Below are positions 1 to 64,000 of a stretch of DNA of 64,000 bases, piece after piece. Within the stretch, counting starts at the first letter, position 1. Each line of letters begins with the position of its first letter. Under the pieces are notes generated by a model. It was not told the origin of the DNA and ran no database searches. It saw only the letters and a list, made by a program, of their open reading frames with translations. The stretch is from Antedon mediterranea (taxonomy: Eukaryota; Echinodermata; Crinoidea; Comatulida; Antedonidae). The stretch covers positions 9,840,288 to 9,904,287 of the forward strand of contig NC_092676.1 in assembly GCF_964355755.1 (NCBI RefSeq), written 5' to 3'. Both the position numbers and the translations under genes were made by a program.

Positions 1-432
1 TGTTTTCGGTCAATATAGGAAAGTTGATTTGGAGTTTACTACAAATACAAATTCACTAAACAGAGATAATTGAATTTATTATTATTCAATTGTTTCATTT
101 ATTTATATTAATTATATGAATTAATGTCGTATAGATATAATCACCAGATTGTCTTAAAAAATAAAGAAATAACTGGAAATTTGTTTGTGAAAATAAAAAA
201 TAATAACTCCAAAAACGAAGAAAAAAATTATTAAATAAGAATAATTTGTAAAAATTGGTTTCTCTCAATTATTAAATGAAGATTGAAAATCAAAATCATA
301 TTATATTTTTTGCAAGAATCACTGAAAACAAGAATGGATGTTTGGCATTGTATCGAAACCTATTTTTAACTTCGTATTAATCATTCATTATAATATATTG
401 TGGTTTATTAATCCGTGTGCTATTTTCTACAG

Positions 433-3400
433 AGTCATCGACAACTGTGGATTCTCTGAAATACCAGAGGATCTATGCAAGCATATGAAAAAGTTAACAA
501 CCTTGTAAGTTGACTAAAAACAATACAGTTCATTCACTTTAGATAAATATCTGTTTTTTGCTGTTTCACCTGACTTTTCATGTCTTTTTCATGACTTTTC
601 ATACACATAGGTGGCGATATTGTGTGTATTGTTTTTGCCGATACAAACTCGAACGGAATGTTTAGTCTTTTGTATACAGTATAACATTAGAGTTGCTTGC
701 GCTCCAGGAGGCGCTATCACTCGATTTACTGAATATTGATCCTTAATAATTATGGCATGATATAAGAGCAGTTAAAATTCTACAAAAAACCTGTACTATT
801 ATTTGACAAACTCGACATGGTTTGACGGAAATAGCCTAAAGTAGAAGGATTTAGTATACGATCATACTATTTATATAATAATATTATATAATAAATCCGT
901 TACTCATTCTAAACGACTAAGCCTTAATGATTATTGTCTTCATTTATTTTATTCTATTTAAATACAGAGAATTGCATTATAATAACATCAAAATGATACC
1001 CGATCTTTCTGGATGTACAAGTTTGAAGATGATGTAAGTTTAAAGAGAACGTTATTTTAATTAGTTTTTGAATACGTCGACATGTTTTTGTTGTTGTTAT
1101 CATTCAGTAAATCCGATAATTAGAACTTTAAATAGTATATACAATTAGATGAAGGGTAAACGACTTAAAATATGAGTCAGAGGACAGCATGAACTGCGAC
1201 CTCGATATTTAGACGGCTCTAATAAAAGAACGTGTACACAGTGCGTCTATAAGTGATCAGAGTACATGAAGCCCTTGTGATCCGCAACCTAACTTTAAAC
1301 ACTTGTAAACATTGGATTTTACATAGTTCACATATTAAATTGAAGCGAGTGAAAAATGATTATGTATTCATTTTGATCGTACTAGAATACTACTAACCGT
1401 CAACATTCGAAAACTGAAACAATATATGAATAACTATAGGCCTTCATTATATAATAAATCGTAAGAAAAAAATGTAAAAAACGCTGTGTAAAGTCACACT
1501 TGATAAATTGAAGATACTGCAGTAGCCCTACTACAGGTAATCGGCTGACGGAACTCTGGTATTGACTCGACTCGACGATCAAAGCTTTCAAAAAGAAAGT
1601 TTAATTTTAATGTTATTCTGTTTGTCTATAAACCACAGCTGCTTATGTTATACAGCACAAATAATACATTAATTACGTTTTTTTTATGATAGTTTTTACT
1701 TATTCTTTTGTAGAAATTTGGGTAAGAATGCTATAACCTCATTAGACAACTCGCCTTTCAAAAATCTGAAGAATTTGCAAGACTTGATTTTACATAAGAA
1801 CAAGATAACGCACCTTCGAAACGATTCTTTACAGGGATTGGAAAATCTGTTATACTTGTAAGTTAACGTTATGAATATAATTCTTTTAATTGGTTACACA
1901 AAACTGATTCAGCTGAATTCCGATCTGTTTTCAGATTGCTAGTGAGAGTATTTAAATCCATTTCAATCAATATCAAACCATGTTAAATGCAAGATTTTCA
2001 GAAACTAGAAAATAAAAGTAATAAAAAAAATAAATTTTACGTCTTTCTGATTAGATGTTTAGCAAGTTACCTTTTGGTATCTGAATCGTTCGTACAAATT
2101 GTTTATTGATCATTATTTTGATAACCAGTTTGATCCAGTTTTTGCATGCTAAATAGTCAAAAGAATCATGGATAAGATAATCAAATTCAAGCTTACTTTT
2201 TTAACAAACTTTAATATTGTTTTTATTTGCAGAGATATGAGTAACAACTCAATTGTACATATTGACGAAGGCACCTTTGTTGCAACAAAGAATTTAAACG
2301 ATTTGTAAGTGTTTATAAAATAATTAAAACAACGCGTTTAAAATATACTGTACACGCCATCCAAGCACTTGGATAAAGGTATTTACCACTAGAGTGTATA
2401 TCACAAATAACTGAAATAAGTTTTTATCATTTTTATTCATGATTTAGCGATTGAATATGTTACAATCTTCCAAAACGATTTGTTAATGGAAACTATAATA
2501 ATGGCATTATCCTAAACATTGCAAACATTTAATTCACAGAAACCTTGCGAACAACGAATTCCCAAAATTTCCCAGCATAGGTTTTGATTCACTTATCGAA
2601 TTGAAGGTGGCATTTAACGATAAACTACTGGATTTTCCACCGAAGGAAAGCTTCCCGGCTTTACTGACTCTAAGAGCGGCTTCAGCATACCATTGCTGTG
2701 AATATTTGAATAAACAAGTGGATCCGCTAGAACTGGAAGAAGAATATTCTTGGCTTGGGGGACACGAAAACGCTACAAACTGGTCTAATTATGGTTAGTA
2801 TTGTACTTATTTCGTTGGTGGTATTTACCGCACTGTATAAATGTATTTCATTTTATCAATGGCGTTAATACAGTGTATAAAGTGTACTCGAATATTCAGG
2901 CACAAGCGAGACAGTCTCTCTATTACTGTAAATGCGTACATTAGCAACCTCGAGTTATAAACACTGTAGTTTGTGTTGGTACTACTACAATAGAACAGCG
3001 TATAGATCAGCATTTTCAATGAGTGCGTAACATCGCTCAGAGCAGGGAAGAGTGAATGCATGGTACTCTTCCCTGCACAGAGGGCACAGAGTTTCTCAAG
3101 TTATTGTTTTTTGTTATTATGTTATTATATTCCAGTCGGTTTTTTTTGTGTCATATTTTTGTCTGTTCCAGCAAAAGAATTCTGTTAAAATCAATTAATT
3201 TCATTTTGTCTATAGGTAATTATGTGTATAAGTCTTTCGAGAGTTTCATGAGTTACTATGAACCATCGTATGAAGGGACCTACGAATCGGAATATGGACT
3301 ATCAAATCCCACGACACTCGAAGAAGATTCTCTCTTTGAAGATACACTTAAACGTGTGGGTGACGTAATACACAATAATATGGACGAAGACACGGTCAAT

Positions 3401-5975
3401 ATGGATAATTATGATGGATCAATGAATCGAGAATATTCATCTGCGATTGAATTTACAATAGAGAACATTGTAGATTGCAAGCCTATGCCAGGTTGGTAAT
3501 TATACAATATTCCAAATGCAACTAGATTTCTAGTACTGTACTGCATATCCATATCATTATGACTTTTCCGGTATCCATAGACAAATTCCGATGCCTATAT
3601 AATGGTTGGTTAAGTGTTTACTTATTGGGTCTATGATACAGACGTAAATGTGAAACGGAAGTTGCTTATGATACTGGACAGGGCAATGTGAGGTTTAAGC
3701 CTACAATCATTCTCTTGCCAATATTATCAATCGACGCCCGTAACACATTCTCAAAATTCTAAAATGTTATTTCCAATGCGTCATTACGAGCAATTTAAAA
3801 CGGTTTTCATATTCTTGTTGTGTTTTCACCTCGACGGTAAGCAATGGTGGGACTCAGTAAATATTCTCAAACACAAATCTTGGCATGAGTGTGTACTTAT
3901 ATGAATTTTATTTACAATTCTCGGGAGGGTCGGCACCAAAAAATAATTTACTTTCATCTGACATTGCCCTCTGGATGCTAATGTCTCGCCGCATTCATAT
4001 CAACCGTCAAATTAAAGGATTTCTAATAACTTATTGTTTACTTCCAGATCCGTTCTGGCCTTGTGAACAACTGTTGGGATCATTGCTGCTACGTATTGGA
4101 GTTTGGATTGTCTTTATAACTGCTATTATTGGTAATGCAACGGTCATCTTCGTGATTTGTGTAAGCAGAACAAAAATGGATGTACCACGGTTCCTTGTTC
4201 TTAATTTAGCCTGTGCTGACTTTGCGATGGGAGTATACATAGGAATATTAGCAATAGTCGACGTTATGACGATGCACGAGTTTCGGGAACATGGTCTTCA
4301 TTGGCAGAGAAGCAATGGGTGTAATGGTGCTGGGTTTATGGCTGTTTTCTCAAGTGAATTGTCAATTTACACTTTAACCGTTATTACTTTGGAAAGATTC
4401 TATGCTATACGTCATGCAGTTAATCTTAACAAACGTCTGAAGCTCCGAACAGCTGCTGTTGTTATGGTATTCGGTTGGATATTCGCTATGGTATCGGCGA
4501 GTCTTCCTCTGATTGGCATCAATAATTACCATCGTTATTCTGTCTGTCTGCCGTTTGAAACCCGTGACATTACAGCTTTAACTTACATTGCTACTTTGAT
4601 GATATTAAATGGATTTGCATTCCTTGTGATTCTATTGTGTTATCTGAGTATTTATCTTGCAATTCGTGGTTCTCATGCCTGGAACTGTAATGATTCGCGA
4701 GTAGCTCAGCGGATGTCGATTCTCATCTTTACTGACTTTATTTGTTGGGCGCCCATAGCGTTCTTTAGCCTTACCTCAGCGTTCGGATTGCATATCATAA
4801 AAATTCAGAGTGCCAAATTTTTAACAGTGTTCATACTACCAATCAACTCTTTCTTCAATCCATTTCTTTATACTATATTTACACAACATTTCAAGAAGGA
4901 TCTCAAGAAGATGTTACAGCGCTTCCTCTGGATACCGACACCAAAGATTCAGTACAACAATCGCTCAGCAAGTCACAGCGTTGGAAGACGCATGTCTCCA
5001 GCAAGCCATGACATGTCAAAGAGGTGGCATCATGAAAGTGACTCTGGATTAGGAAAGAGCCATCATGGTGAACCTCCAGTAGTGATTGTTTCAGTTCCTC
5101 TTGATCAACGGCAACATACTCCCAGATCTAGTCCTCAGTGTGCAACAACCGGTAGACCCAGAAGTCGTTTGGAGAGCGAGAGTACTATAGCAACAAGAGT
5201 TACTATAGAAAGTCGTCTGTCAACAACCATGCAAGATTCGTCCTGTTTTGAGACTTCCGATGATGAAGACGTACGAATGAATCGACGACGCAGTTCGGCG
5301 ATGCCTTTAATGCAAACATCACATGAACCGCAAATTACAGAAGAAGACGTCACTAAAATGTCTCCACTGACCCGACTTCGACATTTTTCTTTGTCTTTGT
5401 TGTCACCTCGAAGCGCAGATAAAACGCACGAAGCAAAAAATAAACAGTCAATTGGTTCGATTGATTCAGAAGTAGACCAGTATAATCCATCAGTATTCTC
5501 ACGGAAACCAATCCGCAACGCACGTTTATTTGATATCCGGGGTCCTTTTGAACGATCACGTGGGTCTTCAGAAGGTAACTGTTCTCCGACCGCAGATTGG
5601 GATAACTTAGAAGTTCGAACAAGAGCCAATTCATTACCAGAAAAAGGTAGAGCTGGTTCTTTACGGTTTAAATCGCCTCCAGCGACGTTAAAAATCAGAA
5701 AGGCAGGTGCTGCCAAGGGCGAAATGCATCGACATCCTAGCGAGATCCAACATCTTCTTCCACCAAGTGAGCTTCCTTCACCTCCATTGGCAAAACGTTA
5801 CACAAACAAAGTATGTCCATCGACCAATTTATCAACGGAGTCTGTTTGGCAGAGGCGGCCTAACGACATTTCAATCCTGCAATCTCAAATGATAAATTCG
5901 CAGTCTCCTCCATTCGCAGTGAGTACAAGAGAAACAATGAGAAGACTGGATGCCGCAAAAGAAACAACGTTATGA
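433..5975 (+). CDS. Leucine-rich-repeat GPCR, glycoprotein hormone receptor class (type A LGR), 3' part
   Basis: Coding exons read here: 433-504, 968-1033, 1714-1857, 2233-2304, 2540-2793, 3216-3491 and 4048-5975 (stop TGA). The LRR exons join in phase 2 (TT|A, AT|A) and the last two joins are phase 1, all GT-AG. Exons 1-5 encode about six LRRs and end in the cysteine cluster AYHCCEY, the usual hinge start. Exon 6 is an acidic, Tyr-rich hinge ending VDCKPMP, which joins DPFWPCEQLLG as in FSHR/LHCGR/TSHR. The last exon holds all seven TM helices: IIGNATV (TM1), NLACADF (TM2), SELSIYTLTVITLERFYAI (TM3, ERF in place of DRY), LIFTDFICWAP (TM6), NSFFNPFLYTIF (TM7). The known family role is Gs-coupled reception of glycoprotein hormones (thyrostimulin GPA2/GPB5 in invertebrates); the ligand here is inferred. 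The cytoplasmic tail is about 360 residues, rich in Ser, Arg and Pro, against under 100 in vertebrate relatives. The signal peptide and first LRRs lie before the window. The TM helices exclude a type B (LGR4/5-like) or relaxin-type receptor with fair confidence. Confidence 0.93.
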
Positions 5976-7265
5976 GGCATTCTGTATGACATGGCGCATG
6001 CGTAGTGTACGCAGTGCGTTGAATACATAAATAATAAGGCATTCCCAGCGTTGTGAGAATTACTACCTCTAATAATCATTGGTACTTCATCATCTCTATC
6101 GTTATTTATTATACAAATAATTATATTTATATATCATCCATCAGAAATGTAATTCTGTCCCTTCAAACAAAAATGATTATTAGGATTTGTGTTATTAGCA
6201 GCTGTTTTTTTTCTATACACAATATTTTCACTAAACACTTGCCTCACCGACCCAAAACAAATATATATATTTTTGATAAATAATAATTATTGTCTCTTAA
6301 AGTTTGACTTTTGTAAGTTCGCTCTCAAACTAGTATTGTGCTCAACATTGTTTAAAAAAAACCAGAAAATATTACCTTTGCTTTTGGGTCTAAAGTTGTA
6401 TTACAACAAAACAAAATTAGTATTATTTTGTAGACGGCAAAGTAATTACTTTAATTGTAATGTGTTGATCACATGTTAAAGGATTAAACTCAAATGGACA
6501 AGGCAGCAGGTGCTGACTAAATGTTCATGTATGACATATTTGCATAAGGAAGTCGGTGATATTATACAGTCATTTAATTATAATATATATTCGATATAAG
6601 ATCTTGTATACAGTATTAAACATGGTATCTTTCCAATTAAAATGTTATACATTGGGACCAATCAGAGACATAATAAACAACATGAAATTGTATAGGCCGA
6701 TATATATATCTCATCTAGAGGCGATGAAGGCGCTCGGTGGATATACTTTTCAGTAAAATATCAAATATCTTATTGTAGACTTCTGCCTATTGCCAATATT
6801 ATTATACTTACTGTGCCTATTGTAGACACAGACAAGTATTAATTACTATTAAATTGGAAGATACTAGGCCTAGTTGATAACATGTTTATAATATATTTTA
6901 ATTATCATTATATACTTATAAATATGTAGAAATATCTTATAGACATACAGTAACATGTAATATACGTCACGTTTATAATTTTATATATATATAAAATATA
7001 AAAAATTAAATATATTATTAAACGAAAAAAATTATATGTATGGATAATGTCAAATAAAAGCTCTAAAACGAATCTATTTTGATGACGTTAAAATAGAATA
7101 TAGTTTGATATATTGTGAAGTTAATTAAGTTTAAATTATAAGATATATATTATAACATTGTACATTTTATATAATTATTGAAGTTGTGTGATTTTGTGAG
7201 AAAATGAGCTGAGTGCATAAAATGTTTTTAAAAAAAAGGCCTATATTAGCAAAAATGTGTTTTGC
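5976..7265 (+). other. 3' flank / probable 3' UTR of the LGR
   Basis: AT-rich DNA with no convincing ORF. An AATAAA at 7053-7058, about 1.1 kb after the stop, is a candidate polyadenylation signal. Several short ORFs here are low-complexity and look spurious. Confidence 0.4.
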
Positions 7266-7437
7266 TAAAGCGTGGTTCCCACTAGCGACGTAACGCAACG
7301 CAAGTGAATTGACCAATCACAAGCGATGGCTTATTCGCTTGTGATTGCTAACTGTCTATAACTTCGCTTGTCATTGGTTAAAACGCTTGCATTGCGTTTA
7401 CGTCCTTGCGTTACGTTCTAGTGGGAACCAAGCTTAA
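7266..7437. mobile_element. MITE, GGTTCCCACTAG family, copy 1
   Basis: A short non-coding element with inverted ends: AAGCGTGGTTCCCACTAG on the left and CTAGTGGGAACCAAGCTT on the right. Subterminal ACGTAACGCAACGCAAG-type sequence is mirrored inside, and the core contains GACCAATCACAAGCGATGG. It encodes nothing. The flanks may carry TTAA-like target sites but are too degraded to be sure. Confidence 0.8.
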
Positions 7438-7499
7438 ATATTATGGTAGATTTCAAAGGCTACAATTTATTATTATTGATCTACAAAAGCACGTTTACT

Positions 7500-7663
7500 T
7501 GAGCTTGGTTCCTTAGAACGTAACGCAAGGACGTAAACGCAACGCAAGCGGAGTTATAGACAGTTAGCAATCACAAGCGAATAAGCCATCGCTTGTGATT
7601 GGTCAATTCACATGCGTTGCGTTACGTCCGACGTGTTGCGTCGCTAGTGGGAACCACGCTTTA
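7500..7663. mobile_element. MITE, GGTTCCCACTAG family, copy 2 (inverted relative to copy 1)
   Basis: Nearly the reverse complement of the copy at 7266-7437: same core (CAATCACAAGCGAATAAGCC) and same ends (AGCTTGGTTCC and GGGAACCACGCT). The two copies 60 bp apart form a larger inverted pair. Confidence 0.8.
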
Positions 7664-7793
7664 CTGGAAACTAACGCGAATAACATAATGTTGTATAGAC
7701 AGATATTGTCATTGTTTGGTTTATCTATGCAATATTAGGCGGCCGTATTGTTTATTCTGGTACCTTGCTGTGCACTCGTTCAGTGTAGGCTTA

Positions 7794-7949
7794 AAGCTTG
7801 TTTCCCACTAGGACGCAAGGATCTAAGCACAACGCAATTAGTAATTTGACCAATCACAAACAATGGACTATTTGAACTTTCGCTTTCATTGGTCAACAAG
7901 CTTGCGTTGCGTTTATTTCGTTGCGTTGCGTCCTACTGGGAACCAAGCT
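7794..7949. mobile_element. MITE, GGTTCCCACTAG family, copy 3
   Basis: Inverted ends AGCTTGTTTCCCACTAGGAC and TCCTACTGGGAACCAAGCT flank about 110 bp with a CCAATCACAAACAATGG-like core. Diverged from copies 1 and 2 but clearly the same family. Confidence 0.75.
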
Positions 7950-8584
7950 CAACGATAACTTGATAGAATCTATATAAAATAGTATGTTTAGGTTATGGTC
8001 ATTTTGTAAGACAAAATAATAACAGTATCAGTATTAAATAGAATGATGTCATACAAATTAATTAGGCTACCGACGGTTTTATATTTTATAACATTAAAAA
8101 TCAAATTGATTAAAGATAAACTAAGACTGATGTACGTTCGACAACTTTTACGACAGACAGTTGTTGAAGTCTTATAAACACGTTTCCAAATTAATCATAT
8201 AGGCCTAATTACCGCGTATATGGTAAATTGACGTCACACCAGACCATATTTAGAAGATACGTCTAATATGTTGTTATAGTTGCAAATTAAATATTATTAT
8301 ACCATTTTTAGTAAAATTGTCTAAAACATAATAATTTGTCGTCATCTTTGATACTCATGTATACCTGTAAAGTAATTTTTTACCAGCTTTGTACAAAAAT
8401 GCTTTTCTAAATAGTTAACATATTAAACATTATTAAGGGTTTTTATAATAATCGTATTACAATGAATGTACGTACCGGTACCATGTGACCAAAGACTATT
8501 ACAGCTATTATACTGACTTGGTTTGTTTTTACATGGCGAATGGAAAATCATTAAATACATTTTAAAACATGGGTCCTACTAATA

Positions 8585-8702
8585 CGCCCTGTTAAGTGCT
8601 ACGCACCGGGCTTAAAAATGTAAATTATACGAATCAGGTTATTTTGACTGCGATTATATAATTGTATAATTAATATTTTATACACGTAGCACTTAACAGG
8701 GC
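8585..8702. repeat. Short inverted repeat element (118 bp)
   Basis: GCCCTGTTAAGTGCTACG at 8585 is matched by its exact reverse complement ending at 8702, enclosing about 82 bp of AT-rich DNA. Looks like a small MITE or fold-back remnant. The rest of 7950-9330 shows no gene. Confidence 0.65.
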
Positions 8703-9334
8703 CTAATGTTTTAAACTTGGTTTTAAACATGTTTTAATCCTGGACTACCGTACTGATAGCGCTTAGCAGGCCTTGGTAGGAAACTAAAATATACCTTCGA
8801 TATCTTAGGTGCAATGGAATCCCACTGTGGATTAGTGAAATGGGAATGTTCAAGGTAGACTTCCAACATAATTAACTAATAAGTAGTAATTTTGATTTTG
8901 TTTTACTGTTGGAAATGTTATTAAAAACAAAATGCAGTTTGCTTTTGATTAGATGAAGAATTATCAATGTCACATGTGACCAATGTAAAATTGTAAGTAA
9001 CATTTTGGGGTTTTGTTTGTTGTATTACTTTATAGCCTAATGATAATCTTGTAAACATTCTTAACGTAGGCCTAATTTGTAAGGATTATTAATGAAACAA
9101 AATGTGGTGTTTCGATGTAAAAGTATTGTGTAAATAAAGAAAATAATTATTGAATATATTATGTGTCTTAAAGATATAACGACTTTCGTCTCTACTGAGG
9201 GTAGGCCAAACACATTCATCTGTTTACAACGACGACTCAGATGAACCAAATAAAAACACCTGGGTAACCCTATACAAATTCGAAATATCCACTGGGTTTA
9301 TTAAATGTGAACCAGCGTGTATAGCAATTACACT

Positions 9335-11430
9335 GCTTTTTTTTATGGCAATAGCAAGTAGCAATTGCACCTCTATGTGTTTGTTATTTATGGCAATACC
9401 ATGAAGTAGCAATTGCACAGATATTGGTTTTCTATTTATTTATGGCTATTATCAAGTATAGAAATTGCACAGCTATTGGTTTGCTATTTGTGGCAATATC
9501 AAGTATAGCAATTGCAAGCTATTGGCTTACTATTTGTGGCAATATCAAGTATAGCAATTGTACAGCTATTTGTTTGCTATTTGTGGCAATATCAAGTATA
9601 GCAATTGTACATCTATTGGTTTACTATTTGTAGCAATATCACGTATAGCAATTGCAAGCTATTGGCTTACTATTTGTGGCAATATCAAGTATAGCAATTG
9701 TACAGCTATTTGTTTGCTATTTGTGGCAATATCAAGTATAGCAATTGTACAGCTATTGGTTTACTATTTGTGGCAATATCAAGTATAGCAATTGCAAGCT
9801 ATTTGTTTGCTATTTGTAGCAATATCAAGTATAGCAATTGTACAGCTATTGGTTTACTATTTGTAGCAATATCAAGTATAGTAATTGCACAGCTATTTGC
9901 TTGCTATTTGTGGCAATATCACGTATAGCAATTGCAAGCTATTGGCTTACTATTTGTGGCAATATCAAGTATAGCAATTGCAAGCTATTGGCTTACTATT
10001 TGTGGCAATATCAAGTATAGAAATTGCACAGCTATTAGTTTACTATTTGTAGCAATATCAAGTATAGTAATTGCACAGCTATTTGCTTGCTATTTGTGGC
10101 AATATCACGTATAGCAATTGCAAGCTATTGGCTTACTATTTGTGGCAATATCAAGTATAGCAATTGCAAGCTATTTGTTTGCTATTTGTAGCAATATCAA
10201 GTATAGCAATTGCACATCTATTGGTTTACTATTTGTGGCAATATCAAGTATAGCAATTGCAAGCTATTTGTTTGCTATTTGTGGCAATATCATGTATAGC
10301 AATTGCAAGCTATTTGTGGCAATATCATGTATAGCAATTGTACAGCTATTTGTTTGCTATTTGTGGCAATATCATGTATAGCAATTGCAAGCTATTTGTG
10401 GCAATATCATGTATAGCAATTGTACAGCTATTTGTAGCAATATCAAGTATAGCAATTGTACAGCTGTTGGTTTGCTATTTGTAGCAATATCAAGTATAGC
10501 AATTGCAAGCTATTGGCTTACTATTTGTGGCAATATCAAGTATAGAAATTGCAAGCTATTTGTTTGCTATTTGTAGCAATATCAAGTATAGCAATTGCAC
10601 AGCTATTTGTTTGCTATTTGTGGCAATATCAAGTATAGCAATTGCAAGCTATTTGTTTGCTATTTGTGGCAATATCATGTATAGCAATTGCAAGCTATTT
10701 GTGGCAATATCATGTATAGCAATTGTACAGCTATTTGTAGCAATATCAAGTATAGCAATTGTACAGCTGTTGGTTTGCTATTTGTAGCAATATCAAGTAT
10801 AGCAATTGTACAGCTATTGGTTTGCTATTTGTGGCAATATCAAGTATAGCAATTGTACATCTATTGGTTTACTATTTGTGGCAATATCAAGTATAGCAAT
10901 TGTACATCTATTGGTTTACTATTTGTGGCAATATCAAGTATAGCAATTGTACAGCTATTGGTTTACTATTTGTAGCAATATCAAGTATAGCAATTGTACA
11001 TCTATTGGTTTACTATTTGTGGCAATATCAAGTATAGCAATTGTACATCTATTGGTTTACTATTTGTGGCAATATCAAGTATAGCAATTGTACATCTATT
11101 GGTTTACTATTTGTGGCAATATCAAGTATAGCAATTGTACATCTATTGGTTTACTATTTGTGGCAATATCAAGTATAGCAATTGTACAGCTATTGGTTTA
11201 CTATTTGTAGCAATATCAAGTATAGCAATTGTACATCTATTGGTTTACTATTTGTGGCAATATCAAGTATAGCAATTGTACATCTATTGGTTAGCTATTT
11301 CAATTGCCAATATTCATATAGCAATTGTACAGCTATTTGCTTGCTATTTATGAACTATATCTGGATATAGCAATTGTACAGTTATTTTCTTGCAATTTAT
11401 GGCTATGCTATTTGTTGGCTAGTTTGCTAT
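9335..11430. repeat. Satellite array, 46-47 bp unit, about 44 copies
   Basis: Tandem units of the form TTTGTGGCAATATCAAGTA followed by TAGCAATTGTACATCTATTGG and TTTACTA, 47 bp long, with a 46-bp variant reading AATTGCAAGCTA. Both ends decay into diverged units. The unit contains few stops, so short overlapping ORFs appear in every frame; these are artefacts. It lies between the convergent 3' ends of the LGR and LIN9. Confidence 0.95.
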
Positions 11431-11456
11431 TTATTTCTGACCAATGCTGTGCCTGA

Positions 11457-11787
11457 ATATCCCACTTGGACGTTACGCAAGTAATTTTAACAATCACGTC
11501 ACGATGATTGTTGTGATCCATCGCATTTATTGTGATTGGTAAAAATTGTTTTCGGTGTGCTTACGTTGCATCCTATTGGAAACCAATGTTTAAGCTTGGT
11601 TCCCAATAGGACGCAATGCAAAGATGTAAGCGCAATGCCAATGACCAATCAAGAGATTGTCATTAGTCAACTAACTGGCTTGCATCATTTTGGGGACCAA
11701 GTATTAGTAATTTGGGTTGATTATAGATGATCCATCAAGTTATGACTGGCCAAATTATTTGAGTTCTGCCCTAATGGAAACCAAATA
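11457..11787. mobile_element. Two adjacent diverged MITEs, GGTTCCCACTAG family
   Basis: Copy one, about 11457-11588, runs from CCCACTTGGACGTTACGCAAG to CATCCTATTGGAAACCA. Copy two, about 11591-11787, runs from AAGCTTGGTTCCCAATAGGA to CCCTAATGGAAACCAAA. Both have the CCAATCA-type core. They sit just beyond the satellite array. Confidence 0.65.
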
Positions 11788-12234
11788 AAGTTCGCAGATT
11801 AAAAGAAGACACATTTAGAAGAAATCACTAGATGTTCCCACTGAATAACTCTAGCCAATGGCCACATGACATAAAACAACACATAATGCAGTCTGTGATA
11901 TAGAAAATGTTTATTGAAAAATGAGAAGTCCAAAATATTTTTCTACAATTTAATTGACAATAATTTGATATTAAAATTTCGAAGAAAACATATCTACATT
12001 ATGCAACTTTAAATTAAACTAAACTCAGCATAATAATTTATATACACTTACAATATGCATTGTTGAATATTATTTATAACAAATTTGTATTTAATATTGT
12101 AATACACTGAGAGTAAATTTACAAATAACTGTATTGTTTTATTTTAAATAAATGCTTTTATGCATAACAACTTTGCTATAACAATCTGGAGCTGCTAAAC
12201 TGGCACTGGCAAATTTTACAACACTTTTATTTCT

Positions 12235-12537
12235 AAAGCATGGTTCCTACTAGGATAATGCAGCGCAAGTGTCAGTAGGAACTGACGACGCAACAATGCT
12301 GTGAACATTGCTATGGGAAATCGAATCGGTTTAATTCCATGCAACAATACAAAAACACTGGAGAAACATAGAGTATTACAGCGCACAGTCATGTACGCAG
12401 GGTGAACAAGATCAAAGTTTACAGCAACTGATGTTGACACGCAACCAGACAGGCTTGATTTTATGCGGGCGGAGGCAAACAATTATTGGACAGGCATTTT
12501 CTTATTTTGCATAAATTGCTAGTGGGAACCACGCTTT
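12235..12537. mobile_element. MITE, GGTTCCCACTAG family, longer copy
   Basis: Ends AAAGCATGGTTCCTACTAGG and GCTAGTGGGAACCACGCTTT are inverted repeats around about 265 bp of unrelated interior. It lies in the 3' flank of LIN9. The 12538-13236 stretch, probably LIN9 3' UTR, shows no other gene. Confidence 0.7.
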
Positions 12538-13236
12538 AACTCCAAAATTTCCACTGTTTGGCAGGTCTTTAAATTGTTGTCTGCAGCATCACATTGACTG
12601 TTATTTGATTTGTTAATTTCACAAACTAGTTTTTGCAATTTGTTGGTTTACACTAGCACTTTCTTACCAAACTCGGAGTTTGCAAACTGTAGACTAGGCT
12701 TACAGTACAGCAAGCTTCCAAACCTATAGAACCACTGTTTCTTTGGTACTTCGTCTCATTTTAAGCACATGCCTGCCTGCTTTGTGTTTCCATGGTTTAG
12801 ATTTTCTAATGGCTTTCCCTTCTCAGATCTGTGGACAATTTTTCTCTGGTCCCAATGGTGTTGAATTCAATAAAACACAATCAATTGTCCTAATGCCATT
12901 TTCATCTGATCTGTCTATACAACTTGACCATTTCTTTGGTTTTAATAATTGGTACATCACTTCACAATATTGCAGATCTTAAACAAATTATTAAAAAAAT
13001 TCAGAAATTGTGTATTGTGTATACACCTCAATTTATGCTATTAGTATTATAAACACCCCTATTGTGAAAGGTATGATTTGTGAAAGGTATGATCTATGAA
13101 CAACAGTATTATTTTTCATCACTATACACAGAGTGTTGCTATTGATTCAGTAACAAGGTTTCACTATTTCTGACCATCATATTATATTAAACTCATACTG
13201 TTATTGATGTGTTAGTGTCTATGCAAAATTACCTGT

Positions 13237-16200
13237 TCAGAATGGTACTGCACTGGTTTCTGAGAATGCGTGTAGGTTTCCCATTTGAGTCATTCCACTC
13301 TGAATATGTGCAACATGCACCTCCACATTATTCTGGAAGCACCTGTCATCATAGATATAAAGATAAAATGGTAACAATGAATACAGTTCATAACAATGAA
13401 TACAGTTCATAACAATGAATACAGTTCATAACAATGAATACAGTTCATAACAATGAATACAGTTCATAACAATGAATACAGTTCATAAAAATGAAGAAAA
13501 TTACATACATTTTTAATTGGAGAACTAATCAAAACACACAGGAGGTCCAAAGTTCACAATATTAGTGAGTTTTAAGCAATTTTCAAATGTATTTCCTTCT
13601 AAATCTAAAAATGTTTTCAAAGGCCTTGATTTGAAATCCAACAAACTGTTTTAATTTAACAGTTAAACAGTTTTCCAAACAAACATGATATTTCACAAGT
13701 AACAACTGCTTTAACAGAGATGCCCATGTATTCAAAAAAGGATTTCTTATCCTCTGTTTTGCAACAGCCACCCAACAACTGTCATTTGGATATTCTAGTG
13801 TAGCGTCACCAGAATATAGAAAAAAAACCATGTGGTTCCACGGGTTGAAATTGACTTGTTTTTTACTGAAACATGTGTTTTTTAATGACTTTATTGAAAG
13901 TTTATTGTTGATACCACTGGCATACACATAGTAGTAGTTGTTGCACCAATGATGCACGCTAACAAATTATTTATAGCTTACGGTATATATTTTAAATTAT
14001 TATAGCATACTATATTGTTTGATACCGCTTTCATTAAAGTAGCAGAAACATGGGATCTTTGTGACCCATAAAGCAAGATTGACTACTTACGTAAAATTTG
14101 AAGGATCAATATTGTTCTTAATTTCTTGCAATGACTCATTTAATGACTGGAATCCATAGGAATTCAAATCTCCAGATGCCAGGTTCTGTTGAACAATAAC
14201 AATATAATAATTACAATTAGCTAAACAACTTTTTTAACAAAATCCATCCTACTATATATTTTACATATCCTTTAAACCCCAAAAATGAGTTTTCTTTTAG
14301 CTAATTTCTTTATCCAATTATTTGAATCGATTAAAATCACACTCAAACCAGACACCATATGTCAGTCCGTCCTCATATCAATTTTTTTTTAATATCTGAG
14401 TTTCAAAACACTGGGTTTTCAGGACCTCTGCCACCAGTAATAGAACATCTACATTCATGATACCACAGCGGATTTCCTCATCGAGTTTTACTTTCTTCAA
14501 GCTCAACTCAGCCATCAACTTTATTCACCATTCCCAGAGGATATTTGGTTTGTGGGGGGGGGGGGGGGGGGGCTATGGAAGTTCTTTGGACATGGTATAT
14601 TGTTCTTTGGTGGTGTATCCTAATTTGGGCGGTAGCACATACCCTTCGGTAAATATGTACTGTATTTACTTAAAGAATACTTGATTTACGGTTATCATTG
14701 AGAATTTTTATCAACAATTTTGGAACAAAGTTTTAGAAATCAATCTTGTAAAGTATAGCATCTCACCTTCACTTGCAACATAAGAGAGGTTAGTCTCGTT
14801 ATGAGGTCATTCAAATGACCACTCTTGACCGCTCGACCACCCAAGGCTAGATTGGCATCATGTACAATTTGGTTCGCTTCTTGGTCGCACTTTAACTTCT
14901 GTTCTATTGGTTGATCCATTGGTTCTAGACCCTGACCGGGAGCAATCTGCAATAAAAATAGTAGCATTTTAATTTATGAAAACTGTTCTGTCCAAAGAAT
15001 ATGAAATAAATGTATAATGCACTTGTCAATTGTATGACTCACTATACGACCCCCGGGAGAGGTGCGTCATGGGTGCGTCATTTACAAATAATTACTGACG
15101 CAGGGGTGCGTCAAAAAACCTAGATGGTACGTCACATCAATGAACAAGGTGCGTCAATGTCCGTCACTTTACCACCCACCATATCATAAACAACATGGTC
15201 ACAGTGCGTCAAAATGGGTGCGTCATGGTCACCTAAAGGTAAGTCACCTTTTTGACGCACGGGTGCGTCATGGTATTCAAAAGTATGACGCACATCGGAC
15301 AAATGACGCACCTCTCCAGGGGGTCGTATAGTGGGTCATACAATTGACAAGTGCATAACATGAGGCCATCTATGAGAGAACATTCGACGCGAGCTACTTA
15401 TTTATGTAGTGCATTGCTCTTTTTATCATAATTAAACCATAAAATGTTTAAAACAATTTAAATTAAGGCCTCTTTCTTGGCAAGAAATTAATATTGTGCT
15501 CTAAAAACTAAAAGTCTAAGAAACCTCTGCTAAAAGATTCATATATCAAACCAGGTGTGTGCACAAATTCCATAACACAACATACATTGCATTCGTAGCG
15601 TGCTTTCTTTGGAGACGTGGAATCATTACTTTTTTCTTGCGAGACATCGACATCGTTCGAGTCAACATGATCATGATCCTCCTCAAATTCAGTCGAAATG
15701 CTTGTTTCATGTCCATTGCTGTCGCTAACAAAAACCTGAGTTCTTCGTTTTGGAATATAATTCTTTCTACGCTTTGATTTCATACACAAAAGCATGCGAT
15801 TGTTGGAACATATGTCTTTAAGCTTAGGCCCAGAGATAATCTCTTCATCAATGTCTCCAGTCGTCAGTCCACCGCGTGAAAGCGTCTGTGGCTGCGACGA
15901 CGTTGTTGGTCTCAACAGCGGCGGTGGAGCGGGTAGGCCTAGGCTACACTCTTCTTCTACTGCTTGTTCTTCGGCTATTTCAGCCGCCATACTTATTCCT
16001 ACACTTCCCAATTTTTATTTATATTCATATATTCAATGCAATACATATTTCTTTGTTGCTAAAAATGTTCAGTTATCCACCATCATGCAAACTTCTTTTG
16101 TTGTTGTTTTCCGCAGTCCGCACCTCCTAACAGCAGCAATTACCAGCCAGACGTTCTCTTTTCTGTGCGTCTGTATCGATCTCAATCATAAAATTAGCAC

Positions 16201-19200
16201 GGCTATGTAGAGTCTGGACGTAAGAGTATAGCTCCTATTATGAGATGGCCGGGTACGTGTGTGGGGAAGAGGCCTACGTGACGGCTGGTTTTTTTTTCTC
16301 GAATTAGATCACGTCAATTTTGATATAAAATGTTTATTTAGAACATTGCTGATATTGTATTTTTGTTTGTAAGTACTATTAAATTGTATACAATGTTTAA
16401 CATCGTGTACAACAAACCAATATTGTGTAAATTATCTTGTGATTAAACATGGAATCATGTTTAATCTTTTTAGGCCCAGCTACACTCACGATTGATTGGT
16501 AAACACACAGTGCAGTGTGCATGAAATAAAACGACACTGCAGCCTAGCTAGGCCACCATCTAATTGTATACAGTACCTCCATGTCTATTAGGCCGGGGTA
16601 GGCCTAGACCCTACCAGGGTAAATAAATGATGTTTGCATTATTAATGAGAGACTTATAATTGACTTTTGTTTGCTAGGCCTAGAGTAGATAGGAAGAGTC
16701 TAAATGTCATCCGTCAGGGCACCTATTTATTTTACGCATGCGCACTTAATTCCTTGGATAGATGGACCGCAATTAATGGATCGTATTTTATTTACCATTT
16801 GCACAATTATTCTATTATTACAGTGTAAGTGCAAAGCGATGGTGAAAGTTGTTCTCGTTTTACCTTTGTAATTTTCATGCAATTTCACTACAAAACCATG
16901 ATTCATAATTTTTCCTTACTTATGCAAAATTTTAATTTTCGAATAATCATAATTTGGTTATATTTAGTAATTTTATTGCGTCACGGCACCTAGTTAGCTG
17001 TATGCACTGAGTTAGCATACGTTGTTCGGTTATCTCTATGTATGAACGAACGGTGTGAATTCACTGTGAATCTGGTAGTAGTGCCCTGACAGTGACAGAT
17101 GATACGTATTAATTGTCATCCGTCAGGGCACCTAGTTAACATACACGTTGTTAATTCACTGTGTGTAACTGGTAGTGCCCTGACGGATGATAAGTATTAA
17201 TTGTCATCCGTCAGGGCACTTATGTAGTTAGTTAACATACACGTTGTTAATTCACTGTGTGTAACTTGGTAGTGCCCTGACGGATGATAAGTATTAATTG
17301 TCATCCGTCAGGGCACCTATATAGTTAACATACACGTTGTTAATTCACTGTGAATCTGGTAGTGCCCTGACGGATGATAAGTATTAATTGTCATCCGTCA
17401 GGGCACCTATATAGTTAACATACACGTTGTTAATTTACTGTGAAACTGGTAGTGCCCTGACGGATGATAAGTATTAATTGTCATCCGTCAGGGCACCTAT
17501 AATATATATGTTATAGTTAACATACACGTTGTTAATTCACTGTGAAACTGGTAGTGCCCTGACGGATGATCATTATTAATTGTCATCCGTCAGGGCACCT
17601 ATAATATATATGTTATAGTTAACATACACGTTGTTAATTTACTGTGTAACTGGTAGTGCCCTGACGGATGATCATTATTAATTGTCATCCGTCAGGGCAC
17701 CTATATAGTTAACATACACGTTGTTAATTCACTGTGAAACTGGTAGTGCCCTGACGGATGATCATTATTAATTGTCATCCGTCAGGGCACCTATATAGTT
17801 AACATACACGTTGTTAATTCACTGTGAAACTGGTAGTGCCCTGACGGATGATCATTATTAATTGTCATCTGTCAGGGCACCTACTGTATATAGTTAACAT
17901 ACACGCGTTGTTAATTTACTGTGAAACTGGTAGTGCCCTGACGGATGATAAGTATTAATTGTCATCCGTCAGGGCACCTATAATATATATGTTATAGTTA
18001 ACATACACGTTGTTAATTCACTGTGAATCTGGTAGTGCCCTGACGGATAAGTAGTAGTAATGACTGTAGTATATATTATGGCATGCCAGTCATTGTTTTA
18101 AATACCCTAAACTAACTTGCTTTAATTGTATACACCCCTTTGTTTTTTCTTCTTTTTGAAATAGGTTGAAAAACAATGCCGCCACATTCAAGGATAAAAT
18201 CAGAAAACAGTGAGACAAGAATATATGTAAAATTTATAAACAAGTCACCTAGAAATGTTCGAGTAATCTGGCTTAACTATCAAGGGCAACCTGTATGGCG
18301 GCCATATAACAACACGGCTGGCCTATCGCCAAATCAAACTTTTAACATCTATACATATATAACGCATCCATGGATTTTTAGGGATAATCTTACGGGCGAT
18401 AAAATAGTCTATAAGGAAGGATTGACAGAAAAACAAGTGTATTATCCCAAGGAATTGGCAGAAAATCAAGAATATAATGTAACCTTGGTGTTGCCAATTT
18501 ATAGCCTCAAAGAGCGGTGCCTTCAAGTGATGAGAAGACTTGTACGACAACAATCTGTGCATTCGCTTGAAATTCCACAGACTTTAAAAGATGAAATTCT
18601 GAGACCAGTTTTTCGCATAAATGATACTTAAATGCTATTTTTTAAAAATACAATTATTAGCAACCTTGCCACCATGATTAATTTGTAAATACTATGGAAT
18701 GCTGAGCATGTTATAGCCGAGGTTCTCAACAAACAGCATGTGAGGGCATTTCATATGGCCCGCTAAAGATGCATTGTGTCTCAACAACAAAGATTAATCA
18801 AATCAGCTTTTGAAAAGGCCATTTTGTAGTTTTAATACAGTTTATCAAACATGAGTAGAAAAAACAAGTTTTGACTTATAAAAAGACAAATGAATTATTT
18901 TAACCAAGACATTTTTTTAATTTTTTGCTTTAAATTACAGTTTTTTTCAGGTACATAATTTTTTATTCAACTGTATTATGTGACATTAAATAGCATATTT
19001 AATCAACAAATTAAAAACGATTATTTTTTTATGGGGACAATACCAAAAAAACTGCTTATCTGGACCCCAATGTTATGTGTAAAATCCCACTAAAACTGCT
19101 AAAAACCTATGTGTTAACATACATTTTTGTACATATTAAATCATGTTTTGCAATTTATTTTCAGATATTTATTATTTACAGTACTTTCATTTTTGTTTCT

Positions 19201-22200
19201 TGTTCCGCTGCAAATTTTTTATTAATTAAGCAAAAATTTTAATTTTGTTCAAAACATAACTTAAGACATTACAATCACCATAATGAATGTTTCTTTACAA
19301 AATTGGTAATTTATTATTAGTCAAAACTTTGTGAAATAAATTGTATACGTGTAAACTTACCAAATTATTGTTATTAAGTAGGCCTACAATGTACTACTGT
19401 ATTGAAGGAACATGGCTAGTGTACTAGTAACTAACAATCTTAATCTGCTGAGGCTACATAGATATAATTCTATTTTTAGGGATCAGATACTAGTACGTCA
19501 TTTCTTGAATTTATATTATATATTATATTAATAAATTCATTATTTACTTCACGGTCAAGTTATTGATGTATTTTTAATGTTATTTATTGAGATGCCAAAT
19601 AAATGAATGAAAGAAAGAAAAGTATGTCCTAAAAACGACTCTTGTGTAAAGATAAATATAAAGTATAATATAAAATAACCATTCATTGATAAAGGGTCTT
19701 TTCTTGCCAAATTACAAAATATGTCCTACAATAAGGCCAACAGTAGTTCAGCAAGGTCACATGATCAGGTGTGGCCATAACAATTACTGTACATTTCAGA
19801 AAGGAATTAAGCCTATACTATAATGAATGAAAAGTTGTGCACCCTAGACTAAACTCCTAAGTCGTCATACAGTCCCAATAATTAGACTATAAATCAGCCT
19901 ACTGTATGATTTACAAACTGAAAGAAATTAATGCACATGACAGGATGTGCTATTGTATACTTACCAATCCAATAATCTTTGAAAAATCTTACATGAAGTC
20001 AATGAAGCATTTATTGTTTACAGCAAAAAATGTAATGCTTCAAAACCCTCACAAGAAATGGAAATGACTTTGTGTTCACTATGACAAGTCTTTCTCTTCT
20101 TAAAAAAACAAACCAATCTCCTCACCCAAGATGTTTAATGTTTAGGAAACCTATTTCAAGGGCTTTGAAAATACTATTGAATTTTCGAAAAATGTTTATA
20201 ACTTTCCAAAACCTGTGGCCGCATTTATTTTTATTTAAAGTTTAAATTGATATGGTACATCTAGCATAAAACAGTCGTAATTGTATTCCAAGTCTGGAGA
20301 AAACTTATTTATCATAAAGGCCAATTTACACTGACAAATGGTAACAGTAAGTGGTAAATGATAAGTGAAAAAAAAAATAGAATCTATGTTATTTCATGAC
20401 TATTTACACACGGAACAGGCGGGCAGAGGATAGATACATGTTCTATGTGGGACAAGCCAAATGGTTTTCCACTTACCTTTAGTTACCACTTGTCTGTGTA
20501 AATTTTCCTTAAAGGTGTTCTTCCACAAGGCGATATGTATAATAATACAAATTAAAATCCAGGTTAACTGTAAAATTATAGCAGAAATGAGTTACTACAT
20601 ACCTCTTGACAGTACTCTTGGACACCCAGTAGATATCGGTTCAAGTCTTTGTTCAGTCTCTCTAATTCCAAGACATTGCTGGCATACATCCTTTTAAATT
20701 CCATCTCTATCATGATTTCCATTGATTTCTAAAAAAATACCACAAACAATTAAACAAACAAATCAAAACTTTATTTATTACCTGTAATGTGCAAGAGTTA
20801 AATAATAAACTTATAAATAACATGTCATTTTAGGTTGGCATTTATCAATACTTTGCTTATTTTTTAGAAAAAGTGCTTACTTTTAAGCAAATATGTTAAG
20901 GTTGTTTATCAAACCGAAAATAATTTTTGGCAAATGCGCAAAATTTTACACACAAGGGCAGCAAATTAAGTCTAAACTAGGAATCATCTGCACAATTGGG
21001 TAAGGGGACTACGTTGTTTAAACCAACATAGCTCACTACTCTAGATTACAATATCTTACTTGTCTTTCAGCCTCTGCATTCATTTCTCGTAACTTCTGGA
21101 TTAAATCCTTTTTATGAACCAAAATTTTTGACAATTTAGTCTAAAAAAAAAAATAAATACATAAATTGGATTAAAAACAAAACATGACTGACAATTTTTG
21201 CAATATAACAATATTTCCTATATAAATTGTACTAAGCCTAGCCCAAAAGGAATTTATATTATTAATTCAATCTATAGTACAGTATTGCACATTTTCTAAA
21301 AGCTGTGTTTTTATTAGGTTTGTGAGTGAAGTCTAAGGAACCCAAGAGCCTATCTAGTGTCAATCCATTGTGTGCTGTGTAGACAATTTTGAATCCTCAT
21401 ACCATTCCAACAAATACATGACTTACGACTTATATAGGATAGGAAACCCAGGCTTACTAAACCAAGTCTCATACAAGACTGTACTGGCCGTCAGAAATTT
21501 TAACCCAGGATGACCACCAAACCACAATTAGTGCAAAACTTACCACAAAAAGTAAAAATTTGATGGGAAAACCACCAAGTTTCTTTTCTTTCATTGCCTG
21601 GAACTTGCCTCTCATTGGTGACAGACTCATAACAGGGTCATGCTCTAGACCAGGTGATTCCAATAGACCAGCTGTTATTCTGAAAATTACATCAAATCAA
21701 AATCTCAATTTATAAAAACAAAATATAACACTTATTATATAATGCCTAAATAAATTCCTGTCATTTGATTGGACAATTGTGGGTCACATGGCGTGCAATA
21801 GTATGCACTATTAAACGATCGTTTAATAGTACTTTTTTAAAGATTTTTGTGTATGAAAAAAAAAAACGTTTCGCGGATGAAAAAAATCTATTATACAAAA
21901 AGTACTGTGAAATACAACAGCGCCACCTGTTGTCCTGCCTCTGTTTGTAAAGACCACCGCGAGATATGCAACAGCAGCAGATTTTTGTGTACGATTTGGA
22001 GATATATATGTACTAATTTCATTCAAAAAGGCATTTAAATTAGCTTTAGATCGTTTTTAGGAGTTTGATTAATTAATGGGGACATCCATACAAGACGTGG
22101 AATCGTTGGACAAACCATAATTAGCCTAGATAAGTTCCAATTGTCTGTCGAAGTTTTGCCTTTCAGCCAAGCTAGTACAACTACCAGGTCTAGCCTAGCT

Positions 22201-25200
22201 AGAATGAGTGAATGAAATGTAGGCCTCTTGGCTAGGGCTACCTTTTATTTGATTCAAATGACAGGAATCTATTTAGATGTTATATAAAACAAATAATGAA
22301 TGTTTTATATTCGTGTAATGGTACAAATAATGGCATTTGGTGAATGATGAAAGGTTATATCAACGAGGCAACTCATGCCATTATTTGTACCATTACACTC
22401 ATAAACATTCATTATTTGTATACTATATAACGGCTAAATAAATTCCTTTCGATTGATTGGACGATTGTGGGTCACATGAACGTGAAATAGTACTTTTTCC
22501 ATGTACGAAAACAAATCTTTTGCATACAAAAACAAAACTGAAATTCGATAGCAGCATCGTCAGTTGTTATGGGAACGGAAGCAGCGACACACATGATGCG
22601 ATCCCTCATTGACAACAAGATCAGAAAAATGACAATAATTTACACAAAAAAAGTACTATTACATGATCGTTTAAGTACTATTGCACACCATGTGCCAAAA
22701 TCGTCAAATCAAATGTTGTACTTTTATCAATAAACTCACCTTGATGGAGAGAAGAAGTTTGCCCTTGGTCTGTTGTAGTTCTTTGTAAACGAAGATAGAG
22801 GAATTGTTTCTTGTTCTTCATTGCTCTATGTAGAATAAACACAAACAGTTGTGGTATTTAATGCAATGATACATTTTCAGCTACCAGTGACAAGTTCATA
22901 TTCGATTAATAGACAAGTTTAGAAAACAAGACAATTGTGGGCCATCCCATTGATGTCTGGTATTGTTTTATTACACACCCATTATGCATAAATAAAGTCC
23001 CCAGAATTTGGCTGCGGAGATGCGACATTACAAAAGGAAAAACTAAAGGCCTATTTATACTACAGAAGATAACGATGAACAATAAGTAGATATACACACA
23101 GCTTTCATCCTAGTAGATCTATAGGACAACAATTTATGCTGTTGATGAAAATATTATTTTTTTAAATCCAATCAAATTACATCATGATCAATAAGAAAAA
23201 TTAAAAAACGTCATAATATTAACGCCATCTGAGTGGGTTTGTGAAAATATTATTTTCATTAAAGAAATCATAATAGTTATCCTATAGTTCCCAGTTGAAA
23301 TTTGTTGATTTTGTTTTCTGTAGGAAAAATGTCTATTTATCTACTTATCGTCAATTGTTATCGTTTTAGTATAGATAGGTCTTAAAGATCAGTTTTTGAA
23401 TATGTACAGACAGTGTGGCACATGATGTGAATCAACCAATCAAAAAGGAAGATTACATTTGTGTTTTTGTTGATACTGTACTTACCAGCACTTCCGTATC
23501 TGGGATAGTGTGAATGCCAAGGCTAGGCCTGTCAAAGGTTATCCTGTACGTTGCATTTGCAGGATCAACTGCATCGATTTGGCCAGTGAACAAACCATCT
23601 ACAGGTGATCGCAGTCGGGCTAAAAAATTTAAGAATTTGAATACTTTTACAAAACTTTGTACAGTACAGTGATGTGTACATCAGTGACACCTCTATTGTT
23701 AGTAGTTGAATAGAGATAATAACATGGACAACAAACAAACAATTCGCAACAATAATCCTTGGAGTTACTCCCAAGTTATTTACCATCTGTCAATTTTTAG
23801 TATGTACTGAAAAAACAATAACAACCCTTCACATCTTTACAACTTGAGATCCTGAAATGAAAGGGTCAAGTCTTCCAAGCAAAACATAGCTTTCGAGACT
23901 AAAAGTCATTTTAAAGACACATGTATGTGCAGAATGGCTGCTGAGACATAGTTGAGTGAAAAAGAAAGGTCTCTATTCCATGTATAGCGCTTCAAATACA
24001 TTTTGATATACAGTAGAGAATCTTGTCAGATTCTATTCTCTGAAAACTGGTACTCTCATAAAATATTGGTTCAACTTTAATTTTACTAAACTGAAAGTAA
24101 ATTCTAAAAAAGCAGATAAATTATTTATTTATTTATTTATTTTATATATTTAGGCAAATTGCCAAGGATAACCATAAGCAAATTCAATCACTATCCTTCT
24201 TAAAGGTGGCAATCCGTTCACGAGACAAACATATACACACAATGCTCTACATAAACAAAGTCTTTATTACAAGTAAATACAATCACCTGTTACTTTAGTA
24301 CCAATGACTAGTTGTGAGGGTATCTCTTCTGGTAGATCTTTGAGCTCACTTGGGTCTAGTTCGTGGCTTTTTCTCTGTTGTAATAACCGTATCTTCTGAC
24401 GTTTGGTCTGCAATGCTGCTCTCTCCTCAGCAAAAAACGAAGATGAACATCTAAAAATAGAAACATTTAATTTCACAATGGTAATAAATCACCACTTTTT
24501 TTAATATACTATACATTTTATACTATACCCCTTTTTGAAAAAACCAATACCTATCAAAAACATCTATTCTGAGGACTAGAATGTATTTTGATGTCAACAC
24601 GGAAATGGTTTCACATGTTTGTACCAAAGTAACAATTTATAATTGCAATTACGGTGTGAATTGGGGTATATGGGTGGTTGTACTGGAATCTCATACAAAC
24701 TTGTATCAACAAATGCTCTGTATTCATGTAGAATATTTATTTTAAAATCAACACACGAATTACAGGATGAATAATTGTGCTATTAATTGCCTCAATCTCA
24801 TCAACAAATTTGGGAGTAGAGCAGAAACAGGTATGAGTTACAACCCTGGCACTACTGTAGGTCAAGATTGCAACCAGGACCTTGGGATTGTATTTCCTAA
24901 TCTTGTAAAAGACTGTTTTATAAATTATAAAATGATACCTTCTAGGCTTGCCCATCAGTCTTCTGATTGTGATCCATTCTATGCGTGTCAAATGGCGTGT
25001 CTTCAATTGAGGAAACGACTCCTTCAAACATACACAAAAGTCATTTTCACCTTCAAATAAAGCTCTAAATACAAGATACAATGCAATTTGTAATTTAGAA
25101 TCGATACTGAAGGTCGCCTAAATTTTTTTAGTTTTTTAACTTTACAATACTTAGTGTCAGGCCTGCTTAGTGTTGTATATTCTGGTACAGCCGCTCCATA

Positions 25201-28200
25201 ATCTCTTTGCTTTTCTTCCTTATATCTTTACTCTTATTAAAAGTTTTACTAACGAATTTTATTTATATTTTTGCTTTATGTACATGTCAACTTACGTTCA
25301 ATTTTCTCATTGCAACTTGTACAATGTAATTTAGAAAACTACAACCATTTTTCAATAAACATACACATCATACAACGTACATTTCTAGCCTAACAAATTT
25401 TTCAAAACTTCTATTTTTTAAAAGTCGAAGATAGCCAGGTCTTGGGTCCATTCTATTGTCACCACAGATTGATATCTTCATTCAGTACTTCTAAGAATTG
25501 ATGATTATAACATAACATAGATAATTTACTCTAAATTTGCTCACTCTGAGTTTATGCATATGTTGGTGGACAACCTCAATATATTATGTAAAACATATTT
25601 TTGGTGGCTATTATAAACCTATTTGTTTTCAAATTTGTAAAGTTCAAAATTACAAAATGATGAAAGAAGCTTACTTGTCCAAATTTGAGTAGAACCATTC
25701 ATATATACACCATTTGTATGCCTTAGGCAACTTAAGCAGATTCTTTAAACGTGTACCAAGATTCTGAGCAGCTCTTTTATCAGGTGTACTTAACACATTT
25801 CCACCAGTCCTCTAATAATTAAAAATAAGTATAAACAATATCATATTTTATATAATATTTAAACTATAAATAAATTGACACAGGGCCCGTTTCTTCTGAA
25901 AATTCTCAAAAGAACGGTTTTCTGCAGAACCAATTTTTATTAAAAAGATAGAAAAAAATTGCTCAACGGAAACAATTTTTAAAACAGGTATATGTGAGAC
26001 CGGAATCAATTGGGGGTTTTAATCCTGTATTTGGTTTTGTTATGTACAGTAGTGTACTATACGGTATTAAAAATATGGCATTTAATTCTGTATTCTCTTG
26101 CATTAGTCATAAACCAATATTGCTTAAGCAAAATAGGAGAAGAGTCAGATGGCCCAAAACAATGTATCGGAGTACAGTGGAAAAAAGAGAGAGAATATCT
26201 AGGACCTCTTTTCTAAAGCATATCAACTTAATAGATAATACTGTAAAAGAATATGTGCGCTATATAAATTATTATGAAGGACATCAGAAGAACGAAGTCA
26301 AAAAAATCGTCACGGACAGAACCAACTAGAAAATTGCCACTGCAGCCTTATGGGCCACAAGGCCTGTAACTATAGTAATTACCGTACTGACGCGGGTATA
26401 AGCCCATACTCGGGTATAAGCCCACCCCCGACTTTTGACTAATTTTCATGAAAATCTACAGTGCGTGTCGGAATACATTATTTTGTATTTGGCGACGTCC
26501 ATACACCGAATACACCTACCTTTGATCATAACCAAGCTAGGCTAATAATATACGCTAGGCCATATGAGGCCTAGCGGTCCTGTTTTGTTTACACTCCATC
26601 GCGTTCGAAGATCGCTTCACACACGATGCTACAAGTCGCCAAAACGGGAAAACCACTATTTCGTATCGGCTGCCATAAACAAGCTTATTAAATTTCTTTG
26701 GTACATTTCTATTTAACGAACATTGTATACTTGCTTTTCTGCTTGATAAATTCTTGTTAAATTGATGTTTAAAATAAGATATTCTACGATAAATTACACG
26801 AACTATAAACTTAATTTTCCGACACTCTACACCTCGTGTATTTAGAGGCAACGTCGTACACGCGAGGGCGCTCGCTCGCATGGTGGAATACACAGTGTAC
26901 ATGTGCTGTTTTTGACAATCTGCATTTTTGGATCCTCGGGTATAAGCCCACCCCCCAAACTTGACTTGATTTCATGTTTGAGGGGGGTGGGCTTATACCC
27001 GCGTCAGTACGGTAGTATTGCAAAAAATCAATATATATATTGTTTTTTTGCGTGAAACAGCTACAATTTTAAAGTTATTATCCATAACCATAACATTTTC
27101 AGTATTCATTCAATATGGTTGAAATATTTTTCTAAGTGTGTTACCCTAACCCTATACTTATAGAATAGTAAAACCTACCGCACGCCTTTCTCTTGGTCTT
27201 GGTGTAACAATTTTTAGTGGCGTAGACTTTGACCTTTTGCTTGGTGATGAACGCAGAGATATAGCTGATGTATCTTCATAGTCATCAAAAATTAATCTGT
27301 TTCGTTTTCGGATTCGTGGTGGCTAAAGGAAAAATAAAACCAGAGTTACCTTTTATTCGAAATATACATATTGTATTGACTGAAGTAAATTTGTGCTACT
27401 GTACATATTGAACAGCTAAGCAAATTCAGAGGCATAAAGATACAAACTGTAAATCTGTAAAGGCATTTAGGAGTCTGTTAGGTGAGTGACTGCACTCACA
27501 CACCTCAAAAGACAAGGCCTGGAGTCTGTTAGGTGAGTGACTGCACTCACACACCTCAAAAGACTAGGCCTGAATGAACTGTTTTTTTACACTTCTTACT
27601 GTATGCAATGCACATTTCTAAATTCAAAATCATAATTACAATCCAGTAATGTTTAAAAGAAATGTTCTTTACATTAATTTTGTTGTGCGTAATGCCATGC
27701 AGTTTCCACTCATATGAAACATTTCAAAATCAGGATGTTTATCACGCAAAGGCGGTGCTGCAGTTTACGATTATTACATAGAGAGAGTGCATTTAAGATT
27801 TTCAAATTAATGCTGCAAACCTCATTCATTAGCCACTGAAAAAGTTGGCAGTTAGTATAAAACTTTAGATATTGTACCCCTCACAAATGAAATAAGTTTA
27901 CTTACCCTGCGAGGACTATCCTCCTGTGATGAGGATGGTGATGGTTTACTTTTACCAGCACTTCGTAGACTCATTAAAGCCTCTGCAGAGTCTGTGTGAA
28001 ATTTAAAAAACAAAAGGGTGAATCTCAGTTGATGTCAAATCAACCAGAGCTTTCAGCGCTATCGTGTCAGAATTTGACAAAACTCCACAAATATGATCTG
28101 CCATGTGAAAACCCTCAATTAGAATTAGTGTTTACTTTGTATATGAATGGGGTCACACTAATCTATGTCCGGTTTTTATGACAATAAGTTAAAGACATGG

Positions 28201-30725
28201 TGTCAGTTGAAATCGGTCATGCTTGAAATCGGTCGTGCTTGAAATCGGTCGAGATAAATCAACATCCGGTATTTTGTATGGAGCACTGCTAGAAACACTT
28301 TTTCTATTAGTTACATTTGAATAATTTTTTAATACAGTAAATAGAAATGTTCATCTCCTATTTTATATTAATTTGTGTTTTCATTTTATCTTTACTATTG
28401 AGATAACTTTTTAGTCTGTAAACTGTTAAAAATGTGAAAAATAAGATGATTCTAGTAATTTTAGCGGCCCGCTATAAATCCCAAAATGCATTGCGCGCGG
28501 ATTGATATTTTTTTTTCTTCTGTAATTCACCCACTTTTCGATCGATCGTGAGGCAAAAACAAATGGAAGACTCCTAACTTTTCGGCGAAAATACCGGGTT
28601 TTTCCCAATTTGTATCAACGGAGTCTGGCAAAAATAGAAAGATAATTAATGTAGCAACTATTACGTCAAGCTAGGTATATAACTAGCGTACGATGTTCGT
28701 ACGTTACCGATGTTTACCAGCTAGGCCTAAAAAACTAAGCCTAGCTAGGCTACAGTAGGCCTAAAGACCGTCCACGAGGTCATTCGCCGCGAGCTACTTA
28801 CAGTAGGTAGTGCATTGTTTCTCACTTTTTATCATTTTACCAGAAAACGTACATTTAAAACAAGGAATGACCTGGTTTGATGTTTTTAAAGTAATATATA
28901 ATATGTAATGATTATGTATTATTTTTACAAAATGTCACAAATTTTTTAGGGAAGGGGTCTTTAAGTTAATAATAAAATAAAAAATAAACAATTTAATTAT
29001 TGATTTATTTTTAGCAAATAAAAAATATCCACATAAATTAAATAATCTACTAGTTCCTAAAAAATATCAATTAAAGGAAAATGTATATCCTGCTCTCATG
29101 CATCCCGCTCCATAAAAAAAAACGCTATCGATTTCAAACGTGACTGATATCATCAAAAGTCTAGCGGTGCACCATACAAAATGCCGGAATTTGATTTTAT
29201 CGCGACCAATTTCAAACGCGACCGATATCTTAATAAGCCAAAGACACTACTAGTACTACTGTAGTTTGGCCTAGAAGGTATACTGTACAATTTACAATAA
29301 CAATTTGTAGCACGAAATTCGTCTAATAATAAAATAGCACTCTGGGACTATGTATGTGCACTACAGTACTAAACCCATAGATAGCTAGTTACCCTCTCTC
29401 TAGGTCTACCCAGATAGTATTTTAGCAGACTTAGGTAGGCCTAGTTTTAGTTTAGTTAGTTTTTTAGGCCCTAATCTAAAGACTAAATAATTAATTAAAA
29501 GTTTAAAAAAACGCTGTGGCTAAAGATACGGTACCGTATTCTAACTTCTGTTTACTAAAGGTACGGTAAAATTGCATTACGTCATAATCAGCCAATGGGG
29601 TGCTTGTACGTGTGTGACGTCATCGTATAAGGACTTTTGATTTTTTTTCATATCGCGTCTGTTGTTTGTATGTAGAGAATTCCTGTCGGCGGCGCCAGGC
29701 TGCATGGATGTGTGTGCGCTGATGAGGGTTAAATTATTTTTATTCCAAATGGCCTTTAGGCCTATATTTTTTATTAAACTTTGTTTACAATGGTGACCAT
29801 AAACAACAAGCAAATGCGGGCCCTCAAATACTATGATTTTTAGACAGTAGCCCAGGTCTGAGTCACAGAAATCAGCGCACACATGCAGCTGGCCCCAGCC
29901 TGGCATCGCTTTCCCTACACAAACAAACTCATATAATGAGGTTATAGTACGTAGTAAGTAGGCCCCGAAGTAGGCCTAGCCTAGGCCTCTTTTGAAACGG
30001 TTTTCTGTATTCTAGAATTAAAATCAACATGTTTTGCCTTTTCAATAACAATAACAGACGTAGGCTGCATTTAGTTTTTGTCACACACGACGGCGATAAT
30101 ACTCATAGCGATAAATGAAGCAAAGAAAATGCGGTTGATCCCCGGGTTGATCACTGTTTTCGCGATATGAAAAAAATCCAAAGTCCTTATACGATGACGT
30201 CACATACGTACCAGCACCCCATTGGCTGGTTATGACGTAATGCAATTTTACCGTACCTTTAGTAAACAGAAGTTAGAATACGGTACCGTATCTTTTAATA
30301 GCCACGGCGTTAAAAAAAAGTTTTTTTTTATTATAATAGGTATACTAATTAATAGGGAGGCCTAGGCCTACTTAATAAGCCCAGGATAGAGGGGGTTGTA
30401 ACTGTATAATAGATTCTAGAAAATCAAACTGGCTTAACTAGCTAATAGCTAGGCCTGGACTCCTACACTACACATGACATGGTCCGGCTACTTCACAATT
30501 TTATCGCCGCCAGACATCCAATCAGAACGGGTCTGGGGTCGCTAGGCCTAGACTATAGAAAGCAATAAAGGCATTGTAAACCCTACGCATTTTAAATAAT
30601 GTAAGTCTTAACTGAATATATGAAGATTCTTATGTAATGTTATACAGTAGAAATTATGCTTTAAAAGTTAATTTTAAAAGTTTATTTGTGTGTGTATCCT
30701 TACTTTCTACCGACGTGTCCGCCAT
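13237..30725 (-). CDS. LIN9: LIN9, MuvB/DREAM complex subunit
   Basis: Fourteen coding exons on the minus strand: 30725-30704, 27991-27906, 27322-27179, 25811-25675, 25064-24939, 24450-24287, 23619-23486, 22825-22740, 21679-21544, 21140-21060, 20728-20603, 14946-14767, 14185-14091 and 13342-13237. All have GT-AG borders and matching phases, totalling 1623 nt (540 aa), close to human LIN9 (542). The start MADTSVEN follows a short 5' region. Residues about 93-195 are the DIRP domain (LLKLPKAYKWCIYEWFYSNL; FCVCLKESFP; IRRLMGKPRR). Residues 227-271 (DGLFTGQIDAVD, TYRITFDR) match the Tudor-like segment. Residues 346-474 are the helical region that in human binds LIN52 and B-Myb. The end (NNVEVHVAHIQSGMTQMGNL) is conserved. 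Known role: core scaffold of MuvB, which represses or activates cell-cycle genes in the nucleus. The intron at 14947-20602 contains VHL on the other strand. Confidence 0.97.
13371..13492. repeat. Minisatellite, 19 bp x about 6
   Basis: AACAATGAATACAGTTCAT is repeated head to tail almost perfectly, inside the last LIN9 intron and only about 30 bp from the final coding exon. Likely polymorphic. Confidence 0.95.
14554..14572 (+). repeat. Poly-G tract (19 G)
   Basis: An uninterrupted run of 19 G on the plus strand (C on the LIN9 sense strand), within the LIN9 intron between the exons at 14946-14767 and 14185-14091. Could form a G-quadruplex; its length may be an assembly estimate. Confidence 0.95.
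15017..15356. mobile_element. Fold-back element with internal GGTGCGTCA repeats
   Basis: Arms of about 54 bp, 15017-15070 and 15303-15356, are near-perfect inverted repeats (ATGCACTTGTCAATTGTATG at the outer end). The interior of about 230 bp carries roughly ten copies of GGTGCGTCA or its complement in both orientations. No ORF. It lies in the large LIN9 intron. Confidence 0.85.
15508..16011 (-). CDS. Unidentified 167-aa ORF inside the LIN9 intron
   Basis: An open frame starting MGSVGISMAAEIAEEQ (the internal Met at residue 8 is an alternative start). It contains a proline-rich stretch, a basic patch KSKRRKNYIPKRR (about residues 78-90), an acidic EEDHDHVDSNDVDV run and a final YECNVCC. I do not recognise it. 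Composition (basic NLS-like patch, acidic and Ser-rich segments) is more protein-like than the neighbouring noise. A good donor (AAT|GTATGT) lies near 15588, so it could be a first exon whose partner lies further down the minus strand. It starts about 2.2 kb from VHL in head-to-head orientation, which would allow a shared promoter. It may also be chance. Confidence 0.4.
   Translation of the reverse strand: MGSVGISMAAEIAEEQAVEEECSLGLPAPPPLLRPTTSSQPQTLSRGGLTTGDIDEEIISGPKLKDICSNNRMLLCMKSKRRKNYIPKRRTQVFVSDSNGHETSISTEFEEDHDHVDSNDVDVSQEKSNDSTSPKKARYECNVCCVMEFVHTPGLIYESFSRGFLDF
16205..16300. promoter_or_regulatory. Possible bidirectional promoter region with two ACGTG cores
   Basis: Between the minus-strand ORF ending its upstream side at 16011 and VHL on the plus strand. 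Two TACGTG hexamers lie 21 bp apart (ACGTG at 16255-16259 and 16276-16280) in a locally GC-richer stretch. ACGTG is the core of the HIF response element. Whether a start site lies here is inference; VHL has a splice acceptor just before its ATG, so its first exon must lie upstream. Confidence 0.3.
16980..18050. repeat. Tandem array of 90-bp palindromic units, about ten copies
   Basis: Each unit holds TCATCCGTCAGGGCAC, about 45 bp containing GTTAACATACACGTTGTTAA, then the exact reverse complement GTGCCCTGACGGATGA, and a 13-bp AT-rich link (TAAGTATTAATTG) to the next unit. Every arm can therefore pair with the arm on either side. Some units have an extra ATATATATGTTATAG. The first unit (16980-17110) is diverged, and a solitary arm sits at 16704-16722. 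The array ends about 125 bp before the VHL start codon, in its presumed 5' intron. Confidence 0.95.
18176..18631 (+). CDS. VHL: VHL, substrate receptor of the CUL2-elongin BC E3 ligase
   Basis: Single open frame of 151 aa. Residues about 9-105 form the beta domain; T60, H64 and W66 in TYITHPWIFRD and Y44 occupy the places of human S111, H115, W117 and Y98, which line the hydroxyproline pocket for HIF-alpha. Residues 110-123 (SLKERCLQVMRRLV) are the elongin C-binding BC box, followed by a short alpha domain with LEIPQTLKDEIL. The N-terminus lacks the acidic repeat of human pVHL30 and resembles pVHL19. A pyrimidine-rich tract and AG end at 18164, followed in frame by TGA at 18167-18169, so the ATG at 18176 is the start and a non-coding first exon lies upstream. 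The coding region has no intron, unlike the three-exon human gene, and lies antisense within LIN9 intron 11. Elongin and cullin partners are inferred from the family. Confidence 0.95.
   Translation: MPPHSRIKSENSETRIYVKFINKSPRNVRVIWLNYQGQPVWRPYNNTAGLSPNQTFNIYTYITHPWIFRDNLTGDKIVYKEGLTEKQVYYPKELAENQEYNVTLVLPIYSLKERCLQVMRRLVRQQSVHSLEIPQTLKDEILRPVFRINDT
18632..20316 (+). other. VHL 3' flank within LIN9 intron
   Basis: AT-rich sequence without a credible gene. AATAAA at 19598-19603 is a possible polyadenylation signal, about 970 bp after the VHL stop; closer signals were not obvious. Confidence 0.35.
20317..20512. mobile_element. MITE-like inverted-repeat element
   Basis: AAGGCCAATTTACACTGACA near the left end pairs with TGTCTGTGTAAATTTTCCTT at the right end; subterminal GGTAACAGTAAGTGG pairs with CCACTTACCTTTAGTTACC. 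No coding capacity. It lies in the LIN9 intron upstream of exon 20603-20728. Confidence 0.7.
22254..22460. mobile_element. Fold-back element with 23-bp perfect inner stem
   Basis: TGTAATGGTACAAATAATGG followed by CAT (22314-22336) is exactly inverted at 22375-22397. The pairing continues outward, less perfectly, to about 22254 and 22460, through AAATAATGAATGTTT and a TAAATAAATTCCT segment. Related segments with GATTGGACAATTGTGGGTCA occur at 21765-21790 and 22455-22480, so older elements of the same kind surround it. Confidence 0.7.
26380..27014. mobile_element. TA-flanked inverted-repeat element (635 bp), CCGTACTGACGCGGG ends
   Basis: CCGTACTGACGCGGGTATAA at the left end is exactly inverted at the right end, the match being 24 bp, with TA on both sides as expected for a TA target duplication. 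Near the right end a second copy of CTCGGGTATAAGCCCACCCC makes a smaller hairpin. No transposase was seen. It lies in the LIN9 intron between exons 25811 and 27179. Confidence 0.85.
27470..27571. repeat. Perfect 51-bp tandem duplication containing a hairpin
   Basis: Two adjacent copies beginning GGAGTCTGTTAGGTGAGTGA, differing at about one base. Each contains GGTGAGTG facing CACTCACACACC, a short stem. Recent duplication in a LIN9 intron. Confidence 0.9.
28201..29231. mobile_element. About 1-kb element with GAAATCGGTCG inverted ends
   Basis: Left end 28201-28292 has three direct copies of TTGAAATCGGTC followed by CCGGTATTTTGTATGGAGCA. The right end 29161-29231 is the diverged inverse (ACCATACAAAATGCCGG, then ACGCGACCGATAT). 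The interior is AT-rich and non-coding; part of it (28770-28860) resembles 15375-15440. Confidence 0.6.
29501..30320. mobile_element. Fold-back element with 150-bp arms
   Basis: Arms 29501-29657 and 30161-30320 are near-identical inverted repeats that include GATACGGTACCGTATTCTAA, TAATCAGCCAATGGGGTGC and TGACGTCATCGTATAAGGAC. The 500-bp interior itself has a partial mirrored pair (GCCAGGCTGCATGG and AGCCTGGC). A minus-strand frame of 109 codons spans part of it but matches nothing I know. It lies in LIN9 intron 1, about 400 bp from the first exon. Confidence 0.85.
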
Positions 30726-30770
30726 CTTGACGCGCCTATTTTCAAAGGTATTGCATTGTGGGAATGTGAC
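30726..30770 (-). promoter_or_regulatory. LIN9 5' region with CHR-like, E2F-like and ZNF143-like motifs
   Basis: Directly upstream of the LIN9 ATG. On the minus strand TTTGAA (30746-30741) resembles the CHR bound by LIN54 of MuvB, and GGCGCG (30736-30731) resembles an E2F/CDE site four bases away. TTCCCACAATGC (30764-30753) fits the core of the ZNF143/Staf motif. All are short matches, read by eye; transcription start unknown. Confidence 0.35.
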
Positions 30771-31260
30771 AGGAGGAGGATATCTAGTTAGGAGGAGGAG
30801 GAATAAATATAGCACGGCGGGGAGGGGGTTTGTGTTCGATGATGATACTACGCAGACGTGACGGATATCGGATCATCATCAGATATTAATAAATCCGATA
30901 TATCTTCATTCTTGGATTTAAACGATTTTTAATATATTACTGTCTGGATTTTGTGAATCTGTTATGTGATAATATTAAAAAGAAGTAGGCCTAATAAAAA
31001 GGCTGTACATATATCAAACTGCTTAGATAAAATGTCAATCAATTACTAATTAGAATAATTCTTCTTGTAGTACAAGTAGAAATGTGAAACTCTCTCTGAT
31101 AATAAAATCTTGTGTAGGCCTACTATCATTATTACGTTTATTCAAAGCGCGGCGTTACTCGAATAATCGTGGTAGTCCAACTTCTTTAAAATGTTTAGTA
31201 AACAATCAGAGGTATCTATATAATGATTAATATAGTATTATATGTTTAGCATTTTGTTAT

Positions 31261-31292
31261 ACCAGGGAGTTGTAAAATAACAACTCCCTGGT
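31261..31292. repeat. Perfect 13-bp hairpin
   Basis: ACCAGGGAGTTGT and ACAACTCCCTGGT separated by six bases (AAAATA). Lies between LIN9 and the next transposon block; no other element around it in 30770-31667 was recognised. Confidence 0.8.
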
Positions 31293-31667
31293 TTAAATAC
31301 ACAGCGGACTTCTGTAATGTTATAATGATGTAGACACCGGAGGCGCGGCCAGTCGGGGTCCTAATACTTTTTGGAACTGTTTGCTGGTTTTGTTTTTTAC
31401 AGGCTATTTTAATATCGCATTATATAATAATATGACGGTCTTAATCAAAGGTTTAATTGCTTTTTTTTATCAGTCATAAATAGAAAATAATTTAAAAAAA
31501 AAAATATGATCCACTGGCATATTACGATGTATGCCCTAATAAAAATCAAATCATTATGGGAGAGGGAGTTCGAGGTAATTTAATTTATTCCCATTTTTTT
31601 TCACAGGCCTCTGTAATATAGAAAGTATGGCCTACCGTTCAACATGGAGGTCTAATTATAACTACAT

Positions 31668-33567
31668 CAGGCCCGTAGCCAGAATGCATGAGAGGGGGTT
31701 TTCTTGACACCAAGTATTTTGCGAGCGCAGCGAGCAACTGTAGGCTGGGGGCCAGGGGGCCGCCAAGGGCCCCCGGTCGGGGTCCAGGGGGCGAAGCCCC
31801 CTGGAAGCTTTGGCTCTCAGAGCAATTTTGGTTGTTTTAATAAGCTTACAGAGACATTTTTTACCTACTAAAATCTGGGTTATGCAGAGAAATTATATAG
31901 TAGGCCTACAGTATGGAAGTTAGTAGTACTGATCATGAAATACAGCTTTATTGTTGCAAAAAAGTATATTATATTAGGCCCTTAAGTAATTTCTTATCCT
32001 ATAAACATAAAAAACAAATAGTACCGTATATTTCGGTGTACAAGTCGCACCTGTGTATAAGACGCACCCATAACGGAGACTGAAATATTAGTATTTTTTA
32101 TGTAGTCGATGCATAAGACGCACTTATTTCTAGGCCGAAATTTAAACATTTTACAATCAAAACAATGGTATTTTAATAATAAAATAACGATATTTGAGAC
32201 ATATTAGAATCAAATGATATAATTTTGTTTGATTGCCTTTATTACATCGTAATCAGTCTCTACTTCAACTGAACGTTCAATGAAAAGGGAAATCCCCATA
32301 TTGTTTCAGTTACGATGCACTGTGTGGGTAGGGCTAGCCTAAGTCTATTTAAGTAACTTTAATTTCATATTATTTAAATATATACCTTCTTATTGTGTGT
32401 ATGACCATTATAAAATCAATCCAAATGATGTTCAGTTTTTTGGGCTGATAATGAACCAGGAATATCATGTTGGGTAGGCCTATATGAAAATCTTTCCTAT
32501 TTCCATGCATGCATTACAGCAATATGAGGAGAGAGCACTAACCATGTGCTCCTTGCCTGGTGGCCAGCACTGTTGGCCATATACACTATAAGATTAGGGG
32601 AAGCTACTTAACACAATAACAACACACTCTTTTAGATATCGCTTGACATACGAACTATTGACTACATGATTATAAAATTATGTGATTGTTGACATAGAGA
32701 TGTAATAAAAATAAACCACCGTGATCAAGGGAAATAGTTATTGTGTAAATAAAATGTGACACCACCGTAATTAATGGACTCTTCCATAAATGTGTTGCGC
32801 TGTGATGATGCTGCATGCTGCTAGAATACACACCCGCGAGTTCAGAGAGTATTGCTAGGCCTGGGTAGAATATCTAATGCGTACTGTAATATTAATTAAT
32901 ACAGTCGAGGATGACAATTTACCTTAACTAAAAATTCAATAAACTTGTTACCACACTGTGGTTAGACAGGAGTGAGTAACTAGCTAGGCCTACATTGCAG
33001 AGTAGTAGGCCTACACTATTTTTAATTAATTTAAGTATTAGTAGGTAATTAAATTAATTAGGGTTACATTTAGAGGTCAAATTTGCGTGTCAAAAGTGCG
33101 TCTTATACACCGAAATATACGGTAGGCCTACGTACACGTACCAATTTAACTCAGCACCATTTTTATTCAAGTTTAAACAGTGAAATTCTTTGGTTTAATG
33201 AAAAATATTTCCAGGAAAAAAATAAAAATCCCCAAAAAGATTGAACTGAACTGAACGTGATCTTGTGCGTTCCGAAGCCCGGCCGAAGCACGTCCATTTT
33301 TCTGTCATATTTATAACCATCATCTCTCAACAATCTCTCGATCTCACGCTCAGCAGTGACTTTGACATCGGACAATCTGTATATTCGATCGATTTAAACA
33401 TAGTCAATAAGTAAAATGACCAAAAAATCTGCTATAATTGATAATTAATTGCACGATTTTGGAAGTGGGGCCTTTGTTTTTCAAGGGGGGTTCGCTGGTA
33501 AAAGGGGGGTTCGCGCAAAAGGGGGGGTTCGCCCGAACCCCAAAAAACCCCCCTGGCTACGGGCCTG
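31668..33567. mobile_element. 1.9-kb element with CAGGCCCGTAGCCAG ends
   Basis: CAGGCCCGTAGCCAG at 31668 is inverted at 33553-33567 (CTGGCTACGGGCCTG), with TACAT directly outside both ends, a likely 5-bp target duplication. The subterminal regions are GC-rich (GGGGCCAGGGGGCC; GGGGGGTTCG repeats). A short minus-strand frame at 33163-33375 (SDVKVTAEREIERLLRDDGY) is the only protein-like piece and was not identified. Another element is nested at 32022-33124. Confidence 0.75.
32022..33124. mobile_element. TA-flanked 1.1-kb element, CCGTATATTTCGGTG ends, nested
   Basis: CCGTATATTTCGGTGTACAA at the left and CACCGAAATATACGG at the right are inverted, with TA on both outer sides. Subterminal TATAAGACGCAC occurs on both arms. 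The interior encodes nothing obvious. It is inserted into the 31668-33567 element, so it is younger. Confidence 0.8.
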
Positions 33568-33689
33568 TACATGGTTATCATGGCCTCTAAATTTTTTTAT
33601 TGTTTCTTTTTTCACAATAATTATTACCTGTGCGGAAAACGTTTAAACTAATATTACGCCCTCTCTACTACGGGGCGCCGTTTGGGACA

Positions 33690-34215
33690 TTGCTAATTTT
33701 GTCGAAATATTACAATTTTGTCTACACATAATTAATTTTGTCAATACAAAATTCATTTTGTCAACACAAAATTCATTTTGTATTGACAAAATTCATTTTT
33801 TGTTGACAAAATTTATTCTGTGTGGACAAAATTCATTTTGTCTCGACAAAATTAATTCTGTGTAAACAAAATTCATTCTGTGTAGACAAAACTAATTCTG
33901 TGTTGACAAAATTAATTCTGTGTAGACAAAATTCATTCTGTAACGACAAAATTCATTTTGTGGCGACAAAATTCATTCTGTAACGACAAAATTCATTCTG
34001 TGTGGACAAAATTAATTCTGTGTAGACAAAATTCATTCTGTGTAGACAAAATTCATTCTGTAACGACAACATTAATTCTGTGTGGACAAAATTAATTCTG
34101 TGTGGACAAAATTAATTCTGTGTAGACAAAATTCATTCTGTGTAGACAAAATGAATTTTGTTGCAACAAAATTCATTTTGTCGAGACAAAATAAATTTTG
34201 TCGCGACAAAATAAA
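33690..34215. repeat. 21-bp tandem array, left arm (about 24 units)
   Basis: Units such as GACAAAATTCATTCTGTGTAG, with variants TGTAAC, TGTCGC and TGTGTGG at one end. Unit boundaries resemble the outer-end motif ATTTTGTC of the surrounding element. Confidence 0.95.
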
Positions 34216-34476
34216 TTTTGTTAGCCGAGCCTACTCAAGCGTGGGACAAAACGTTTTTTAAAACATTTTGTCCCACGCTTGAGTAGGCTCCGTTTTAATA
34301 TTTAAATTAGAAGGCGGAGTTTAAACGTGAAAAGGGCAAGACAGGGTGAAGCTATCTTTGACATTTGTTATTGGTTAAGTTATTATGGCTGAGCATGCCT
34401 CCGTCTCTATTGCTATCATATTAATCTATTTTATAATATCAGGGAACCCCTGAAAATATCAGATATGATCAGTATT

Positions 34477-37400
34477 AGTGGAGTCTGTTAGGGCTGAAAT
34501 AAGGGTGTTTGGTTCAGTTTCTTCCAAAAGCACCAAATTTGGTATACAGGTTGCCCATCCTATACAAATTCAATTTTTGATGGGCGCCAAGCAAAATGAC
34601 CCCTTGGGTCACCTAATTTGCATAATTTAAAATGGCGGACATTTTCGCTTAAACAGTCTATATCTCTAAAAATACTGGTCATAGAGAGTTGATTTTTAGC
34701 CCAAAATGTTTAGAACATAAACATTCCTATTTACGCTAATGAAGTTTTTTTGAAAAAAATGACCGAAAGTACCAGTTTTAACCTTTGACCCATATTTTAA
34801 GGTATTGCCATATCTCAGTAAATAGTTGTCACAGACAGTTTATTTAAGTGTAAAATTGTTCAGAATATATATGTTACTATTTAATTTAATGAAACATTTT
34901 ATCCAAAAATGACTGGAAGTACTCAGTTTTGCCTTTGACCGTTACGATGTAATTACCAGCCTTGTTACGGTTAATATATTTTGATATCCATAAAACTACT
35001 TGTCATAGAGAGTTAATGTTGGTGTCAAAATGTTCAGAACATAAACATTTCTATTTACTATAATAAAGTTTTTTCTCAAATAATGACCAGAAATACCATA
35101 TTTGACCTTTGACCTGTTTTTTCAGGCAAATTGCCATATCTCATTATTGGGTTGGAGTGGAAAGTTCATTTTGGTGTCAGATTGTTCAGAATATATATGT
35201 TTCTATTCTGCTTAATAGAAGACTTTTCAAAAAAATGTCAGGAAGTATAGTTATTGGCTTGTTAAATACATAAAATTTATAAATTTGTTCAGTTAATTGT
35301 ATAGTTAACTGTATATTTATGATATTATTTTGCAACCCACTTTTGAGCACTTGTCGAAGATGGCTGCTTGCATGTGCAATTGAACAAAGTATACTGAACA
35401 AAGTTGAATAGATTGTCCTATTTGTAGTGAGTCTAGAGTGATGTAAATGAGAAATGAGAAAATTGTATATACAAAAAATACCCAATCTCATCTAATCGAG
35501 TAATTAAATGAAGTCTTCCACATATTTAGCAATAATGTGTAGGCCTACTGATGAAATCCAGTAAAAGTTTTGTTTTGGAAAGTTAGTGTTTCTGTCACTT
35601 GTGTTTGCTGTTGCATAACAATTTCATGTTGCTACATTTCTCTTTGTTGCCATAACACGAACAACCACTGAATGGGGAAAAGACACCAAAGATTTCTGTC
35701 CTCCAGACCTAAGTCATCCAAGGACCGTCGAGCTTGGTGGTTCTCAAAGATTTTCAAATAAAAAAAAAAAAGAAATTGACCATATACAGTAATCATCTAG
35801 AAGAGATTGGATGAATAGGAACAGTTTTGTTACTAATGACATGTTACGCTCTAGTATCCTCTTTTTCATATATTGCCCTTTTTTCAAACTTAAAATGAAC
35901 TCTGTATTGCATGTCCTTGACTATGAGAACAATGCAAATTTTATGAATGGAAATGTTGTGCAAAAATCAACAAAAAGGTTTAGCCTCATTTCTAAGAAAC
36001 AATATCATACTCAAGCTCAGAACATGATGGGGCATTTCGTCTTTACGAGAACACTGAAAATATTACAATTACCATACATGTGCTTATGGTGACTGAACCA
36101 ACCAGACTGTTCAAGGATTGCTAAAGAAGTTTGAATAAGCCATTATTTTCCAAATACTCGATATGAGAAAGGACACATCATTCAATACTTTGAAAATGTA
36201 CATAAAAGAAATGAAAGTAATAAAAGTAAATCTGTTCATGAGGTTAAAACAGCTCATCAATACATTATGTTACACAAGCCAAGAGTTGTTACCAATTCCA
36301 ATATAACAACAATTTAACATTTACTAATCAACCAAAAATCAAGTAAAAAGGCAATAATGAAAAAGATGATACTAAGGCGTAATGTCATAAGTAACAAAAC
36401 TGTAATACCCAAATCGTGTCCAGATGATGGCCAAATTTTTTAAAATTAAAATTCGAGAATTCTGCCAAGTTTGGCGGACCAAGGATTACTTTAGGTCTGG
36501 TGGAAAAAATATATTTTTCAGTTGTGGTTCGTGATATGGCAACAGTAGTCTAGTTTTTATATTGTGCATCCCGAAAATGTCCATCCTTTTAATTAGTAGG
36601 TTATACCCCAGTTTGAAGGCCCTTTAAAGAAAGATACTCAGCGAAGAAATGCAATATAGGACAATTACCCTGAATGTAACAACCAAACAAACACAAGTGA
36701 TGGAAACACTAACTTTCCAAAACAAAACATTATTGCTAAATGTGTAGAAGACTTCATTTAAGTACTCGATTAGATGAGAATGAGATTGGGTATTTTTTGT
36801 CTATACAATTTTCTCTCATTTGCGTTACTCTAGACTCACTACAAATAAGACTATATTCAACTTCATTCAGTATACTTCGTTCAATTGCACATGCAAGTAG
36901 CCATCTTCGACAAGTGCTCAAAAGTGGATTGGAAAATAATATAAATATACAGTTAACTTGAACAAATTTATAATTAATTTTTATGTATGTAACAGGTCAA
37001 CTGTACTTCCTGACATTTTTTGGAAAAATCTTCTATTAAACATAATAGTAACATATATATTCTGAACAATCTGACACCAAATTGAACTTTCCACGCCAAC
37101 CCAATAATGAGATATAGCAATTTGCCTGAAAAAACAGGTCAAAGGTCAAATATGGTATTTCTGGTCATTATTTGAGAAAAAACTTTATTATAGTAAATAG
37201 AAATGTTTATGTTCTGAACATTTTGACACCAACATTAACTCTCTATGACAAGTAGTTTTATGGATATCAAAATATATTAACCATAAAAAGGTTGGTAATT
37301 ACACCGTAACGGTCAAAGGCAAAACTGAGTACTTCCGGTCATTTTTGGATAAAATGTTTCATTAAACTAAATAGTAACATATATATTCTGAACAATTTGA

Positions 37401-37763
37401 CACTTAAATAAACTGTCTGTGACAACTATTTACTGAGATATGGCAATGCCTTAAAATATGGGTCAAAGGTTAAAACTGGTACTTCCGGTCTTTTTTTTCT
37501 AAAATACTTCATTAGAGTAAATAGTAGGAATGTTTATGTTCTGAACATTTTGAGCTAAAAATCAACTCTCTATGACCAGTAGTTTCAGAGATATAGACTG
37601 TTTAAGCGAAAGTGTCCGCCATTTAAAATTATGCAAATTAGGTGACCCAAGGGGTCATTTTGCTTGGCGCCCATCAAAAATTGAATTTGTATAGGGTGGG
37701 CAACCTGTATACCAAATTTGATGCTTTTGGAAAAAAGTGAACCAAAATATAACAGACTCCACT
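34477..37763. mobile_element. 3.3-kb fold-back with 1.1-kb arms, nested
   Basis: AGTGGAGTCTGTTA at 34477 is inverted at 37750-37763. The arms pair from there to about 35610 and 36690, with weaker pairing to 35735 and 36470. Each arm has about four degenerate tandem modules of the type CATAGAGAGTT, AAAATGTTCAGAACATAAAC, AATGACC and CCTTTGACC. Frames in the two arms share SIAHASSHLRQVLKSGL because the arms are copies. The centre (35735-36470) has one short frame of no known family. Confidence 0.85.
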
Positions 37764-38507
37764 ATATTCATACTTTGACAATTTAATATCTACGTCGTCA
37801 GTAATAATTATTATTATAATGTATTCTATATTAAAAAATCGGAAAATGGTTTTCATTAGAGCCCTTATTACTTAAGTAAAATTGTAGTAATGGGGCTATT
37901 TAATATTTTGTCGTTTAAAATATTATTTATTAATCTTATAAAATGTATATACTTTATTTTAAAATTAAAGATGTATTGTCTCCCAAAATCATGAAAAATA
38001 AAGAATAGGCCATTATGCAATTTTAATGAAGTTGTTCACTTCCATAAGAAAAAAGAACGGGGAAAACAATTATTTCAACTATAAAAAGACAAAATAAACA
38101 GTTAAATTACCCAAAAACTCATTGGCTTCCAGACAATTTGACAATTTTTTGCTTTAAATTACAGTTTTTTCAGGTAAATAATTTTTTTTCAGACCCAATT
38201 TTTTGTGAAAGTGAATAACTATTATGTGACATTAAAATAACATATTCAACAAAAAGATTTAAAAAAAACATTTTTTTCAGGGGACAATATATCTTTAAGA
38301 TAATAATAATCATTGCAGAAATAATGATGCTGAAAGCTGTCCGTTATTTGAAAAAAAAAACATTTAAAGAACTGACTACAGAAGATTGCTCACGTTAGTT
38401 TTATTATAACAATCATCCACCCTGCGAAACCTAATAACCTTTAACCTACAGTAGTAAGTAGGCCAGGTAGCCTATGTTGGCTAGGTTCAGGACTGATTGC
38501 CCATAAA

Positions 38508-38727
38508 ACATTCGATGTATAAATATCAACACCCCAGACAGTGTAATAATGACCTTTCCAGACCGAAGCTGGTTTGACTGAGGGTCTGGGCTTCTCCAAG
38601 ATTACGCAAGTTGTCTAGGACCTCTTCAGGTAAAGCTTCAATAATGGGGCTATTCGATTCGATTCGAACATTCGATGTATAAATATCAACACCCCAGACA
38701 GTGTAATAATGACCTTTCCAGACCGAA
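38508..38727. repeat. 60-bp direct repeat, spaced 160 bp
   Basis: AACATTCGATGTATAAATAT begins identical 60-bp copies at 38508-38567 and 38668-38727, within the interior of the 6.8-kb element. The rest of 37764-39820 is AT-rich and without a gene. Confidence 0.85.
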
Positions 38728-39889
38728 AACCATTCTGCCCGAAATTACAATACTTTCTCGATACAACTCCATATTTTATTAGTGGAAAATGCATTTTTAT
38801 TTAACATCAATCTTATCAAGCCAGGCAAAGACTGAATACGTACATTAAAAGTACAAAGAACAATGTAAACCTATAAACAATTATTTGCAATTACCAATGT
38901 ATAATAAATAAAATCAATCATGGAGAAGGTGGAAAGATTATATACACTGCCATGGGAATGGATACTTGAGTGGCGCCATATGTCAGTTGTGTGAACACCC
39001 ATTTAACTATTTGGTCAAAGTTGAATTATATCTTTCGAGGGTGTAAATATATAATAATATGCAACCGAGAGTAAAATTAATAGTTAAACGTAAATTTGAA
39101 ATTAAATTTAACTTTTTAACGACAATTTGCAATACTCATAATCTATGGCGTACCAAACTGTCATTTATTTAGGCAACTAAAATATCTTAGTTTTTAATAG
39201 ATGTAGTTAGTTTACAATATAGATCTTAGGTTCCAATAGAGATATATCCCTGTTATAACCAAGATATCTTTTCAATAAAGATATCTCTATTATTCCAATT
39301 AGAGACAATTAATATATGTCTTAAGAGATATATCATAGTTTTGTTACCTTGAGTTAGGCCTATTAGCAATTTAGTATTCCTATCAAATAAACTTGGTAGG
39401 CCTATATAGACGACGCAATTCCCATAAGAATAAATAGGCCTATACTAACTATTATATTAAAATAAATGTATTAACTAAAATCATTTCATTACTACTCAAC
39501 TTATCAGATGTTATCGTAAATAGTGTTGTCATTTTCTTTATCAATATTATCGGTATCGATATAAATCTTCAACCATCTTTAATATTTATTACCAAAATTG
39601 GTAGGCATATAGGGCTACCCGGGAGGGCTACGTGTTCCGTTTTGCTGAATCGGAATTAATTTTAAGTATACAATAATATTGTTATACGTCAGTATAAACT
39701 GTACTTATACTCGACGCAAAGTATTCAAGTTCACCGGTGTAGAGGAGGTCGTAAAATGATATTCGCGAGCTGTTTGATCGTAGGCCTATAACTGTCAATC
39801 TTCGAGTTTCCCATAACAACCCCGCCTTCTAATTTAAATGTTAAAACGTTTTGTCCCACGCTTGAGTAGGCTCGGCTAACAAAATTTAT

Positions 39890-40400
39890 TTTGTCGCGAC
39901 AAAATAAATTTTGTTGCAACAAAATGAATTTTGTCTACACAGAATGAATTTTGTCTACACAGAATGAATTTTGTCTACACAGAATAAATTTTGTCTACAC
40001 AGAATACATTTTGTCGCCACAAAATGAATTTTGTCCACACAGAATTAATTTTGTCTACACAGAATTAATTTTGTCCACACAGAATTAATTTTGTCTACAC
40101 AAAATGAATTTTGTCGTTACAGAATGAATTTTGTCGCCACAAAATGAATTTTGTCGTTACAGAATGAATTTTGTCTACACAGAATTAATTTTGTCAACAC
40201 AGAATTAATTTTGTCTACACAGAATGAATTTTGTTTACACAGAATTAATTTTGTCGAGACAAAATGAATTTTGTCAAGACAAAATTAATTTTGTCCACAC
40301 AGAATAAATTTTGTCAACACAAAATGAATTTTGTCAATACAAAATGAATTTTGTGTTGACAAAATGAATTTTGTATTGACAAAATTAATTATGTGTAGAC
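39890..40400. repeat. 21-bp tandem array, right arm (about 24 units)
   Basis: The inverted counterpart of 33690-34215, with units such as AATTTTGTCTACACAGAATG. Units have diverged individually between arms, so the arms have not been recently homogenised. Confidence 0.95.
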
Positions 40401-40679
40401 AAAATTGTAATATTTCGACAAAATTAGCATTGTCCCATACGGCGCCCCGTACTCTACACACTTTCCACTGGTCATCCACCACACACACACGTGTCGTCGC
40501 TGGTGGTGCGTGACGACAATAAATGACGTAATTTCTAATAATCTTTGATTCTTCTGTAGAAAAAAAAGCTGACGGCGGCGGAAGAGAGTATTTGGCAAGA
40601 AGTTACGAAACCTGGCGTTAAAAAGCTAATTAATGTATTTAAATAATAAATAATTGTCTAGGATAGCCTGACAAACCAT

Positions 40680-43600
40680 ATGGATTTTGAAAAGCTTCTG
40701 AAATTAGCGTCAAAAAATCAGAAAAATGCAGAAAAAGAGGTCAGTAACTCTATCTAGGCTAGCCTAGGCCTAGGCTAGCCTTTCTTATTTTATAGTTCTT
40801 GACCGCAAGATCCAGCAGTTCAGAATCTGCTTTCTAGGCTCACAATAGGCACACATACAGTAGGCCTAAGCCTGGCTAGCCATGTCTTTAATAGATAGAC
40901 GTCGGAATTAGATCATTCCATGACTTATTAAGGGAAGAAGGCTAGGCTAAATAATTATGTGAATATAATTAACATTAATTTTTTCTAATTTTTATTTAAT
41001 ACTTAATTATTAAGCTTAGTTAGTAATGTTAGGCCCTATCTTTGCATTGTATATTTTTTGCTTAAAATCAATAATATAGTATATAGATAAGATTATAATA
41101 TAAGAAAAGAAATATTGAGAAAGAAATGCCTTCATGGTAAAGTACTGCCTCAATAGGCCAAACAAAGAGAGGTTTGTTTCGTTGTCCCATATGATGATGA
41201 CCTACAGTAGGGGCGTAGCAGACACGATACAGTAGTACTCATCATGACATGATACGACACTCAGGCATACGCCATATCTCCCACCGGTACCCATCTCCTC
41301 TCCTGGCTGGTGGGTGTTTTTGCTGGATGGCCGTTGTTGGTTCTCTTGAACCAACGCCCTTGTGAGGGCTACTCCGCCACACCATGCTCCTAAAGAAGTT
41401 GATGTGGGTACCGGTGTGTGACAGTGGCTGTGTGTGGACTAGTACACCGGGTAACCCCCTACTAAGAGAGGTTATGTTGACATTATAGGGTACAGTACTG
41501 TAGGTATTTCAACGTAGATGATTGTTGGGTTTTTTTTTAACTTTTAACAAGATAAAACTGAACCACTCTAATCATCCACTTTTATTCAGTATTTTTAAGT
41601 ATGTAAAATGGTGATTTTTTTTCTTAATTTTATTCTTTTTTTATAATCTTTTTTCATTTAAAAAAAATAAAAATTACTTTCTACTGTAGGGCCAGTAGGG
41701 CATATTTTTAGGGTTGGTCAGGTTACACCAACATAAGGTGTTTTTTTTTGGCCTAAAAGGGAAAACTTAAACTTGTTTGAATTGTGCCATCAATCAATAG
41801 ATTTTATTGACAATATAACTATTACAGTACTTCTCTACTCCATGCCCACAGAGTACATGATACAAGTTTAAAAATTAATAACTTCATAAATCATTACATT
41901 TATTTATAAATAAAACCATGAAATTTGAATGAAACTGTATTAGTATTTATATGATTGACTGTATCTTCTACAGATTAAAATTGCTATTATTATTTGTTTT
42001 CATTTGAAATTGTATCTAATTTTGAATTGATTTTTTATTCTCAGTTACCCCAAACTAAGCGATACAGCACAAATTTACCACCACCCAAAAAAGCTGAAAG
42101 GAAAGTGAATTCTGAAGCAATCCGGGCATTGATCAATAAAAAAGAAAAACCAAAACAAGTAGAAAAAGGTATGTACTTCCATAGACCATGTATTAGAGTA
42201 TTCATTGTCTATTTAAAATGAGCTTATTATTCATGAGTTGAAAATAATTATTATAACATACACCTGGTTAATATTTCATTAGATGAAAAATTGTCTGCTT
42301 TGTTTAACTTGGCTCGTCATTACAGTAAATAGAGCAGTCAATCTTTCCACTCATAAAATATTCAAACCATTCAACTGAAACATATATTATAAATGTATCC
42401 TAGTGTATGCATTCATTACAATGAAAGAAAGTCGCTGGGGTGACCTGAAATAGAGACTGTATAGTACATGTATATCAAATCTAGTCAACTGGATTTATTG
42501 TACTTGTAAGTAATGCATACTGTAGTAGTACTAGTACTGTAGCATTGACACAACCTACTGTACAGTATCCAGGTTGTGTACTCAAGCTGGATAGGTCTGT
42601 TTGTTGACCGTCTATGATCATTAAAATGAGTTTGATTGCAGGGCACACTTTTCTTCCTGGTCTCTGTGTATTATTATAGTACTGCAAGCTTGGTTTCCAC
42701 TAGGATGCACAAAGTATGCCTGTAATTATATATGGCCGGAAACAGTTGTGGGTTGGGGGTTGTGGCTTCCTCTCCACCAAGTAAATAAATCAAAAACTGA
42801 CATTTTTCTTTAACATTTACCAACGAATAACACCTCATGCTCAAACAGAGCTTTTTCGCTTAACACAGCTGTACTGTACATTGTTATAACCTTCTACTTG
42901 ATCGAACAATTATCAATACAATTAAGTTTTTTACTTTTAGTTGCTGAAACAAAGAATAAAGTAACAACACTGAAAAATGGAACTAAGGAGAAACAAAAAG
43001 AAAAGAAAGTTAAAGATTCAAAAGTCAGGACTACAGAAAGCAAGAAATCAAAAATAGAATATAAATCAAAAGAACATGAAAGCAAACATAAACATTTTAT
43101 GAACATGATTGAGAAAGATAAAGAGAAGAAACAAGAAAAGAAATATGACCGGCCAAGTAAAGAAGAAAAAAAGAAAAAAACATCTTCAAAACAACCAATG
43201 AATTTTAAAGATCTTATGGAACTGGCTAAAAAAAAACAAAACGGAGAAATGATAGTTGAAGCAAAACCAACAGAAATGTCAGAGGAAAAACAAACATCTT
43301 CTTCTAAGAAGAATGGTGTACGTAAAACAGAACCAAAAGAGAAAAGACAACTAGATTTTAAAAAAGATTCAGCGAAAGTCAAGTTAAGGAATGGTCAGAA
43401 TAAAATCGTGAACAAGATTTCAAATGGTGTTCATATAAACAATCCTAGAATTCCAGATGCCAAAGTAAAATGTGATGATAAAAAATCTGGTAATGGCATT
43501 AAAAGGTCCCCAGAGGGATATGCTAAAAACAAGACAGCTGTTAATGGAAAACCAGAGGATGGTTTAAAAAGGTCCTCAGAGGGATATGCTAAAAACAAGA

Positions 43601-46600
43601 CAGCTGTTAATGGAAAACAAGAGGATGGTTTAAAGAAGAGTATAGCAAGTGGAACCAACAACCAAAATGCAATTGCTGTGCTTGGAGGAAAATTAAAGAA
43701 ACCTATGCCACCACAACATAGAAGTTCTAATATGCCACCCCAACATAGAAACTCAAACATGCCACCCCAACATACAAACTCAAACATGCCACCCCAACAT
43801 ACAAACTCAAACATGCCACCCCAACATAGACGTCAAGTTAATGGCACACCAGTTAAGCGCAAAGGTAAGTATTCTGGGCTTGCATTTCTACCCTACTGTA
43901 GGGCAACCAAAAATGTATGTAGGCCAATTAAAAATGGTCAGTCCCGATGGTCAAGTAAAATAAACAAAATATTTCAAAAATGTTTTACATCAGTTGTTGT
44001 GGAATACAACTGTAGATCAGATGTTTGATAATTTCAGCCAGCAAATGTTTCGGGCACCAACAAATTTAGAGGTTACCTGAAACTCTGGTTGTCGACCGAA
44101 CAAAATCTTGATTGGAATGTAACAGTACAGGAATGCAGGAAACTAATGACAGGATTAATAACAATTCATGGATCTCCATGTTACCCGGACTGGCAATCCA
44201 CTCTCTGTTAAGATTCATGGATCTCCGTGTTACCCGGACTGGCAATCCACTCTCTGTTAAGATTCATGGATCTCCGTGTTACCCGGACTGGCAATCCACT
44301 CTCTGTTAAGATTCTGTACAGTACATGTCTCTCGTTCTCCCTTTAGTTGATCTAACTCTTTATATGAATAAATATTTGAATACAAAAACTGATTTTTACT
44401 GACATTACTTTTTTTCAGCGCCACCACCTAAAGGTAGAATGATGAAATTAAAACGTGGTCGATTATGCAGTGATGATGAGGACGACGAGGATGATGACTT
44501 CATTGATGACACTGGTGAAGACGTTGATGTCTCTAAATACATTAGACAGATATTTGGTTATGATAAACGCAAGTATGTACAGTATTACCTAGGATAATGA
44601 TGATAATAACATTTTTCTCAAAAAATTTCATCTGGTTTCAATGAATATTTAAATAAATAAAGGTTAACTTTTAGTTAAACCAGTTGACAAGTACTTACTT
44701 GCTACGTTTCAGCTACTTTCAGTAGCCTTGGTCACGCAAATGACGTTGACATGATGTTCTGTCATTCGTCATAGTTCGGTGAATTACGCCACCTCTCGTC
44801 TGATGTTCAGCTTTCTGCTGGTGTCCCCCTTTGGATGCTCGGGTGTCCCTTTTTATTAAGTCATTGTAGATGTGGCTCAGTTCATGTCCTCCCTGGTCTC
44901 TGTTGATGTTCATATTCGTTTTTCTTATCCAAATGGCTTCTTTTATTTTTCTTGATAAGTAGTGTTGTTCTTTGTCTAATATTTTTGTATTTTCAAAATC
45001 CGGTATGTGATTTTCTATGGTGGCGTGATCTGTGATAGCTGATTTGTGTAGAATTTTAGATTGTGAATGGCGAGCGCTCCTGGTTCTTGTCCCTACCGTA
45101 TTTTTTTCCACGTCTGTTTTGTGTTCTATTATTATCATCTTGCATTTTGGTGTTGACGGTATCATCTTGCATTTTGGTGTTGACGGTATCATCTTGCATT
45201 TTGGTGTTGACGGTATCATCTTGCATTTTGGTGTTGACGGTATCATCTTGCATTTTGGTGTTGACGGTATCATCTTGCATTTTGGTGTTGACGGTATCAT
45301 CTTGCATTTTGGTGTTGACGGTATCATCTTTCATTTTGGTGTTGACGGTATCATCTTGCATTTTGGTGTTGACGGTATCATCTTGCATTTTGGTGTTGAC
45401 GGTATCATCTTGCATTTTGGTGTTGACGGTATCATCTTGCATTTTGGTGTTGACGGTATCATCTTGCATTTTGGTGTTGACGGTATCATCTTGCATTTTG
45501 GTGTTGACGGTATCATCTTCCATTTTGGTGTTCACGGTATCATCTTGCATTTTGGTGTTGACGGTATCATCTTCCATTTTGGTGTTCACGGTATCATCTT
45601 GCATTTTGGTGTTGACGGTATCATCTTGCATTTTGGTGTTGACGGTATCATCTTGCATTTTGGTGTTGACGGTATCATCTTGCATTTTGGTGTTGACGGT
45701 ATCATCTTGCATTTTGGTGTTGACGGTATCATCTTGCATTTTGGTGTTGACGGTATCATCTTGCATTTTGGTGTTGACGGTATCATCTTGCATTTTGGTG
45801 TTGACGGTATCATCTTGCATTTTGGTGTTGACGGTATCATCTTGCATTTTGGTGTTGACGGTATCATCTTCCATTTTGGTGTTCACGGTATCATCTTGCA
45901 TTTTGGTGTTCACGGTATCATCTTGCATTTTGGTGTTCACGGTATCATCTTGCATTCTATTCTTACTACAGTATTCTGTGTAGAACCTTGTTTAAGTATA
46001 CAGTAGTCACAAATAGATTTGTTACATTATACAGCTGAGCTTCACAATTTTTTTCTATAAGTTTCAACATTTTTTTATTATGTTTTATACATTTTCCATC
46101 TATTTTCTTTTAACGATACTATATTAGATTTCTAATTGCTCGGTCAACATTAGTGATAGGATTTATGGAATTAATATTGTATATTTGTTTACTTTTAAGT
46201 TATGGCTTTGAGAGTGAACATGCACTGAACAATATGGAAGCCAGCTACAGTCAAATCATGAAGGAAGAGACTAGAAGGTATTATTATCTATTAAGCTATT
46301 TTTGAAGTTCATTCAATAAGCCGTTTATTATTTTTTTGGAGGGGGGAGGGTGTAATTAGGTTAATGTATAATCAAATCAATTATCTCTAGATATAAACAA
46401 ATTTTGCAACACAATTAATATCAAGACATGATAAAATATGCTAAAAAATGATCAGAATGTTTGGTAAATCGTAGATCATGGCAGTCAATGATTCTGCTAC
46501 AAATAGTAATGTGATACAATATTGTGTAATTTGACAATAATATTCATTCTTATATAGCTAGCGTGTATTGCACAATGCTTCTACTGTGTAAGCACTTCAC

Positions 46601-47790
46601 ATTAATTCCCCGGTCATTTTTTAAATCAAACACGTATGTACTGTAGTTCCCCGGGTATAATCCCACCCCCCTTGTACGTGAAATTTGCCAGAATTTGGGA
46701 GGTGGGACTATACCCGGGGATTTCCCGGTGCATGAACTGAAAATGACAATATTTCTTCTGGCTACGATTTAGGCTAGCTATATTCCGATGTAGGCCTAGA
46801 CATTAGACTGCCAGGTCATCTAGGCCTACTCTCCCGATTCCCCACGCTCGAGCTCTGTGCAAATCGCATGTTGTTGCATGTGACACGAACTACAGTACTG
46901 CTCCGGTCGGCATAGAGGGCGGTGTTTTTTTTATGGTAATCAAGCATGCAGTAGTGTCAACAAGGCAGAATGTACACGGCGAGCGAGTGTGCGGCGAATG
47001 CATGATGTGCAGAACGCGAAGATCGGGGCGATGATATTAAGGTTGTATTCAACTTTACGATGGCCAATGTTTGATGAGTTTTAAGTCAGCCGAATTCAGA
47101 GAAATTACTCTATTTTTTGGTGAGAATTTCTTTTAAAAAAATCGACGTCGGCCTAGCTAGCTAGGCCTACCTCTGTCCTAATGATAAATTATACACTGGG
47201 ACTTTGCCCGGGGATATGCTTGCTTGCGAAGGTAATCCTAAAGTCGGGGGTGGGATTATACTCGAGGTGGGATTATACCCGAGGAACTACGGTATTATGT
47301 ATTAATCTCATAATGAGCGCAAATCCAATCCAACAAACTGTACGACACGAATGTAAGAAGGTGTCCAAAGCGGGGTGTTTTTTCGAATAAATATGGTTTT
47401 ATATGTATGCTGGATCTGTTATAATACACACAACCCTGATTGGTTGATTTTATACAATTTCATATATGCTTTCCCTCACTTTTTCAATTGAGGGCAGTGT
47501 TGTACGCTTAGATTTTTTTATATGTTTTGACAATTGTGTTTGTGACATGATGAGATGAGTGTGTAGACAAAATAATGAGATAGTCCAGTAAGATGTTGCA
47601 CCTAAATAAGTTTAAATGCAGTCTATAAAAATATCCTACTTATTAAGAAAAATATTAATAATCTTGTTAATTTTTGTTGCTATTTCTTGTTTACGATTGC
47701 AGTACACGTCTTGGAGTGCTTGAAGATTTAGAGGACATGAAGAAAGAGAAGATGGACTTAGAAAGAAAAAAGGCGAAGAAAAAGAGGTGA
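40680..47790 (+). CDS. SPTY2D1: SPT2 / SPTY2D1, histone H3-H4 chaperone
   Basis: Six coding exons: 40680-40739, 42045-42168, 42941-43864, 44419-44572, 46200-46277 and 47703-47790 (TGA), phases consistent, 475 aa. The N-terminus (MDFEKLLKLASKNQ, then KRYSTNLPPPKK) matches the conserved start of metazoan SPT2. Around residue 147 PMNFKDLMELAKKKQ is the second conserved motif. The C-terminal SPT2 domain (about 385-475) has the acidic run DDEDDEDDDFIDD, KYIRQIFGYDKR, ALNNMEASY and a basic helical end EDLEDMKKEKMDLE, the H3-H4-binding part in human SPT2. Known role: nuclear histone chaperone acting in transcription and nucleosome reassembly. The middle is Lys-rich and disordered, with two internal repeats: a 22-aa duplication with GYAKNKTAVNG and 9-aa NMPPQHTNS units (about 326-358). 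Shorter than human SPT2 (685 aa), mainly in this linker. Confidence 0.94.
41221..41460. other. Unassigned GC-richer block in SPT2 intron 1
   Basis: A 240-bp island of higher GC in AT-rich intron, with hairpin TTGGTTCTCTTGAACCAAC and paired CACCGGTACCC and GGGTACCGGTG about 100 bp apart. On the minus strand GGTTCAAGAGAACC loosely resembles a tRNA B-box, so a SINE-like origin is possible but not shown. Confidence 0.3.
42688..42720 (+). mobile_element. End fragment of the GGTTCCCACTAG MITE family
   Basis: AAGCTTGGTTTCCACTAGGA matches one terminus of the family seen at 7-12 kb; no partner end was found nearby. In SPT2 intron 2. Confidence 0.5.
45136..45956. repeat. 27-bp minisatellite, about 30 copies, SPT2 intron 4
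   Basis: The unit CATCTTGCATTTTGGTGTTG plus ACGGTAT is repeated almost perfectly, with a few copies reading TTCC or TTCACGG. As 27 is a multiple of three and the unit lacks stops in most frames, long ORFs run through it on both strands; these are not genes. Confidence 0.97.
46639..47294. mobile_element. TA-flanked inverted-repeat element (656 bp), SPT2 intron 5
   Basis: Left end TA-CTGTAGTTCCCCGGGTATAA; right end GGGATTATACCCGAGGAACTACGG-TA, its inverse with few changes. A further GGGTGGGATTATACTCGAGG copy lies inside the right end. Similar in design and end composition to the elements at 26380 and 32022. Confidence 0.8.
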
Positions 47791-48886
47791 CATTACGGTA
47801 TTTAAAAAACATTACAAAAAAGTGTAATTTTTATGCTAGAGAAATTATTTTAAGCAAATTTTATATAATATATTCCAACATCATAAATCCAAGCTCTATT
47901 ATCTGTATCAGGGTTGAAAAATGTACTTTTAAATTGTGTACATTTTAGACTATACATACCAAGTAAAGTGTTTCTGAAATTTCTAATTTGCCATTTACAA
48001 TGAGATTTTTATATTCTCAACTGTATTTGATATACAGTATAGTTAGGCTAATTTAAACTGATATACCCTGGTGATTCTAACTCGGATACAAGCAAGTATT
48101 ACTACTGTAGCCCTAAAAGCCAGATCAGTGTCAATTGTCAGTGTTGCTGAATGGTGTAGCGCACAATCTATGTGACTACCTCATATACATATGTATAAAA
48201 CTGAAGCATTTTTAACCAGTGGGGTACAGTAATCATGTACACATAAAGCTAGTAGTGATGGTGTAGGTGCTATCCGGTGCAATTTAAATGCAACATAAAG
48301 TGAAAGTATTGTCTCCCAACAATATTAATGAAACGTTGATCATGTCCAAATATGTTTTTTATCTTGCATTTAGAGATATTATTAAGCCTAATGATTTTAC
48401 ATAAAATATGTACTTAACTTAACATTAGTTTGTTTTTTTTTTGCAATTCTTTGCGAATATTAAGGTTTGCATCTCTTATCTTGCCCATACAAGCAAATCT
48501 CACTAACTCAGTAAATTACCAAACCAGTATCGTTTGTGTAACTAATGCTTATACTTTTTCAACTAATATATAATGTGGGTTAGTTTTATTGAAGATTTAT
48601 AAAATGTTTTTGTAATGGATATCTTAGAAACAATTAATGATTTATGATAAGTATACCATCTCAATGAATGCTGTATTGTTGCTGGCACCAGCCAAATACA
48701 TAGTGTTGTGATGTAACTATGACAAATCTACAATACACCATGCAATTTATAACAACATTTTTGTTCATGCTAGTGTTGCAAATTTAATTTCAGATGGTAT
48801 AAATTGGAAAAAAAAAATGTTTATGTTTCAACTTGTTAATTTATGTTACCAACACATGGCTTTTTGTCAACACCCAACCATTAATA

Positions 48887-49015
48887 AAGGGCTTTTCACA
48901 CCTGTTCCGGTCTGGTTCCAGTTCAGGAGGTTTATGTCAAATTTCGCATACACAGCATTAAAAACATTGAGACACGAGTCTATCTGCCACACTAGAGCAG
49001 GTGTAAAAGGCCCTT
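48887..49015. mobile_element. MITE, 129 bp, AAGGGCTTTTCACACCTG ends
   Basis: AAGGGCTTTTCACACCTG at the left and CAGGTGTAAAAGGCCCTT at the right are inverted with one difference. TTAA or TTAATAA lies at both outer borders. Non-coding. Confidence 0.8.
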
Positions 49016-49187
49016 AAGTTTTGTAACCCACACTATGTAACCACTTAATTAATAATAGAGAGTATTTTTAACACTGAAAGTTAACTTATTCAAACACTAT
49101 AGTTTTGCTTTAACAACAAAAATACATTATGGACATATGACTTTCAATTTGTACTGTTTATTAGATAGAATGTAGGTATAGGTAGTA

Positions 49188-49347
49188 TACAGTAAATCCC
49201 TCCTTTGGGACACTCCCATTAAGGGGCCACTTTTCAATGACCTGGACGAGGAGAAATATATGTTTTAACACTACAACCAACCCTTCTTCAGGGGACACCT
49301 ATTATTTGTTTGGGTCCCGAAGGTGTCTTATTAATGGTTTTACAGTA
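49188..49347. mobile_element. TA-flanked MITE, CAGTAAATCCC ends
   Basis: TA-CAGTAAATCCCTCCTTTGGG at the left pairs imperfectly with AATGGTTTTACAGTA at the right; subterminal GGGACAC pairs with GTGTC. TA duplication and CAGTA ends resemble pogo/Tigger-type elements (inference). Confidence 0.6.
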
Positions 49348-50125
49348 TTTAAAAATAACGTTAGTTTGCATACAGAGTTCAGGATACAGCCATCTATTTT
49401 AAAAAGGTAATCAAAACAGTGCAATTTACTAAACACTTTGTAATTAAAAACATTTTTGATCTGTTTGCATATTTTATTATTTATTATGCTTTTAGCTTTG
49501 CTGACGTTGATATCGAGTTTCCATATTGATTGGAGAAGTTATTTATTTTATTAAAAGCATTCAATAACATAACTGTATTATGAATTTGTGTTTGTTTGTG
49601 TTCAGTCTATCCGAAATATGTTGTTTTAAGTTTTAAAAAGACCCCGTAACATAAGGATAGGTGATTCATGTCTCTTATCAGTTGTAGCAGCGCATACCAC
49701 AAGCTAAAAAAAAACAACAATTATCTTAATTTTATTTGTAGAAGAAATTACCATTTCATTATGGAAAATGACTCCCTAATCAAAGCGAGCACCTGCACTG
49801 GTGTATCTGATTGTGCATTTAATATGAGCCAGATACCTTCCTACCTCACTTCCTCGCTGGTTATTATATACAATGACAAACTGTGGATTATTGATTGTCG
49901 TGTAAAAGCTTTTAAAAAGTTGACCTCAACGTCAAAGCAAGTTCAGGATATGAGTAGAATCAATTTATTGGAAGTAAGGCCTCTCTACAGAAACAAAGGA
50001 AATTATAGTGTCTGGTAGCGCAGTAAGGACATCCCCTGAGCAAGTTGATATGAACTTACAGTAGTTGAAAATTACATCAACACAACAAGTTTCCAATTTG
50101 TTTTTGAATTTTAACAGTTTTTACA

Positions 50126-53100
50126 ATGATTTTGCTGCTTCGTCTGTGTGTATGTTTAGCTGTGGTTGTTTTTGTAAATGCTGCTACCGACACTCATCCA
50201 GATATACCAAAGATACCAGATGGTACTGAACCTGCATCGACAGATGAAAACATTGACAATGAATTGAGTCCTGAAACAAAACCTACGAAAGAGACGAAAG
50301 ATGAAATTATACCAACTCCGAATGTGGACGAAGACGTCTTACCAACTGCGGAAACTCCGACAGGAACAGGTTTTACGCACAGGCCTCCCCGGCCACCAAC
50401 GGTAGATAACCCTACCCTGTATCATTACATCCCAGTCCCTGGTCCCCCAGGAATGCCTGGACCAACAGGTACTACAGGGAATCCTGGCTACCCTGGTCCA
50501 CAAGGACCAATGGGATACGCGGGCGCACCTGGAAACAACGGTAACAATGGGTCTCCTGGTCCGGCTGGACGACAGGGTTCGGACGGTCAGAAAGGCGAAA
50601 GAGGGTCACCGGGCATTACAGGTAGGTACTCATCATATTTTAGAAATTAAAAATTGAGTTAGTTAATGGGGTGGTGGAGTAGGCCAAAAGAATCATATTT
50701 CCGTTTGTCAACCACAATAATAAAAAAAAAACTTAATCTCAATTCTTTCAGAATTTAGAAATGACATACTTGGTTTCGATTAAAAAATAAAATGTATCAA
50801 TGTATCAACTTTCGTAGAATATGTACGGTAATGTATATGTAAATTATACAATGCGCAAAGAAGAAAAACCTTATTTGTGACACGAAAAGTAATGGTTGAA
50901 CTTTGTTCATATTGATAACGCACGCTTGGTGTTTCCGACGACCTTTAGTAGGAGGCCTTACTTAAACAAAATGGATTATTCAACTTAAATAATTTATTAG
51001 CTTCCTTCACAAAATACAATGATGATATTAATAGACATAAAGCATTTCATCATTCATGGTAGGGACTACTCCAAAAAAGAAAAGAGGGAGAAGTACGTTT
51101 GTAGACATTCGTATTGCATTATGAATTTTGCATTCATCAATTTGATGATATGCAGCTTGCAACATCATAATGAACAACAACTAATAAACATAACAAAAAC
51201 ATGGTATATATTAGAACATTGAATGTTAGAGAAGTTTGTGACATTTTTTGACGTGGTTTTTGCACTGTTTTTCTGTTTTATATTGTGTTGTGTATGGTCA
51301 CAGGAAAACTCAATGTTCTATATCTTTTTGTATGTATATAACAATGTAAATCCAGGTGGCCTTATATTTATAGTATTCTTCTAAATTACTAGTCCAATAC
51401 AAATATGCAATATTGTATCTGCATATTCTAATAAAGCGAAAAATAAAAAGAAGACAAAGCATAAGCATCTTGCTTTGTGACGTCACCAATATATCGGGTT
51501 TCTTAACAATCTGTTGAAAACAGATAATTCAGGGCGATAAAGTTGAAAGTCGTGGACTATCGGGCAAACAAACGTGAAAAAAAACCGGAATACTTGACGA
51601 GAATATCAAACGCTTAGTGCTTGTTGTTAAATGTTTACAATCCGTATTGTATTTGTATTATACAGGTGATCCAGGTGTTCCAGGAGCATCTGGTACTAAT
51701 GGTGAACGTGGGGCAAGAGGCCCAATGGGTGATCGAGGCCAAATGGGTCCATCCGGAAGAACAGGGGCACGAGGCGTAATAGGACCGACCGGTCCGAAGG
51801 GTAGTCGTGGTAAGTACCAATACTATTTCAATATTGTTAAAGATCACAGCGAACTCAACATGGTGTTTTCCTGATGGTATGTGTTGTTTATAAGTTAAAA
51901 AAACGGGGCTTTATTTATCAACCAGTTATTATTATTGTTTTTAAATTTTTATTTTAGAGTATTATATGTTTTCTATTTGCTTTTTGAAGTCAGTGCCTCC
52001 TTCATGTTGTATATTGTAAAAGAATTATATTTAGAGTATGTTTTTTATGACCGAAGGAAATAAATGTCATTTTGATTGATTGGTTTTCTTGAAAATGGAT
52101 AAACGTTCATGTATTGAAAAGACAACCACTAAATCTTTCTGTTATTTTTAAACTCGACTTAATCAAAATTTAAGCGTTAAGTAGGATTGATAAACCTGAC
52201 TCCTGGTATGCAAATTACATTCTTTATTCCTATTGATTACTAGGTGCAGAAGGTAAACCAGGCTCTTCGGGTATGCGGGGATTTCCTGGTAGTTGTGATT
52301 GTACCCAATCACTTGTGTACCAAAGAGCATTTTCAGTTGCCAGAACAACCAGTTTAACTGCTAGTAATGGTCACATGATTATAACATGGAACCATGAATT
52401 TTCAAACGTTGGTGGAGATTTTGATATGAGTACGGGTATGTTCAATGTCACTATACCAGGTAGGTACGCGCATTATTTTTAAAAAGGGGCCAAAGACTAA
52501 ATATTTTAATTTTCTGTGTCACAAATGTCAAAAAGTCATGCTTTAAAAAAATACTTACTTCTTTGATTTAAAACCTTAGGTTTAATGTGTCCTTCTGACA
52601 TAACCGACGTACGTCTTCTTTTAAACCTAACACTATTTCAATCACATCTTTTATATTGTTTTGTTTACAATTTGTACGGTAAAATGTAAAAGGTTCAAAT
52701 AGGCTATACTGTAAATGCAGAGATAACAAATTAAAATACCTAAACTGCATAAACTTGTATTTAATTTTGTCCTATTCATAATTACAGAATAATAACAGGA
52801 GTTTTAAAGTTGATTTTAATCTATTGTGACTTTGTTTTTCAGGAACGTACTTTTTTACAATTCATGTGTACAAGTCTTCCAGACAAAACTTTCCGCTTGT
52901 ACAACTACTTAAAAACGGTAAGAGCAACCACAAATCGAATTGTTATTCCCCCTTTATGTCCAAATTGTTTAGTTATCTTCGTCAAAGCTTAATAGACTCA
53001 AAATAATGTTCCTTGTTTTATTCCTAGACAAATGCACATGTGAATTAAACTTGTTAAATTATGGTCTAATTGTCTGTATTCATATTTCCATTTCTGCCAA

Positions 53101-55619
53101 AATGCAACAAATTCAGTTTCAGATTTATTTCACACATAAATATTGTAGTTTCTGAGTTCATTCGCTTCAGATAAAAAATAGCTCTAAAGCCTGTTTTCCA
53201 TTAGGCGAAATTATTCGCGAAAATGAAAAAAAAAAAAGTTAACTATAATACGCATGCGTATTATTATTTTCCCCTAATTTTTGTGACGTGAAAAATTGTG
53301 CAACCAATCAAAACTCACGATCGTTCGATTCGCGCGAATACATTCGCCTAGTGGAAAATATATGTTTAAAGGTTTCTACTTTCGATGCAAACAAGTGCAT
53401 AACTATCATAGCTCACGAATTCGCATCGCATACGTTCAAACAACTCGACATACTCGCGGTCAATGGCAAATTATAAAGGTATGGTGAAAATTGAATACCT
53501 TGAATATAAGAACACAATAGTGTCGCACAATAGTGTTTTGAGAAAATAACAACAAAAACATAATATTTTTTTAATAATAATAATTATTTATTGTTGGTAT
53601 TCCATTATTATATATTATATTATGACAACTTATTTATTCGTATTTAAATGTAAAATGGTATAGTAACTTTCTACAAAAATTTTTGGTTTGTATGAATTAT
53701 TTACTTACTTACTTCTATAAGTTTAATGATTCAATATTCTGACTGAAATACCATTAAGCCTGTATTTGATTTGTTATCAAAATTAAATGAACTACCGGCA
53801 TATCCGGTTGTTTCCTGCGTTTACACCTGACATAACCATGACATACAGTCTACCAACCTATTTTTTTATTATATTCTTGATTAGTCATAGTACCCATAAG
53901 AATTGGTTCGCATATCTGTTTTATAAAGGAAATGACATATCTCGTACAAAACTGTGGTCAAATTAGAACGAGATGTTTTGTGGTCCCGAACACTTTTATT
54001 GTATAAGAAGCATCAATTGTTGTCTAGATAGGTTATGCTTGAAAACCACATTTACTCAAGATACATAGATAGAGATCTCATAATCTACCGTTAATTACCA
54101 AATACTACTTATAAATCGTAATGACTCCCCATGGGTCACTCTTCTTTTGTGTCAAATCCTAACCTTTTGTCTAACTTCTCCCTATCGTATAATATAAGAG
54201 TTACGAATTATAGCCATGTTAATACTATTGTATTATTACTGTAGGCCTATTACAAATAGCAATCATAAGAGGCATACGTTTTCTGAACTCATCAGCACTC
54301 TGAATTACTGGCCTACAAAACACAGTGTTGTTACCGTTGCTGACAGTAGGGCATATGCTAACTTAACGTAGCCTTACTGCGATGTGGAACACAGACCATA
54401 AGCCGGTTTTGCAGTGCTTATGGAAGAGCTTGAGTTTGATAAACGTTACCATAAAAACACGCTGGTTATAAATACATAAAAATCAATTTAAAACGACTGT
54501 TTTTACACTGTCACTTCATATTATATTGAATTGCATGTTGTGATACTGAAACACAGTAATTATGTATATTAAAAAAACGAATGTGGCAGGTGCATGTTCT
54601 AGAACCTTCTGTAGTACTTATGTTTGGGGAGTTAAAATGTACATTAAGATGTCTATTACTTGTGACTAGCAATACCAAATAGGCCTATGAGAGTAAATAC
54701 TGGATATTGTTTAAGTTCCCATAGAAAAATTAGTTGCATCAAGGCAATCTAACAACAGGATGCTGAGCTCTGCTGCGACACGGTTGTTTACTAATCGACA
54801 ACTCGCGCCGCGGCGTAGAATATGTACATTGGACAGCACTGCTGGTATTTGTCGCAGCCAGACATAAGATCAAATGACTGTTGCGTGTTCCTAATTTGAC
54901 AAAGGGAGCTCAATATCCTGTTGTTAGATTGCCTTGATTGCATCTTTAGGAGCACATTGGTAGTATGGAATAGTCACATTGTTAAAATGGCAGATAACTC
55001 ACATTTATTTTCACTATCAATACAACTAAAACATTTCATCAGACAGGCACCAGAACTTGCTTTTCGAGTCCAACTCCTTAAAAACAAGGCCATATACATT
55101 GGCTGCAGTCGCGTGCTCAAATTTGAGTTAGTGTTTACCGAACGACCAACCGACCGACCGACATAGTGAGCTGTAGAGTCGCGTTTTAATTGTACGCGAC
55201 TAAAAACATAGAATTTGTTTTTGTATGCGTTTTATTTCTTCTTCTTCTTTTAAGAATAATAGTCATGCCCGCACATGTACAGACATAAAATCCGGTAGTA
55301 TTACTATAGCATTTATTTTACATACCATTTTTAGTACTTGAATACGATTTTTTCTTCTTTGAATGGATCATTACAACCACGTGATGATGATGATGTTTTG
55401 TATATCTTACTCTTATTTACTTTTTTAGGTGATCACGTGATAGGTGTGATTGATTATGGGCCAAATGATAGTGAAGATTCGTCTGGTAACAGCGTGGTAC
55501 TGAACCTCACCAAAGGAGACGCTGTTTGGCTACTTCTCTACGATGGCAAAGAAATATACAGCAGTCACTATAAATTTACAACTTTTTCTGGATTTCTACT
55601 CTTTCCAAATTTTGAATGA
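50126..55619 (+). CDS. Secreted collagen-like C1q-domain protein A
   Basis: Five coding exons: 50126-50621, 51666-51809, 52244-52459, 52843-52917 and 55429-55619 (TGA), every join phase 1, 373 aa. Residues 1-19 are a signal peptide (MILLLRLCVCLAVVVFVNA). An acidic Pro/Thr-rich segment follows to about residue 104. Gly-X-Y collagen repeats run to about 229 (GPPGMPGPTG, GERGSPGITG, GPTGPKGSRG). CDC marks the junction with a full C1q domain (about 233-373), with FSNVGGDFDMSTGMFNVTIPG, TYFFTIHV and a final [11 protein letters not shown]. Known behaviour of the family: secreted trimers used in innate recognition or signalling; the partner here is unknown. A candidate AATAAA lies at 55866-55871. 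Exon 4 to 5 spans a 2.5-kb intron with two MITEs. Its paralogue is convergent at 56740-61200. Confidence 0.94.
53190..53360. mobile_element. MITE, TTTTCCAYTAGGCGAA ends
   Basis: CTGTTTTCCATTAGGCGAAA and ATTCGCCTAGTGGAAAATAT are inverted ends, with ATTCGCG repeated inside both. CGCATGCG and CCAATCA lie in the interior. In intron 4 of C1q gene A. Confidence 0.75.
54735..54943. mobile_element. MITE, 209 bp, 36-bp inverted ends
   Basis: TGCATCAAGGCAATCTAACA followed by ACAGGATGCTGAGCTC pairs with the right end at 54906-54943 (GAGCTCAATATCCTGTTGTT, then AGATTGCCTTGA). Inner GCGACACGG and TGTCGCAGCC also face each other. Just after it, 55080-55205 has a CGAC-rich tract (GACCGACCGAC) and GTCGCG/CGCGAC hairpin, possibly another element. 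Confidence 0.8.
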
Positions 55620-55865
55620 TGGTACGACAATTTTGAGTAGAAATGTTCTAATTTATGTTTCGATGTGATGGAGATATATTAATTAAATAGCGGGGGATTA
55701 TAACATTTGAGAGGGATGGCCAAGACAATATATAATGTTTAAAATGAATGTCTCTTTTTAAACAATAACGTTGTTAAGCCTACTACTTTAAGTTTAGGTT
55801 TATGTATAATTAAAACAAATTAAATACTTTATTGTACATTATGCTTCATTTATGATTATCAATAC

Positions 55866-55871
55866 AATAAA
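55866..55871 (+). terminator. Candidate polyadenylation signal of C1q gene A
   Basis: AATAAA about 250 bp after the stop codon of C1q gene A, followed by T- and GT-rich sequence (GGTTTGGTTGTTTGTTTTT). Confidence 0.5.
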
Positions 55872-56352
55872 AACATGTTAAATGTATGCGAGGTTTGGTT
55901 GTTTGTTTTTAAGACAATAGTTCATGCACACGACACATGATATACCATTGGTGAAAAGAAAAAAGATATTGAAGATCTATTAAGATGATGAGGAGGAATA
56001 ATATTTGAAAAAAAAAGAAGATGGCAATAATGATGATAATTATTTTGATTTACAATCAGGACCTACGGTAAATATTATGCAGATCGGCACAATTAATGCG
56101 TTATGTGCTGAATGTGAGTAATGCGTAGCAAACACGAACGTAAGTGAACTAAATATTAACCTGTTTTTTGATTCTCATTAATTTCTTTGACAATAAAGCG
56201 AATCCTAAATAATGACAATATAAATTATGTTGGTGATGTAAGTACATTGTGAGCATTGGTATTTTAAACTCTCTACTTATATCATGATCACAATTAGTCA
56301 TCCATATTCTTCAAAATATCAACATCATTATCATCATCAGCAGCAGCAGCAC

Positions 56353-56461
56353 AATTTTTCTTCTTTGAAATGACTATTACAATCACGTGATGATGAAGTT
56401 TCATAAATTTGTTTGTAGCCTATATTTGATCTTATTTACGTTTTGTTGGTGATCGCGTGAT
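56353..56461 (+). pseudogene. Broken copy of the intron 4-exon 5 border of C1q gene A
   Basis: Matches 55349-55441: TTTTTCTTCTTTGAA, ATTACAATCACGTGATGATG, ATCTTATTTACGTTTTGTTG, then GTGATCGCGTGAT, in the same order as in gene A. The acceptor AG has changed to TG, and the exon is lost after about 13 bases, replaced by an ATC microsatellite. It is on the same strand as gene A, between the two C1q genes. Confidence 0.75.
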
Positions 56462-56642
56462 CATCATCATCATTATCATCATCACCATAAGCACCATATG
56501 CATTTTTTAATGGTAATATCATATGCATTTTATTACACATGATATTAACATTAAAATGACTATTAATATACTTGCTAGGCCTACGATTTATTAGTGCTAT
56601 ACACCAGAGATAAACATTCAAACTAAATTCAGAAATTAATAC

Positions 56643-56648
56643 TTTATT
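56643..56648 (-). terminator. Candidate polyadenylation signal of C1q gene B
   Basis: AATAAA on the minus strand (TTTATT on plus), about 95 bp after the gene B stop. Confidence 0.45.
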
Positions 56649-56739
56649 GTTTTCGGAAATAGAAATATGAAACAAAATATATACAATTAAAGAGAATTTA
56701 CTTTAGCAGTACTATGAAAAAAACCCAAATAATGTGTCA

Positions 56740-59700
56740 TTAAATGGGCATTGGAAAAATCAAGAATCCAGAGAAAGTAGTGAATTTGTATGGATTGCTT
56801 GAAAGTTCACGCTCTCCGTGTAACACCATCCAGATTACGTCACCCTTACGTAATGTTAAGATGACACTATTGCCACTGGAATCATCGCTATCGTTAGGTC
56901 CATAGTCAATAGCACTAATAACATTTTCACCTGTAAGATAATTAAGCATAATGTTTTAGTCAAATACGGTATCGTAGTAGACTTAGATATGTGCTGCGTT
57001 GGTTACTGGACAATCACCACACGTTATTTAATAACTTCCATCGTTCCAAGTGGTATTTTGTCATCTATGGACCAGGGCGCATTATATTTATAGAAATCAT
57101 GAATAATTCTTGAGATTCGTGAATACGATAAGGTTTAGGAAAAATTAAAAATACATTTTTATGACTGTAACTTTCTGCAATATTGGTTTTATCGTTATGT
57201 GAAAGGTTTTAGCCTTCCAAAAAATTGAATTGTTTTACCTAGGTTCAAAGGTCAAATGCTTAAATGTTACTTTACCGTTTTTCACAAGTTGAACATGTGG
57301 ATAAGTCTGACGAGATGTTTTGGATACGTGGAAGGTAAAGAAATATGATCCTGTAACGAAACAATGCGCCATTACTAATTTAGAATAAAATCCAGGAAAG
57401 GAAAAGAAATAAATAGAAATGGAACTTTCAAACTATTTAAAACATAAAATATAAAACTGCATTTATAAATTTTGATTTGATTTGAATTGAATTTATTTGG
57501 AAAATCAACATAAAAAATACATACAAAGTGATAACATAAATTACGGACATTACAAATAATACATTTATAAAAGACTTTCCAGGATAGCCCAAAAAGCTTA
57601 TCAGATTATTTCCATTGGGATCCTTTTACAATCTAAAATAAAAAATATAAACATTACAAAGTATAGCATTAAACACGTAAATATTACAAAAACAATAATA
57701 TAAAAAACAAGTTAAATTAAAGACTATGATTGACTTATAAAGTTATTTGGTAGAACAGAAATGTGATTTAACATTTTTCTTAAAATTAAATTTGTTTTCT
57801 ATTTGTTGAATGGAATGAGGTAGGTTATTCCATGCCTTTATGCCTGTATAATAAAACGTTTTAGATATTTGACTATCAGATTTAGGAACTGAAAAACCAT
57901 TGACACTACTTCTAGTCATATAATCGTGGTTAGATGAAACTCTTTGAAACTTTTCAGTCAAATAAGGTACTGTTTTTCTATAAAAAATCTTATGAACATG
58001 ATTAAGTTTGAGTTGGCAAATTCTATCCTCTAGACATAATTGACCGATTTGGTTCAGTTCGTCTTTACCAATATGTGCACGATTATTTTTATTTAATATA
58101 AACCTAGCAACTTTATTTTGACTGGTTTGGAGTCTTTGTTTAAGTTTTTTAGAAACACCGGAAAACCAGGAGCAACATGCATAGTCAAAGTGACAAGTAA
58201 TCAGTGCCGAACATAGAATTTTACGAGAAAAGAAATTTAGACATGCAGAATGTCTATACAAAAATTTAAGTCTTGAATTAGTCTTACTAAGAACTTTTTG
58301 AACCATAGATTCTCCAGACAGGTCTTCATCAAGCAAACAACCAAGATATGAGATCATATTCTTCTTACATATCAACTTATTTTTAAACATAACAGCAAAA
58401 TCATGAACATTCTTAAGTTTTCTTTTAGTACCAAACAATATTGATTCAGTTTTATCAGGATGTAATGATAGTTTGTTGTTTATAAGCCAGTTGTTACATG
58501 ATTCCAGGTTTGAACTTAAATCATTAGCTATTTGTCTAATATCATTACCAGAAGACAACAATATTGTATCATCAGCATATAACATAATATTGCAATTTAC
58601 ACTAATTGGGATGTCATTCATGTAGCATATGAATAAAAGAGGTCCTAAAATGCTACCTTGCGGAACTCCGCTAGATATAGTACATGGTTGAGACTGAACG
58701 CCATTTACTGATGTAATTTGTTTGCGATCTTTCAAATATGATTCAAACCATAATAATGAATCTTTATCAATGCCCATATGAACCAGTTTTTGCAATAATA
58801 TCTGATGGTTGACTGTATCAAAAGCCTTTTGTATGTCAAGGACCACCAAACCTGTAAAGTTACCTTTAGGTATTTCAGATCTTATATGATCGGTTAAATT
58901 AATTAAAGCAGTATCAGTAGAATAATTTCCTCTAAAACCTGATTGAAAATCATTAATTACATTGTTTTCATTGAGATAGTTATGTAATTGTACAAAAACA
59001 GCTTTTTCGATTATCTTAGATATTACTGGTAAGATGCTAATAGGTCCATAATTACTAACTTCCTGCCTATTGTTCTTTTTAAATAATGGTGTGACCTTAG
59101 CAAATTTCATATTGTTAAGAAAAACCTTTAACCTTTAACAATTAAATTGACAATGAACGTGAAATGAAAGACCATTTCGATTGTCACTCATCGATGAAAG
59201 AATGGTATACATTGTGCCATACCTGATACAGTAACGTTAAACACGCCTGTTTCCATATCGAAGTCGCCTCCTATATTTGAAAATTCATGTTCCCATATAA
59301 TCACCATATCACCATCATTTGCTACTATATTATTATTTAGCGCCACTGAAAACGCACGATACTGTCTATTCACGGCATTTGTAGTGGTAAACGTCCCTGG
59401 TATTCCTTTAGGTCCTTGTGTTCCAGGTTTACCAGGAAAACCTGTAAAATATACCAGTGATAATGTTTAGCTTCATTAGGATACATAAACTACTAATTTA
59501 TCATGATAATCAGGATGGATAAACCGATAGATTATCTAGACTATTATAATCGCTTGTTGTTGCTAAAATTACTTGCTTTAGAGGTCAGATCGAATTATTA
59601 TTATTATTATTATTATTATTATTTATTTCCTTTATTGCATCAAGTAAGCAGTGATGAAGTTGACATAAATATAATAGTAAATATGTAAACACATAGTATA

Positions 59701-61200
59701 ACACAGTCCAAACAAGTAATACTAAAATATATCATAGTCCACAAATCAGTCTTTCAATGGCCATCATAGTACATCCAGTAACACAAACCAATAGAGGTTC
59801 ACAATTTGCTTATCATAACTCAGTTACTGAATTGATTATCTGAAACAATTGCTGGAACAGGGAATTGGTGTGTCATGTACCCGATTACAATGTTATCATA
59901 GGATATAGCAATAGAATTCTTTAACTGTATCAATCAGGTTACAAGCGACTTTGGTAGCTATTAGATTATGTTGAAATAAAATAAATAAAATGATGAATAT
60001 ATTGTGTATGTGTGTGTGTGTGAATGTATTTCTGTTTCACTATTGTAGAACACTTACTCTCTTAAACCTACATTCCTGCCTTACACATACCTATAGTACC
60101 ATCTTCTCCTTGTGGTCCAACCGGTCCCCTGTCTCCAGGCTTCCCTTTTGGACCAGTAGGTCCTCTTGGACCAACATGTCCTTGCTCTCCACGATAACCT
60201 ACCACACCTGGGAAGCCATCTAACCCCGATATTCCTGAAATGTAATACAATTAAATTAACTATTTGTTGCTTTTCTAATCAATAAATAATTAATATTAAA
60301 AAAGACACAGTTTAATATAGAAAAAAAACAAAATGAATGCAAAAGTTAATAGGCTGACAGATCAACAGAGCTCTTTTTTAATGAGATTTTCACGTAAAAC
60401 GAACAAAGGGAATATTATACAAGGAGACACTTTGTTAGCTTCCGAAGATGTATTTATTTATTTAACATATTTATACAGGATTATACACAATCAAGTAACA
60501 AAACCTGTCGACAAAACGGATACAAATTAAAATACTTATACAATTAATAATAATAATAATAATTAAAAAAAAATATATATATATATACTGGAAGTTAATG
60601 GAAGATGTCTCCTTAGAAGGTATTGTATTATATTATTACTATATTACAACCTTTTACACCCTTGTCAATGTATATCAAATAATATCAAAACGTTTGTAGA
60701 TATACACATTGTCAAACGTAAGGGTTGTATTAATATTCATAATTTTAGTTAGAGGCCCTATTTATTTTTACTTTATTTTATAATAAACAAAAATTACCAC
60801 ATCGTCCTTCAACACCGATCTCTCCTTTTGGGCCCTTAATTCCTGGTGGGCCCGGTGGTCCTGCTATTCCTTCATTCCCGTGATTACCATTATTACCAGG
60901 GTATCCAGAGGTTCCCAAAACCCCGGCGATTCCAGGTGCACCGGTTCGTCCTGGTAGCCCAGGAACACCAGGCGGACCTTGTACAGGCACGTAATAAAAC
61001 TGTGATTGCTGACGATGTACCGAGTCGGACGTTGTTACATGACGCGGTATACGATTCTTTTGCAGACTATCTTCTACAACTTGGCTGGTATCCTTCAGCA
61101 CAGCTTCACATTTTACGTTAGAAATTACTGAAATTGATATATAACCAGCTAATAAGAGCACGTTAAAGAGGCATCGTGGTATCATCCTGTCTCGCACCAA
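56740..61200 (-). CDS. Secreted collagen-like C1q-domain protein B
   Basis: Five coding exons on the minus strand: 61200-60798, 60234-60091, 59441-59223, 57350-57276 and 56930-56740, every join phase 1, 343 aa. The start is [10 protein letters not shown]; an in-frame Met five codons later gives a more usual signal peptide ([21 protein letters not shown]). Collagen Gly-X-Y repeats run from about residue 75 ([13 protein letters not shown]) to about 200 and the C1q domain from about 205 to the end ([43 protein letters not shown]). Exons 2, 4 and 5 have the same lengths as in gene A (144, 75 and 191 nt), and [15 protein letters not shown] is shared, so the two are paralogues. Intron 3 carries a truncated non-LTR retrotransposon. 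Confidence 0.94.
57466..59125 (-). mobile_element. 5'-truncated non-LTR retrotransposon
   Basis: Minus-strand insertion in intron 3 of C1q gene B. It comprises the 3' two-thirds of the reverse-transcriptase ORF, a 3' UTR of about 270 bp, and a short-repeat tail (AATTCAATTCAAATCAAATC on the minus strand) of the kind seen at the 3' ends of CR1/Jockey-group elements. The 5' end stops near 59125, just upstream of [12 protein letters not shown], leaving no endonuclease region. Adjacent CTTTAAC repeats may be target-site residue. Confidence 0.85.
57743..59110 (-). CDS. Reverse transcriptase, partial (non-LTR, CR1/Jockey-like)
   Basis: An uninterrupted 455-codon frame. The RT motifs appear in order: KVTPLFKK near the N-terminus, [13 protein letters not shown] (57-69), [14 protein letters not shown] (palm A, D92 and D98), [14 protein letters not shown] (147-160), [10 protein letters not shown] (catalytic DD at 180-181), [17 protein letters not shown], and the thumb-like tail ending in [16 protein letters not shown], typical of animal CR1/Jockey-group elements. 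The intact frame suggests a fairly recent insertion. The N-terminal endonuclease is absent through 5' truncation, so this copy cannot move by itself. Confidence 0.9.
   Translation of the reverse strand: MKFAKVTPLFKKNNRQEVSNYGPISILPVISKIIEKAVFVQLHNYLNENNVINDFQSGFRGNYSTDTALINLTDHIRSEIPKGNFTGLVVLDIQKAFDTVNHQILLQKLVHMGIDKDSLLWFESYLKDRKQITSVNGVQSQPCTISSGVPQGSILGPLLFICYMNDIPISVNCNIMLYADDTILLSSGNDIRQIANDLSSNLESCNNWLINNKLSLHPDKTESILFGTKRKLKNVHDFAVMFKNKLICKKNMISYLGCLLDEDLSGESMVQKVLSKTNSRLKFLYRHSACLNFFSRKILCSALITCHFDYACCSWFSGVSKKLKQRLQTSQNKVARFILNKNNRAHIGKDELNQIGQLCLEDRICQLKLNHVHKIFYRKTVPYLTEKFQRVSSNHDYMTRSSVNGFSVPKSDSQISKTFYYTGIKAWNNLPHSIQQIENKFNFKKNVKSHFCSTK
59593..59627. repeat. ATT trinucleotide microsatellite
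   Basis: TTATTATTATT repeated without interruption in intron 2 of C1q gene B. Confidence 0.95.
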
Positions 61201-62139
61201 ATCGTAAACTCTCGGCCTGTTTCAGCAAAACATTTAGAGCTTAAGTTTGGAAATAGATAGATCCTTTCCGATGATAATAATAGATATAATGACGACCTTC
61301 TCAGACAGTGAATAATCCGGTTTGCTTCCTTCGTTACGGTCTATCAAGTCTAGTGGAAGGAACAAACTCATATTGCTTCCGATATTTTAAGACAATAAGA
61401 ATCCTGGCTCTACTTCATTTTAATATAGTTGTTCAACTTTTTATTTATACGTGAAACAACACTACAGAAATATTATTGAGTATAAAGTAATTTATATTTA
61501 TTTAATACAAAAAAAAACACTGAACAAAAATAATATTAAAACTACAAAAATAAACCGTACTTTTACTTTTACTTATTACAGTTTATCCAATAAATAATGC
61601 TTTTAGTTTTGTCCAAATGTTGACAATATATTATGCGACATTAAATGGTCTATTCAAACATTTTTTAAACAAAAGGGGAACAATTACAATTATTATTAAA
61701 AATTTTTCAAGAAAATAATAACTGCTCAATCTATATAAACCGACCTCAGTAACTTATGATTCTTCTTTTCAATTGTATTAACATGCTATTCACTGAGTTC
61801 AAGTAAGGGTAAGCTAAAATTGAGTTATATAATGAATTTGTACGCCAGTCTTTCCACTTAATTGTCCACGTTGTTGTTAAAACAAACGGTATTCTCTTCC
61901 TCCTCCTTTCCCCTTAAAATGGATAAACTCATCATTGCATATCGACGTAATGGCCATTATCTATTTCAGGTATCGCATCAGAAGAGTCGGTACGATTCAA
62001 AACGAAGTGACCACTGTAACGACGCTTGTCAAATATGTCAAACTGAAGTACCTAAAATGTAAAAATATATACCATTATTCGTTATTGTCATTATAATAAT
62101 GTAAACAACTACCGCGAATTAGTAAATAAAATGAGAACA
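61201..62139. other. Upstream region of C1q gene B
   Basis: AT-rich sequence with no supported gene. It would include the C1q B promoter and any non-coding first exon; no specific motif was convincing. Confidence 0.3.
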
Positions 62140-62530
62140 CATGAGAACTATTACCATCACTATAACCACCATCACCTTGATCACCATCACCACTATCAGC
62201 ATCACCACCATCATCATCACTATCACCATCATCACCAATATCATTAGCACCATTACCATCATTACCATCACTATCATCACCACCATCCTTACCACCACTA
62301 CAACCATCATCATTACCACCATCCTTACCCCCACCATTACCACCATACTCATTAACACCATTATCATCAACACCATCATTACCACCACCATTACCACCAT
62401 CATCATTACCACCATTGCCATCAACACCATCATTACCACCATCATCATCACCACTATCATTACCATCATCTCTATTACTATCACCACCATCACCATTGTC
62501 ATCACTACCACTATCACTATCACCATAGTC
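62140..62530. repeat. Degenerate ACC/ATC trinucleotide repeat
   Basis: About 390 bp of interspersed ACC, ATC and ATT triplets (CACCATCATCATCAC style). Long Thr/Ile and Met/Val ORFs through it on both strands are artefacts of the repeat. Confidence 0.95.
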
Positions 62531-62714
62531 ATCTTTTACCTACATGATATGATTATCATCGCCATAAGCGTCATAATCCATTATTTTTGCCATTGTTGTC
62601 ATTATAAACTTATAATTGGTTGCCATAATTTTACAGTATTGTTGTCGTCATCAATTTGTTCATTGTTATCTTCGTTTTCATTAACATTTTCTTGGTCACA
62701 TTATCATGACTACC

Positions 62715-63280
62715 ATTGATTTTGAGTTAGGAGATAAACGTGTCGTCGTCCTCATTAACATTGTTTTCGTTACGAACCATCACTATCACCATCATCACCG
62801 CCATCATCATTACTACCACCATTACTATCACTATCATTAACACCATAACCACCATCATTACCACCACCATCACCACCACCATAACTACCACCATCATCAT
62901 CATCCCCACCATCATTACCACCATAATCACCACCATCATTACCATCATCACCATCACTACCACCGTCATTATCATTACAATCACCACCATTGATTTTGAG
63001 GTGGAGTTAGGAAATAAACGTATCGCCGTCATCATTTACATTTTCTGCGTAACCATACTGCTCTTATAATAGTCAGCATTGCTTTTAAGTTAGAGTTTAG
63101 AGGGTAACTTTCATCTAATTTCTTCGCCATCATTGTCATCACAACCTTTGATTCGAGTTGGAGTTTAGCGTCATTATCATTTACATTTTAACTTCCAAGA
63201 TTGTCATAACCACCAATTATTTTCAGTTTAGAGTTAGTCACTGTCCTGATCGTCATTTTTGTCGTCGTTGTCAACCACAA
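62715..63280. repeat. Second triplet repeat and diverged direct copies
   Basis: 62770-62992 is another ACC/ATC tract. On each side lie diverged copies of TTGATTTTGAG, GTTAGGA.ATAAACGT, TCGTC and TCATTAACATT (62717, 62990, 63146, 63217), spaced roughly 70-270 bp. The whole block looks like an expanded degenerate tandem repeat in the 3' flank of the kinase gene. Confidence 0.8.
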
Positions 63281-63285
63281 ATACT

Positions 63286-63785
63286 TTAACCTACAATTGA
63301 GTTTGAGTTTGGGTTGAGTGTTTCAACAAGTTCACTAAACGTTGGTCGTTTTCCTGGAACCTCATGCCAACAACCCGTCATCACTTTGTATCTAATTCAA
63401 AATAAATAAATTGTCAAAGGTGCATTTTCCATATATTTACTGAACAAATAAGGATTTAAATAAAATATTTCAAAAGAATTCAGAGTGGGAACCCTTTGGC
63501 ATAAATGTGAGGTGTTTCAAAGAGATGATGCAACGAAAACAAAAACTGTGAGGTGAAACAAATTACAAGAGAAACAAAGTCAACGAGATTAAAAATATTG
63601 AAAACTACAATGTTGAAAAGGGAAAACAGTTTTTGAACGTTAAAATAAAGATCAGAACAAGGCCTGTTTATTAAAAAGGATCACTAACAGATAGTCACTG
63701 CAATGGCTTGGTTTCTCGAGCCTCTTTCCTGCTTGTAACGCTGTCATCACTTGTCTGGCACTTAACTCTGCATATGGTCTTGCGC
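63286..63785 (-). CDS. Receptor tyrosine kinase, last two coding exons
   Basis: Minus-strand exons 63785-63689 and 63391-63286 join in phase (CT|A) to read GARPYAELSARQVMTALQAG, KRLEKPSHCSDYLYKVMTGC and WHEVPGKRPTFSELVETLN, then a stop soon after (SNSIVG). This is the C-terminal lobe of a tyrosine kinase: the G-x-x-PY activation-lobe motif, CSDxLY.VM..CW and the RPTFSEL signature. The donor after CSDYL is GTTAGT, a good match. The protein ends only about a dozen residues after the kinase domain. The rest of the gene lies beyond 64000, so the subfamily cannot be told; cytoplasmic tyrosine kinases of related fold are not excluded. Confidence 0.75.
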
Positions 63786-64000
63786 CTAAAATAAATGTAT
63801 TAAATACATTTTAGTAAAAATACGTTTCTGGAATAGAAATATATTTTAAGGACGAGCGAGGCCTGCTTTGTGTGCAATTTGATGAAGGAATTATATAAAT
63901 AGCATTAAAGCACTTCGGCTTCATTTTTAGAGGAATGTTTGGTTTTATCAGTTTAAGTTGGTAGTTGCCATTAAAAATGTAAAATGTTCTTGTATATAAA

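Follow-up and report, generated by a model that had tools for sequence, protein, structure and literature searches.

The hairpin array that lies just upstream of the VHL gene is part of a transposon TIR and not a feature of VHL. More specifically, it is very probably the inner, tandemly repeated domain of the TIR of a foldback-type Mutator-like DNA transposon, for which we infer the steps of transposase recognition, array turnover and right-TIR loss. The copies of this family have sharp shared termini, mirror-image TIRs and 9-bp TSDs, and they include a transposase-bearing copy and an internally deleted derivative; the copy in the window, i.e. in the whole analysed stretch of 64,000 nucleotides from Antedon mediterranea (C7:9840288-9904287), has the left TIR only. 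What remains in the window is thus a solo TIR, an incomplete element that is probably dead. Recognising these hairpins, next to a key gene of oxygen sensing, as transposon debris averts a false regulatory story. It also adds a foldback MULE for which a gene-bearing copy (MULE-SWIM, Ulp1, PHD) and deletion derivatives are found in one genome.

A complete member consists of the terminus GGAAGAGTCTAAATG with one copy of a 16-bp arm, a unique subterminal domain of ~330 bp, an array of 88-102-bp units and a mirror-image second TIR, and a gene-bearing copy has an additional ~10 kb between the TIRs that encodes a MULE transposase with SWIM, an Ulp1 protease and PHD. Judging from the sequences, the transposase would recognise the 16-bp arm, and the array would gain or lose units through slippage or unequal exchange. 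After inserting just upstream of the sole VHL gene, the window copy would have lost its right TIR and would now be immobile.

Structure of the TIR in the window

TRF finds a tandem array at 17093-18048 with a period of 90 and 10.1 copies. The ten ~90-bp units are spaced 88-102 bp from start to start, and in each of them a left arm is followed by a 13-bp link, a right arm and an interior of ~45 bp. With up to 2 mismatches allowed, the window contains 21 copies of the 16-bp arm (TCATCCGTCAGGGCAC), versus 0.02 expected from dinucleotide shuffles; all 21 are confined to 16707-18050, and 19 of them are perfect, while those at 17865 and 18035 have one mismatch each. The first ten arms of the array start at 17116, 17175, 17204, 17272, 17301, 17362, 17391, 17452, 17481 and 17554, the last ten at 17583, 17656, 17685, 17746, 17775, 17836, 17865, 17933, 17962 and 18035. 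Both hairpin registers are present in the window array and they are near-equal in predicted stability: arm-45-arm is predicted to fold with -37.4 kcal/mol as RNA and -20.7 kcal/mol as DNA, arm-13-arm with -35.3 and -20.1 kcal/mol, respectively. The sequence-only reading was thus right in describing about ten 90-bp double-hairpin units, a 13-bp link able to close a hairpin of its own and two alternative fold registers. It had placed the start of the feature at 16980, which is incorrect; the feature starts at 16692, and a degenerate unit (~16971-17092) precedes the array.

The whole remnant, i.e. the orphaned left TIR, occupies 16692..18061 on the forward strand, as do all its parts. It aligns at 83-89% to the TIRs of other loci, and in the other copies homology breaks off sharply at GGAAGAGTC. 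The terminus GGAAGAGTCTAAATG (16692..16706) consists of 15 bases with which 10 of the 11 TIR ends compared from elsewhere also begin; the remaining end is without the GG, and outside the terminus the flanks differ at once. It is followed by a perfect terminal copy of the arm (16707..16722), which has its equivalent in nearly all TIR ends and is altered in the C8 copy L041 and, by one base, in the right end of the C5 copy. This lone arm had been taken as a pointer to the source element, a suggestion that was justified in that it is a copy of the terminal motif, although its coordinate of 16704 has to be corrected to 16707-16722. The unique subterminal domain (16723..16970) was recognised with a 380-bp query derived from C3, which aligns with the window at 89% and also hits 11 strong ends outside it. 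Alignment to the unit consensus shows a degenerate first unit at 16971..17092, with a decayed arm (GCGTCACGGCAC, 4 mismatches, at 16974) and a repeat-like tail (GAATTCACTGTGAATCTGG). The tandem array of ~10 units, as delimited by TRF, the repeats and the arm map, spans 17093..18061, and its first left arm (~17086-17108) is split by an insertion.

No arm or TIR match that could represent a right end was found downstream of the window copy, and no repeat of its 9-bp left flank GAGTAGATA was found nearby; the copy is without a TSD because the right end is missing. In the TIR tree it falls outside the other strong copies, with an end branch of 0.033 and a support of 83/87 for the fork that unites the others.

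Other repeats were seen in the window as well. At 33669-34268 and 39836-40451 there is a pair of inverted TIRs (~600 bp, 91%) that consist of 20-bp tandem repeats, with inner inverted repeats (95%) at 34508-35250 and 37001-37746. The region 33669-40451 is apparently a second foldback-like element, unrelated to the hairpin array; it contains no long transposase ORF, and a CTCTAC direct repeat, noticed by eye, may flank it. Two further tandem arrays were detected by TRF, one of 47 bp at 9342-11386 (~45 copies) and one of 27 bp at 45133-45956 (30.5 copies, 98% match).

Copies of the family and the transposase gene

The search of the genome (354 Mb, 18 contigs) for the arm, which the sequence-only reading had proposed, gave 1,160 matches at up to 2 mismatches versus 18 for the reversed control. 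A 135-bp unit query revealed arrays at a handful of loci, with the strand often flipping inside one locus. Arms were mapped in seven stretches, of which two cover the left and right ends of the C2 copy; repeat counts are lower bounds, and the stretches read include a minority of the ~20 degenerate copies. The seven stretches share the same anatomy, i.e. a lone arm by each outer end, a gap of ~330-380 bp, the array, and then the mirror image. By pairwise alignment the outer border is the same base across the copies, namely GGAAGAGTCTAAATG followed by the arm, and the flanks are unrelated. At one locus (C8:7.50 Mb) an insert of ~3 kb between inverted repeats of ~820 bp (87%) is located inside an array of the window family (L041:2132-5101); it looks like a separate TIR element nested in the array.

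Among further loci with a window-type TIR, both ends are present in five, and three of these have perfect 9-bp TSDs. Four compact copies with both ends were identified, and a perfect 9-bp TSD was found in three of the four: C10 (2,516 bp, TATTTGCAC), C5 (3,425 bp, GCTAGGCTA) and C3 (5,561 bp, ACTGAACTC). Examination of the flanks of the fourth, C8 L042 (2,924 bp), showed no TSD. The chance of a 9-bp duplication is ~5e-6 per pair. TSDs of MULEs are 8-11 bp long (PMC6446971), usually 9 bp as in the three compact copies, and the long TIRs with conserved ends are likewise as in MULEs; an outer unique domain plus tandem repeats of variable copy number within the TIRs is the foldback pattern. In the TIR tree the C10 and C5 copies, which lie in opposite orientation, are sisters. 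Since these sisters carry 21 and 31 arms per strand, respectively, array length varies among close copies.

The C2 copy has mirror-image TIRs (37182489-37185434 and 37195622-37198075) that flank ~10 kb. Interior ORFs match models of the ZSWIM1-3 RNaseH-like domain (4e-14), MULE transposase (PF10551, 1.7e-8), ALS2CR8-like, SWIM (5e-6), Peptidase_C48, i.e. Ulp1 (6e-9), and PHD (PF00628, 2.5e-5, at L040:3813-4082), and PF21056 is also over the cut-off between the TIRs. PF10551 and PF21056 identify a MULE-type DDE transposase, in which D..D..CxxH..E-like residues can be read from the sequence. Exons were joined by eye for two of the queries, that for Ulp1 and an extended one for MULE; the MULE and SWIM matches pass the cut-offs on single ORFs too. 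The PHD finger, which is a character of Rehavkus elements, is encoded by the element, be it on the MULE protein or on a separate one. We considered a separate MULE nested inside the C2 foldback element and rejected it on account of the interior borders, at which no inverted repeats were found beyond array residue and simple repeats.

A weakness is that the flanks of the C2 copy show no TSD; its left end is also without the first two bases of GGAAGAGTCTAAATG. In the TIR tree the left ends of C2 and C3 are identical and the right ends group together (support 100/98), which makes C3 a C2-type element with an internal deletion; this derivative has a TSD whereas C2 has none. An intact full-length match to the transposase ORF was found in C2 only, and the related sequences, most of which lie on C4, are incomplete or disrupted. 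A cluster of MULE-transposase fragments at C4:14.16-14.50 Mb (L049-L051, L053, L067-L069) has 58-88% protein identity to the C2 gene. No TIR arms were found with the C4 relatives in the stretches sampled, which counts against the present reading.

Variability of the arms and the competing explanations

Wraparound dynamic programming was used to align about 198 units, taken from nine arrays, to the unit. The mean substitution is 1.1% in the arms, 2.7% in the links and 4.7% in the interiors. Variants common to at least 5% of the units occur in none of the 32 arm columns versus 11 of the 58 others (Fisher p = 0.0067, an optimistic value because shared variants are not independent events). Rare variants, on the other hand, are equally frequent, 1.1% in the arms versus ~0.8% elsewhere with equal medians, so the difference lies in the variants shared by at least 5% of the units, and recent purifying selection on the arms is unsupported. 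In the older C1 copies the arms are more mutated. Conservation of the arms, as the sequence-only reading perceived it, therefore applies to older variants shared across the family and not to recent mutations; the comparison of arms and interiors on aligned units, also proposed there, separates the means (1.1% vs 4.7%) and not the rare variants. We read the alignment as indicating that arms mutate freely, yet that arm variants failed to spread with the family. Such a pattern fits selection for the arms in transposition or amplification. It does not suggest a host function of the arms in the window copy, and host constraint on them, one of two options in that same reading, is not supported, given the equal rare variants and the mutated arms of older copies.

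An array at C3:21.37 Mb, which came to light when arms with a following A or G were searched for, belongs to a second family. Its 88-bp unit contains the core TGTCATCCGTCAGGGCA in the same head-to-head layout as in the first family, and the link and interior are otherwise dissimilar. The second family has at least 593 unit matches at many loci, some of them as outward-facing pairs. Hairpin arrays of this family are seen at L070-L074 and on C1, C3, C4, C6 and C8, and they are more abundant than those of the window's family. One copy (C8:10.05 Mb, 4,513 bp) has GGAAGGATCTAAAT at both ends, close to the terminus of the first family, and an 8-bp duplication, CACGATGT. In one interior of the second family (C3:23.3 Mb) no transposase was found, and the only long ORFs are two reverse-transcriptase-like ones, identified by eye. 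Measured from stop to stop, these ORFs are 979 and 878 aa long; they lie between two second-family arrays in L072 (C3:23295540-23305240) and are probably LINE insertions.

The arm core is common to the terminus, both unit orientations and the second family. That two families share the core and not the spacers is the best sequence evidence for its being recognised by the transposase, and it offers a natural test of TIR repeats as amplified binding sites. By analogy with Galileo, we infer that the arms are putative transposase-recognition sites amplified within the TIR. We lean towards the terminal arm as the putative primary site and the array arms as putative secondary sites. A further step, which we propose only tentatively and which has the odds against it, is that the terminal site was made into a head-to-head pair and amplified, independently of the spacer, with one compact copy reaching up to ~50 pairs, and that transposition itself selects for how many paired sites there are. 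Within the transposon reading, it is less likely than not that the arms owe their likeness to gene conversion between arms, or to cruciform- or hairpin-mediated amplification, with no recognition by a protein. Two opposed arms per unit would double the conversion partners, both registers fold well, rare variants are equal in the arms and elsewhere, and unit number differs among sister copies. Conversion within an array, however, does not explain a core that stands alone at the outer terminus or that recurs in a second family with dissimilar interiors.

The gene next to the array is a host gene outside the element. The VHL coding sequence (18176..18631, forward strand; PF01847 4.7e-16, PF17211 2.3e-9) reads through without interruption for 151 codons, starting at the ATG at 18176, its VHL-box match spans 33 of 49 positions, and no other VHL gene was found genome-wide. 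The array could be conceived as a VHL satellite or regulatory array that acts through long dsRNA from a 5' intron or through a promoter cruciform, given that the TIR ends only ~115 bp upstream of the ATG of this sole VHL gene, that its predicted folding is strong and that an acceptor-like tract, tttttgaaatag, can be read at 18163-18164, where it ends at 18164; from this tract only, a 5'-UTR intron is possible. We consider such a role very unlikely, since position is the sole tie to VHL, while like sequence elsewhere in the genome comes with transposon ends and TSDs, and arms of older copies are mutated. The sequence-only reading had likened the array to a chain of cruciforms placed just before VHL; what is found instead is a transposon TIR bounded at 16692. 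A Helitron- or Helentron-type element with a minisatellite has next to no probability. Such elements do carry dispersed short arrays, as in bivalves, but Helitrons are not known to make a TSD, and the mirror-image TIRs, the 9-bp TSDs of three copies and the DDE-type MULE transposase rule this type out.

Comparison with known foldback elements

The element in the window represents a new family of an already established kind, since foldback TIRs with tandem repeats are known, mostly from the Mutator superfamily. Among known elements, FB/NOF-Rehavkus, Tm1 and Tetris are close relatives, and FB/NOF is itself linked to Rehavkus. What is distinctive here is that the units are inverted repeats of the terminal site and that the gene set combines SWIM, Ulp1 and PHD.

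Rehavkus is reported to have 9-bp TSDs, a minisatellite ahead of the 3' TIR, a PHD finger and TIRs of 26-400 bp (PMC6446971). The TSDs, the minisatellite and PHD recur in the window's family; in contrast, the C2 TIRs are ~2.5-2.9 kb long and each contains the array, and SWIM and Ulp1 domains are encoded in addition, a comparison made by description. Tm1, a Mutator/Foldback element of root-knot nematodes, likewise combines composite TIRs, in which the tandem repeats are variable, with TSDs of 9 bp and one autonomous MULE copy (PMC3169594), all of which have counterparts here. Its repeats, however, are ~14-bp motifs and not ~90-bp units that are each an inverted repeat, and it encodes a FLYWCH-MULE where the present family has SWIM, Ulp1 and PHD.

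Tetris of Drosophila virilis combines an outer flanking domain with ~220-bp tandem repeats in the TIR and has 8-10 bp TSDs, and its repeat and terminal domain have a short stretch in common (PMC4079207). The window's family resembles it in the outer domain, in the TIR repeats, in the stretch that repeat and terminus share and in TSD length; unit length and form differ, and the Tetris repeat has expanded into satellite DNA. Tetris is also one of the foldback families with no known transposase, unlike the family described here. Galileo, a foldback-like element of the P superfamily, has long TIRs whose expandable tandem repeats bear secondary transposase-binding sites, and solo TIRs are its commonest class (64 of 170; PMC3573991). 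Expandable TIR repeats and a solo TIR are common to both; the secondary binding sites are those of Galileo and putative here. With a P-type transposase and 7-bp TSDs as opposed to a MULE domain and 9 bp, Galileo works alike, and the window's family is not a member of it.
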